This document shows, piece by piece, positions 1 to 42,306 of a stretch of DNA of 42,306 nt. The position numbers were made by a program, and so were the translations under genes. The notes beneath the pieces were generated by a model that saw only the letters and a list, made by a program, of their open reading frames with translations, did not search any database and was not told the origin of the DNA. Location of the stretch: the NCBI GenBank assembly GCA_003158675.1, contig PMKN01000066.1, positions 1 to 42,306 of the forward strand. Direction: 5' to 3'. Position 1 is the stretch's first letter, and every line of letters starts with the position of its first letter. This stretch comes from Chloroflexota bacterium (GTDB lineage Bacteria; Chloroflexota; Limnocylindria; Limnocylindrales; CSP1-4).

Positions 1-6
1 TACGTC

Positions 7-564
7 ATGAGCACCTGGGATCTTGACCCAGCCCATTCCGAAATCGAATTCGCTGTCAGACACATGATGGTGACCACGGTTCGTGGGCAGTTCCACAAGT
101 TCGCCGTAACGACGAACTTCGACGAAGCCCATCCCGAGCTATCGACCGTAGAGGCGCGCATCGACACCGCCAGCATCGATACCGGCATGGATGCTCGCGA
201 TACGCACCTTCGCAGTGCGGACTTCTTCGACACGGCCAAGTATCCGGAGCTGTCGTTCCGAAGCACTGGCATCAAGAAGGTCGGCGACGACTACACAATC
301 GACGGCGACCTTACGATGCACGGCCAGACGCGGCCCGTGACACTGGACGCGGAGATCGGCGGCATCGTCCCGGACATGCGAGGTGGCCGCCGCGCGGGCT
401 TCTCCGCATCGACGAAGATCAGCCGGAAGGAATGGGGGCTCACCTGGAACGGCGCCCTCGAGAGCGGCGGCGTGCTTGTCGGCGATGAGGTCAAGATCAC
501 GATGGACCTTGCCGTCCTGCAGGCCGAAGTAGCGACTGCCAAGGAGCCGGCCGGCGTCGCCTGA
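7..564 (+). CDS. YceI-family polyisoprenoid-binding-like protein
   Basis: The 185-residue product matches the YceI family along its whole length: it opens with WDLDPAHSEIEFAVRHMM, has the central RDTHLRSADFFDTAKYPEL block (about residues 63-82), then GDLTMHGQTRPV and a C-terminal EVKITMDLAV strand. YceI proteins are small lipocalin-like beta-barrels that bind long amphiphilic molecules such as polyisoprenoids. No signal peptide is visible, so this copy is probably cytoplasmic, as in many Gram-positive-type homologues. The ATG lies 7 bases from the window edge, so the ribosome-binding site cannot be judged; the length is normal for the family. Family assignment is secure; the ligand is unknown. 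Confidence 0.93.
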   Translation: MSTWDLDPAHSEIEFAVRHMMVTTVRGQFHKFAVTTNFDEAHPELSTVEARIDTASIDTGMDARDTHLRSADFFDTAKYPELSFRSTGIKKVGDDYTIDGDLTMHGQTRPVTLDAEIGGIVPDMRGGRRAGFSASTKISRKEWGLTWNGALESGGVLVGDEVKITMDLAVLQAEVATAKEPAGVA

Positions 565-592
565 GCCGCCACCTTGCTTCAAGCGTGGGCCA

Positions 593-955
593 GTGACAGC
601 GGCCAAGGGATCCAAGCGCGGTTCGGTGACTCCGCGAGTGGATCCGCAGCGGCCGCCAGACCCCAACGTGGAAGCGGCGGGCCGCGAGACGAATCCGCTC
701 CGGCGAGCGCTCATCGTCCTGGGACCGAGCATTGTGGTTCCGACCATTCGCCTCGATCACCACCCTCGTGTACTCAGCGGTGATAACGGCCTGACGGCGG
801 CGCCGCATGAGGTCATCCTGATGGTCGTCTCCAATAATCGTCGCGCAGTGGGCGCTCGTACGAATGGCCGGCTTCTCAACGCGATCGGCTGGTTCACCGC
901 CGCGGTCATGGGCGTAGCCGCGATCGCCCTGATCGTCACCACCATCCGCGGCTAG
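593..955 (+). pseudogene. Remnant of an Nramp-type divalent metal transporter
   Basis: Pieces of one Nramp (Mn/Fe, proton-coupled) transporter survive in two reading frames. The GTG-started frame gives an N-terminal piece (NPLRRALIVLGPSIVV), then, after a break, a good C-terminal piece with SNNRRAVGARTNGRL and the last membrane helix (IGWFTAAVMGVAAIALI). Between them a neighbouring frame, about 738-794, reads FASITTLVYSAVITA and then stops, as expected for the preceding helix. A full transporter has about 400-430 residues and around 11 helices, and the DPGN metal-binding helix is absent here. The best reading is a large internal deletion plus a frameshift. The open frame of 120 codons could still be translated but cannot be a working transporter. 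Confidence 0.6.
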
Positions 956-965
956 GGGCACGCGC

Positions 966-1787
966 TTGCCTACCACCGGAGAACAATCCCGCCTGACGTT
1001 CCTGGGCCATTCGACTGCGCTGATCGAGATGAACGGCACCCGGATCCTGACCGATCCAGCGTTGGGCCATGTGATGTGGTCGCTGCGTCGGCACGTCCCG
1101 CTGGTTTCGGGGACTGCTCTCGAGGGCATCGACGCGGTATTCATCAGCCACGGCCATTTCGACCACCTGGATTTGCCTTCCCTGCGGTCGCTTCCCGGCC
1201 GCCCCGAGATCGTTGTGCCACGTGGCCTCGGCCAAGTTGCGACAGCGGCGCGTCTCGGGGTCGTTCATGAAGTTGCGCCCGGTGACCGGCTCCGCATCGG
1301 CGGGATCGACATAGAGGTGGTCGCCGCCGCTCACGGGCGGCACCGGCTTCCCTGGATCGCGGGCGTCGCGGCAACTGGGTGCCTGCTCTCGAGCGCCGAC
1401 TCTGCCATCTATTTCGCTGGGGACACAGACCTCTTCCCGGCGATGGCCGGACTCGCGGGTCGGGTGGACCTGGCCTTGCTGCCCGTTGGCGGTTGGGGAC
1501 TCAGGCTGGGCCGGGGCCACATGGACCCTGAACGCGCCGCAGCGGCGGCGGCCTTGATCCGCCCGGCCGTGGCCGTGCCCATCCACTGGGGAACGCTCGC
1601 TCCGTGGGGAATGCGCCGATTCGCGGGCCCGGGCTTCGGCGCGCCAGGGGCTGCCTTCGTCGAAGCCGTCGCCCGACTGGCGCCCACGGTGCGTGCGCTC
1701 GTCCTGGCGCCTGGTGGGTCGGTAGAGCTCGGCGCCCTCGTCGATGGCGCTCCGTTCGGGCGGCGCAACTCCCCGGCTGCGCGATGA
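966..1787 (+). CDS. MBL-fold metallo-hydrolase (UlaG-like)
   Basis: The 273-residue product shows the metallo-beta-lactamase fold: LTFLGHSTALIEMNGTRIL at the N-terminus, the metal motif SHGHFDHLD at about residues 58-66, an AGDTDLF motif near 151, and a C-terminal PIHWGT supplying the last histidine. This pattern fits the UlaG/YcfU-like branch (L-ascorbate-6-phosphate lactonase and relatives) and also NAPE-PLD-like hydrolases. Substrate cannot be inferred. Translation starts at TTG, with a purine-rich GGGG stretch a few bases upstream; no ATG suits the N-terminal strand. The stop overlaps the next start (ATGA at 1784-1787), so the two genes are translationally coupled and probably act together. 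Confidence 0.88.
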   Translation: MPTTGEQSRLTFLGHSTALIEMNGTRILTDPALGHVMWSLRRHVPLVSGTALEGIDAVFISHGHFDHLDLPSLRSLPGRPEIVVPRGLGQVATAARLGVVHEVAPGDRLRIGGIDIEVVAAAHGRHRLPWIAGVAATGCLLSSADSAIYFAGDTDLFPAMAGLAGRVDLALLPVGGWGLRLGRGHMDPERAAAAAALIRPAVAVPIHWGTLAPWGMRRFAGPGFGAPGAAFVEAVARLAPTVRALVLAPGGSVELGALVDGAPFGRRNSPAAR

Positions 1788-3943
1788 CGACTGCGACCGC
1801 CGGCCCCTCAGGCTGGATCAGGGCCTCGATTGCCGGTCACGCCCTGCAGGCTCGCCTGATGTGGGAGTGGCGCCCGACCCGACTCGCTATTGTCCGGCGA
1901 ACCATCCTTCAATACCTCGTCGCATGCCTGTCGCTCGTCGCAACCGGCGCGATCGTTCGCGGACTCCAGATCGATGGACCGGCAGCGTTGCTTCTTGGCG
2001 GGGCCTTGCTGGCCACGATGAACCAGGCCGCGCGGTTGCTCGGACACTGGCTGCTCGTGAAGTGGCCGCTTCTCCTGGTCGACGGCGTCGCCCTGCTCGG
2101 TCAGTACGCGGTGATCCTGATCCTCGGCCGAGTCGTGCCGGGCTTCCACGTGGACGGTGCGGGCACGGCCATCTGGACAACCGTCTGGCTTACCGCGCTC
2201 AACGGACTTCTCTCTGAACTCGTGGCAGTCAGCGACGACGACTCCTACTACAGCCTCCTGGTCCGACGATTGGTCGCGCGCCGCGGTCGAAACGCCCCCT
2301 CGATGGGCCGAGGGCTCCTCATCGTCCAGCTCGATGGCGTCGCCCGGCCGGTGCTCGAAACCGCAGTGAAGGCCGGCCATGCGCCCACCCTCGGGCGCCT
2401 CCTGCGGACCGGCGGCTCAGCATTGCACTCGTGGTCGCCGCTATTGCCGCCGACTACGCCGGCGAGCCAGATCGGCATCCTCCATGGCCGCGCCGACGTT
2501 GTGCCCGGATTTCGCTGGTTCGAGAAGGAGACGGGCCGGCTGATCGTGGCCGACCATCCAGACGACGCCGCCGAGATCCTGAGGCGGGCCAGCGACGGCC
2601 GTGGGCTCCTGTCCGACGACGGGGTCAGCATCAGCAACCTGGTGTCGGGCGACGCGCCCAGAAGCTATCTCACGATGGCGACGATCGAGGCGGCAGAGCC
2701 CACGCACGACGAGCGAAGGCTTCGCGGCTTCTTCGTCGGCACGGTCAACTACCCGCGCCTCGTGGTTCTCACGGTTGGCGAGATGGTGAAGGAGCTCTAC
2801 CAGGCCGAGCGTCAGCGGAGCCGTGGCATCGAGCCGCGCATGCACCGCGGCCTGCTCTATGCCATCGAGCGGGCTGTGACGAATGTCGCTCTACGGACGG
2901 TCGCCACCTCGCTCGCGATCGAGGAGATGTACCGCGGCGCCACGGTCATCTATATCGATTACACCGGCTACGACGCGGTCGCCCACCACTGCGGGCCTCA
3001 GCGTCGGGAGGCGATCGACGCCCTTGAGGGGATCGACCGGTCGATTGCATCACTGTTGATGGCTGCCCGGCATGCCGCGCGGGAATACGACCTGGTGGCC
3101 CTCTCGGATCACGGCCAGAACCTCGGACCCACTTTCAGCCAGGCTTGTGGGCAATCCCTGGAGGACCTCCTCGCGGGCTTGATGGGAGGATCGCCGGTCG
3201 TGGCGAGCGGCGCCGGCACTACCGAACATGCCGGTAGCGGTCGCCGAATCGCCATGGAGTTCGGCAGGGCTTCGGGCCTCGTGCCCTTCCTGGCGCGCCG
3301 CTCGTTCAGGCCGAGGGCTCCGGCAGGCGCCAAGCTTCAGGCTGGTGAGTCCGGGGCCGCGCCCGATGCGGTCGTGTGCTCATCGGGAAATCTGGCCTAT
3401 GTCTACTTCCCCGCGTTCCCGGGCCGGATGTCGCGCGGCGCGGTCGAAGCGCGATACCCGGGCCTGATCGCCGGATTGGCGTGCCATCCGGCGATAGGCG
3501 TCGTTCTGGTGCGTGGCGATGATGGTGCCCTGGTCGCCGTTGGGCCTGCCGGGGAGGCGCCACTGGCGGCCGACGCCGCGCCGGCGGCCGAGGTGTCCGT
3601 CGGTGACCTCGCGACGTTCGGTTCGGACCCCCTGGATCAATTTGGACCGGCAGCGAGAGAGGCACTGGCCAGCCTCAACCAGCTCGGCCATCTCGGTGAC
3701 CTGATCCTGATCGGTAGCGTCGGCGCGGACACTGAGGAAGCAGTGAGCTTCGAAGAACTGGTCGGTTCGCACGGCGGTCTGGGCGGAGCGCAAATGCGAC
3801 CGTTCCTGCTGTGCCCTGCCGCGTGGATTCCGCGGGCGGATCCACTCGTCGGAGCCGTCGCGGTCCATGACCAGCTGGCCGAGTGGCGTTCTGCCTGCGC
3901 GGACGGCAATGCCCAGGCCGGCCCACGTCCGGGTGTCGCCTGA
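1784..3943 (+). CDS. Holin-like membrane domain fused to an alkaline-phosphatase-superfamily phosphodiesterase
   Basis: The start is the ATG overlapping the upstream stop, giving 719 residues; the open frame extends upstream but that part is arginine-rich antisense-like sequence. Residues about 40-145 hold four hydrophobic helices resembling the mycobacterial four-TM phage-holin superfamily. From about residue 178 a type I phosphodiesterase/nucleotide pyrophosphatase domain follows: LLIVQLDGVA (metal Asp near 184), PPTTPASQ (likely Thr nucleophile near 225), YIDYTGYDAVAHHCG and ALSDHGQN. This two-part architecture recurs in Gram-positive-type bacteria, where it is a membrane-anchored phosphohydrolase of unknown substrate, perhaps an envelope phospho- or glycolipid. 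Coupling to the MBL hydrolase suggests a shared pathway. The domain call is firm, the function open. Confidence 0.85.
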   Translation: MTTATAGPSGWIRASIAGHALQARLMWEWRPTRLAIVRRTILQYLVACLSLVATGAIVRGLQIDGPAALLLGGALLATMNQAARLLGHWLLVKWPLLLVDGVALLGQYAVILILGRVVPGFHVDGAGTAIWTTVWLTALNGLLSELVAVSDDDSYYSLLVRRLVARRGRNAPSMGRGLLIVQLDGVARPVLETAVKAGHAPTLGRLLRTGGSALHSWSPLLPPTTPASQIGILHGRADVVPGFRWFEKETGRLIVADHPDDAAEILRRASDGRGLLSDDGVSISNLVSGDAPRSYLTMATIEAAEPTHDERRLRGFFVGTVNYPRLVVLTVGEMVKELYQAERQRSRGIEPRMHRGLLYAIERAVTNVALRTVATSLAIEEMYRGATVIYIDYTGYDAVAHHCGPQRREAIDALEGIDRSIASLLMAARHAAREYDLVALSDHGQNLGPTFSQACGQSLEDLLAGLMGGSPVVASGAGTTEHAGSGRRIAMEFGRASGLVPFLARRSFRPRAPAGAKLQAGESGAAPDAVVCSSGNLAYVYFPAFPGRMSRGAVEARYPGLIAGLACHPAIGVVLVRGDDGALVAVGPAGEAPLAADAAPAAEVSVGDLATFGSDPLDQFGPAAREALASLNQLGHLGDLILIGSVGADTEEAVSFEELVGSHGGLGGAQMRPFLLCPAAWIPRADPLVGAVAVHDQLAEWRSACADGNAQAGPRPGVA

Positions 3944-4221
3944 CCCTGACGCGGGCGCGGACGGCGCCGAGGCTTGGTCACTGCGATCTGCATAATCCGC
4001 AGCCACTACCGATTGAACGGCCTGCGATTCAGCACGTCTTCCAGGCCCAGGAACTGCTCGACGGGATCGTCGGAGACGAGTCCGGCGCGTGCTTAGCGTG
4101 GGCGCGAGCGGCCGTCGTTTGTTCTCGACGGGCCGGCCGACCACTGGCTCCGGCAACCTCCGGGCTCGCCAGGGGGGACGATCGTCTAACGGGCCGCCCT
4201 GCCCATAGGATGGGGGCACTC
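3944..4221. other. Intergenic region upstream of the DoxX gene
   Basis: I see no convincing gene here: open frames are short, with amino-acid compositions typical of antisense reading. A TAGGAT hexamer at 4206-4211 could be a -10 element for the DoxX gene downstream, but no good -35 element accompanies it. Confidence 0.4.
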
Positions 4222-4248
4222 CAGCGCGATGCAGGTGCCATCGCGCTG
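4222..4248 (+). promoter_or_regulatory. Perfect 10-bp hairpin just before the DoxX ribosome-binding site
   Basis: The arms cagcgcgatg (4222-4231) and catcgcgctg (4239-4248) are exact inverted complements around a 7-base loop. The 3' arm ends 4 bases before the GGAGG at 4253-4257. It could be a repressor operator or an RNA hairpin acting on translation initiation. There is no following T-run, so it does not look like a terminator. Confidence 0.5.
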
Positions 4249-4264
4249 CCATGGAGGTTCCCTC

Positions 4265-4846
4265 GTGTACATCTACGCTCCGCTCAGCCGCTTTGGCGCT
4301 GCGCTGCTCCGGGTTACGGTCGGCGTCATCTTCGTCTGGGCCGGCCTCGACAAGTTCTTCAACAGTGGCGTTCCAGGGAACTGGACCGCGCAGGGCTTTC
4401 TGAAGTTCGCGACCAACGGGACACTCGGCTGGCCATTTGTCATCGGGACCCCGGACCCGAAGCAAATCTACAACCCGACGCACGACTTCTGGGTCTCACT
4501 CGCGGGCAACGACATCGCCATGACGATCGTCAACACGCTCGTGGTCGCCGGTGAACTTTGCGTCGGGGTCGCGCTCGTCCTGGGCATCGTCACCCGATTC
4601 GCGGGAGCAATGGGCGCTCTGATGATGGCCTTCTTCTTCCTCGCGGGCTGGAGCTTCTCAAGCGGCATCGTCGAAGAGCACGCCACCTACGGGGTCGTCC
4701 TGCTCGCCCTCGCCGGCATGGGCGCCGGCAACTACTACGGCCTCGACCGAGTGCTCAGCGGTCGCATGCCGATCTGGTTCCGCAACTGGTTCATGTCGGG
4801 CGACCCTAACCCCCCGGCCGCAATCCAGGCCGCGCCGGCCAGCTAG
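4265..4846 (+). CDS. DoxX-family membrane protein
   Basis: I chose the GTG at 4265 because GGAGG (4253-4257) lies 7 bases upstream, giving 193 residues beginning with YIYAPLSRFGAALLRV. Four hydrophobic helices fit the DoxX/DoxD fold: VTVGVIFVWAGLDKFF near the N-terminus, then DIAMTIVNTLVVAGELCVGVALVLG, the GALMMAFFFLAG segment and GVVLLALAGMGAGNYYGLDRV. Family members include thiosulfate:quinone oxidoreductase subunits and many small membrane proteins linked to redox stress; the GELCVGVALVLGIVTR block is characteristic. The gene stands alone, preceded by a hairpin, so its regulation may be individual. The specific substrate cannot be assigned. Confidence 0.85.
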   Translation: MYIYAPLSRFGAALLRVTVGVIFVWAGLDKFFNSGVPGNWTAQGFLKFATNGTLGWPFVIGTPDPKQIYNPTHDFWVSLAGNDIAMTIVNTLVVAGELCVGVALVLGIVTRFAGAMGALMMAFFFLAGWSFSSGIVEEHATYGVVLLALAGMGAGNYYGLDRVLSGRMPIWFRNWFMSGDPNPPAAIQAAPAS

Positions 4847-4931
4847 GACCCCGACCACCCGGCGAGGACCTAACCCAGGCCGAAGCCCACCACGCCCACA
4901 AAAGTGCAAAGCAGCGCCGAATCTGGGGAGT

Positions 4932-4961
4932 TTGACCCCTTCTCCGGCGGCGCCTTAGACT
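4932..4961 (+). promoter_or_regulatory. Sigma70-type promoter candidate
   Basis: TTGACC at 4932-4937 is followed after an 18-base spacer by TAGACT at 4956-4961, close to the TTGACA/TAnnnT housekeeping pattern. It points right, toward a short frame at 5078 and away from the DoxX gene. It is the best-matched promoter I can find in the window by eye. Confidence 0.5.
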
Positions 4962-5077
4962 CAGGGCGCACGGCGATGGCGTCCGCCGAGGCGCCCACGG
5001 CGTCTGAACCGCCCACTCGGGCTAATGGCTCCTGACTGAAACGACAGCCAGGGGCATGTGCCCCGAGAAGGAGTGCG

Positions 5078-5152
5078 GTGGACAACGCCTACCTGATCGC
5101 CGAGGAGATCGACGCCAGCCCCCTCCCGCGGGCGCAGCAGAGCGTGACCTGA
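5078..5152 (+). CDS. Possible 24-residue micro-ORF
   Basis: The frame starts with GTG and encodes an acidic peptide containing DNAYLIAEEIDASPLPRAQQ. AAGGAG lies 4 bases upstream (5068-5073), a slightly short spacing. A promoter-like pair sits about 120 bases upstream. No homology is recognised. It may be a small protein, the leader of an unannotated RNA, or the preserved start of a lost gene. Support rests on position and ribosome-binding site only. Confidence 0.25.
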   Translation: MDNAYLIAEEIDASPLPRAQQSVT

Positions 5153-5260
5153 ACGCGAATCGACTCCGCCGACTGACGGCCTGAATCCGCCGCCGAGCCA
5201 TCAGTCGATCACCCAATCGGGACACTAGATCAACTGGCCTCGGATCAAGCCGCGTAGGGC

Positions 5261-6037
5261 CTAAATCGTTGGTGCCGTGATGGTCACGCCTGACAATGTG
5301 TCGATGCCGATGACCAGGGTCACCATCGCCTTTGAGGGCGTGCCGAAGATCTTCTGATTGAGGGATGCCGCAATGTTCACGCCGGCCGGAGTCCCGTCGT
5401 CCTCCGCCCAGAAGGACAGACTGCTGATGGTGAGGTTCTCCTGACCGGGACCGGCTGCGATGCCGAAGGCAGAAAGGTCTACTTCCGCCATGTCGGCGAC
5501 GGACAGCTGATGAAGCTGTCTGCCGAACTTGGCCTCCACGCCCTCATCAATCAGCACGATGCCGCTGGCCACAAGACCTTGAAGCGTCGCGCCTGAGGCC
5601 GGCGCCTCGGTCCAGTTGCCTCCGTTCGTCCGCGAGTACGCCCAGTCGCCGACGACGACGTTGTCGTTCGATCCCGTGATGCCCAGGATTTTCGAGACAA
5701 TCGAAACGTCACTGTCTCCGCCTTTGACCTTGAATGTTCCCGTGATCGCGCCCGACTTCGAGCCGATGATCAGGGCCACCCTGATGGACCCGACCACGGA
5801 GCCCTGGGCCTGGAAGTCACTGCCAGCGATCCTGGCCTTGAAACTGTCCAATGTCGACATCAGTGTCGGAGTTGGCGTGGGCGTCGAGGTAGGCGTGGGC
5901 GTCGAGGTAGGCGTTGCGGCGGATGGAGCAGATGTCAGGACGCCGGAACGCATCATGCTTCTGCCCCACCAGGCCGCCACGGACCCGACACCGAGGACGA
6001 TGGCTGTTCCCAGGGCAACACGGCGAACGGCAGACAC
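5261..6037 (-). CDS. Secreted or membrane-anchored LppX/LolA-like protein
   Basis: Translation probably starts at the GTG at 6037, whose G is shared with the upstream gene's TAG stop, giving 258 residues. An N-terminal hydrophobic segment (VALGTAIVLGVGSVAAWW) acts as signal or anchor, followed by a Pro/Thr linker (TPTSTPTPTSTPTPTPT, about residues 43-60) and a beta-rich domain. The pattern DSFKARIAGSDFQAQG, then GDWAYSRTNGGNWTEAP, then AEVDLSAFGI resembles the LppX/LprAFG and LolA-type lipoprotein folds that bind lipids or measure outer-surface ligands, though similarity is only in style. No lipobox Cys is present. It is coupled to the AI-2E-type exporter upstream, so it may handle the same envelope substrate. 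Confidence 0.65.
   Translation of the reverse strand: MSAVRRVALGTAIVLGVGSVAAWWGRSMMRSGVLTSAPSAATPTSTPTPTSTPTPTPTLMSTLDSFKARIAGSDFQAQGSVVGSIRVALIIGSKSGAITGTFKVKGGDSDVSIVSKILGITGSNDNVVVGDWAYSRTNGGNWTEAPASGATLQGLVASGIVLIDEGVEAKFGRQLHQLSVADMAEVDLSAFGIAAGPGQENLTISSLSFWAEDDGTPAGVNIAASLNQKIFGTPSKAMVTLVIGIDTLSGVTITAPTI
5874..5909. repeat. Two perfect 18-bp direct repeats in a Pro/Thr linker
   Basis: The unit ggcgtgggcgtcgaggta occurs at 5874-5891 and exactly again at 5892-5909. It encodes the proline/threonine-rich spacer of the secreted protein on the minus strand. Such arrays expand and contract by slippage, which would change the distance of the domain from the membrane. Confidence 0.85.
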
Positions 6038-7299
6038 TATGGGATGCCTCTCTCTTCGCGCTGAGTGGCGTAGATGGCCTCGGCCTGGTCGGCCGCTTCG
6101 GCCAGGACCTCCTCCGGCGTGGCTTCCGGGTAGGCCGCGCGAATCGCGGTCGTGACCTCGAGCAGGTCCATGCCTTCGACTTCCTGGACCGCCTGAATGT
6201 TGATGACGTAGTTGGCCAGCATGGAGACAACTGCCGCCACCGGCAGTCCGAAGAGCGCACCCCAGATCCCGGCAACTTGCGCTCCGACCAGGACGGATAG
6301 GAGGGTGACGAGCGGATGGACTCCTGACGTCCTCTTCATCAGCCGCGGCACCGCCAGATTCATGATCAGCGCCTGGCCGATGAAGAGCACTAGGGTGACC
6401 GGGATGAAGGCACCCGGCACGAACGCCGCGGCGATGAACATCGGCGGCAGCAACGCCAGGCCCGGACCCACGAAGGGGATCGGCATGCAAAGTGCCGCAA
6501 CCAGGCACAGGAGGAACAGATACGGGAGGCCGAAGATCAGACCAACGACGATCGTCAGTGCGACCTGGATGGCGATGAGGATCACCTGGGACCAGAGCCA
6601 CCCTTTGAAGGCTCGGCCGACTGACCGATCGAACAGATCGAGCTGGGTCTCGAAGCGGTTTGGGATCACCCTGCGCCACTTGGCCTGCAGTCCATCAGCG
6701 TCGGTGACGATGAAGACGGACAGGATCAGGATCATCGAGAGGGTGCCTACGATCGAGGCGACGGTCCCGGCGATGGCCCCAGACTGAGTATCCAGGGTCG
6801 CCTTGATATCGGGCAGGATCCTGGCCTCCCCCTGGCGGAACAAGGCCGCCAGGTCGATCGTGCCGGTGCTGATTCCCAGGCTCTTCTGGAGCGAGGCCAG
6901 GCTGCCGGCGATGGTCGCGGTGCCCTCGTCGAGTCGATTCACGAGACTCGTCGCCTCGGTGATGCCGATGGACCCGGCCGCAAGAACGAGACCGACAAGG
7001 GTGAGAGCCACACAGCCGTAGACGAGACCGACCGCGATACCTCGTCCGAGGTGCAGGCGTTTGGCCGCCCCGTCGACGAGGGGGCTTACGACGAACGCCA
7101 GCAGCCAGGCCAGAAAGCAGATCATGACGATCCCGCTGAAGGCGCTGACGAGCGTCATGAATCGGTCGAGAATGAGTAGGACGAAGACGACCGACCCCGT
7201 TACGAAGAAGATCGTCGCGAAGCGCCGGAGGCTGTTGGCTGGGCGCAGACTGATCGAACGCAGACCGGCCAGCCGAAGCTTCGGAACCGCGGTCGCCAT
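6037..7299 (-). CDS. AI-2E family transporter (TqsA/PerM-like)
   Basis: The chosen ATG at 7299 has GGAGGA seven bases or so upstream and gives 420 residues (MATAVPKLRLAGLRSI...); an upstream extension of the frame looks non-coding. The protein has the family layout: N-terminal helices (ATIFFVTGSVVFVLLILDRF, then ICFLAWLLAFVVSPLVDG), a long soluble middle stretch, and a C-terminal cluster with the diagnostic GWLWSQVILIAIQVALTIV and FVGPGLALLPPMFIAAAF blocks. Members export small molecules such as autoinducer-2 or act as Na+/H+ exchangers; the substrate here cannot be read from sequence. The stop overlaps the start of the LppX-like gene. Confidence 0.88.
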   Translation of the reverse strand: MATAVPKLRLAGLRSISLRPANSLRRFATIFFVTGSVVFVLLILDRFMTLVSAFSGIVMICFLAWLLAFVVSPLVDGAAKRLHLGRGIAVGLVYGCVALTLVGLVLAAGSIGITEATSLVNRLDEGTATIAGSLASLQKSLGISTGTIDLAALFRQGEARILPDIKATLDTQSGAIAGTVASIVGTLSMILILSVFIVTDADGLQAKWRRVIPNRFETQLDLFDRSVGRAFKGWLWSQVILIAIQVALTIVVGLIFGLPYLFLLCLVAALCMPIPFVGPGLALLPPMFIAAAFVPGAFIPVTLVLFIGQALIMNLAVPRLMKRTSGVHPLVTLLSVLVGAQVAGIWGALFGLPVAAVVSMLANYVINIQAVQEVEGMDLLEVTTAIRAAYPEATPEEVLAEAADQAEAIYATQREERGIP

Positions 7300-7472
7300 C
7301 TCGGTCCTCCGGTTGTCGCGCACGTCCACGCCCGGCATGCACCCGCATGCCTCCGAGAATCTGATCTGAATCGGGTGCCGGCCGCGAGGATGAGAACCCT
7401 GCGGGGGATGAGAACCCAGCGTGGGAGGGAATCGCCCGCGCACGTGCCGCCGCGGCGGTGCGCGGCGGCGCC

Positions 7473-8975
7473 TCAGCCGGTCGGCGCGGCCTGGTTCTCG
7501 CGTCCCCGGCGAATCGCGCTGGCGAGGCCCCAGCCGCTTACGACGAGCGAGACCGCGAGCAAAACAGCGGACGATCCGAAGAAATCGGCGGCTGGCCCCA
7601 CGACCATGATCGGGAGCAGGCTCGAGACCGATACGAGCATGTTGAGGATGCCGAAGACTCTCCCCCGGACATCCTCGGGGAGCTCCTCCTGGAGCTGGGT
7701 TTGAGCGGAGATGGCGACGACGGCGTAGCAGATGCCCGACACGAACGCTATGGCGACCACCATCGAGACCAGCGAGAGAGCCTGATTGAGGTCCTGCAAG
7801 CTGACGGTGCCGGCCGTCGCAGCTATCTGGACGTTGAGGAAGTGCCAGATCGAGCCGAGGCCCGACAGCAAGGCGAGCAGGAGACCGAGCCCGATCAATC
7901 CCGCCTCGATGATCCGCCGCCTCGGGAAGTTGTGACCGTAGGCGTTGACGCCCAGGACGCCCGTGACGATGCCCACGCCGAGAGGCAGGACGACCACGAC
8001 CAGGCCCTTGTCGCCGAGCCCCAGGGACGTCTTGGCGAAGTCGGGGCCGAGCACGGCCAGGATGCCGATCAGCGCCCCGGTGACACCCATGTACGAGAGC
8101 GACCAGCCAACGTGGTGGTGCTCGCGGATGTAGGAGATGCCCTCGACTAACTGCCCAAACGTGCCCTTTACGGCCTTGCCCGCGACCACGACCGTATGAC
8201 CGGATGCGACTTTGGAGACCGGCCTCGGCAGGGCCGCCGGCAGCGAGAATGGGAGCGTCGAAGGCAGCAACGGCGGGGGCGGCTCCGGCGGCAGAGACGC
8301 CGGCAGGATCACGCAGAAGACGGCAGCGACGAAGTAGAGGGCGGCTACGATCAGGATCAGCGTCTGCGGGCCGGCGATGGCGATCACGAAGGGCCCGAAC
8401 AGGGCGAAGCCCAGCGCAAACGCCGCGTTAGAGGTCAGTGCGAAGAGGCCGTTGGCCGCCAGCAGCTGGGATCTCGGCACGACGAAGGGGATCATGGAGG
8501 CCTCGGCCGGGCCGAAGAACGTCGTGAGGGTCGAGACCAGGATCATCAGCAGGTACAGCAAGAGCAGGTTGCTGCTCACCAGGAACACCGCCACGAAGGC
8601 CACGCCGCGGAGCACGTTCGTGATGACCAGCACGAGTCGCTTGTCCACCCGGTCCACGAAGACGCCGGCGAGAGCAGAGAAGACGATCGCCGGAACCAGG
8701 AAGCACAGCAGAAGGACGCTGATGGCGATCTTGGAGCCGCTGTAGGTGGACGTGATGATGACGAGCAGGCCGAGCATGACCATGTTGCCCCCGACCTGGG
8801 TCGACAACTGGGCTAGCCACAAGAGCAAGAACGGCCGGTTGCGCAGCACCGCGATGCCGCCACCCTCAGGAGGGGCACCGGCGTCTCGCACGTTCGTTGT
8901 CGCTGTCTCAGGGGATGGGGTCGGCATTGAGATGAATCCGCCACTTCCATGGCCATTGGGGGTCGGTGGGTGCAT
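7473..8975 (-). CDS. MFS permease (MFS_3/enterobactin-exporter type)
   Basis: I take the ATG at 8975 (MHPPTPNGHG), with GGGAG about 7 bases upstream, giving 500 residues. After a hydrophilic 50-residue leader, LRNRPFLLLWLAQLSTQVGGNMVMLGL begins the first helix, followed by the loop motif AGVFVDRVDKRLVLVITNVLRG between helices 2 and 3, and FFGPAEASMIPFVVPRSQLLAANGL, which is typical of the MFS_3 branch. A long proline-rich loop (PPEPPPPLLP) separates the halves. About 12 helices are visible. Members export siderophores, macrolides or other drugs. It is transcribed away from the heliorhodopsin gene and shares that upstream region. The substrate is unknown. Confidence 0.85.
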   Translation of the reverse strand: MHPPTPNGHGSGGFISMPTPSPETATTNVRDAGAPPEGGGIAVLRNRPFLLLWLAQLSTQVGGNMVMLGLLVIITSTYSGSKIAISVLLLCFLVPAIVFSALAGVFVDRVDKRLVLVITNVLRGVAFVAVFLVSSNLLLLYLLMILVSTLTTFFGPAEASMIPFVVPRSQLLAANGLFALTSNAAFALGFALFGPFVIAIAGPQTLILIVAALYFVAAVFCVILPASLPPEPPPPLLPSTLPFSLPAALPRPVSKVASGHTVVVAGKAVKGTFGQLVEGISYIREHHHVGWSLSYMGVTGALIGILAVLGPDFAKTSLGLGDKGLVVVVLPLGVGIVTGVLGVNAYGHNFPRRRIIEAGLIGLGLLLALLSGLGSIWHFLNVQIAATAGTVSLQDLNQALSLVSMVVAIAFVSGICYAVVAISAQTQLQEELPEDVRGRVFGILNMLVSVSSLLPIMVVGPAADFFGSSAVLLAVSLVVSGWGLASAIRRGRENQAAPTG

Positions 8976-9072
8976 GGTATCTCCCAATTCGAGGCCTGGC
9001 GTGCTCCTATCTGGCACCCTGATCGGCTCCCTTGCTCGTCTGTCGCCACTTCCTCGAGGGCCACGAGAATGC

Positions 9073-9101
9073 TTCCCGAGGGAACCGATCGAGGCTAACC
9101 T
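9073..9101 (+). promoter_or_regulatory. Possible heliorhodopsin promoter with an operator-like dyad
   Basis: TAACCT at 9096-9101 fits a TAnnnT -10 element. Seventeen bases upstream, where the -35 would lie, is the near-palindrome TTCCC-GA-GGGAA (9073-9084). A weak -35 overlapped by a dyad suggests a regulator-dependent promoter. The assignment is tentative. Confidence 0.3.
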
Positions 9102-9116
9102 GAGGGGTCACGGTCG

Positions 9117-9147
9117 CGGGTCCAGCGACCCGGAAGCCTCCGGAGGC
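9117..9147 (+). promoter_or_regulatory. Two adjacent hairpins in the heliorhodopsin leader, the second covering the RBS
   Basis: The first hairpin has arms cgggtc (9117-9122) and gacccg (9127-9132) around a CAGC loop. Four bases later, gcctccggaggc (9136-9147) is a perfect 12-bp palindrome containing the GGAGG ribosome-binding site (9142-9146) of the gene starting at 9153. Pairing of the palindrome, within or between RNAs, would mask the site. I match it to no known riboswitch class. Confidence 0.4.
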
Positions 9148-9152
9148 CTCAC

Positions 9153-9980
9153 ATGAACGGAAATCTGGCCACAACTTCAATGACCACCGGCCAGGCAGCC
9201 ATCCCTCTCGACCGCTCGAACGCGCTGTTCCGCTGGAACGCCGTCCTGGCGGTGCTCCATTTCGTGCAGTTCGCGGCGATCCTGGCTCTGTCGTTTGCGA
9301 AGAGCCCCGTAGTCACGTCGCCGGTGGTCAGCACATACCTGCGCTTCGACCAGGCGACCAGCCACCTGGTCACCGCCCAGCGCTCGATCTGGGAGTTGCC
9401 CATCGGGCCGGCCGTGGCGTTGTTCTTCCTCATGAGCGCCCTGGCGCACTTCAGCATGGCCTTCCCCGCCCGGCGCTGGTACGAGGCTCATTTGGCCCGC
9501 GGCCAGAACCCGATTCGCTGGGTCGAGTACTCGTTCAGCTCGAGCGTGATGATCGTCGTCATCGCGGCCTTGGCAGGAGTTCAGGAAGTGGGCACGCTGA
9601 TCGCGATCTTCGGTGCAAACGCGGCGATGATCCTGTTCGGCTGGAGCATGGAGATCGCCAACGAGGGCCGCGAGCGGCCGCAGTGGCTGCACTACGTCTT
9701 CGGCTGCATCGCCGGTGCAGTGCCGTGGGTCGTCATCTTCGTGACGCTCCTGGTCTCGGCCACGGAGCCCGGATCTGCGCCGATCCCCGGCTTCGTGATC
9801 GCCATCTTCGCCACGCTCTTCGTCTTCTTCAACGGCTTCGCTATCAACATGGTGCTGCAGTATCGCAAGATCGGCCGCTGGCGCGACTACCTCTACGGCG
9901 AGCGCGCTTACATGCTGTTCAGCCTCATTGCCAAGTCACTGCTGGCCTGGCAGGTCTTCTTCGGAACATTGCGGCCCTGA
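9153..9980 (+). CDS. Heliorhodopsin
   Basis: The 275-residue, seven-helix protein matches heliorhodopsins rather than type 1 pump rhodopsins. The retinal Schiff-base lysine is K261 in SLIAKSLLAWQVFFGTL, and the counter-ion glutamate is E125 in NPIRWVEYSFSSSVMI, the two blocks that define the family. NGFAINMVLQYRKIGRW (helix 6/loop) and the ANEGRERPQWLHY loop are also typical. Heliorhodopsins sit inverted, with the N-terminus inside the cell, have slow photocycles and probably act as light sensors or regulators of partners rather than pumps. The ATG has GGAGG six bases upstream. Presence in a monoderm-type lineage agrees with the known distribution. A zinc-ribbon membrane protein follows in the same direction. 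Confidence 0.95.
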   Translation: MNGNLATTSMTTGQAAIPLDRSNALFRWNAVLAVLHFVQFAAILALSFAKSPVVTSPVVSTYLRFDQATSHLVTAQRSIWELPIGPAVALFFLMSALAHFSMAFPARRWYEAHLARGQNPIRWVEYSFSSSVMIVVIAALAGVQEVGTLIAIFGANAAMILFGWSMEIANEGRERPQWLHYVFGCIAGAVPWVVIFVTLLVSATEPGSAPIPGFVIAIFATLFVFFNGFAINMVLQYRKIGRWRDYLYGERAYMLFSLIAKSLLAWQVFFGTLRP

Positions 9981-10172
9981 TCCGCTCCACGACCGCCCCG
10001 AGCGACCAGGGCTAGGCCCGCCCGGCCGACCGGCGACCGCCTCCGCAATCCAGCCGGTGCCCGCCATCGGCGAATGCTATTCTGACTGGCGTTCGGTTTG
10101 TTGTGGACCCAACGATCCGAGGATGGTCAGTGATCGGCTCGGTCTCGAGGGCACGGGCCAGAGGAGGGACCC

Positions 10173-10691
10173 TTGACTATCACCGTCTATGGCGCGACGC
10201 ATTGCTCGCATTGCCAAGCGCGGCTCGACTACACGAAGAAGCGATTTGGCCCCCCGATCCTTGTCTGCTGGAAATGCAACGAGAAGATCGCCACGGGCGA
10301 CACCGAATGGGCCCAGTTCTCTGGCCCTGGCAAGGCCTGGCTGGCGACGCAGGAAATCCTGCTGCCTTCCTTTATCGCAATCCCGGGTCGGGTGCAGCGG
10401 ATCCTCTTCCTGCCCCTGGTAGCGCTGTTGCTGTGGCTCGTGTGTGCGATGCCGTTCATGTTGCCCTGGCTGACCCTCGATGGTCAGCTCTCGGCCCAGC
10501 CGCCTGTGGTGCAGGCGCTCGTCGAGGGGCTCGCCATTCTTGGGCTGTGCGTCTACCCGGCATTGATGCTGTGGCGCCTCAGCAAGATGGTCGCGCAGTC
10601 CAACGCATACACCGAGTCGGGCGCCATCCCCGTTACCCATGAATGGCACCAGGCGCACGGTCCGGTGGTCGGCGGGCGTCCGCTCTGGTAG
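10173..10691 (+). CDS. Zinc-ribbon, two-helix membrane protein
   Basis: The TTG start at 10173 is supported by GAGGAGGGA a few bases upstream and gives 172 residues. The N-terminus holds two Cys pairs, CSHC (residues 11-14) and CWKC (32-35), a likely zinc ribbon. Two hydrophobic helices follow: ILFLPLVALLLWLVCAMPFM at about 77-96 and a second around LAILGLCVYPALMLW. The TM pair and cytosolic ribbon suggest a membrane-tethered binding or regulatory protein. I do not recognise a named family. It lies 190 bases after heliorhodopsin on the same strand, so a shared transcript is possible, and it is followed by a strong hairpin. Confidence 0.7.
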   Translation: MTITVYGATHCSHCQARLDYTKKRFGPPILVCWKCNEKIATGDTEWAQFSGPGKAWLATQEILLPSFIAIPGRVQRILFLPLVALLLWLVCAMPFMLPWLTLDGQLSAQPPVVQALVEGLAILGLCVYPALMLWRLSKMVAQSNAYTESGAIPVTHEWHQAHGPVVGGRPLW

Positions 10692-10756
10692 GCGCCTTCC
10701 AGAGCGACGCGACTCGGTGGGAGTCTGGGCGGCGCGGGTCCACCGTAAAGGCGGAA

Positions 10757-10795
10757 AGAGCCCCCGCTGCCCGCCGTGTGACTCGCGGGGGCTCT
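10757..10795 (+). terminator. Strong 11-bp hairpin, probable transcription end
   Basis: agagcccccgc (10757-10767) pairs exactly with gcgggggctct (10785-10795) around a 17-base loop. It lies 65 bases after the zinc-ribbon gene and 126 before the next start. No T-run follows, so in this GC-rich genome it may be a U-less terminator or an RNA 3'-end stabiliser. Confidence 0.55.
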
Positions 10796-10920
10796 AATGG
10801 GACGGCCGCTCTGGGGAGATTTCTCGTCGCGGCCTGGAAGAACGGTCCATGCGATTACCGCGTCGGGTGCGGGCCGGGTGCCCGACGTCGGACGCCTCCC
10901 AGAGGCACAAGGAGCGAGTC

Positions 10921-11385
10921 ATGTCCTACGTCGTGGATTTCACCAACGTCTCGACTATCGGTCTGGAGTCATCTCCCGTGGCGCCCGCGCTCGCCGGCCT
11001 CCGGGCGAACGAGGCCCGCTACTTCAAGAACAAGTACGGCCACGACTTCACGGTCGAGTCGGCGGGCGAGGCCAAGGAGACCGTCGAGTGGGTGCACCGC
11101 ATCCTGCGGGAGGAGCGCGACCTCGTCATTTCGTCCCGCCCGCTCGAGGCGACGCTCTTCCAGGTCGAGAACGTCAAGTGGGCCTACGTCTTCTACGAAA
11201 ATGGCCTTTCGATCAACGCGTTGTACACGCTCGACGACGCAAAAAAGCGGGCGGTGGGGTTCAAGCTCGCGGACGGGATGGAAGTTCCCGCCGAGCTCGC
11301 CTCGCGGTTCAAGTTCGTCAGGCAGAAGTCCAAGCTGGCCGGCACCATCCGGGGTTCGTACTTCGTTATCAAGGGCGAGTACTGA
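10921..11385 (+). CDS. Conserved-looking protein of unknown function
   Basis: The ATG at 10921 follows AAGGAG at good spacing and gives 154 residues beginning MSYVVDFTNVSTIGLE. It is a soluble, charged protein without signal peptide or membrane helix. The middle alternates helix and strand (EAKETVEWVHRILREERDLV, then ENVKWAYVFYENGLSINAL), and the end is KLAGTIRGSYFVIKGEY. Codon use and ribosome-binding site argue it is real. I cannot assign it to a family. The gene stands alone between a hairpin upstream and a convergent methyltransferase gene downstream. Confidence 0.7.
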   Translation: MSYVVDFTNVSTIGLESSPVAPALAGLRANEARYFKNKYGHDFTVESAGEAKETVEWVHRILREERDLVISSRPLEATLFQVENVKWAYVFYENGLSINALYTLDDAKKRAVGFKLADGMEVPAELASRFKFVRQKSKLAGTIRGSYFVIKGEY

Positions 11386-11550
11386 TCTCGGCACGGACGG
11401 GACCCGGGGTCGAAATCCAGCTCCGTCGGGGCCCGACCGACCGCTCGAGGTGTTCGCGAAGCGGGCGCGTCCAAGCTGAAGGATGAATCCGTGCCCGCCG
11501 AGCTGGGTGGCGAGATCGGCCGCATTATCTGCCGTTCAAGGGCATCCCGG

Positions 11551-13020
11551 TCAGAGCCAGTGTGCGAGCAACACCGCGAGCGAGATCGCGAAGATCGCGA
11601 GCCACAGGATGGACAGCGCCGCTTCTGGTGCGCCTATGAGTGAGTGGGCGTCGATCGACTCCCTCGATCCGTCGGCGTAGATGATCTCGCCAGTCACTCT
11701 GACCGCCCGCCTCCGGATCTTGCGCGCCCGGGTCGACAGCCTCCGCTGGGCCAGGCTGAGAATCGCGGCCCCGAGGGCCGCCAGGACCGCCGGAACCGCA
11801 TGGGCGCCTGCTGCCGCGGCTGTCGCCAGGACGGGGAACGCCCCCCAGCCCAGCGCGAACCCCATGTCCGAGTGCACCGGCGGTACCTCGAACCCGTAGA
11901 GCAAGACGATCGACGCGCCGCCAATCACGAACGCTAGGAATAGCGGCCCGAACATCGTGGCCCCCACGAGACCGATCCCCACGGCCGCCAGCAGTGCCGC
12001 ACCGCCCATGGCGACGAGGATCGGCGATGGGATATCCGTGCGCAGTGGCCGTCCCTGGAGCTCGTCAAAGGCGTGCGAGCCGATCCCCACCGCGAGCCCG
12101 AACGCCACAAGAGCGCCGGCCACGGTTCTGGGATCTGGCGCCGGCGCAAGGGCGGCGCCTAATAGCACGTACGAGAGATGCCAGATCGTGTATGGCGGAT
12201 GCAAGAGCGTCCAGTAGTCGCGCCAGCCATGACCGCGGGCCGCATAGAACGCCGGCGCGAGTGAGGCCGAGGGCATGGCTGCGCCGGTGCGTGAGGCCCC
12301 CTTCGCGAACGGGGCGTCGGGCTTCGTGGCCCACATCACGACGCCGCCGCCAACACTCATCCGGCGCGTGTGCACGTCGCTGAGTCCCGCTGCGCGCCAG
12401 TACCCCTCCACGGTCCCTGGTGGATGGCGGGCGTAGAAGCGCTCGATGCTTGGACCCAGGAACGCCCCGACCGCCGACCATTTCTTCGAAACGAGACGGC
12501 CTGCGACGCGCAGCCCGATGCGCGTATACAGCCACCACGGGGCGCGCCAGATGCCACGCGGCAAACCAAACTCGACCATCGCGATGCGGCCGCCCGGCTT
12601 CACGACCCGGACCAGCTCCCGCATCGTCGCGGCAGGATCATCGACGTAGCGCAGGAGATAGGTGAAGGTCAGGTGGTCGAACGTGGCATCTGCGAATGGG
12701 AGGTGCTCGGCGCGTCCCTCGACGATGGTGTCGTAGACCCCTTCCCGAGTCCGGGCCACCCGTAGCATGTCCTCACTCTGATCGAGTCCCACCACGACGC
12801 AGCCGTATCGATCGTGGAGTGCCTGGGCGACCATGCCGGTCCCAGTTGCCACGTCGAGCAAGCGGTCTGTCGGTCGCGCGTCGATCGCGTCTACCAGGGC
12901 ACGCCTCCAGCGCGGATCCTGCCCGAGCGACAAGACGCTCGCTACACGGTCGTACGACCCGGCGATGCCAGTGAAGATGCGTCGCGGGTCATCAGCGCTC
13001 ACTGTGGCAGATTGGCACAT
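11551..13020 (-). CDS. UbiE-like SAM methyltransferase fused to a multi-helix membrane domain
   Basis: The 489-residue product has two halves. Residues about 10-240 are a class I methyltransferase of the UbiE/COQ5 style: RRIFTGIAGSYDRVASVLSLGQDPRWRR at the start, the SAM-binding motif LLDVATGTGMVAQAL near 54, GLDQSEDMLRVAR, and VKPGGRIAMVEFGLP near 142. Residues about 260-489 form a separate integral membrane domain with roughly six helices, opening with GWRDYWTLLHPPYTIWHLSYVLLG and the block GIGSHAFDELQGRPLRT, which looks conserved. UbiE enzymes methylate quinone precursors; fusion to a membrane part suggests a lipid or quinone substrate. The membrane half has no family I can name. The ATG at 13020 lacks a clear ribosome-binding site. 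Confidence 0.8.
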   Translation of the reverse strand: MCQSATVSADDPRRIFTGIAGSYDRVASVLSLGQDPRWRRALVDAIDARPTDRLLDVATGTGMVAQALHDRYGCVVVGLDQSEDMLRVARTREGVYDTIVEGRAEHLPFADATFDHLTFTYLLRYVDDPAATMRELVRVVKPGGRIAMVEFGLPRGIWRAPWWLYTRIGLRVAGRLVSKKWSAVGAFLGPSIERFYARHPPGTVEGYWRAAGLSDVHTRRMSVGGGVVMWATKPDAPFAKGASRTGAAMPSASLAPAFYAARGHGWRDYWTLLHPPYTIWHLSYVLLGAALAPAPDPRTVAGALVAFGLAVGIGSHAFDELQGRPLRTDIPSPILVAMGGAALLAAVGIGLVGATMFGPLFLAFVIGGASIVLLYGFEVPPVHSDMGFALGWGAFPVLATAAAAGAHAVPAVLAALGAAILSLAQRRLSTRARKIRRRAVRVTGEIIYADGSRESIDAHSLIGAPEAALSILWLAIFAISLAVLLAHWL

Positions 13021-13514
13021 CTATAGCCGCGATGGTCTGAGCTTGCGCGACCGCGAGCTCGCCAAATGGCGGTCCTTACCGCGATGGGCGGACGGGCGCA
13101 GCCGCGTCTTGATCTAGCTGATCGGTGAGGTCGTCGAGGTGGTGTACGGCGCTTATGTCGGCAGAAGCCTTGACGTCGTGATGAACCCGCCACACAATCT
13201 CGACAGCCTGGTCCGTTACCGGTAACGCGAGAGCTTCGTCGGCCACGTTACGAGGGCTTCGGACAGGTCAGGAAGGAGCGACGATGGGTTCGTGCGTCGG
13301 TGTGGGTCCGCCGACTGCCTGACTCTGTAGGGTCATCGGGGGACCCTGTGCTGGTTACGCCCGATCTCCCAGACCCGCTAATCGGGCTCGCGCCCCCTCA
13401 CCGACCAACGTAGGCGCGACGGTTCGGTCATATCTATGGAGCGGTGCAGTCCGCATGGCATCAAGCTGGAGCGGTGCGCTCGGCTTCGCAGGTAATCTGA
13501 GGAGAGCAACAGGA
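13021..13514. other. Intergenic regulatory region upstream of the ABC operon
   Basis: No supported gene lies in this divergent gap. It holds a 14-bp palindrome (13214-13227), two short stems (agggtc/gaccct at 13329-13347; gcccgat/atcgggc at 13359-13387), and an 11-bp direct repeat tggagcggtgc at 13437-13447 and 13467-13477, spaced 30 bases apart (about three helical turns). Together this looks like a regulator-rich promoter for the downstream sugar transporter. Confidence 0.45.
13214..13227. promoter_or_regulatory. 14-bp perfect palindrome, LacI-type operator candidate
   Basis: CGTTACCGGTAACG is its own reverse complement. Even symmetry with a central CpG is the usual form of LacI/GalR-family operators, which commonly govern sugar ABC transporters. 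It lies about 290 bases upstream of the lipoprotein gene. No LacI-type regulator is encoded in the window. Confidence 0.45.
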
Positions 13515-14564
13515 ATGAAGAGGCCTACATCCAGACCGGTGCTATTGGGAATGGCTTTGGCGTTGGCCGCGAGTGCTTGCGGCAGCAGCACCGCCACGCC
13601 GACCACAGCACCGACGAATGCCCCCGCTGCAACAGTGGCGCCTGCGGCGGGCGGCTCCGCCCAGTTCTGCACAGGCACCAAGATTACGTTCTTCCCCGGC
13701 GGAACCCCCGGTGGCAGCTTTGAGACGGTTGTCTACAACGGCGCCGTGGCCGCTGCGGCCGCCTTTGGACCCACCGTCTCCTATCAGTGGTCCGACTGGG
13801 ATCCCCAGAAGATGATCACGCAGTTCCAGCAGGCAGTGGCCACTAAGCCCGATGCCATCGCGGTCATGGGACACCCCGGCGATGCCGCGTTCGATCCGCT
13901 AATCAAGGACGCCACTTCGCAGGGCATCCTGGTCACGGTCATGAACACGGAGCTCCAGACGGCTGAAGCCACGTACGGCCTCGGATACACAGGCGCCGTG
14001 CTTCACGACGCCGGCGCTTCCCTCGCCAACGAGGCGATCAAGCGTGGTGGACTCAAGTCGGGCGACGAAGTCTTCGTTTGGGGTCTCGCCGCTCAGGCCG
14101 GCCGCGGCGACCGGACCAAGGGCATCACCGACGCGCTCACGGCCGCCGGCCTCAAGGTCGATTACCTCGAGATCGACGACGCCACCAACAAGGATCCGAA
14201 CGCGGGCGTTTCCACGTACACCGGATTCATGGCGGCTCACCCGAACATCAAGGGCATCTTCATCGATCACGGCAACCTGACCGCCGCGATCCCGACCTTC
14301 ATGAAGGCCGCCAACCAGGCCCCCGGCAGCCTCTTCGCCTCCGGCTTCGACATGTCCCCGGCGACGGTCCAGGGCATTCAGGGCGGCTACATCAACCTCG
14401 TCATCGACCAGCAAGAGTTCCTCCAGGGCTTCTTCGGCATCGAGCAGCTGTGCCTCGAGAAGAAGTACGGCTTTGGCGGCCTCTTCATCAACACCGGCGC
14501 GGGCTTCGTCGACAAGACCAACATCGACGCAATCGCGCCGCTCGTGACCCAGCAAATTCGCTAG
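13515..14564 (+). CDS. Sugar ABC transporter substrate-binding lipoprotein
   Basis: Starting at the ATG at 13515 (GAGGAG upstream), the 349-residue product has a lipoprotein signal, ALALAASACGSS, with the lipidated Cys near residue 22, and an Ala/Thr/Pro linker. The mature part is a periplasmic-binding-protein type 1 fold of the ribose/xylose class: KPDAIAVMGHPGDAAFDPLI, then GILVTVMNTE, VFVWGLAAQAGRGDRTKGITDAL, KGIFIDHGNLTAA, and the hinge YINLVIDQQEFLQGFFGI. It captures a sugar outside the membrane for import. The ATPase gene starts on the next base after its stop. The gene content downstream suggests an arabinoside or related ligand, but this is inference. Confidence 0.9.
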   Translation: MKRPTSRPVLLGMALALAASACGSSTATPTTAPTNAPAATVAPAAGGSAQFCTGTKITFFPGGTPGGSFETVVYNGAVAAAAAFGPTVSYQWSDWDPQKMITQFQQAVATKPDAIAVMGHPGDAAFDPLIKDATSQGILVTVMNTELQTAEATYGLGYTGAVLHDAGASLANEAIKRGGLKSGDEVFVWGLAAQAGRGDRTKGITDALTAAGLKVDYLEIDDATNKDPNAGVSTYTGFMAAHPNIKGIFIDHGNLTAAIPTFMKAANQAPGSLFASGFDMSPATVQGIQGGYINLVIDQQEFLQGFFGIEQLCLEKKYGFGGLFINTGAGFVDKTNIDAIAPLVTQQIR

Positions 14565-15494
14565 ATGTCTCAATCGGCTGCGAACGGCATGCCGACTGGC
14601 GAGCGCGAAAGCGCTCGCCAGTCGGCTTCATCTGAACAGATTCTCGCGGCCCTGGAGCCTGAGGCAGCCTCAGAAGCCGGGCCCCGGAAGCGCCTCGAGC
14701 TTCGTCACATCTCGAAGTCTTTCGGTGGCGTCCGCGTTCTGAAGGACGTAAACCTTGACCTCAACAGCAGCGAGGTCCTCGGGCTGCTCGGCGACAACGG
14801 CGCCGGCAAGTCAACTCTGATCAAGATCATCACGGGTGTCCATGGCGCGGACGAAGGTCAAATCCTGCTCGACGGCAAGCCGATCACCGGCCTCAACGTC
14901 CAGCGCGCCAGACAACTGGGGATCGAAACCGTATTCCAGGAGCGGGCTCTGGCCGACCAGCTGCCCCTGTGGCGGAATATCTTCATCGGCCGGGCCGAGT
15001 CGGGTCCGCTGGGGTTCCTCAAGGTAGGCGCCATGCGCCGCACCACGGCCGACCTGATGGGCGAATCGATGGGCTTCACATCCACTGTCCTGACGCCCAA
15101 TACGCCGGTTCAGGGCCTGTCTGGGGGCGAGCGACAAGGCCTTGCGATCGTGCGCGCTCTGCACTTCCATGCCGAAATCGTCATCCTCGACGAGCCGACC
15201 ATGGGTCTCTCCCTCAAGGAAACGGACAAGCTGATCCACTTTGTGGAAAGCATCCGGGCGGCCGGGAAGTCGGCGATCTTCATCGACCACAACATCTTCC
15301 ACGTGTACTCGGTATCCGATCGTATCGTGGTTCTGGATCGCGGCCGAATCGCCGGCCAGTTCGCTACGTCACGGTACTCACTGAACGAACTGATGGAGAT
15401 CATGCGAGAAGTCGCGTCAACGGGTAGCTACACGGAGAAGGAACGCTACCGCGACGTCGAGGGAGCCCCGACCAAGACGGAGGGCGAGCGATGA
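14565..15494 (+). CDS. Sugar ABC transporter ATPase subunit
   Basis: The 309-residue product is one ABC ATPase: RLELRHISKSFGGVRVLKDV from about residue 43, Walker A GDNGAGKST near 75-83, Q-loop in TVFQERALADQL, signature LSGGERQ near 185, Walker B EIVILDEPT and switch-loop FIDHN. One ATPase domain rather than two matches FrcA-type importers and unlike RbsA/XylG implies a homodimer. The ATG abuts the lipoprotein stop (TAGATG) but has no good ribosome-binding site, and the first 20 codons are occupied by a 16-bp hairpin; the true start may be later, before residue 43. It overlaps the permease start by ATGA. Confidence 0.9.
   Translation: MSQSAANGMPTGERESARQSASSEQILAALEPEAASEAGPRKRLELRHISKSFGGVRVLKDVNLDLNSSEVLGLLGDNGAGKSTLIKIITGVHGADEGQILLDGKPITGLNVQRARQLGIETVFQERALADQLPLWRNIFIGRAESGPLGFLKVGAMRRTTADLMGESMGFTSTVLTPNTPVQGLSGGERQGLAIVRALHFHAEIVILDEPTMGLSLKETDKLIHFVESIRAAGKSAIFIDHNIFHVYSVSDRIVVLDRGRIAGQFATSRYSLNELMEIMREVASTGSYTEKERYRDVEGAPTKTEGER
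14591..14626 (+). promoter_or_regulatory. 16-bp perfect hairpin with GAAA tetraloop at the lipoprotein/ATPase junction
   Basis: gccgactggcgagcgc (14591-14606) pairs base for base with 14611-14626 around GAAA, a stable GNRA loop. It begins 27 bases after the lipoprotein gene ends and lies inside the nominal ATPase N-terminus. In sugar importer operons, junction hairpins commonly terminate most transcripts or protect the 3' end, so that far more binding protein than ATPase is made. That role is inferred; the hairpin itself is directly visible. Confidence 0.75.
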
Positions 15495-16495
15495 GCGCCT
15501 CAGCCCCCGCAGTCTCCGCGCCTGTCCCCCTTAGTCGGCGGCTGCGGTCATTCGCCGTCTCATGGGCGTCGCAGATCGGCATTACGGTCGCCTTCGCCGC
15601 GCTCTGGTTGCTCTTTATATTCGGCGCCCCGTCGGTCTTCCTGTCGGACCGGATCTACCTCTCGTTCGCACAAACGGTGCCCTACTTCGCGATCGTGGCG
15701 CTGTTCCTGACGATGGTCATCGTCGCCGGCGACATCGACCTCTCCTTTATTGGGGAGATGCCGCTCTGCATGGTCGGTTTCACCTTCACCTGGCAGGCGA
15801 CCGGCAGCGCGGAGTTGGGTTTCTTCGCCGCCATCGGCGTCGGGATTCTGTGCGGCTTGTTCAACGGCGCGGTCGTGACCATCATCGGGATTCCGTCTCT
15901 GGTCGTGACGATCGGCACGCAGTTCCTGTTCAGCGGCCTGGCGCTCGTGCTGCTCAACGGCAAGAGCACCCCACTCGTTACTACCAACAGCTCGTTCATC
16001 TACTGGTTGTTGGTGGGTAAGGTCGGCTCGATCCCGATCGACTTCTTCTGGTTCTTGATCCTCGCCGTGGTTGCCTGGGCATTGCTCAACCGGCATCGCC
16101 TGGGCCACAACGCCTATGTCATCGGCGACAACAAGCAAGCCGCGCAGCTCATGGGCGTTCCGATCCGCCGCACGCGGATCATGCTCTTCGTGCTGGTCGG
16201 CATGGCCTCCGCGATAACCGGCATGATGAACTCGCTGTCGCTCAACAACTTCTTCCCCGGCGTGGGGAGTGGCTATCTGGTCTACACGCTGGCGGCGGTG
16301 TTCATTGGCGGCACGTCGGTATTTGGCGGCCGCGGCAGTATCTACGGCACCTTCCTAGGTGCCTTCATGATCGGCGGCCTCGAGGCTGGGATCGTGGCCA
16401 TGGGGCTCACGGCTTACTTCGTCACGCCGATACAAGGCGCCATCATCCTCATCGCGGTGTCGATCCACGCGATCCTCCAGCAGCGACTCCGGTAG
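15491..16495 (+). CDS. Sugar ABC transporter permease
   Basis: The 334-residue product is a BPD_transp_2-type permease (ribose/xylose/branched-chain class) with about 9-10 helices. Visible hallmarks are the VPYFAIVALFLTMVIVAGDIDLSFIGEM segment (the substrate-pore region with GDIDLS), GLFNGAVVTIIGIPSLVVTIGT, the cytoplasmic coupling loop HNAYVIGDNKQAAQLMGVPI near residue 210, and FIGGTSVFGGRGSIYGTFLGAF. Its ATG overlaps the ATPase stop. It forms the membrane channel with the two preceding genes. The intact cassette of three subunits in order lipoprotein, ATPase, permease is complete. Confidence 0.92.
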   Translation: MSASAPAVSAPVPLSRRLRSFAVSWASQIGITVAFAALWLLFIFGAPSVFLSDRIYLSFAQTVPYFAIVALFLTMVIVAGDIDLSFIGEMPLCMVGFTFTWQATGSAELGFFAAIGVGILCGLFNGAVVTIIGIPSLVVTIGTQFLFSGLALVLLNGKSTPLVTTNSSFIYWLLVGKVGSIPIDFFWFLILAVVAWALLNRHRLGHNAYVIGDNKQAAQLMGVPIRRTRIMLFVLVGMASAITGMMNSLSLNNFFPGVGSGYLVYTLAAVFIGGTSVFGGRGSIYGTFLGAFMIGGLEAGIVAMGLTAYFVTPIQGAIILIAVSIHAILQQRLR

Positions 16496-16540
16496 CTGGC
16501 CGGCACCCACCTGGTCCCCTATGCAAGTGGAGCGCGGCTC

Positions 16541-17716
16541 TTGATCCGTCCACTCCGCCGGTCGGCGCGTTGGGCGTTACTCGCCTGTGCGCTCGCCGTT
16601 ATCGGAGGTTGCGGCGGGCAAGGGCCGTCCTCCACAGGTTTCCCCGGAGTCGCGTCTCCATCGTCCGTGCCGCCGTCCGCGCACGTGCTCTCGGGCCAGA
16701 TCGGCCTGTCGGGCTCCTCGGTCTGGATGCTCTCGGGCGCGGATCTGTCGATTTCCAGGGACGGGGGAAAGACCTGGTCTCCCCAACCGGTTCCCGCCGA
16801 CGCCAGCTCATCGTCGATCGCAGCCGTGGGCATTGCCCCGGGTCGGCCTATCTGGCTCGCCGTGCCCGAGGCCAGCAGCGTGGTCCTCTACACTCTGCAT
16901 TCCGACGCATCGAGCTGGTCCAGCCAGCGTCTCGTCCCTACCTGGCCCTCGGCGGTCCCTGCCGGTGAGCCTGCCAGCAACGTGACCATCGCCGCCGGCC
17001 CGGGAAAGCTACTCACGATCGGAGTGACCGTTCAGACCCCGGCTCCCGCCACGTTCTCGACACTCTTCACCTCGAACGACGATGGAGACAGCTTCGTCGA
17101 ACATCCCACGAAGTCCGGCTCGATTGCTGACGACATCTGGGATCACCTGGCCTTCATCTCCCAGCAGGCCGGGATTCTGGTGGCGGGCCAGTCGTCGGAT
17201 CAGCTGATCTACACGTCAGACGGCGGAACGACGTGGGCCAGCTCGTCGGTGGCGAGCCTGCCTGTGGCGGGGAGCTACTACCTCGGCGCGCCGGTCGTCG
17301 AGGGCGCCGACATCGTGATCCCCTTGACCGGTCTCGTTTCGGCCGAGGGCCCAAAGCAGGCTCACTTCTCGCTTCTGGTCAGCCACGACGGCGGCGCGAC
17401 CCTGTCTGCAGGAGCCGGTCCCGCGTTGTCGCTCGACACATATGCGGCACCCGCGACCGACTCCCTCGGCCGGACCACATGGGTCGTTCCGTATTCCGGC
17501 GGCAAGGTTTTCGAGACCGAGGACACGGGCCGAACCTGGACCACGATTTCGACGGCCGACCTGCCGGGTGGAATTGCATGGCTGGCCTTGACCGGGCCTT
17601 CGAGCGCCACGGCGCTGGTGAGTCTTGGGGGGTGCCCGGGCTTCGTGCAAGGCTGCTGGTCGAAGGCCTATCTCGTCGCGACCAGCGATGGCGGGCACAC
17701 GTGGATGGCAATCTGA
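16541..17716 (+). CDS. BNR-repeat lipoprotein
   Basis: The TTG at 16541, preceded by GGAG, gives 391 residues. A lipoprotein signal (WALLACALAVIGGCGG) places the lipid Cys near residue 24. The mature protein is a beta-propeller with repeated Asp-box (BNR) signatures: SRDGGKTW near 74, YTSDGGTTW, SHDGGATL, ETEDTGRTW and, at the very end, TSDGGHTW. Such folds occur in sialidases and in non-catalytic surface proteins; the sialidase catalytic residues are not evident, so binding or structural roles are as likely. It follows the permease by 45 bases on the same strand and may be co-transcribed with the sugar transporter. Confidence 0.8.
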   Translation: MIRPLRRSARWALLACALAVIGGCGGQGPSSTGFPGVASPSSVPPSAHVLSGQIGLSGSSVWMLSGADLSISRDGGKTWSPQPVPADASSSSIAAVGIAPGRPIWLAVPEASSVVLYTLHSDASSWSSQRLVPTWPSAVPAGEPASNVTIAAGPGKLLTIGVTVQTPAPATFSTLFTSNDDGDSFVEHPTKSGSIADDIWDHLAFISQQAGILVAGQSSDQLIYTSDGGTTWASSSVASLPVAGSYYLGAPVVEGADIVIPLTGLVSAEGPKQAHFSLLVSHDGGATLSAGAGPALSLDTYAAPATDSLGRTTWVVPYSGGKVFETEDTGRTWTTISTADLPGGIAWLALTGPSSATALVSLGGCPGFVQGCWSKAYLVATSDGGHTWMAI

Positions 17717-17945
17717 CACTTGCCCAGGTCGCCTGACAGAGCGAGCCTTCCCCTCCAATTCGCTAAGGGCGGTTGCCACTCCAATCTGGGCGAGGCAGAC
17801 GAATGGGCGATGCGGTACCGTGCCGAATCACGTCGAGTGGTATGGCTTCCCGGCCAGTCGCCACGCGAGGTCTTGGTAGCCGACATCACAGAAATAGTTC
17901 AGCACGACGCTGTGCCCGAGGATTAGTCGGAGGGTTCTCGGAGTT

Positions 17946-19958
17946 ATGGAATCGAAGTCGACGACGGGGCCGATCGCCAACGAACTCGGCGCCAGTCAAT
18001 CTGGCGAGCTACCAGGCGCCGACACGTCCGCGGTCGCCCCGGTCGTCCCGACCCGTGAGGCGCTTGTTCGGTTGCGTCCCATCGGCCTTGTCAACGCACG
18101 TGTCGAATCCGACTTCTGGGCGGAGCGGCTCCGCACGAATCTCGAGCGGACTATCCCCCACGGCGCGTCGATGCTGGAGGCGTGCGGCAACCTGACCAAC
18201 TTCGAGCTGGCGGCCGGGGCCGAGGGGCGGTATCACGGCGCGGAGGGCGACGGTGGCAACCCCGCCCCGTTCCTGGACTCCGACGTGTACAAGTGGCTCG
18301 AGGCCGTCGGATGGACGCTCGCTCAGGAAGAACGTTCCGAGCTACGCCCGCTGGCCGAGCGGATGATCGGGCTCGCGGCGCGAGCGCAACGCCCCGACGG
18401 CTACCTCGACACCTTCTATCAGGTCGCGAAACCGGGCGACGAATTCAGCGACATGGAGTGGGGCCACGAGCTCTACGTGGCCGGTCATCTCATTCAGGCG
18501 GCGGTTGCCTGGAAGCGTGGACTCGGCGACGAGCGGCTCCTCCAGATCGCCGAGCGCTTCGTCGAGCGCATCGAGGCGGAGCTCGGCCCCGGTCGCCGGG
18601 AGGCAATCTGCGGTCACCCCGAATTCGAGATGGCCCTGGTCGAGCTGTACCGGACTACCGGCGAGCGGCGCTACCTGGAATTGGCGCGGACGCTCGTCGA
18701 TCGCCGTGGGCACGGGCTGCTGGGCAGCTGTCGGTACGGCGCGCGGTTCTGGCAGGACCACCAAACCGTCCGAAGCGCGCCTGAGCCGGCCGGTCACGCC
18801 GTGCGGCAGATGTACCTCGATGCGGGCGTCGTGGACGTGGCCGTGGAGACGGGCGACCGGGAGCTGCTCGATGCCGCGCTTCGGCGCTGGGAGGCCATGC
18901 AGTTCTCATTCACCTATCTGACGGGCGGTCTCGGCGTTCATCACCAGGACGAGGCGTTCGGCGCTCCGTTCGAGCTTCCGCCCGATCGAGCCTATACGGA
19001 GACCTGCGCCGCGATTGGCGGCGCGATGCTCTCCTGGCGCCTGCTCCTGGCAACGGGCGAGGAGCGGTTCGCCGACATGATCGAGCGCCAGGCCTACAAC
19101 GCGATTCTTGCGGCGCTCGGGCCCGACGGCTCGAGCTTCTTCTACTCGAACCCGTTGATGCAGCGTTCGACGATCCCCGAGGTCCTGCACGGCATCGCGA
19201 CGACCAGGCGAATCGCCTGGCCGAGGATCGCCTGCTGCCCGCCGAACCTCATGCGGCTCATATCGTCGCTGCCGGACTTCGCTGTCACGGCGGACAGCGC
19301 CGGACTGCAGATCCACCAGTTCATGTCAGGCACCTTCTCCGCCACGATTGGGCCGGGTGCGGTCTCGTTCAGCAGCCGGACGGAGTACCCGTGGGACGGC
19401 GTCGTCGACATCGAGATCGAGACTTCGATCGATGAAGCCTGGACGCTTTCTATGCGAGTTCCATCGTGGTGCGCGAAGGCCGTCGCAACGTTCGCCGACG
19501 GGCGACTCAGTGGCGAGGGCCGTGACCGCATCGAGATCCGTCGTCGCTGGAAGCAAGGCGATCGCCTCCGCCTCGAGCTGGATATGTCGCCGCGAATCAC
19601 CTCTCCCGATCCTAGAATCGACGCCGTCAGGGGTTGCGTCGCCCTGGAACGCGGGCCTCTCGTCTACGCGGTCGAGGACGCGGATATGCCCTCCGGAGCG
19701 TCGGTCGAGTCGCTGGAGCTCGCCGACTCCCCCAACGTCCGGATCGAAGCCAGAGAAGCCGGCGAGTCTGGCGAAATGGTCCGGCTCTCGTTCGACGGCC
19801 GTTTGCGATCGGAGGCTGAGAATCCCTGGCCATACCGGAAGTTCGGGCCGGCGATGACCCGCCCCTCCGAGCCGATACGGGTCCGGACGCTGCCCTATTT
19901 CGCCTGGGGCAACCGGCCAGGCCGCGGCATGAGAGTCTGGATCCCGACGCAGGCCTGA
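17946..19958 (+). CDS. GH127 beta-L-arabinofuranosidase
   Basis: The 670-residue protein fits the GH127 family (formerly DUF1680), an (alpha/alpha)6 barrel followed by beta domains. In the characterised enzyme HypBA1 a zinc-bound cysteine is the nucleophile; here the equivalents are E352 and C354 in AYTETCAAIG and C430-C431 in IACCPPNLMRL. E336 in HHQDEAFGAPF probably matches the acid/base glutamate. The enzyme releases beta-linked L-arabinofuranose, or related sugars in divergent members. There is no signal peptide, so it likely acts in the cytoplasm on imported oligosaccharides, which fits the ABC importer upstream. The first 40 residues are an unaligned extension, so the start could be later than the ATG at 17946. 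Confidence 0.9.
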   Translation: MESKSTTGPIANELGASQSGELPGADTSAVAPVVPTREALVRLRPIGLVNARVESDFWAERLRTNLERTIPHGASMLEACGNLTNFELAAGAEGRYHGAEGDGGNPAPFLDSDVYKWLEAVGWTLAQEERSELRPLAERMIGLAARAQRPDGYLDTFYQVAKPGDEFSDMEWGHELYVAGHLIQAAVAWKRGLGDERLLQIAERFVERIEAELGPGRREAICGHPEFEMALVELYRTTGERRYLELARTLVDRRGHGLLGSCRYGARFWQDHQTVRSAPEPAGHAVRQMYLDAGVVDVAVETGDRELLDAALRRWEAMQFSFTYLTGGLGVHHQDEAFGAPFELPPDRAYTETCAAIGGAMLSWRLLLATGEERFADMIERQAYNAILAALGPDGSSFFYSNPLMQRSTIPEVLHGIATTRRIAWPRIACCPPNLMRLISSLPDFAVTADSAGLQIHQFMSGTFSATIGPGAVSFSSRTEYPWDGVVDIEIETSIDEAWTLSMRVPSWCAKAVATFADGRLSGEGRDRIEIRRRWKQGDRLRLELDMSPRITSPDPRIDAVRGCVALERGPLVYAVEDADMPSGASVESLELADSPNVRIEAREAGESGEMVRLSFDGRLRSEAENPWPYRKFGPAMTRPSEPIRVRTLPYFAWGNRPGRGMRVWIPTQA

Positions 19959-19971
19959 GACGGACCGCGGC

Positions 19972-20586
19972 CTAGCTCTCGGCGAGCAGCTTCGCCTTCT
20001 GCGCCGCGAACTCGGCGTCGGTCAGCACACCCCTGGCGCGAAGCGCGTCGAGCTTCGTCAGCTGGTCGACGACGTCCGGCTTCGAGGCGGGAGCTCCCGG
20101 CGAGATCATTCGGCCGTCGACGATCGTCACGCCGCCCAGTTCGCCACTCTGGGCACGCGCCTTCATAGATTCGATGTATTCCGCCATATGGCCGCTGGAA
20201 GCCGCGGCCATCGCCTCGCTCCGCATCTGCGCCGCGCGCTCGGCCTTCGCGTGATCGATCCCGGGCGGCGTGATCGAGTCCTCCAGCACCGCGATTCGCG
20301 ATCGATCGTTGGGGTCGTATATGACCTTGCACTGCCAGCCCTTCATTGGACTCAGGCCCGTGAAGGCCTGGCGGAACGACGCCTCGAACGGCTCGCCGCT
20401 GTCCGGCTGCACCATAACGGTGACCTTCTCGTGGTCGGTCTGCGAAGTGACCTGGTTGAAGCCGTTCATGCTCGCACTCGACCATCCGGCGCCGACATCC
20501 GTGATCGTCGCCCACGCGACGGTCCCGCCCTCCTGCGACAGTTGCTGTTCGAGCTTCTTCTTGTTGCCGAGAAATCTGCCGAACAT
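19972..20586 (-). CDS. SHOCT-domain protein
   Basis: The ATG at 20586 is preceded by GGAGG and gives 204 residues (MFGRFLGNKKKLEQQL). The C-terminus is a SHOCT domain: DVVDQLTKLDALRARGVLTDAEFAAQKAKLLAE, a short helical pair found at the ends of many unrelated proteins and thought to bind oligomers or nucleic acid. The body contains a beta-rich stretch (EKVTVMVQPDSGEPFEASFR, WQCKVIYDPNDRSRIAVLED) resembling domains in which a conductance or inner-membrane stress protein is anchored, but no membrane helix is present. It is convergent with GH127 and ends 14 bases from it. Function is unknown. Confidence 0.8.
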   Translation of the reverse strand: MFGRFLGNKKKLEQQLSQEGGTVAWATITDVGAGWSSASMNGFNQVTSQTDHEKVTVMVQPDSGEPFEASFRQAFTGLSPMKGWQCKVIYDPNDRSRIAVLEDSITPPGIDHAKAERAAQMRSEAMAAASSGHMAEYIESMKARAQSGELGGVTIVDGRMISPGAPASKPDVVDQLTKLDALRARGVLTDAEFAAQKAKLLAES

Positions 20587-20773
20587 GCTGCCTCCGTCAC
20601 GGTCTACCCGCGCCCGCGAAGTGTCGGGGTCTCCGGGGATTGTCTCACCTGCCGAACTGAGTTCCTCCAGTTTCGGCAATTCGACTCACGCTCCGAGTTC
20701 GCGGCCGACTCATTGACCCGTAGAGACCGGTCAGGAGTGTTCTCAGTCCTTGCGGCCGGCGCTAGGTCCGGCC

Positions 20774-20779
20774 TAGACT
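20774..20779 (+). promoter_or_regulatory. TAGACT -10-like element before the flavin reductase
   Basis: TAGACT lies 94 bases upstream of the reductase ATG, with TTGCGG at 20750-20755 (18-base spacer) as a possible -35. The same hexamer precedes other plus-strand genes in the window. Confidence 0.35.
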
Positions 20780-20793
20780 CAAGGCCCGGCTGA

Positions 20794-20817
20794 CGACGGC
20801 GACGGCGACGGCGACGG
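20794..20817. repeat. Four tandem CGACGG hexamers
   Basis: The unit cgacgg is repeated four times without error, between a promoter-like element and the reductase start. Copy number is likely to vary between strains and would change leader length. Confidence 0.8.
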
Positions 20818-20824
20818 AGCCAAG

Positions 20825-20860
20825 ATGCCCGCTCGCATGAGACAACGCAAATTCCTGTGA
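20825..20860 (+). CDS. Possible 11-residue leader peptide
   Basis: An ATG with GGAG five bases upstream (20816-20819) opens an 11-codon frame encoding MPARMRQRKFL, a basic peptide, and stops 7 bases before the reductase ATG. The reductase lacks its own clear ribosome-binding site, so its translation may depend on ribosomes that finish this leader. Confidence 0.3.
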   Translation: MPARMRQRKFL

Positions 20861-20867
20861 CGCATAC

Positions 20868-21602
20868 ATGAGCACGGCCGACTCCAGTCTCAAGATTGCT
20901 CTCCTGAGTCGCGAGACGGTTGCCCACCAGACGATGTCGTTCCGGTTCGGTAAGCCGACTGGGTGGGCATACCGCGCCGGACAGTCGCTCGACATGACCC
21001 TGCTGGATCCGCCCGAGACCGACGCCGAGGGCAACCTGCGTGCCTTCACGATCTCGAGCGCTCCGCGCGAGAACATCATCCAGATCACAACCCGCCTGCG
21101 CGACACGGCCTTCAAGCGCGTGCTGCAGCAAATCCCTCTAGGAGCCGAGGCCAAGGTCGAAGGCCCGTTCGGAGACCTCCACCTCCATCGCGCCGCCCGA
21201 TCTGCGGTCCTGCTGGCGGGCGGCATCGGCATCACCCCGTTTCGGAGCATCCTCGTCGAGGCGATCGGGGGCGGCTCCCTGCCGTACCGCGTCGTCCTGT
21301 TCCATGCCAACCGACGGCCGGAGGACGCAGCGTTCGCCGACGAGTTCCGAGCGCTCGAGCGAAAGGACTCGAACCTTACGTTCGTGCCCACGATGACGGC
21401 GATGGCTGACTCCAGGAACTCGTGGGACGGAGAGCAGGGCCACATCGACGAAGCCATGCTCAGCCGGCACCTCGGCGGCGTCACTCGTCCGATCTACTAC
21501 ATCGCCGGGCCACCGGGCATGGTCCAAGCCGAGCGAGCGGCGCTCGTCGCATCGGGCGTTGACGAAGACGATATTCGGACCGAGGAATTCTCCGGCTACT
21601 GA
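20868..21602 (+). CDS. Ferredoxin-reductase-like FAD/NAD(P)H oxidoreductase
   Basis: The 244-residue protein has the two FNR domains. The FAD barrel carries RAFTISSAPRENIIQITTR near residues 59-77 (the RxYS-type flavin motif appears as RAFTIS). The nucleotide domain has AGGIGITPFRSILVEA near 121-136, YIAGPPGMVQAER near 208, and ends DDIRTEEFSGY. It has no 2Fe-2S domain and so must pass electrons to a separate protein, or reduce a flavin or other acceptor directly. No obvious partner lies nearby. The ATG has no clear ribosome-binding site of its own; a short leader frame ends just upstream. Confidence 0.9.
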   Translation: MSTADSSLKIALLSRETVAHQTMSFRFGKPTGWAYRAGQSLDMTLLDPPETDAEGNLRAFTISSAPRENIIQITTRLRDTAFKRVLQQIPLGAEAKVEGPFGDLHLHRAARSAVLLAGGIGITPFRSILVEAIGGGSLPYRVVLFHANRRPEDAAFADEFRALERKDSNLTFVPTMTAMADSRNSWDGEQGHIDEAMLSRHLGGVTRPIYYIAGPPGMVQAERAALVASGVDEDDIRTEEFSGY

Positions 21603-21796
21603 CCGGGAGAGGCCCGGCTGGCCACGCCTCGGAAAGACCGGTCGCTTCGGGCGGTTCGCTGGCCGCGCCCAGGAACGGCCGCGCGCGGTGCCTCCCGCGG
21701 CGGTACCCTAAGTCTCGGCACGCGCACCCACGGGAGATCAGCATCGACTTCCTACGGCGCCTCCTTGGCGGCGAAGTATCGGGCGCCCGCCCCGAG

Positions 21797-22669
21797 TTGC
21801 AATCGGGGGCCGCCGACGCCGCCGCCTCCGACTCGGAGAGCGTGGCGGACAACAAGCCCACCGCGACTCAGGCTGCACGAGATCGCATTCCGACCGCAGC
21901 TTGCCCATACTGCGCGACGCTCTTGGATCCCGCACCCGAGCGTGGCCGCCTCTGCCCGCGCTGCCGGCGGCGGATCGTTGTCCGCCGGGTCCAAGGCCGG
22001 CGCGTTCTCCTCACTGTTGAGGCGCTCGACGTCTTCGAAGCCGAGCGCAACCGCGAGACGATGGAGAGCACCTGGTCCAGCGAACGGAGTCGCTGGCTGG
22101 CACTGGCCAAAGGCGTTTCAGCAGAGCCCACTCGGGTCGCGCGACTTGCCGCCGCGTCGCCTTCGGAGGCAACCGTGGCGGCATCGAAAGACCTGTACTT
22201 GACCGCCGCGGAGCGCGCCGTGCGGGCGGCACGGCGGAACAAACGATGGGACAAGGTCGCCGGGATCAGGCGCGATCAGGCGGCCGCCCTCTATCGCGCA
22301 TCCGGCTCCGCCGTCCCGCCTCCCGACGACGTCGTAGCGCTGCACCGTGCGTGGTCCGCGGCGGCGCTGCGCTCGCTCGTTGGGTTCGGGGGACAGGTCG
22401 AGCTTGTCGCCTCCGGCTGCTGCGCAATCTGCCGGCGCGACAATGGGCGAGTCTTCCGCATTGCGGCCGAGCTGCGGTCTCAGCGCCTTCCACATGAGGG
22501 CTGCCCCAAGGGTTTGTGCCCGTGCGACTGGTGGCCCTTGCCTGATTCAAAGGTGCCCAAGCGACGCGCCCGTCGCCGAGCCTCGCCCCCAGCCGGCCCG
22601 GCGCCGGTGCCCGGGGCCGACCCGGCGCCGGTGCCCGGGGCCGACCCGGCGGCCCGGTCAAGTTCGTAG
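21797..22669 (+). CDS. Cys-cluster protein of unknown function with a proline-rich tail
   Basis: Using the first standard start (TTG at 21797) the product has 290 residues. Residues about 36-57 hold a zinc-ribbon pair, CPYC and CPRC. A charged helical middle follows (AAERAVRAARRNKRWDKVAGI). Near 207-245 is a second Cys cluster, CCAICRRDNGRVFRI then LPHEGCPKGLCPCDWWPLP, reminiscent of the Cys/His end motifs of phage head-morphogenesis-type proteins. The tail is a repeated PAPVPGAD. The frame stays open upstream, and ATC at 21743, with GGGAG nearby, would add a natural-looking MDFLRRLLGGE-like start; the true start may be that unusual codon. No function assigned. Confidence 0.65.
   Translation: MQSGAADAAASDSESVADNKPTATQAARDRIPTAACPYCATLLDPAPERGRLCPRCRRRIVVRRVQGRRVLLTVEALDVFEAERNRETMESTWSSERSRWLALAKGVSAEPTRVARLAAASPSEATVAASKDLYLTAAERAVRAARRNKRWDKVAGIRRDQAAALYRASGSAVPPPDDVVALHRAWSAAALRSLVGFGGQVELVASGCCAICRRDNGRVFRIAAELRSQRLPHEGCPKGLCPCDWWPLPDSKVPKRRARRRASPPAGPAPVPGADPAPVPGADPAARSSS
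22597..22644. repeat. Two perfect 24-bp tandem repeats
   Basis: The 24-base unit at 22597-22620 is repeated exactly at 22621-22644 and encodes PAPVPGAD twice near the C-terminus of the Cys-cluster protein. Perfect identity indicates recent duplication. Confidence 0.9.
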
Positions 22670-23104
22670 ACTCAACCGAGCCTGCATTCAGGTCGCGCCT
22701 CGTCACGAGGCCCCGCTCGCTCTGGCAATCGTGTTGCCCTCGAGCAGATCGGCCACAACTCGTTCTGGACCTGGGGACTCCCGCCGGCCGTCCGCACGGC
22801 CGGGTGCGCGTGGGAGACTGGAGACCTGCCGACCCCGACCAGTTCTTCGTCGGCTGTTGGGACGAGGTTCGAAGCCCGGCTACATCGTGGCAACCGAGGC
22901 GCAGCGCGGCAGGTGCAACCAGGTTGCCGGCAACTTCCAGGACGCTTGCACCGGGCCGCTTGGTATGGCACGGTCCACCGATGGACGCCGCGATCGAAGT
23001 CAGTCAAGCCAGAAGCTTCAGGATTGTGAGGAAAGGCGCGCTATCGAGCACGTCGACGCTCCCGGCCAACGTGAGATATGGCGCAGTGATTTCGGTGCGT
23101 CGCA
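22670..23104. other. Intergenic region before the carbonic anhydrase gene
   Basis: I find no supported gene in these 435 bases; the open frames have shadow-like arginine/serine-rich composition. There is a short hairpin gcctcg-tca-cgaggc (22697-22711) soon after the Cys-cluster gene, and TAGACT at 22667-22672 overlapping its stop codon. Codon quality falls off here, so a decayed gene is possible but unrecognisable. Confidence 0.35.
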
Positions 23105-23596
23105 ATGCACAGTGAGCGAATAGGCGCCCTCCGGATCCCGAGGTGGGTACGCCACCGCTCGAGACGCGCGCCCAGCGCAAACCCGAAGCGAGGACTCGCG
23201 ATCATCACGTGCATGGACGCCCGCATCTCGGTAGAGAGAAGCTTCGGGCTCCAAGTCGGGGACGCCAACATCATCAGGAACGCAGGCGGCCTCGCGACCG
23301 AAGATGCGCTTCGATCACTCGTGGTTAGTCAGCATCTCCTCGAGACCCGTCGAGTCGTCGTCCTTCAACATACTGACTGTGGGATGTTGAAGTTCCAGGA
23401 CGGTGAAATCGCAGCCCAACTTGTCGCTCGGTTCGGGCTGGACACGCAGGTGCGTCTGCTCGCCTTTCGCGACCTGGAAGAGAGCGTACTGAATCAAGTT
23501 AGTGCGATCCGCAACTTCGGATGGATTCATCCAGACACGGATGTTGTCGGGGCGATCCTGGACATTCGCAGCGGAAGTTACCGGACGATAACCTGA
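23105..23596 (+). CDS. Beta-carbonic anhydrase (mycobacterial Rv1284-like class)
   Basis: From about residue 31 the protein matches small beta-carbonic anhydrases that hydrate CO2 using zinc: IITCMDARISVERSFGLQVGDANIIRNAGG has the first zinc Cys and the catalytic Asp-Arg pair, and VVVLQHTDCGMLKF supplies the His and second Cys. The C-terminus (VVGAILDIRSGSYRTIT) is complete. Total length of 163 is normal, but the first 30 residues (MHSERIGALRIPRWVRH...) do not resemble the usual helical N-terminus with NNxxYAxxF, and no ribosome-binding site precedes the ATG. The N-terminus may be mis-started, replaced or frameshifted, so activity is uncertain. Confidence 0.8.
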   Translation: MHSERIGALRIPRWVRHRSRRAPSANPKRGLAIITCMDARISVERSFGLQVGDANIIRNAGGLATEDALRSLVVSQHLLETRRVVVLQHTDCGMLKFQDGEIAAQLVARFGLDTQVRLLAFRDLEESVLNQVSAIRNFGWIHPDTDVVGAILDIRSGSYRTIT

Positions 23597-23663
23597 GCGG
23601 ATGCGTCCCAACTACGTAATGGAGATCGTGAATCGCGGTTCGCAAGTGGCGTTGTAGCTCGGT

Positions 23664-23772
23664 CTACGGCAGGATCTCGAGCTGCCGCCGTCGATCGCCG
23701 AACAACCCCGACGTGCGCGCGATCGAGGTTACGAAGATCACGCCGCCGTCCATAGCGAGACCGGCCGGAACG
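23664..23772 (-). pseudogene. C-terminal scrap of a beta-propeller-like gene
   Basis: On the minus strand a frame reads VPAGLAMDGG, then FVTSIARTSGLFGDRR and QLEILP before a stop. The composition and G/C third positions look coding, and the pattern resembles the last blade of an NHL or sugar-dehydrogenase-type propeller. It has no start of its own and runs into the end of the neighbouring gene in a different frame, so it is probably the tail of a gene whose 5' part was lost. Confidence 0.3.
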
Positions 23773-24216
23773 CTAGGGCGCGCTGCTCTGCCCGGCGCAT
23801 TTGCCCTGCGACCGCAAGGACCACGGGCACGGCTCCTGCGCGACGGTGTCACCCGTATATCCGTCGATGACAGATCGCCGGCCGATCGGCTGACTCAGGG
23901 TCACCGGCAACTCCTCGCTCGTCCCAACGCCCGCCTCCGCCTGTGGCCAGGGGAAGATGAACGAGCCGACACTCACGATGACACGATCCGAGGTCTCGGT
24001 GACGGCGGTGACACGGGTCCATTGGGGAGAACTCGAATCGACCTCGACGGCGATCGTCCGGTCGTCGATGACGCGGTAGCTCTGGATGGGCTGCGACCGA
24101 TCGAGCCATCGACCGACAAGGACCAGCGCGACCAGGACGGCTAGAACGACCCAGAGCCGCCTCGACTTCAGACGCTTCACCTGGACCCCCAACTTCCGCG
24201 ACTGCGACCTGTCCAA
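23773..24216 (-). CDS. Single-helix membrane-anchored protein of unknown function
   Basis: The 147-residue product begins with a basic segment (RKLGVQVKRLKSRRLW) followed by one membrane helix, VVLAVLVALVLVGRWL (about residues 22-38), so the remainder lies outside the membrane. That domain is beta-rich: YRVIDDRTIAVEVDSSSP, then RVTAVTETSDRVIVSV and LPVTLSQPIGRRSVIDGYTGDTV. It ends with a Cys pair (CPWSLRSQGKC) that could form a disulfide. I do not recognise the family. It is divergent from the gene at 24418. Confidence 0.65.
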   Translation of the reverse strand: MDRSQSRKLGVQVKRLKSRRLWVVLAVLVALVLVGRWLDRSQPIQSYRVIDDRTIAVEVDSSSPQWTRVTAVTETSDRVIVSVGSFIFPWPQAEAGVGTSEELPVTLSQPIGRRSVIDGYTGDTVAQEPCPWSLRSQGKCAGQSSAP

Positions 24217-24286
24217 GATACGCCTCGGGCTGCCGGTCGGATCTCGGCCAATTTACGAGGGAGCTCGGTTCTTGCCGGCACTTCGT

Positions 24287-24292
24287 TAGACT
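24287..24292 (+). promoter_or_regulatory. TAGACT -10-like element
   Basis: TAGACT lies 131 bases upstream of the membrane-protein gene at 24418, in the divergent gap. There is no convincing -35 at 16-18 bases. It is listed because the same hexamer recurs upstream of other plus-strand genes. Confidence 0.25.
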
Positions 24293-24417
24293 CGGACCCA
24301 CTGAGTCAGACGACTCGGCTCCGAGCGGCGATCCGGCCACCCGCAGACGCATCCCTTTGGCTAGTCTTGGCGAGTTCGACTCTGGTTCCCCGGGATCCAT
24401 ACAGCAAGGAGCGCGAC

Positions 24418-25350
24418 ATGGCCCAGCGGTCCATCAGGGACTTTCAAGTCCCATTCGTGGTCGCGCAGGTCGCGGATGCATGGGCCAGCGCCAACGGATT
24501 TGCGCTCAATGAGGTGGAGCCGGACGGCAGCCGTCAGTATGTCCGCGGCTCAGGGCTGCTGACCGGCCAGATGATGTGCGTTGTCCGGCAATTCGGCCCG
24601 CACGTTCGCGTCGAGGCCTACATCCACGCTCGCATGGCAGCTCGCATCTCGGCTCTATTTCTGATCCCGGAGGACAAGTCCATCGAGCCGGGGGGATTCA
24701 TGGGCGCACTGCCGAGAAAGATCTGCCGCGACGCTGTCGACAGGCTCCTGGCCCAGCTCGGTCAGCCGCCGATCACCGTCGCCGACAATGCGGCGCCGAC
24801 GGTCGGCGTCTTACCGCCCGCTGCATCTGGCGCCCCGGTCCTGCCTGGTGCCTTGCCGACGCCTCAACCCGGCGCCGCGGCCTACCCGGCCGCCGCGCCC
24901 TATGCCATAGCGCCTGCCGCACCTGGCTACCGAGCGACCGCGGCTCGACCAGCTGGCATCGTCTTCCTGGCGATCGTGGAGGTCGTCAACGGACTGGTTT
25001 GCCTGGGCGTCGTCCAGGATTTCTGGGGTGGGTTCAACTACCGCGCTTCCTACGACGATATGAATTGGGCCGCCGTGGATCTGGGCATGGCTCTGGTCTA
25101 TCTAGTGCTTGCGGGAGGTAGCGTCGCGGTCGCCTGGCGGCTCTGGTCGATGCGGCGCGACGCCTGGCTTGCAGCCATCCAGCTGAGCGCCGGAATGCTG
25201 GCCGCGACCGTCCTTTCAGGCATCGTCTGGGGCTTGGACCCAATCGGCATCGTCGGTATCGTCGTCCACGCGACCGTCATCGGATACCTCTACACGACGC
25301 CCGTGAGGACCCTTTTCGGTCGCGTCCCTCTGGCGGCAAGAGCCTCCTAG
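24418..25350 (+). CDS. Membrane protein with an N-terminal soluble domain
   Basis: The ATG at 24418 has AAGGAG seven bases upstream and gives 310 residues. Residues 1-125 are a soluble domain (RDFQVPFVVAQVADAWASANGF, QYVRGSGLLTGQMMCVVRQF, RVEAYIHARMAARISALFLIPEDKSIEP) that resembles domains often found before zinc ribbons or membrane segments in Gram-positive-type proteins. A Pro/Ala linker (about 130-180) leads to about four helices: AGIVFLAIVEVVNGLVCLGVV, then AVDLGMALVYLVLAGGSVAVAW, WLAAIQLSAGMLAATVLSGIVW and IGIVGIVVHATVIGYLY. I cannot name the family. It converges on the histidine kinase gene, with a palindromic terminator between. Confidence 0.7.
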   Translation: MAQRSIRDFQVPFVVAQVADAWASANGFALNEVEPDGSRQYVRGSGLLTGQMMCVVRQFGPHVRVEAYIHARMAARISALFLIPEDKSIEPGGFMGALPRKICRDAVDRLLAQLGQPPITVADNAAPTVGVLPPAASGAPVLPGALPTPQPGAAAYPAAAPYAIAPAAPGYRATAARPAGIVFLAIVEVVNGLVCLGVVQDFWGGFNYRASYDDMNWAAVDLGMALVYLVLAGGSVAVAWRLWSMRRDAWLAAIQLSAGMLAATVLSGIVWGLDPIGIVGIVVHATVIGYLYTTPVRTLFGRVPLAARAS

Positions 25351-25368
25351 CGGCGCCAGCCGGAGCTA

Positions 25369-25388
25369 CCCTGGTCGCGCGACCAGGG
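25369..25388. terminator. 20-bp perfect palindrome between convergent genes
   Basis: ccctggtcgc (25369-25378) is followed directly by its exact complement gcgaccaggg. The position, 19 bases after one stop and 40 before the other, suits a bidirectional terminator. No T-run flanks it. Confidence 0.6.
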
Positions 25389-25427
25389 ACGGGCGTTCAT
25401 GCCGGGTACGGCAAAGCCTCAGACCGG

Positions 25428-28310
25428 CTAGGTTTCGTCGAGGACCTGACGGACCTTTCGGGCGAGACGCTCGGGCGTGAACGGCTTGGGCAGGAATGCA
25501 TACCGGGCTGCGGTCTCCGGCGAGAGCACGGCAGATTCGGCGTGACCCGACATCAACACGGCTCGAGCGCCGGTGACGACGACGGCCAGCTTCTCCAGAA
25601 GCTCCGGCCCGCTCATGCCTGGCATCATCACGTCGCTGACGATGGCGTCGACCAAGGGTCCCGCTCGGCTGGCGATTTCGATCGCCTCTGGGCCATCCGC
25701 CGCCTCGAGCACAGCGTAGCCATGGGCCCGCAGACCGAGTACCGCAAGCTGGCGGACGTGCGGCTCATCCTCGACGACGAGCACGGTCTCGACGCCGGTC
25801 GGCTTGGGCTGATGCGCCGCGACGAGCGGGATCGGGTCAGCGACGCCGTCCTTCCGGGGTAGATAGATGCGGAACGTCGTGCCCTGGCCCGGTTCCGAGT
25901 ACACGAGGATGTGGCCGCCCATCTGCCTGACGATGCCATGACAGGTGGCCAGGCCCAGACCCGTTCCCTTGCCCAGGCCTTTGGTCGTGAAGAACGGCTC
26001 GAAGAGGTGCGACCGCACCTCTTCGTTCATGCCTACGCCGGTGTCCGTCACCGCCAGCAACACGTACGGTCCGGGGAGGGCGCCCGGATGAGTGCGGGCG
26101 GAGTCCGGGCCAACGATCTCCTGGGCGGTCTCGATGAACAAGCGCCCGCCGTTTGGCATCGCGTCGCGGGCGTTGACCGTCAGATTCACGAGCACCTGCT
26201 GGAGCTGGCTGGCGTCGGCCTCCACCGTGCCGGCCCCGACCGCCAGCTCCGTCTTGATCTCAATGTCGTCGCCTAGCAGGCGCTGGAGCATCTTGAGCGA
26301 GTCGGCAACGAGGGCGTTCAGATCGAGGCGCGCCGGGGCGAAGACCTGTCTGCTGGCAAAGGCCAGAAGCTGGTGGGTAAGCGTGGCCGCCCGCTCGCCC
26401 GCAGTCGCGACCTCCTGCAGGTCGAGCCTGGCCGGATGGTCGTCCGGCAGCTCAGGCGGGAGGTCGAGTTTGCACATCTCCGCATAGCCCAGAACCGCCG
26501 TGAGCAGGTTGTTGAAGTCGTGAGCGACGCCGCCCGCGAGGCGCCCGATCCCTTCCATCTTCTGCGACTGGATGAGCTGCTCCTCCAGCTCGCGGCGTTC
26601 GGTGATGTCCTGGATGACGCCGTCGTAAGCCACGCGGACTCCATGGGCGTCAGTGCGGATGACGGGCGTATCTCGAACCCAGCGAACCGCTCCGTCGCGA
26701 CGGACGATCCGATGTTCGAGCGGTTCGGTGGACTCGCCGGCGAGAATCAGCCTCACCTGCTCCTGCGCCGCGGCGCGGTCATCGGGAACGACGAGGCTCA
26801 TCCACAGGCCGGGGTCCTGGGTGAGCTCCTCCGCGGTATAGCCCGTCACCGCGACGCATCCGGCTCCGTGGCTTGTCTCGATGGCACGCCCGTCCTCGAT
26901 CTTCACGCTGACCACGTAGTCTGTGATCGTGTCGACGATGCGGCGGTACCGCTGCTCTATCTGAAGGCGCGCATCCTCGGCCAGTTTGCGGTCCGTAATG
27001 TCGTCGGAGATGCCCAACACGTATTTCGGCTTGCCCTGCTCGTCGAAGAGCGGCACCTTCTTGGTGCGAAGGTACCGCGGCCGGCCATCCGGTGGCGTAA
27101 GAACCTCCAGCGGGAATTCCATCAGCTGGCCCGTGTCGACGACCCGCTGGTCCATCCGGGCGAAGTAGTCCGACTCGTCGGCCGGGCCGAGCGTTCGACT
27201 GTCCGGAGAAGTGAGCTGCTCGCTTGTGTAGCCGAGGGTCAGTTCGGTCGCCCGGTTGACACGCACAAACGTCAGCGTCTTCGCATCCTTGACGTACACC
27301 ATCGACGGAATGTTCTCGAGGATGCTCGCGAGGAAGGCTTCGCTCTCCTGGAGCGCTCTTTCGGCGAGAATCCGGTCGGTGAAGTCCTCGACGGTTAGCA
27401 GCATCCCCACCACCTGCCCGCCGGCGTCGACGAGAGGCACTTTGTTGACCCGAACCCACGATCGGCGGCCATCCTCGCGGTTCTCCGGCATCTCCAGGCC
27501 CAGCTCGGGGCGACCGGCTTCCATGAAGGCTCGGTCGTCGGCCGTGTACTGGTCCGCGTACTGGCGCCAGTCCAGGTCGTAGTCGGTCTTGCCGATGATC
27601 TCGTCCGGATCGGTCTTGTGGGCGTCGAGAGCGAACGCCCGGTTGCAGCCGAGGAAGACTCCGTTGCGATCCTTCCAGAAGACGCGCAAGGGAATCGTGT
27701 CGATGACGAGCCTGAGGAGTTGCTGCGATCGCGCCAGCTCCTCCTCCACTCGTTTGCGCGCTCCCACGTCGTGCAGAGTGGCGACGTAACCGTCCCCGAG
27801 CTTGGCGAAGCTGAGCTCGAAAGAGTGCTCGTAGCCCTCGGCGTCGCTTTGCGACGGTTCGTCGGTGTCGCGCCCCACGTGGCGGACGATCGGCTCACCG
27901 GTCTCGACCACGCGGACGCAGCCCTCGAACTGCCCGTTCTCGCGCCGGCCGGGAAAGAGCTCCAGAGTACGGTGTCCCACGACTTCGTCGGGTTTCAGTC
28001 CGCTGAGGCGGCAGGCGGCCTCGTTCGCGTACTCCACCAGGAAATCGACGATCTGCCCGTTCTCATCCCGGATCGCCCTGTCGATGATGATGCCGTCGCC
28101 TAGGCCGTCGAAGACGGCCGTCGAATGGGCGTCCGGAGTCGCCAGCCTGGCCTCGGCATCGATGCGCCGGCGCTCAGATTCCTGCAACCGCCGCGAGACC
28201 TCGGCCAGTTCGCGGCGCAGCCGTTCGACCTCGTTGTCGTCGCCGGCTATGGCGCCGGAACCGAGGGCCGTCCCCGACTCGGACCCCGTTCTCAGTTTGT
28301 GGGAGCTCAT
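25428..28310 (-). CDS. Soluble hybrid histidine kinase with PAS domains and a C-terminal receiver
   Basis: The ATG at 28310 follows GGAG and gives 960 residues; the frame extends further upstream without coding character. Order: coiled coil (about 27-55); PAS-like (60-185); PAS4 (195-315, [20 protein letters not shown]); PAS (322-445, [15 protein letters not shown]); PAS (450-575); HisKA with H597 in GGVAHDFNN; HATPase with its N box around 708-716, DTGVGM, and [14 protein letters not shown]; receiver (842-960) with phospho-acceptor D893 in [11 protein letters not shown] and K942 in FLPKPF. No membrane helix is visible, so it senses cytoplasmic ligands or redox/light through PAS domains. A response-regulator gene with an output domain is missing nearby, making it an orphan kinase. 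Confidence 0.93.
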
Positions 28311-28520
28311 CGGCGACTCCGGTGTTCGCGCCAGTCGGCGCAGGCGCAACCACACACGGCCGCTCGACGTGGCGTCCACGGCATCGCGCACTGCCGGGAA
28401 TCTACACGAGCCCGTGGAGCGCTTCGAGCGCCCGAAAGTCATGAATCCGCCTCATCAGACGAGATGAGCGGCCGTGAGCGTGGGTCGACCGTACCGCCGG
28501 GCGAGGGGTGGCGGACGCCC

Positions 28521-28904
28521 CTACCCGGCGGTGGGAACCGGGCCTTCGCGCACTCCGAGCACGTTGCCGTCGGGGTCCTTGAACCAGGCGCCGCGAGCCG
28601 GACCGACCTGGGCGATGAAGTTGACGGTCTTTGGCGTCTCGTAGTCCTCGAAAGTGACTCCGCGCGAGGTCAGATCACGAACTTCGGCCTCGATGTCATC
28701 GACCTCGAAGTGCGCGACCGTCGGACCACTGACAGGGGGCTGTCCGCGCCGAATCGACAGTTGCGATCCTTTGCCGGCGCCGAACCGGCATGTAAACGGA
28801 GTCTCCTCGAGGAGCTTCAGACCGAGCTGTTCCTCGTAGAACTTCTTGGATCGGTCAAGGTCGGTCACAACCAGCGTCGTGACAGCCAGGGAATTGGCGA
28901 GCAT
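28521..28904 (-). CDS. VOC-family (glyoxalase-like) protein
   Basis: I choose the ATG at 28904 because GAGG lies 8 bases upstream; a GTG three codons earlier is less well placed. The 127-residue product has the VOC repeat of paired beta-alpha-beta-beta-beta units: VTTLVVTDLDRSKKFYEEQLGLKLLEE at the start and TVAHFEVDDIEAEVRDLTSRGVTF in the middle, ending GAWFKDPDGNVLGVRE with the usual metal-site Glu. Members include glyoxalase I, fosfomycin-resistance thioltransferases and extradiol dioxygenases. The sequence does not reveal which. It forms a possible minus-strand group with the small monooxygenase-like gene upstream, 84 bases away. Confidence 0.88.
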   Translation of the reverse strand: MLANSLAVTTLVVTDLDRSKKFYEEQLGLKLLEETPFTCRFGAGKGSQLSIRRGQPPVSGPTVAHFEVDDIEAEVRDLTSRGVTFEDYETPKTVNFIAQVGPARGAWFKDPDGNVLGVREGPVPTAG

Positions 28905-28988
28905 CGTCGTCACCTCAAGCGAATGAGCAGACCGAGGGGCGCCGCGAGATCCTCGTGGCGTCGCACTGTTCGGCTCCTTCGGGTCCGG

Positions 28989-29255
28989 CTACTTCTTGAT
29001 GTAGATCGTCACCGGCGGGATCATCCCGTACCGCTCCATCGCCGCCGCCATCTCGGGCGAGGCCGCGGTCTGGGCCGCCTGGAAGGCCTCCATGTCGGGG
29101 ACGTCCCACGTGCTGGCGACGCGGTTGCTGCCATCCATAGCCACGTAGCTGGATCCGTCAGACGCGACCGCGGACATCTGGGCGGTCATCTCCGGCTTGA
29201 ACTTCAGCCATGCCTCGACATCCTTGACGGCCGCGGTTACCACGATCTTCGGCAT
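28989..29255 (-). CDS. Small dimeric alpha/beta-barrel (ABM-like) protein
   Basis: The ATG at 29255 has GGAG at good spacing and gives 88 residues; the longer frame upstream is not coding in style. The product (MPKIVVTAAVKDVEAWLKFK, MDGSNRVASTWDVPDMEAFQ, MERYGMIPPVTIYIKK) fits the ferredoxin-like fold of antibiotic-biosynthesis-monooxygenase and related small dimeric proteins. No catalytic residue can be pointed to, so an enzymatic role is uncertain. It precedes the VOC gene on the same strand. Confidence 0.7.
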   Translation of the reverse strand: MPKIVVTAAVKDVEAWLKFKPEMTAQMSAVASDGSSYVAMDGSNRVASTWDVPDMEAFQAAQTAASPEMAAAMERYGMIPPVTIYIKK

Positions 29256-29610
29256 GCGTCTCCTTCGGGAGGCGTGCCCGAGCCTGATGGCGGGGACGCC
29301 GACCCGGTGCTGGAACATGAGGATGCGCGCGGGCCAACTTCCAGGTCCCCGACAATGTCGGGCGGACCGTCTGATGGGCTTGCGAGGGTCGAGCTTTGCG
29401 TCGGCCAGCGGGCCTCGTTCCGGGCGCCGGGACGATCCTCCTGTTGCCGCGGAGGGGTGATCCCTGCTTGCTCGCAGCGAGAACCCCATGAGTACGAACC
29501 TTCGGTGGAACCGGAAGCAGCCCCGGCCACCACCGCGTTGCCCGATTGGCAGGACCTGGCATCAAATCGACGCCTGGGTTTCGAAGCGCTGCTTCAGAGG
29601 TACTCAGATC
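29256..29610. other. Divergent intergenic region with an operator-like dyad
   Basis: No gene is supported. The odd-centred inverted repeat cccgaca-a-tgtcggg (29348-29362) lies 93 bases upstream of the small ABM-like gene and could be a regulator site for either flanking gene. Open frames across the right half look like out-of-frame shadows and lack a good start signal. Confidence 0.4.
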
Positions 29611-30906
29611 ATGGTCACGCACGATCGGCTGCGCATTTCCGCAATGGGCGGCATCTTCGTCATCCTGGCCATCCTGGCCAGCCCCTCAGGCGCATTCGCC
29701 GCGGCCAGCTGGTCGCAGGCGGCGGTCATTTCAGCGTCCCAGCCATCGCCAACTCTCAGTGCGTTTGCGGTCAACTCGGCCGGAAACGAGCTGTGGGTAA
29801 GCGCCCCGCCAGTCGTCGGCGGGTATGCCATCAAGGTCGCGCAGCGCTCGTTCGGTGGCACATGGAGCCCTCAGACGACCATCTTCTCGTCGACCAATAG
29901 CTTCATCAGCACCGTATACAAGCTCGACGTTTCGATCGGTGCTAACAACACCGCCAGCGTGGCCTGGCAGGTGGGGTTCGCGGAGCTGGTCGCTCTCCGT
30001 TCGTCCTCCGGGACCTGGCAGGCGCCGGTGACAATCTCTCAGTCATCGGGCACCGCCGCTTTCCTCGTGGCGAAGGCGGACGCGCAGGGCAACGGGGTTG
30101 CCGTGTGGTCCCAAACGACGGGATCGGAATCGACGGTTGACGCGGTCACCTGGACCGCCTCAGGCGCCTTTAGCGGCGTCACCCAGCTCTCGCAACTCTC
30201 GCCGTCGGAACTCCAGCCCGACCTGGCGGTCAACGAAGCCGGAACGGCCATCGCCGTCTTTGCGGCGGCAACCACCCCCGGCGGCAGCACGTATCAAGTC
30301 TATTCTGCGACCCGACCTGCCGGCGGCAACTGGAGCGCCGCGACGCCAGTTACGCCGAACACGGGTGGGGCGATAGCAGGAGTGGCGCTCGATAGCTCGG
30401 GCGACGCGACTGTCCTCTGGCAGCAAGGCACATCGATCGCTTCCTCGACTCGGCCTGTGGGCGGCTCATGGAGCAGCCCGGCTCTCATCGAGATGTCCAG
30501 CATCGTCGGCCCGGCTTCTGTCGTCTCAGACGCAGCCGGTAACGTCACCGCGGTTTGGGCTGTGAATTCGGGCAACGGAGTGACATCTGTCCACGCTGCC
30601 ACCCGCCCGGCCGGCTCCCCATGGGGGGCGCCTGCCAACCTGGGACCGTGTGCCTCAACCTGCGTCCTCAGTCTTGCAGCTGCTCGCGACGGTTCCATTG
30701 CCGTCGTGGGCTGGTCCCCATCCGGTCCGTCGGCCAACGCCGCCGTCCGATTGGGCCTGGGGACATGGTCATCGACGGTGCTCGTTGGCACCTACACAAC
30801 ACCGACCTACCTGGTCGCGGGCAACAACGGGTTCGCGTCTGCGGTCTGGCCGGTACGGATCGGCGTGAAATACCACGTGGGTCTCGACCAGAGCGATTAT
30901 CGATAG
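29611..30906 (+). CDS. Secreted beta-propeller-like protein
   Basis: The ATG at 29611 (AGAGG upstream) gives 431 residues with a signal peptide, LRISAMGGIFVILAILASPSGAFAA, cleaved near residue 31. The mature part is built of repeats of about 45-50 residues in which a phrase like ATRPAGGNWSAATPV or STRPVGGSWSSPALI recurs with intervening VALDSSGDATVLWQQG strands, as in secreted propellers of exported-repeat proteins. One disulfide is likely (CASTC). There is no membrane anchor, lipobox or sorting signal, so it should be freely secreted. Function unknown. It ends just before a good terminator. Confidence 0.8.
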   Translation: MVTHDRLRISAMGGIFVILAILASPSGAFAAASWSQAAVISASQPSPTLSAFAVNSAGNELWVSAPPVVGGYAIKVAQRSFGGTWSPQTTIFSSTNSFISTVYKLDVSIGANNTASVAWQVGFAELVALRSSSGTWQAPVTISQSSGTAAFLVAKADAQGNGVAVWSQTTGSESTVDAVTWTASGAFSGVTQLSQLSPSELQPDLAVNEAGTAIAVFAAATTPGGSTYQVYSATRPAGGNWSAATPVTPNTGGAIAGVALDSSGDATVLWQQGTSIASSTRPVGGSWSSPALIEMSSIVGPASVVSDAAGNVTAVWAVNSGNGVTSVHAATRPAGSPWGAPANLGPCASTCVLSLAAARDGSIAVVGWSPSGPSANAAVRLGLGTWSSTVLVGTYTTPTYLVAGNNGFASAVWPVRIGVKYHVGLDQSDYR

Positions 30907-30918
30907 CGGATAGCCGGC

Positions 30919-30957
30919 AGAGGGCCCTGGGAGGTTTGATCGACCAGGGCCCTCTTT
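30919..30957 (+). terminator. Rho-independent terminator
   Basis: agagggccctgg (30919-30930) pairs exactly with ccagggccctct (30944-30955), loop 13 bases, followed by TT (the last arm base plus two more give TTT). It begins 13 bases after the propeller gene. Confidence 0.75.
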
Positions 30958-31120
30958 CGCTGTGCACTTGCAGCGTGACCGGACGCGCAGCCAACGGTCC
31001 CGCACCGCGATAGCGCCGCGTGCCGATCCCGCCGTTCGCCAGCCGACCCCGTCGCGTTTCGGACAGTGGCACCGCGAGCACCCGGCGGCCGAAAGGGGAG
31101 GTCCGCGCTGGCCCAGCGGG

Positions 31121-31126
31121 TAGACT
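31121..31126 (+). promoter_or_regulatory. TAGACT -10-like element
   Basis: TAGACT, followed by C, lies 101 bases upstream of the DUF3105 start. No clear -35 is seen. Confidence 0.25.
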
Positions 31127-31221
31127 CACGAGGCGTCTCTCGCAGTCGGAGCGGCCTCCGGGTCGGTCCCTCTCGACGGCACTGCCCTCGTATTCGAGAG
31201 CGACAGCAACGGAGCAACGAC

Positions 31222-31866
31222 GTGGGGAAACGGGCCCAAACGAGTCGAATGTTCAGAGCGCCGTCGGAACTTCCGCGGCGCCGAGCCACCGGACTGGATC
31301 CGCGCGTGAAGCTGACAGCGGTCGCCGCTCTGGCAATCGTCGTCGTCATCGGAGTGGTCGCCGGGAGTATCGCCCTTGCCGTCTCGAGCAGGCCGAGCGG
31401 CTCGAATTCTCTGCCCGCGGGCATCCAAACGTTCGCCGAGACCGACCATACCCACGTCACCGGAACGGTCACGTACGACCGCGTTCCGCCGGCCGGCGGG
31501 CCGCACAACCCGGTTCAGCTGAACTGCGGCGTCTACGCTCAGCCGGTTCCCAATGAGAACGCCGTCCATTCGCTCGAGCATGGAGCAGTCTGGATCACCT
31601 ACCAGTCCAATCTCCCCACCGACCAGGTCGCCCTCCTCCAGCAGCTTGTCACTTCCCACTACGTCGGGGCCGAGCGGTACTTGATCCTGAGCCCGTACGC
31701 CGGCTTGCCGTCGCCCGTCGTCGCCAGTGCGTGGGGAGCTCAGCTCGAGGTCAGTCAGGCTTCGGATCCGCGGCTTGTCCAATTCATCGGAGCGTTCGCC
31801 GGTGGCGGCCAGGGCGGAGAGGCCGGCGGCCCATGCACCGGCGGGGTGGGCAACCCCGTAGCCTGA
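31222..31866 (+). CDS. DUF3105 membrane-anchored protein
   Basis: I take the GTG at 31222 with GGAG seven bases upstream, giving 214 residues (VGKRAQTSRMFRAP...). One membrane helix, TAVAALAIVVVIGVVAGSIA at about 36-55, anchors an outside domain. The family signature is clear: DHTHVTGTVTYDRVPPAGGPH, then NCGVYAQPVPNENAVHSLEHGAVWITY, with conserved His, Cys and Glu residues that could bind metal. DUF3105 proteins are common in Actinomycetota and Chloroflexota and have no established function. A glycine-rich tail ends with CTGGVGNPVA. Confidence 0.88.
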   Translation: MGKRAQTSRMFRAPSELPRRRATGLDPRVKLTAVAALAIVVVIGVVAGSIALAVSSRPSGSNSLPAGIQTFAETDHTHVTGTVTYDRVPPAGGPHNPVQLNCGVYAQPVPNENAVHSLEHGAVWITYQSNLPTDQVALLQQLVTSHYVGAERYLILSPYAGLPSPVVASAWGAQLEVSQASDPRLVQFIGAFAGGGQGGEAGGPCTGGVGNPVA

Positions 31867-31963
31867 ATCCTGCGGCCGCGACACGGCTACCGCCAATGAA
31901 CGCGCCCAATGCTCGAGGCGGCCGCCGCGTCTGCCGGCTCCCGCGCGGGATCTCGCCTCGATC

Positions 31964-31969
31964 TAGACT
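31964..31969 (+). promoter_or_regulatory. TAGACT -10-like element
   Basis: TAGACT lies 77 bases upstream of the small gene at 32041, in the short gap after DUF3105. No convincing -35 is visible. Confidence 0.25.
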
Positions 31970-32040
31970 CCACCACAGAGGCGCCGCCCCGGAACGTCAC
32001 CGCGCCGGCGCGCCATATTCCGGAAGGATCGCAGGGAACG

Positions 32041-32277
32041 ATGACCAACGCTGAGATAGTCGCTCGGATCAACGCGGCCGCGGAGCGCATGGCCAGACTG
32101 GAGGGCGTGGCTCATTTTGCCCGGGATCGGGCATCGGACGCCACCCTCTCCGCGTCGAGCGAGGAGCAGGTCAAGGCTGAGTTGCTCCTGATCGACTACG
32201 ACCTCGACCTGACCGAGAAAGAGGTCGTCTGTCTGGCAGCCCTCTACGCCAGGGACGACGACTTTCGAAAGCCGTAG
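32041..32277 (+). CDS. Small helical protein of unknown function
   Basis: The ATG at 32041 is preceded by a purine-rich GGAAGGATCGCAGGGA stretch and gives 78 residues: MTNAEIVARINAAAERMARL, a short loop, then EEQVKAELLLIDYDLDLTEKEVVCLAALYARDDDF. It is acidic, soluble and predicted almost wholly helical. I do not recognise it. Standing just after DUF3105 on the same strand, it may share regulation but not necessarily function. Confidence 0.6.
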   Translation: MTNAEIVARINAAAERMARLEGVAHFARDRASDATLSASSEEQVKAELLLIDYDLDLTEKEVVCLAALYARDDDFRKP

Positions 32278-32351
32278 GCCGCGGTCCTCAACGTGACTGC
32301 CCGGCGGGTTTGGGCCCGGTGCGGAAGCGTCGACCCGATATGCGCACGGCG

Positions 32352-32383
32352 CTGCGGGGAGCCAGATTTGCGACTCCCCGCAG
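32352..32383. terminator. 10-bp hairpin between convergent genes
   Basis: ctgcggggag (32352-32361) is exactly complementary to ctccccgcag (32374-32383), loop 12 bases. It lies between a plus-strand gene ending at 32277 and a minus-strand gene ending at 32394, so it may end both transcripts. Confidence 0.6.
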
Positions 32384-32393
32384 GCCCAGAACC

Positions 32394-34079
32394 CTACCTG
32401 GACTTTGGCCGTCGAACGAGCGTGAGCCCTGTCGCGGCAATCAAGAGCAGCACGAAACTGAGCGGGACAAGCGGGCTTGTGGTCCCGCCGGTCGAGTCGC
32501 TGGTCTCGCTGGTCGGAGGCGGAGTGGCGGGCACGGCGGTGGGCGTGGGCGCAGCGGTCGGCGCCGCCGTGGGCGCGGCCGTGGGCGCAGCGGTCGGCGC
32601 GGCCGTGGGCACCGGCGTGGGCGCAGGGGCCGGTATCACGAACGTGTTCGTGATCGAGCAGCTCGCGGTCGCCCCGGGGGCGAGGACGAGGCTGCTGCCG
32701 GTGAGCGTCCCGGCGGTGCAGCTCCAGGCTCCCGCAGTGTAGCCGTCGGGACCGCCCGCCTCGGCGAGCGCATAGGTGCCGGCCGTGACCTGGGCGTTCG
32801 TGATTGCGGGATCACCGGCGTGGCCGGTAACCGTCGTCGGGCCCGTCGCGCTGAGCGTCCAGGCCGTAGCGGCTGCCGTTCCGCCGCCCGTGTTGTCGAC
32901 GGGACTGAGCAGGGTCAGGAATGTCGGCGGTACATACGTGTTCGTGATCGAACAGCTCGAACTCGTCCCCGGGGCGAGGACGAGACTGCTCCCGGTGAGC
33001 GTCCCGGCAGTGCAGCTCCAGGCTCCCGCGGCGTAGTTGTCCGGACCGCCCGCCTCGGCGAGCGTGTAGGTGCCGCCGTTGACTGGGGCGGTTGTGACTG
33101 AGGGGTCACCTGCGTGGCCGGAGATAGTCGTAGGGCCGGTCGCGCTGAGCGTCCAGGCCGTCGCGGCTGCCGTTCCGCCGGCCGTGTTGTCGACGGGGCT
33201 GGCGAGCGTCAGCATGGCCGCTTGAGCCGCCCCGGGCTGGCAATCGGTGGCCGGGTTCACGACAGTCCCGAGCCGGAGGTTGTCGAGGAACACGGCAGAG
33301 TCCAAATCCTCGTCCCCTTGATCGAAGATCGACAGGTAGAGCGAATGCGCTCCCGACGTGATGGGTGTTGCGGCCCCGAGGAGGCCCGTCGCGGCCCCGT
33401 TGTGGTCCGGGCCGGGCCCTGCAGTCCCGTCGAATGCGGTCCCGACGCCTGCCGCCGCGGTCATTCCGCCAATGCCGGTCGAGTTGACGCTGACAACGTG
33501 GTTAGTTGCGTCAAACGCGAAGTCGTGGGGTGCAGTGACCGTCTGACCGGACGTGGTCCAATCCGAGGTGTCGAGTTCGGCGATGAAGGCGTCGTTGAAC
33601 TTCCCAACCCAGTTGGGGTACTCCTCCGATAGGAACTTGAAGTTGAGCGACAGGCAGTTCGCCTGCGCGGGCACGTCCAGGTCGATCTTCAGGATCGTGA
33701 CGTCGAAGTCGGAATTGCCTCGGATGTTGAGGCCGCCGTTGCTGGCGCTGGCCTGCGTACCCGGTTGGTCGATGCTGGTGACGTTGCCCGAACTCAGAAT
33801 GCCGTAGGACCCCCCGTCTGTCGGGAACTCGCCCAGAGCCGAGGTCGAGACGCCGGCTGGCGTGCCGTTCGGCGGCGATGTAACGAAGGAGGCCCCGGTG
33901 ACTGTAACCGAGGACGAGGCAATCGCCTGCGCGATCGTCAGAGCTGTGGATGTCGGCGTGATCGTTGCCTGCACCGGGCCCACGAGCCCGAGAGTCAGAC
34001 CGGCCACGGCCAAGGCCACGACAGGCGCACTCCGCAGCTTCCTAGAGCCACGGAGACCAAGGTGCGGTCGACGGTTCAA
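32394..34079 (-). CDS. Choice-of-anchor L surface protein with two prealbumin-like repeats
   Basis: The 561-residue product has a signal peptide (SAPVVALAVAGLTLGLVGPVQA, cleaved near 39). Residues about 44-280 are the choice-of-anchor L domain: TALTIAQAIASSSVTVTGAS, GSYGILSSGNV, CLSLNFKFLSEEYPNWVGKFNDAF and SLYLSIFDQGDEDLDSAVFLD. Two 98-residue repeats (290-387, 388-485) follow, each with LAEAGGPD, AGAWSCTAGTLTGSSLVLAPG and SCSITNT, resembling the pilin-stalk/prealbumin-like folds of surface proteins. A Pro-Thr-Ala linker precedes the C-terminus, TTSPLVPLSFVLLLIAATGL then a VRRPKSR basic tail. There is no LPXTG or PEP motif, so the anchor is a plain tail helix or a sorting signal of unknown type. 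Confidence 0.85.
   Translation of the reverse strand: MNRRPHLGLRGSRKLRSAPVVALAVAGLTLGLVGPVQATITPTSTALTIAQAIASSSVTVTGASFVTSPPNGTPAGVSTSALGEFPTDGGSYGILSSGNVTSIDQPGTQASASNGGLNIRGNSDFDVTILKIDLDVPAQANCLSLNFKFLSEEYPNWVGKFNDAFIAELDTSDWTTSGQTVTAPHDFAFDATNHVVSVNSTGIGGMTAAAGVGTAFDGTAGPGPDHNGAATGLLGAATPITSGAHSLYLSIFDQGDEDLDSAVFLDNLRLGTVVNPATDCQPGAAQAAMLTLASPVDNTAGGTAAATAWTLSATGPTTISGHAGDPSVTTAPVNGGTYTLAEAGGPDNYAAGAWSCTAGTLTGSSLVLAPGTSSSCSITNTYVPPTFLTLLSPVDNTGGGTAAATAWTLSATGPTTVTGHAGDPAITNAQVTAGTYALAEAGGPDGYTAGAWSCTAGTLTGSSLVLAPGATASCSITNTFVIPAPAPTPVPTAAPTAAPTAAPTAAPTAAPTPTAVPATPPPTSETSDSTGGTTSPLVPLSFVLLLIAATGLTLVRRPKSR
32550..32609. repeat. Five 12-bp units encoding PTAA
   Basis: The linker of the surface protein encodes PTAA five times in succession, with minor base differences between units. 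It acts as a flexible wall-spanning spacer whose length may vary by slippage. Confidence 0.75.
32625..33212. repeat. Tandem duplication of a 294-bp module
   Basis: Two adjacent 98-codon modules (32919-33212 and 32625-32918) encode clearly homologous repeats of the surface protein, with long identical peptide blocks such as AGAWSCTAGTLTGSSLVLAPG split only by conservative changes. This is internal gene duplication of a stalk domain. Confidence 0.85.
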
Positions 34080-34139
34080 GGCGAGTACCCCAGTGAGCGC
34101 TTACAGCGCAAGGAACGGGTCGGTCTCGCCAGTCACTCG

Positions 34140-34172
34140 CCGCGGTTCAGGCGACCAGAACTTGAACCGCGG
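34140..34172 (-). promoter_or_regulatory. 10-bp hairpin upstream of the surface-protein gene
   Basis: ccgcggttca (34140-34149) pairs exactly with tgaaccgcgg (34163-34172) across a 13-base loop. It is 61 bases upstream of the surface-protein ATG and 130 bases after the kelch remnant. It could terminate the remnant's transcript or form part of the surface protein's leader. Confidence 0.45.
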
Positions 34173-34303
34173 GTCCTCGTCGTCCCCGTCTGAGTGTGGA
34201 TGATACGGGAGGGAGCAAGGAAGGTCAAAGGCTGGCCGTAATCGAGTGGCGACCCGGCCGGGTGACCGCCGCGGACATGCGCCAAAACCGCGGCGCCATG
34301 TAG

Positions 34304-34680
34304 CTACGGCTCGTACAGCTCCGCCGAGGCGAGAACCGTGCTTGCGGGTCCAACGCCGCCGGCGACAAGGACGCGACCATCGTCCAGCAATGTGGCCGTT
34401 GTCTGGGAACGCCCCGTATGCATCGAGCCGGTGAGGCTGAAGGTCCCACTGCTCGGGTCATAGAGCTGAGCGGTGTCGACCTCCGTGAACGGGATCCCGC
34501 CGCCGGCGACAAGGACCCGCCCGTCGGACAGGAGCGCCCCTGCCTGCCAGTACCCGGTCGAGGACATCGAGCCGGTTGCGCTGAACTGGCTCGTCGCCGG
34601 GTCGTACAGCTCGGCCGACGTGACCGCGCTCTGGCCCCCGCTGGACCCTCCGGCGAACAGCCGTCCGGCCGTCGGAGCTA
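34304..34680 (-). pseudogene. Kelch-repeat gene fragment
   Basis: On the minus strand an open frame of about 125 codons reads LFAGGSSGGQSAVTSAELYD, then DGRVLVAGGGIPFTEVDTAQ, LYDPSSGTFSLTGSMHTGRS and DDGRVLVAGG, ending SAELYEP. These are two and a half blades of a secreted kelch/galactose-oxidase-like propeller. No signal peptide or full ring of blades is present, and the upstream end runs into the EamA transporter's stop without a fitting start. It is a remnant, probably the 3' part of a gene truncated by a deletion or rearrangement at about 34680. Confidence 0.6.
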
Positions 34681-35574
34681 GGCGTCCCCTCCGAGTGCGG
34701 CCTGCGGATTCGGCACGCCAGCCCGGGTCGGCCGGGTGGCAAGGGCGCAGCCGACGATGACCAGCCCAAACCCGACGGCCATGCCCGGCGTGAATGACTC
34801 ATTCAGGACGAGGACGCCGAGAACCGCCGCGACGGCCGGATTGATGTAGGTGATCACTGTCGCCCGCACCGGCCCGATTTCATCGATCAGGGCCATGAAC
34901 AACACGAACGCGGCCGCAGTGCAGACCACGCCCAGGATCACCATCGCCGCGAGGGCATCCGGGGTGGGCATCGACACCGGCCGTTGCAGCGCGGCAATCG
35001 GAGCGTAGACCAGAGTGCACAGCGACAGCGAAAGAGCCATCACGCCCACGCTCGAAAGACCGGCCAGCCGCCGCGCCAGGATGGCAGGGCCAAGCGCATA
35101 GCCGACCACGACCAAACCCATCTCCATCAGCGCGACGATATCCGACGAGCCGAGATTGACGCCGATGATCGCCGCGACGCCGCTCAATCCGACCAGCAGC
35201 CCAACCACTCCCACGGGGCTGACCCGATCGCGCCCAGCCGTGCCAACCGCGATCACGGTGCCGGCCAACGGCACGCCCGCGACCAGAAGCCCGGCCAGGG
35301 AACTCGCCACATGCTGCTCGGCGGACCCGAGAAGCACCCACGGACCCCCGACTTCGACCGCGGCGAAGGCGACGACCCAGCGCCAGCGCGCCAGCACGGG
35401 CCGGAGGTCGACGCGAACCAGGGCGATGGGGACGAGGATCAGAGTCGCAATGCCGGTTCGGGCGAAGACCAGCACCGCCGGCGAGACCTCGGCCACGGCG
35501 ACGCGGATCAACAGGTACGGAATGCCCCATATGACCGACATCAGGCCAAAGAGGACGAGCGCGCGCCGGGTCAC
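34678..35574 (-). CDS. EamA/DMT-family exporter
   Basis: I start at the GTG at 35574 (VTRRALVLFGLMSVIWGIPY), which gives 298 residues, the normal size; the open frame extends far upstream as arginine-rich non-coding sequence. Ten helices in two EamA repeats are visible: GLMSVIWGIPYLLIRVAV begins the first, and LSVGVMALSLSLCTLVYAP then AFVLFMALIDEIGPVRATVITYINPAVAAVLGVLVLNE, with the typical Pro and Glu, closes the second. Members export amino acids, nucleotides or drugs. Its end touches the kelch remnant. The start lacks a strong ribosome-binding site, so a nearby alternative cannot be excluded. Confidence 0.85.
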   Translation of the reverse strand: MTRRALVLFGLMSVIWGIPYLLIRVAVAEVSPAVLVFARTGIATLILVPIALVRVDLRPVLARWRWVVAFAAVEVGGPWVLLGSAEQHVASSLAGLLVAGVPLAGTVIAVGTAGRDRVSPVGVVGLLVGLSGVAAIIGVNLGSSDIVALMEMGLVVVGYALGPAILARRLAGLSSVGVMALSLSLCTLVYAPIAALQRPVSMPTPDALAAMVILGVVCTAAAFVLFMALIDEIGPVRATVITYINPAVAAVLGVLVLNESFTPGMAVGFGLVIVGCALATRPTRAGVPNPQAALGGDA

Positions 35575-35726
35575 CCAGTCACCCGCGAGCCATCGAACCC
35601 GACGGAATCCAACGCCTCGGAGCTCGGAGCGTAAGCGCAGTCGTGTGGTCTCACGCCGCGATCTTCGCAGAACTCGTGGCTCGTCGGTCGCTGGAGTCCG
35701 GGCCTGCGCCGACTGGTGCACCCACG

Positions 35727-37424
35727 TCAGTTGGCGCAGGGCAACCTTCGGGCGGCACTGAGCGCGGGCTCCGGGACAAGCTGCCCGAGGGTCGCTCCCT
35801 CGCCGGACACCGGGGCGGGCGCTCCCATCTCGAACGTCGCCCGCATCGGCGCCTCCCGCAGCAGCGCGACTGCCGCGGCGCCCACCAGGGCGCACACGAT
35901 GCCGATCCAGAACGTCGATGCCAGGGCGATCGAGAACGCCTGGTGGATGCCATCCACGATGCTAGGTATCAGCGGCGTGAGCGAGGCTCGGGCCGACTCC
36001 GGCACGCTGGCCAGAATGCGCTGACCGAGATCGCCGGTGCCGGTCAAGTCGATTGCCGCTCCCCCGCCGCCGGTGAACTGGCCGACGACCGGGCTCGGCA
36101 CGCCGGCAGCCGCCAGCTGAGTGGGAATCTCGGCGGTCAGGCGGCTGGCGAAGGCCGTGCCCGCGAGGGTGAGGCCGATTGTTCCGCCGATTTGCTGGAA
36201 GAACGTGAGGCTGGCCGTTGCGACGCCCACGCAGCCGGCGTCGACTGCGTTCTGCACGATCAGGGTGAATACCGCAAACGAAGGCCCGATCCCCAGCCCG
36301 GTGACGATCATCCACAGCCAGAGCGTCCTCCGGTCCGTGTCGGCGCGCAGATTCGTCAACATGAACAGGCCCGCTGCGAGCAGGACCAGCGAGCCCATCA
36401 TCAGGATCTTGTAGCGGCCCGTCCTGGCCACGATCTGACCGGACGCGATGGCGCTGAAGATGAGCGCCGCAAGCATGGGCAGGATGTTGTAGCCCGACTC
36501 GGTAGCGGTCGCGCCCGCAACCGACTGGAACCAGCGGGGCAGGAAGATGACGGCTGTGAAGAATCCGAAGGCCGCCAGGAACATGCCGCTCACTGAGATC
36601 GTGAAGGCGCGAATCCGGAACAGACCCAGCGGAACGATCGGCTCGACGGCCCGCGATTCGATCCAGACGAACACCGCTCCGAACGCCAGCCCCAGCAGGA
36701 TGAGGCCGCCCACGGCTGGGTCGGCCCATTCGCCGGTCTGCTTGTTCGTCAAGCCGATCAGGAACGGTGCGATGGCCAGCGTGAACGCGGCGGCACCAAG
36801 GTAGTCGATGGTGATTCTCGTCTCTGGCCGAATCGAGGGCAGCAGACGCCACAGCACTACCAGCGAGACGATGCCCAAAGGAACGTTGACGAAGAAGATC
36901 CAGTGCCACGTGAACTGATCGGTTATCACCCCGCCGATGGCCGGCCCAACGAGCGACGACAGCCCAAAGACGGCTCCGAACAGGCCAAGGTACTTGCCGC
37001 GTTCGGACGGCGTGTAGAGGTCCGCGACCACGGCCAGAGCTACCGGGAACATGGCCCCTCCGCCGAGGCCCTGCAAGCCCCGGAACAGGATGAGCTGCCA
37101 CATCTGCTGGCTGAGTCCGGAGAGGACCGAACCGATCAGGAACAGGCTCACGGCGAAGATGACTATCGGCCGGCGACCGAAAAGGTCGGACAGCTTGCCG
37201 TAGATCGGCCCGCTGATCGTGGCCGTCAGCAGATAGACCGTGACGACCCACGCGTACAGGTCGTTGCCCTTGAGGTCGGTCACGATCCTTGGCAGGGCGG
37301 TGCCAACCACTGTCTGGTCGAGGGCGAATAGGAACAGGGCGAGCAGAATCGCGCCGAGGATCTCGGCCCGAGCCCTGGGGCTCAACGTGCCGGCATGACC
37401 GGTTTCGGAAGCTGAGTGCGTCAT
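35727..37424 (-). CDS. DHA2-family (EmrB/QacA-type) drug exporter
   Basis: The ATG at 37424 follows GGAG and gives 565 residues with 14 helices. The DHA2 signatures are clear: ALFLFALDQTVVGTALPRIV in helix 1, GKLSDLFGRRPIVIFAV in the loop after helix 2, and FRGLQGLGGGAMFPVALAVV plus GLSSLVGPAIGGVITDQFTWHWIFFVNVPLG (motif C, antiporter type). These proton-driven pumps expel lipophilic drugs, dyes or metabolites. It sits 152 bases upstream of the EamA gene on the same strand, so the pair may be an efflux group; no regulator gene accompanies them. An extended C-terminus after the last helix is unremarkable. Confidence 0.92.
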   Translation of the reverse strand: MTHSASETGHAGTLSPRARAEILGAILLALFLFALDQTVVGTALPRIVTDLKGNDLYAWVVTVYLLTATISGPIYGKLSDLFGRRPIVIFAVSLFLIGSVLSGLSQQMWQLILFRGLQGLGGGAMFPVALAVVADLYTPSERGKYLGLFGAVFGLSSLVGPAIGGVITDQFTWHWIFFVNVPLGIVSLVVLWRLLPSIRPETRITIDYLGAAAFTLAIAPFLIGLTNKQTGEWADPAVGGLILLGLAFGAVFVWIESRAVEPIVPLGLFRIRAFTISVSGMFLAAFGFFTAVIFLPRWFQSVAGATATESGYNILPMLAALIFSAIASGQIVARTGRYKILMMGSLVLLAAGLFMLTNLRADTDRRTLWLWMIVTGLGIGPSFAVFTLIVQNAVDAGCVGVATASLTFFQQIGGTIGLTLAGTAFASRLTAEIPTQLAAAGVPSPVVGQFTGGGGAAIDLTGTGDLGQRILASVPESARASLTPLIPSIVDGIHQAFSIALASTFWIGIVCALVGAAAVALLREAPMRATFEMGAPAPVSGEGATLGQLVPEPALSAARRLPCAN

Positions 37425-37667
37425 GCCGGCTCCTTACTATGCGGGCTGCGCGGGGTAGTTCGTGGCGGCGGGGGCCCGGTCCGCCCCAACGGCGCGGGTT
37501 GGGGAGGCCGGCCGGCGCGAGGAGCTCGCCGAAGCTTCGGGACGCGCATCTTGCCCAACCGGAGCCCGGAACGGAAGTGGAGACTCGTGGTCCGGTCCGT
37601 TTGCCGGGCCGGATGGCCTGGCCGATCCGATCGTCGCGCGGGACGCGACGGGGGACCGGCCAACCTG

Positions 37668-39101
37668 CTATGGCTCCGTCTTGGGTGAGGGGACGCCGTC
37701 GAGGCCGTGGACCGTCTTCTCCCAAAACGACGGGGCGGTGATCAGTTGCACGGCTGCCTTCATAACCGCCAGAGACATCAGAGTCCAGTAGAACGGGACC
37801 AGAATCGCGGCGAACACGAGCTGCCGCGAGCCCGCCATTCGCGCACTGACGAGCCAGCTGTAGAAGAGCGAGACGTTCCCCGCGACCATGACTCCGAGGC
37901 TCAGGTAGTAGAGCCAGGCCGGGAAGAGCGCCAGGATGACCGGGGGATGGACCAGGAACCACAACGCCGTCAGCGCCCAGAAGATCGGGTTCATCAGCGA
38001 TAGCAGCGGCGTTCCGGCAATGAAAAGGTTGAAGCCGATGAAGCCGCGCCAGCCGAGGCCGCGACGGAGTTCAAGCGGATGTCGAATGTGGACCAGCCAG
38101 GTCTGCAGATAACCCTTGTACCAGCGAGACCGCTGCTTGACCCAGTTGATCACGTCGCTGTTGGCCTCTTCGTAGGTGGTGCTATCGAGGACGCGTGTCT
38201 CGTAGCCCCGCCGGGCCAGGCGTATTCCCAGGTCCGCATCCTCCGTGACGTTGTACGCATCCCAGCCGCCGACGTCACGCAGGACGTCGCCGCGGAAATG
38301 GTTCGAGGTTCCGCCAAGGGGAAGCGGGCCGCGCTGGGAGACGAGGCCCGGGAGAAGGAACGAGAACCACATCGAGTACTCGATCTGGAACCACCTCGTG
38401 AGAAGGTTCTGCTCGGCATTGAAATAGGACAGCTTCGCCTGCAGGCAGGCGACGTCGGGCCCGAGTCGGCCGAAAGCCACGACCGCGCGTCGTAGCTGGA
38501 GTGGTTCCGGGCGGTCCTCTGCGTCGTAGATCGTCACCAACGCGCCGCGCGCACCTTCGAGGCCGTAGTTGCAGGCCTTGGGCTTGGTCTTCGGCTCGGA
38601 ATGGGGCACTCGCACGACCGTGAACTGAGGGCCCGGTCGGGCGGCTACGGCGGCGGCGATCGTCTCGAGGTCGTCCTCTTCCAGGAGCAACCGTATGTCC
38701 AGCTTGTCGGCAGGGTACTCGAGTTCTGTGAGGCGCTGGATCAACGAGCCGATGACAGACGGCTCGCGGTAGGCGGGCACCAGCACGGTGTAGATCGGCA
38801 ACTGTTCGTCGGGAATGCGCCGTGCATCTTCATCCGTGACGACGGCGAGTTCTGGATTCCGCATTGACAGCCAGAAGGCCGCCAGCCGGTACACCAACGC
38901 GGCCAGATAGAGGAGAGTGGCGACCGCGATGAAGGCGATGGCGGTCGAAAGAGGAGCTACGACCAGGCTCAGTCCGGCGACGGCCGCGACGGTCAGCCCG
39001 GCGACGAGTTGTCCAGTCGTTGCGGTTTGACGCGCGGTCAGATCGTCGCGGAGCGACTCGGCGGGCGCTCCGAAGGCAGAGGGACGGGCCCGGGCGGTCA
39101 T
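37668..39101 (-). CDS. Family 2 membrane glycosyltransferase of the exosortase locus
   Basis: The ATG at 39101 overlaps the exosortase stop (ATGA), giving 477 residues. Two helices lead (about 32-75), then a GT-A domain: LPIYTVLVPAYREPSVIGSL, the Asp motif YDAEDRPEP (D193, D196), the acceptor motif TEDADLG (286-292) and QRSRWYKG (323-330), a cellulose-synthase/chitin-synthase-like Q(Q/R)xRW block. Three or four helices follow. Such processive or lipid-linked transferases build polysaccharide across the membrane. Tight coupling to the exosortase suggests it makes the glycan that the sorted proteins meet or receive, an inference from neighbourhood. Confidence 0.9.
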   Translation of the reverse strand: MTARARPSAFGAPAESLRDDLTARQTATTGQLVAGLTVAAVAGLSLVVAPLSTAIAFIAVATLLYLAALVYRLAAFWLSMRNPELAVVTDEDARRIPDEQLPIYTVLVPAYREPSVIGSLIQRLTELEYPADKLDIRLLLEEDDLETIAAAVAARPGPQFTVVRVPHSEPKTKPKACNYGLEGARGALVTIYDAEDRPEPLQLRRAVVAFGRLGPDVACLQAKLSYFNAEQNLLTRWFQIEYSMWFSFLLPGLVSQRGPLPLGGTSNHFRGDVLRDVGGWDAYNVTEDADLGIRLARRGYETRVLDSTTYEEANSDVINWVKQRSRWYKGYLQTWLVHIRHPLELRRGLGWRGFIGFNLFIAGTPLLSLMNPIFWALTALWFLVHPPVILALFPAWLYYLSLGVMVAGNVSLFYSWLVSARMAGSRQLVFAAILVPFYWTLMSLAVMKAAVQLITAPSFWEKTVHGLDGVPSPKTEP

Positions 39102-40876
39102 GGCTGGGTCGCCGAATCGGTGGCCGGCGCGGTGTTCGCCATGCCCGCGGCGACGATCGTGCCGGCCAGTGACTTGAGCGTCGACTCGGCCGCCAGGAAC
39201 GTGGCTTGGGTATCGGTGCCGCCCGGCTGGTCGACGGCATCGAGCGGCGCCAGCAGAACCAGCCGTTCGAAGCGGGTCTGGCCGCCTGCGTCGTAGGGCC
39301 ATTCCCACCACAGGATCGACCAGTCCGTGCCGGCGATTGGGCTGCGGAAGCTGGCGACCTTGGCCTGGACGCCCGCCCCGACGTCGGCAGAATCGTTCGA
39401 AACCTGATTGAAGCCGTGGAAGTTGTAGCAGGCCTCGACGCCGTAGGCCGCCAGGCTCCCAGCGTCGTCGGTCCGGATAACGTCGAGGTAGACGCTCGAT
39501 GGCCCGGCCGCGGAACCGCCATCCGAGCTGAAGGGCACGCGTTCCCACGTCGCGTGCGGCCCGAAGTAGGAACTGGCCTGATCGAACGAGCTCGAGGGCG
39601 CCGCCTGCCAGCCCGTGATCGCGACGGCGTTCGGATCGATGGCCCCAAGCGTGGGGTGCCCGAAGGCGTCGACGAGCGAATCGTAATGGGCGAAGCTGGC
39701 GTCGGGCACGGCGAGCAGCACGGCGAGGACGAGGCTGACCGCCATCGGGGCCGCAATCCGCAGCCAGCGGCGGCGAGGCCTGGCGGGAGGCCGGTTGACG
39801 ACTGCCGGAACCGGCGCCGCAGTCGGGTCCTTGACCGGCGGCTCGGGAATGCGCAGTCCGAAGAACGGAGCGAGCGACAGCATCGCCAGCGCTCCGATGC
39901 CGAAGACGACGATCCCTGCGAAGGGGTGGAGCACGTCGATCGCGAAAGGTTCACCGAACGCCCAGCCGGCCAGGAAGATGAGGTCGATGCGCAGGACGTT
40001 GAGCTGTCCGACCACCAGCAAGCCAGCGGCAAGCCACAGGATCCGCCGCACGATGCCGCCAGTGAGGACGGTGTTGAACGCCGCGCCGATGATTCCGAAA
40101 CCCACGAGGCTGTTGATGCCGCTGCAGGCCGATCCGACGGCAAGGCTGAACTGGTCATTTCCGTGAGTCACCAGGAAAGTGGCGTTGCCCAACGGTTGGG
40201 CCACCGGCATGACCTGCAAGGTGGCTCCCACCGCCGCCAGTGCCACATCGGTGGAAGTGCCGATCGCGGCAGCAAGGACGGTCACGTATGGGTCCGGCCA
40301 GGCCAGGAACAGGAAGGCGACGGCCCAACGAAGAGCCCACAGGCGCCGCGTCCCGTAGAGGAGCGCGATCATGCCGGCGCTGAAGAATGGCAGGCCGAGC
40401 ATGTCGATCCGGTGGAGCCAAAAGTCGGCGGAGTAGGCCGAAGGCAGCAGGAGGTTGATCGAGCCTGCCACGGCAATGAGGAAGAGGCCGACGATCCAGT
40501 CGACCTGGCGGTCGTGGATGGGCCGGAGGTTCGGCTGCAACCGGAAGTTTATGGCGCCCAACAGGAGCGCAATCAAAGGCACCAGAGCCAGGTATGCGAG
40601 TGGGGTCTGGAGACTGAGGCCGCGCGCCAGAGTCTCTAGCGAGTAGTTATAGGCGAGCGCGACCGAGACGACCAGAACCAACCCTCGCACGGGCAACTTG
40701 CCGAGGAGTTGGACCGGACTCACGCCTGCGCGGGCGCTGGACTGGGCGGTGGCGAGTTCCAATTGTTCCCCTTTGGATCGACCGCCGTCGTGGCCCGCCC
40801 CGGGGAGACGCGATGTGTCCCGGGGCGAGACCACGAAAGGCGCGGTGGTTTCGGCTGCGAGCGTTGGGGGCACCAA
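39098..40876 (-). CDS. Exosortase fused to an EpsI-like domain
   Basis: The TTG at 40876 gives 592 residues; a GTG one codon later or TTG at 40762 are alternatives, since about 60 residues are polar before the first helix. About eight helices carry the exosortase/archaeosortase catalytic set: C251 in GSACSGINSL, R296 in LNVLRIDLIF and H317 in DVLHPFAGIV. After the last helix (about 372-388) a 200-residue external domain follows, with GWQAAPSSSFDQASSYFG, YGVEACYNFHGFN and SILWWEWPYDAGGQ; it resembles EpsI, often encoded beside or fused to exosortases. The enzyme would cleave PEP-CTERM-type tails. Two candidate substrates are immediately upstream. Confidence 0.9.
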   Translation of the reverse strand: MVPPTLAAETTAPFVVSPRDTSRLPGAGHDGGRSKGEQLELATAQSSARAGVSPVQLLGKLPVRGLVLVVSVALAYNYSLETLARGLSLQTPLAYLALVPLIALLLGAINFRLQPNLRPIHDRQVDWIVGLFLIAVAGSINLLLPSAYSADFWLHRIDMLGLPFFSAGMIALLYGTRRLWALRWAVAFLFLAWPDPYVTVLAAAIGTSTDVALAAVGATLQVMPVAQPLGNATFLVTHGNDQFSLAVGSACSGINSLVGFGIIGAAFNTVLTGGIVRRILWLAAGLLVVGQLNVLRIDLIFLAGWAFGEPFAIDVLHPFAGIVVFGIGALAMLSLAPFFGLRIPEPPVKDPTAAPVPAVVNRPPARPRRRWLRIAAPMAVSLVLAVLLAVPDASFAHYDSLVDAFGHPTLGAIDPNAVAITGWQAAPSSSFDQASSYFGPHATWERVPFSSDGGSAAGPSSVYLDVIRTDDAGSLAAYGVEACYNFHGFNQVSNDSADVGAGVQAKVASFRSPIAGTDWSILWWEWPYDAGGQTRFERLVLLAPLDAVDQPGGTDTQATFLAAESTLKSLAGTIVAAGMANTAPATDSATQP

Positions 40877-40889
40877 CGCCGGCTGCCTG

Positions 40890-41405
40890 CTAGACGATTC
40901 GGTGGAGGTGAGGGCGTGGCAGCCGGATATGGGCCGACTTGATCACGAACCACGCTGCCGCCGGGAATGCTCCGAGCAGCAGGAGCGGAGTCGCGGGAGC
41001 TTCCGGAACGCGGTACCCGCACTCGTCGCGGCCAATCGTCCTGGATCCCACGCCGTCGCCGACGACTCTAAAGAACAGGAAATGGTGGGAGTCGGGCTTC
41101 CCGTCGAACGAGAACCCGTAGCTGGTCTGTCCTTTCACCACACTGAGCGTGTGGCTCTGGCCGGTGTACTGCCAGTTCCTGCCATCGGTACTTCCGTAGA
41201 ACTGCAGCACGACGGGTCCGTTGGTCCCATCGGGCACGACGAACGCGCCGTCAATCTCGGCCTGGAAGCTACTGTTGACAGTGCCCCAGACGTTGATGGA
41301 TGGCCCGTAATGCGGACCCCCGGGCCCACCGAAAGCCATGGCCGGCGCCACGCTGGCGAGCGCCAGAGCGAACATGATCAACGCGGCGAAGCCAATTCTT
41401 CGCAT
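40890..41405 (-). CDS. VPEAPA-CTERM secreted protein 1 (exosortase substrate candidate)
   Basis: The ATG at 41405 has AAGGAGG upstream and gives 171 residues. A signal peptide (FAALIMFALALASVAPAMA) is cleaved near residue 24. The mature, beta-rich domain (INVWGTVNSSFQAEIDGAFV, GPVVLQFYGSTDGRNWQ) belongs to no family I know. The C-terminus is a three-part sorting signal: VPEAPA at 133-138, hydrophobic TPLLLLGAFPAAAWFVI, and a basic tail with IRLP and HRIV. It lies 13 bases upstream of the exosortase. It is a clear paralogue of the next gene, including the RDECGYR block before the signal. Confidence 0.88.
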   Translation of the reverse strand: MRRIGFAALIMFALALASVAPAMAFGGPGGPHYGPSINVWGTVNSSFQAEIDGAFVVPDGTNGPVVLQFYGSTDGRNWQYTGQSHTLSVVKGQTSYGFSFDGKPDSHHFLFFRVVGDGVGSRTIGRDECGYRVPEAPATPLLLLGAFPAAAWFVIKSAHIRLPRPHLHRIV

Positions 41406-41417
41406 GAGACCTCCTTA

Positions 41418-41458
41418 GCTAGCGGTCCAGCCTCGGGACAGTGACCTCGTGTCTCCCC
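41418..41458 (-). promoter_or_regulatory. Shared upstream elements before substrate gene 1
   Basis: On the minus strand GGGGAGACA (41450-41458) precedes CGCTAGC (41418-41424) and the AAGGAGG site. The same two words precede the second substrate gene (42061-42087), at a different spacing. They may be remnants of duplication or common control sites. Confidence 0.3.
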
Positions 41459-41527
41459 ATCGGAAGGCCGCTCCTGACTGGCCCGAATGGTCGTGTGGGG
41501 CTGCCTTGGTAGTGCCCCGCCCAGCCA

Positions 41528-42034
41528 TTAGGCGATGCGGTTGCGCTGCGGGATGGGCAGCCGGATTCCGGTTGCCTTGATCGCGATCAAGCCTGCGGCT
41601 GGCAGTGCTCCAAGCAACAAGAGCGCTGACGCCGGCGCCTCCGGAACACGGAAGCCGCACTCGTCACGGTTGATGACGCGAGAGGCTCCGTCGCCGATGA
41701 CGCGGAATTCAGCGAAGTCCTTGAAGTCGATGTTGCCGCCGAACATGAAGCTGTAGGTTGTCTGGCCGACCACGACCTGGATGTCCTTCTCACCGGAAGT
41801 CGAACTCCAGGTCTTGCCATCGTTGCTGCCGACCAACATCAGGTCGACCTTGCCGTGGCTTCCGTCGGGGACGATGAGGCTGCCGTGAAGGTCGATCTTC
41901 GTGCCGTCGTCGACGGAGCACCAGACGTTGATGGTGCCGCCGGTGCTCGCTCCGCCGCTCTCGGCGAAGGCCGGCGCCACGCTCGCCAGAGCTAGGGCGA
42001 ACATGAGCGCTGCCGCGAATGCGATTCTTCGCAT
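41528..42034 (-). CDS. VPEAPA-CTERM secreted protein 2 (exosortase substrate candidate)
   Basis: The ATG at 42034 follows a near-perfect GGAGGAG and gives 168 residues. The signal peptide (FAAALMFALALASVAPAFA) is nearly identical to its neighbour's and is cleaved near residue 24. The mature part again is beta-rich (GTINVWCSVDDGTKIDLHGS, GKVDLMLVGSNDGKTW) with three Cys, two of them possibly paired. The sorting signal is VPEAPA at 130-135, then SALLLLGALPAAGLIAI, and a basic tail with IRLP and RNRIA. It should be the first gene of the exosortase operon. Paralogy with the downstream protein indicates duplication. Confidence 0.88.
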   Translation of the reverse strand: MRRIAFAAALMFALALASVAPAFAESGGASTGGTINVWCSVDDGTKIDLHGSLIVPDGSHGKVDLMLVGSNDGKTWSSTSGEKDIQVVVGQTTYSFMFGGNIDFKDFAEFRVIGDGASRVINRDECGFRVPEAPASALLLLGALPAAGLIAIKATGIRLPIPQRNRIA

Positions 42035-42306
42035 TACTCCTCCATGAATGGGGATCCGGCCGCTAGCGCGACGGACCCTGTCTCCCCCGACCAGGACGCT
42101 GTGTCTCTGGTCAAGAAGGTTGCTACACCGGCTGGCCGGCTCGAAGCCGGACCGGGTCTGCGGGTCTTCCGATGATGTACACCTCGCTTTCAGGTTCTCC
42201 AAGGGCGCCGGTCCGAACCTGCCAGCATTCGCACCCATCCGCCGCGAGGCGAGCGGGCCGGGAGAAGCGGTTCGGGGCAAGAGAAGAGTCATGGCTGCTC
42301 AGGGCC
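42035..42306. other. Upstream region of the exosortase operon, to the window edge
   Basis: No gene is supported here. The region contains CGCTAGCG (42061-42068) and, on the minus strand, GGGGAGACA (42079-42087), shared with the gap between the two substrate genes, and an inverted repeat gaccag/ctggtc (42089-42094, 42107-42112). This is the likely promoter area of the operon; no clean -35/-10 pair is visible. Confidence 0.4.

Follow-up and report, generated by a model that had tools for sequence, protein, structure and literature searches.

Gene organisation of the locus

The window analysed here is a stretch of 42,306 nucleotides of contig PMKN01000066.1 (GCA_003158675.1), and all positions follow its forward-strand numbering. 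A sequence-only reading of this DNA had described four minus-strand genes, two of them encoding paralogous secreted proteins with the same C-terminal layout, and all four (SUB1, SUB2, XRT and GT2) were recovered, with SUB1 and SUB2 sharing 54% identity. The features are as follows, all on the minus strand:

37668..39101, GT2, a BcsA-like glycosyltransferase of 477 aa with DAED, TEDAD and QRSRW motifs
39098..40762, XRT, exosortase with a fused C-terminal EpsI-like domain; probable TTG start, placed by relatives and a ribosome-binding site
39098..40876, the full XRT reading frame, 592 aa, open to 40876; Cys251, Arg296 and His317 are numbered in this frame
39098..39745, C-terminal helix and EpsI-like domain of XRT (CYxFHG, WWEWP and ER motifs), a weak homology
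40890..41405, SUB2, a paralogue of SUB1, 171 aa, with the same tail
40890..41033, 47-residue C-terminal tail signal of SUB2 (tail alignment and profile)
40992..41009, VPEAPA motif of SUB2
41528..42034, SUB1, secreted protein and putative substrate of XRT, 168 aa (reading frame and AlphaFold model)
41528..41671, 47-residue C-terminal tail signal of SUB1 (tail alignment and profile)
41630..41647, VPEAPA motif of SUB1; VPEAP is invariant in 10 of 10 tails
42299..42306, final codons with the stop of an upstream giant DUF1349 gene, cut by the contig end (match to contig C78)

The ATG of GT2 at 39101 overlaps the stop codon of XRT (ATGA). The TTG at 40762, which yields an XRT of 554 aa, is favoured as the start codon because of the alignment with relatives and an AAAGGGG ribosome-binding site. 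The catalytic-type cysteine, which is C251 in the 592-residue frame (where SACSG begins at 249), is C213 when counted from this TTG.

The exosortase XRT

The identification of XRT as an exosortase is upheld by its scores against PF09721 (60.4 bits, cut-off 25.7) and TIGR04178 (40.1 bits, cut-off 23), and its cysteine, arginine and histidine (C251, R296, H317) are invariant in 10 relatives. Judged from its sequence, XRT is a member of the exosortase/archaeosortase superfamily that belongs to an unnamed branch. Against the named exosortase subfamilies of NCBIfam release 20 it falls below every cut-off, as do its relatives; the best specific subfamilies are XrtV (47.9 bits against a cut-off of 313) and XrtA (45.5 against 208). 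The proposal of a new subtype is borne out to the extent that the NCBIfam models do not cover XRT. No XRT was found in plasmid records, nor any solved structure with sequence similarity to it.

The C-terminal domain resembles EpsI (models PF11984 and TIGR02914) only faintly, with one relative giving a weak match to PF11984 (E 0.016) and a profile-profile comparison giving an E-value of 0.0026 with the CY..G and W motifs aligned, at a probability of only 12%. Foldseek searches with this domain (mean pLDDT 62) return weak matches to the PYR/PYL, LpqN and DcrB folds. The transmembrane core of XRT is predicted with low confidence, and therefore no active-site geometry is claimed.

The probable substrate proteins and their C-terminal tail

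SUB1 and SUB2 each carry a signal peptide, which in SUB1 spans residues 1-24 and is followed by a seven-stranded beta domain (about 33-122), the VPEAPA motif (130-135), a helix (135-155) and a conserved post-helix tail (156-168). The AlphaFold model of SUB1 has a mean pLDDT of 71.5, with blocks of the domain at 80-90. Its Foldseek matches are weak and fall on assorted beta proteins, the best being an archaeal pilin (E 3.8e-3), so no function is read from the fold.

Both proteins end in DECG(F/Y)RVPEAPA(S/T)xLLLLGAxPA, a helix with IK, and IRLPxPxxxRI(A/V). The motif and transmembrane helix of a tripartite C-terminal sorting signal are thus present. Known signals of this kind finish with a cluster of arginines, whereas in this genus four K/R residues are scattered over the last 17 positions, of which R, P, P and R are invariant. 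Neither protein matches the PEP-CTERM model TIGR02595 (cut-off 16 bits), the motif being PEAP and not Pro-Glu-Pro, and none of the named NCBIfam CTERM models reaches its cut-off.

A 47-residue profile of the tail retrieves 10 tails from seven genomes, every one of them adjoining XRT (90-106 bits, E 1e-25 to 1e-30). The hosts are uncultured soil Chloroflexota (relatives are labelled Chloroflexi MAG, in agreement with the lineage that had been proposed), some of which carry one or two small secreted proteins beside the exosortase; in the window's own genome the profile search yields no further strong candidate besides SUB1 and SUB2. The predicted co-occurrence of tail and exosortase holds among the 21 genomes of the genus, where the tail is present in 7/7 with XRT and 0/14 without it, although the genomes lacking XRT are close relatives and co-distribution within one inherited locus weighs less than independent evidence would. 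The genomes are incomplete MAGs, that of the window being 82% complete. No convincing match was obtained elsewhere in 107 genomes of the family or in a sample of 400 genomes of the phylum. Weak matches in G011, G030 and G062 cover only part of the profile and were rejected, as were those in 18 genomes of the phylum sample, which are likewise partial and showed no full tail at the six loci inspected. A PF09721 match in G089 was left out, since the protein is exosortase-like but of a different kind and is encoded next to an S-adenosylmethionine-decarboxylase-like gene.

Other Chloroflexota, Actinomycetota and Dormibacterota have related pairs of XRT and a glycosyltransferase. The putative substrates adjoining these sister pairs have unrelated domains and share only their ends, composed of ExP, a helix and RRR. 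Each sister genome offers one to three strong candidates, which, with the one or two per genome in the genus, agrees with the expectation of few dedicated targets. The genus and sister tail profiles align at VPEAP (E 1.4e-5), and the best match of a sister tail to TIGR02595 has an E-value of 0.047. PE-x-P or SE-x-P is common across the wider XRT clade, and the Ala-Pro-Ala extension can no longer serve as the distinguishing mark it was first taken for. Across the tails aligned, what is specific to the genus is the post-helix sequence R-[LI]-P-x-P-x3-R alone, PEAP being shared with the wider clade; the unusual post-helix tail had been singled out correctly.

It is conceivable that the C-terminal helix simply anchors SUB1 and SUB2 permanently in the membrane, that XRT processes other proteins or is no protease, and that the two are mere neighbours of it. 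The missing arginine cluster would fit such an anchor, and the conserved residues behind the helix could act in membrane topology or bind a cytoplasmic partner. However, strong purifying selection acts on the DECGFRVPEAPA block (pN/pS 0.04 as against 0.68 for the SUB domain, with pS near saturation), and it is this motif ahead of the helix that is the most constrained part. The exclusive association of the tails with XRT, the pairing of sister XRTs with proteins that have only the ExP-helix tail in common, and the lack of another strong tail candidate in the genome also speak against a permanent anchor, which is considered improbable.

A cysteine in DECG(F/Y), four residues ahead of VPE, is found in nine of 10 tails and invites comparison with MYXO-CTERM, which carries an invariant cysteine ahead of its helix (PMC11980579). 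Were it lipidated and the tail removed in the same manner, XRT would act on a lipid-modified protein or would not be the cutting enzyme. This is very improbable, as glycine replaces the cysteine in one tail (L020 of G055) whose remaining signal is intact, the sister tails do not have it, and the partner is an exosortase and not a CPBP-type myxosortase.

Glycosyltransferases and the larger locus

GT2 contains the D-D-TED-QxxRW motifs (DAED at 193, TEDAD at 286, QRSRW at 323) and C-terminal helices, and its best PDB matches are BcsA structures (E 1e-16). It is probably a BcsA-like synthase of the processive polysaccharide type, the processivity being a prediction. A GT-C-like protein is encoded in the same genome as the window, and in G041 on the same contig as SUB, XRT and GT2.

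The four genes stand in a row, and their proximity to the MFS gene and other downstream genes is not conserved, as would suit the self-contained module that was originally envisaged. That view does not stand and is given very little credence: in G041 the module is contiguous with genes for GH5, GT-C-like, giant1, GH5-like and giant2 proteins, and the distribution of XRT in the genus is tracked by GT2, the GT-C-like protein and giant2. More broadly, the GT-C-like and GH5-like proteins and the two giant surface proteins are distributed largely as the module is. Nor is the gene set closed on its upstream side, where the bases at the right-hand edge of the window (GGCCCTGA, minus strand) make up the final codons and the stop of a giant gene interrupted by the contig end. 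Over its last 24 bases the window is identical to the end of contig C78, on which giant1 ends in the same ...GP-stop; a contig overlap like that of G000 was not found in G040 or G045. From the contig ends and the relatives, the module lies at the 3' extremity of an approximately 20 kb locus that also encodes a GT-C-like protein, GH5-like enzymes and a pair of giant DUF1349 proteins. This larger locus looks devoted to surface sugar polymers.

Proposed mechanism

The preferred reading, with a probability of roughly 0.65, is a low-copy exosortase system of an unnamed subfamily, tied to surface polysaccharide, in which SUB1 and SUB2 are processed by XRT. The two proteins would be exported by Sec and then retained in the membrane through the C-terminal helix, where XRT, as a polytopic Cys-Arg-His protease or transpeptidase, would recognise the signal formed by motif, helix and tail. 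A cut near VPEAPA would leave small beta-domain proteins that are either released or re-attached, probably to a glycan or glycolipid, and this acceptor may be made by the adjacent GT2 and the GT-C-like protein. The GH5-like enzymes and giant DUF1349 proteins, like the EpsI-like domain at the end of XRT, would be components of the same exopolysaccharide or surface-matrix locus.

A more specific version, which is doubtful, holds that the subfamily is one of single-membrane bacteria and that recognition in this genus also needs the cytoplasmic R-[LI]-P-x-P-x3-R, the one or two beta-domain proteins being joined to the GT2/GT-C-like polysaccharide or glycolipid and so capping or anchoring a surface polymer.

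Comparison with known systems

A precedent for an exosortase system in monoderms is XrtG/Firmicu-CTERM of Firmicutes, described for Lactiplantibacillus plantarum, in which the CTERM target likewise lies beside the exosortase and two associated glycosyltransferases (PMC12854382), matched here by SUB, XRT, GT2 and the GT-C-like protein. In addition, GT2 is weakly similar to TIGR03111, the XrtG-associated glycosyltransferase. Transfer of an XrtG system into Chloroflexota, with no separate subfamily, is nevertheless highly unlikely, since XRT is not matched by the XrtG model at E up to 1 (the relative L039 reaches 15.4 bits against 102.75), is longer and has a fused C-terminal domain, and the GT-C-like protein matches no XrtG-associated model. 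The PEAP or ExP tail, the giant DUF1349 proteins and the GH5-like enzymes are further differences.

The processing system proposed here shares with PEP-CTERM/EpsH an exosortase core of eight transmembrane helices, polysaccharide genes nearby and targets built from a signal peptide and a motif-helix tail (PMC1569441, PMC12188702), and EpsH itself is in some cases fused to an EpsI region (PMC1569441). It differs in having PEAP for PEP, in ending without a basic cluster in this genus, and in having one or two targets as opposed to a median of eight (PMC1569441, PMC12188702); also unlike those systems, no Omp85 was found in the window's genome. With exosortases A, V, W and D (TIGR03109, NF035943, NF038142, TIGR04152) XRT shares core homology (E 1e-12 to 1e-5), but its scores of 24-48 bits fall short of their cut-offs of 208-425. 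VPEID-CTERM/exosortase E, as reportedly described by Haft et al. in 2012, is also low-copy, its exosortase and target pairing nearly one-to-one; the motif is different and XRT has no match to exosortase E at E up to 1. PGF-CTERM, the substrate signal of archaeosortase A, is a comparable motif-helix-basic C-terminal signal for which experiments have addressed cleavage coupled to lipid anchoring (PMC7157517); it differs in being archaeal, with many targets and a lipid acceptor.

Significance

With one to three targets, a target that adjoins the enzyme and few co-distributed glycosyltransferases, the question of what bacterial exosortases attach their substrates to can be tested here on a handful of genes. 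Through this clade, exosortase systems whose targets can be recognised now reach into Chloroflexota, Actinomycetota and Dormibacterota; a survey in 2006 did not find PEP-CTERM in Actinomycetes (PMC1569441). A possible model is the sister genome IMCC26207, whose record carries no MAG label.

The exosortase and its neighbours

The genes of interest lie on the minus strand of the window (the entire contig C96, 42306 bases, from a genome of 2.78 Mb in 102 contigs) in the order SUB1, SUB2, XRT and GT2, encoding two paralogous secreted putative substrates (54% identity) that share a C-terminal tail, an exosortase and a BcsA-like glycosyltransferase. Together they form a real, conserved system, a variant of an already known kind; its exosortase belongs to a subfamily that has no name, and its tail is distinctive. 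The predicted SUB1 structure opens with a signal helix, continues with a beta domain of seven strands and has a C-terminal helix at 135-155, after which 13 residues remain. XRT most likely starts at TTG 40762, judging from where its relatives start and from an AAAGGGG site, and overlaps GT2 by ATGA. XRT scores above cut-off for PF09721 and the generic TIGR04178 model, and Cys251, Arg296 and His317 (ORF numbering) are invariant, in agreement with the sequence-only reading of this gene as an exosortase; it passes none of the specific exosortase subfamily models. Its relatives are, by title, in Chloroflexi MAGs.

At its C-terminus XRT carries an additional helix and a domain of ~190 residues in which Cys-Tyr, Phe-His, Trp and Arg residues are invariant. 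A profile-profile comparison with EpsI (E 0.0026), in which the CY..G and W positions match, and a weak EpsI (PF11984) match in one XRT relative (E 0.016) are suggestive of a resemblance to EpsI; EpsH-EpsI fusions are already known (PMC1569441). The same domain (window 39098-39745) shows weak Foldseek resemblance to LpqN, MTC28 and DcrB (E ~3e-3 to 2e-2), which may offer a clue to the fold that EpsI-like domains adopt.

The tail signal

PF09721 is present in 11 of 107 family genomes, seven of which belong to the own genus (7/21). The proposed co-occurrence of tail and exosortase is borne out by a 47-residue C-terminal profile, which in the family search finds ten tails in exactly these seven genomes, all adjoining XRT. 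Elsewhere among the 107 genomes it gives only three partial, weak matches, and in a phylum sample of 400 genomes the window's own tails are the only full-length match. The chance of an identical 7/21 set is 8.6e-6 if genomes are independent, and they are in fact related and the genes linked. The pN/pS ratio, with pS near saturation, rises from 0.04 for DECGFRVPEAPA to 0.53 (helix), 0.56 (post-helix part) and 0.68 (domain). Selection is thus strongest before the helix; post-helix selection rests on an invariant R, P, P and R.

By analogy with exosortase/archaeosortase systems (PMC1569441, PMC7157517, PMC11980579, PMC12188702), XRT would most likely cut near VPEAPA. GT2 and a second putative glycosyltransferase (GT-C-like) prompt the guess that the cut protein would be re-attached to a glycan or glycolipid. 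Within the literature consulted, the gene set that comes nearest is XrtG/Firmicu-CTERM with its two glycosyltransferases (PMC12854382), and NCBIfam includes an XrtP-associated glycosyltransferase and a CoaP CTERM family, so that sets of target, exosortase and glycosyltransferase are of an already known kind.

A larger locus

The four genes had been taken for a self-contained module, which is contradicted by genome G041, where one contig carries GH5 (reverse strand), GT-C-like, giant1 (PQQ propeller and DUF1349), GH5-like, giant2 (GSDH, PKD and DUF1349), SUB, SUB, XRT and GT2, and by the window itself, whose minus strand starts with the final codons of a giant gene. The GT-C-like protein, which is polytopic with weak PMT_2 similarity, adjoins the exosortase genes in sister loci and occurs as one copy in each of the 7/7 own-genus XRT genomes and in 0/14 others; GT2 is distributed likewise. 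Of the XRT genomes, 5/7 have the GH5-like protein encoded between the giants, and near full-length matches to giant2 occur, among 12 own-genus genomes tested, only in the seven with XRT.

The larger-locus genes of the window genome are located at the ends of contigs: C78 stops 19 bases past its giant1 match, and C35 starts with the GH5-like gene and also carries giant2. One 24-base sequence closes both C78 and the window and also opens C35, and so links the three contigs, either in the order C78-C35-C96 or with strain differences. Repeats at giant-gene ends seem to break assemblies of the locus. Giant secreted proteins of loci L141 (9822-15023), L170 and L142 (giant1 ~1700 aa) combine a PQQ propeller or GSDH-PKD with repeated DUF1349 and end almost alike in FDNVxFTPGP.

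Cell envelope and other surface proteins

An Omp85 search found none in the window genome (82% complete) and gave matches in seven control genomes, which suggests, subject to that completeness, a host with a single membrane. A further secreted protein (window 32394-34079, minus strand) has choice-of-anchor L and SpaA_2 domains, and at its C-terminus a helix with an RRPKSR tail; it lacks a PEAP motif and is matched by neither tail profile, and is therefore probably held by another anchor. In genome G089, of the same family, an exosortase-like protein adjoining a S-adenosylmethionine-decarboxylase-like (SpeD-type) protein (L021, 2550-3965 and 3871-4365, both minus strand) belongs to a different system.

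The wider clade

A genome scan yields 28 loci, which come from Chloroflexota, Actinomycetota and Dormibacterota and from a few MAGs that are mislabelled or unplaced. GT2 adjoins XRT in most of them; its conservation, at 48-77% identity, exceeds that of the domain fused to XRT, which has 25-38% in distant rows. The neighbouring substrates have unrelated domains and end in PEAP, PEVP, PEIP, PESP, SESP or SEAP plus a helix, followed by RRR in most sister-clade tails. A sister-tail profile finds 1-3 strong candidates per genome, mostly its own seeds, and in the window genome ranks SUB1 first and SUB2 second, weakly (E 0.008 and 0.046); both tail types align at VPEAP in a profile-profile comparison. 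In the tree the own genus is supported 100/100 and is joined by three sister-genus Chloroflexota rows, together 99/100. Sister tails, alignment and tree together indicate that the shared signal of the clade is ExP, and that the long stretch after the helix looks like a derived trait of the own genus. Of the tail features first regarded as distinctive, the long post-helix part thus stands as genus-specific, and PEAP does not, since sister substrates also carry PEAP/ExP.

Actinomycetota substrates (L034, L036, L040, L043) have the C-terminal layout VVSE(S/A)P-helix-RRRR, in which Ser replaces the first Pro of PEP. Three loci titled as Bifidobacterium breve MAGs (L045, L048, L049) closely resemble that of actinobacterium IMCC26207 (L039), and their title looks wrong.
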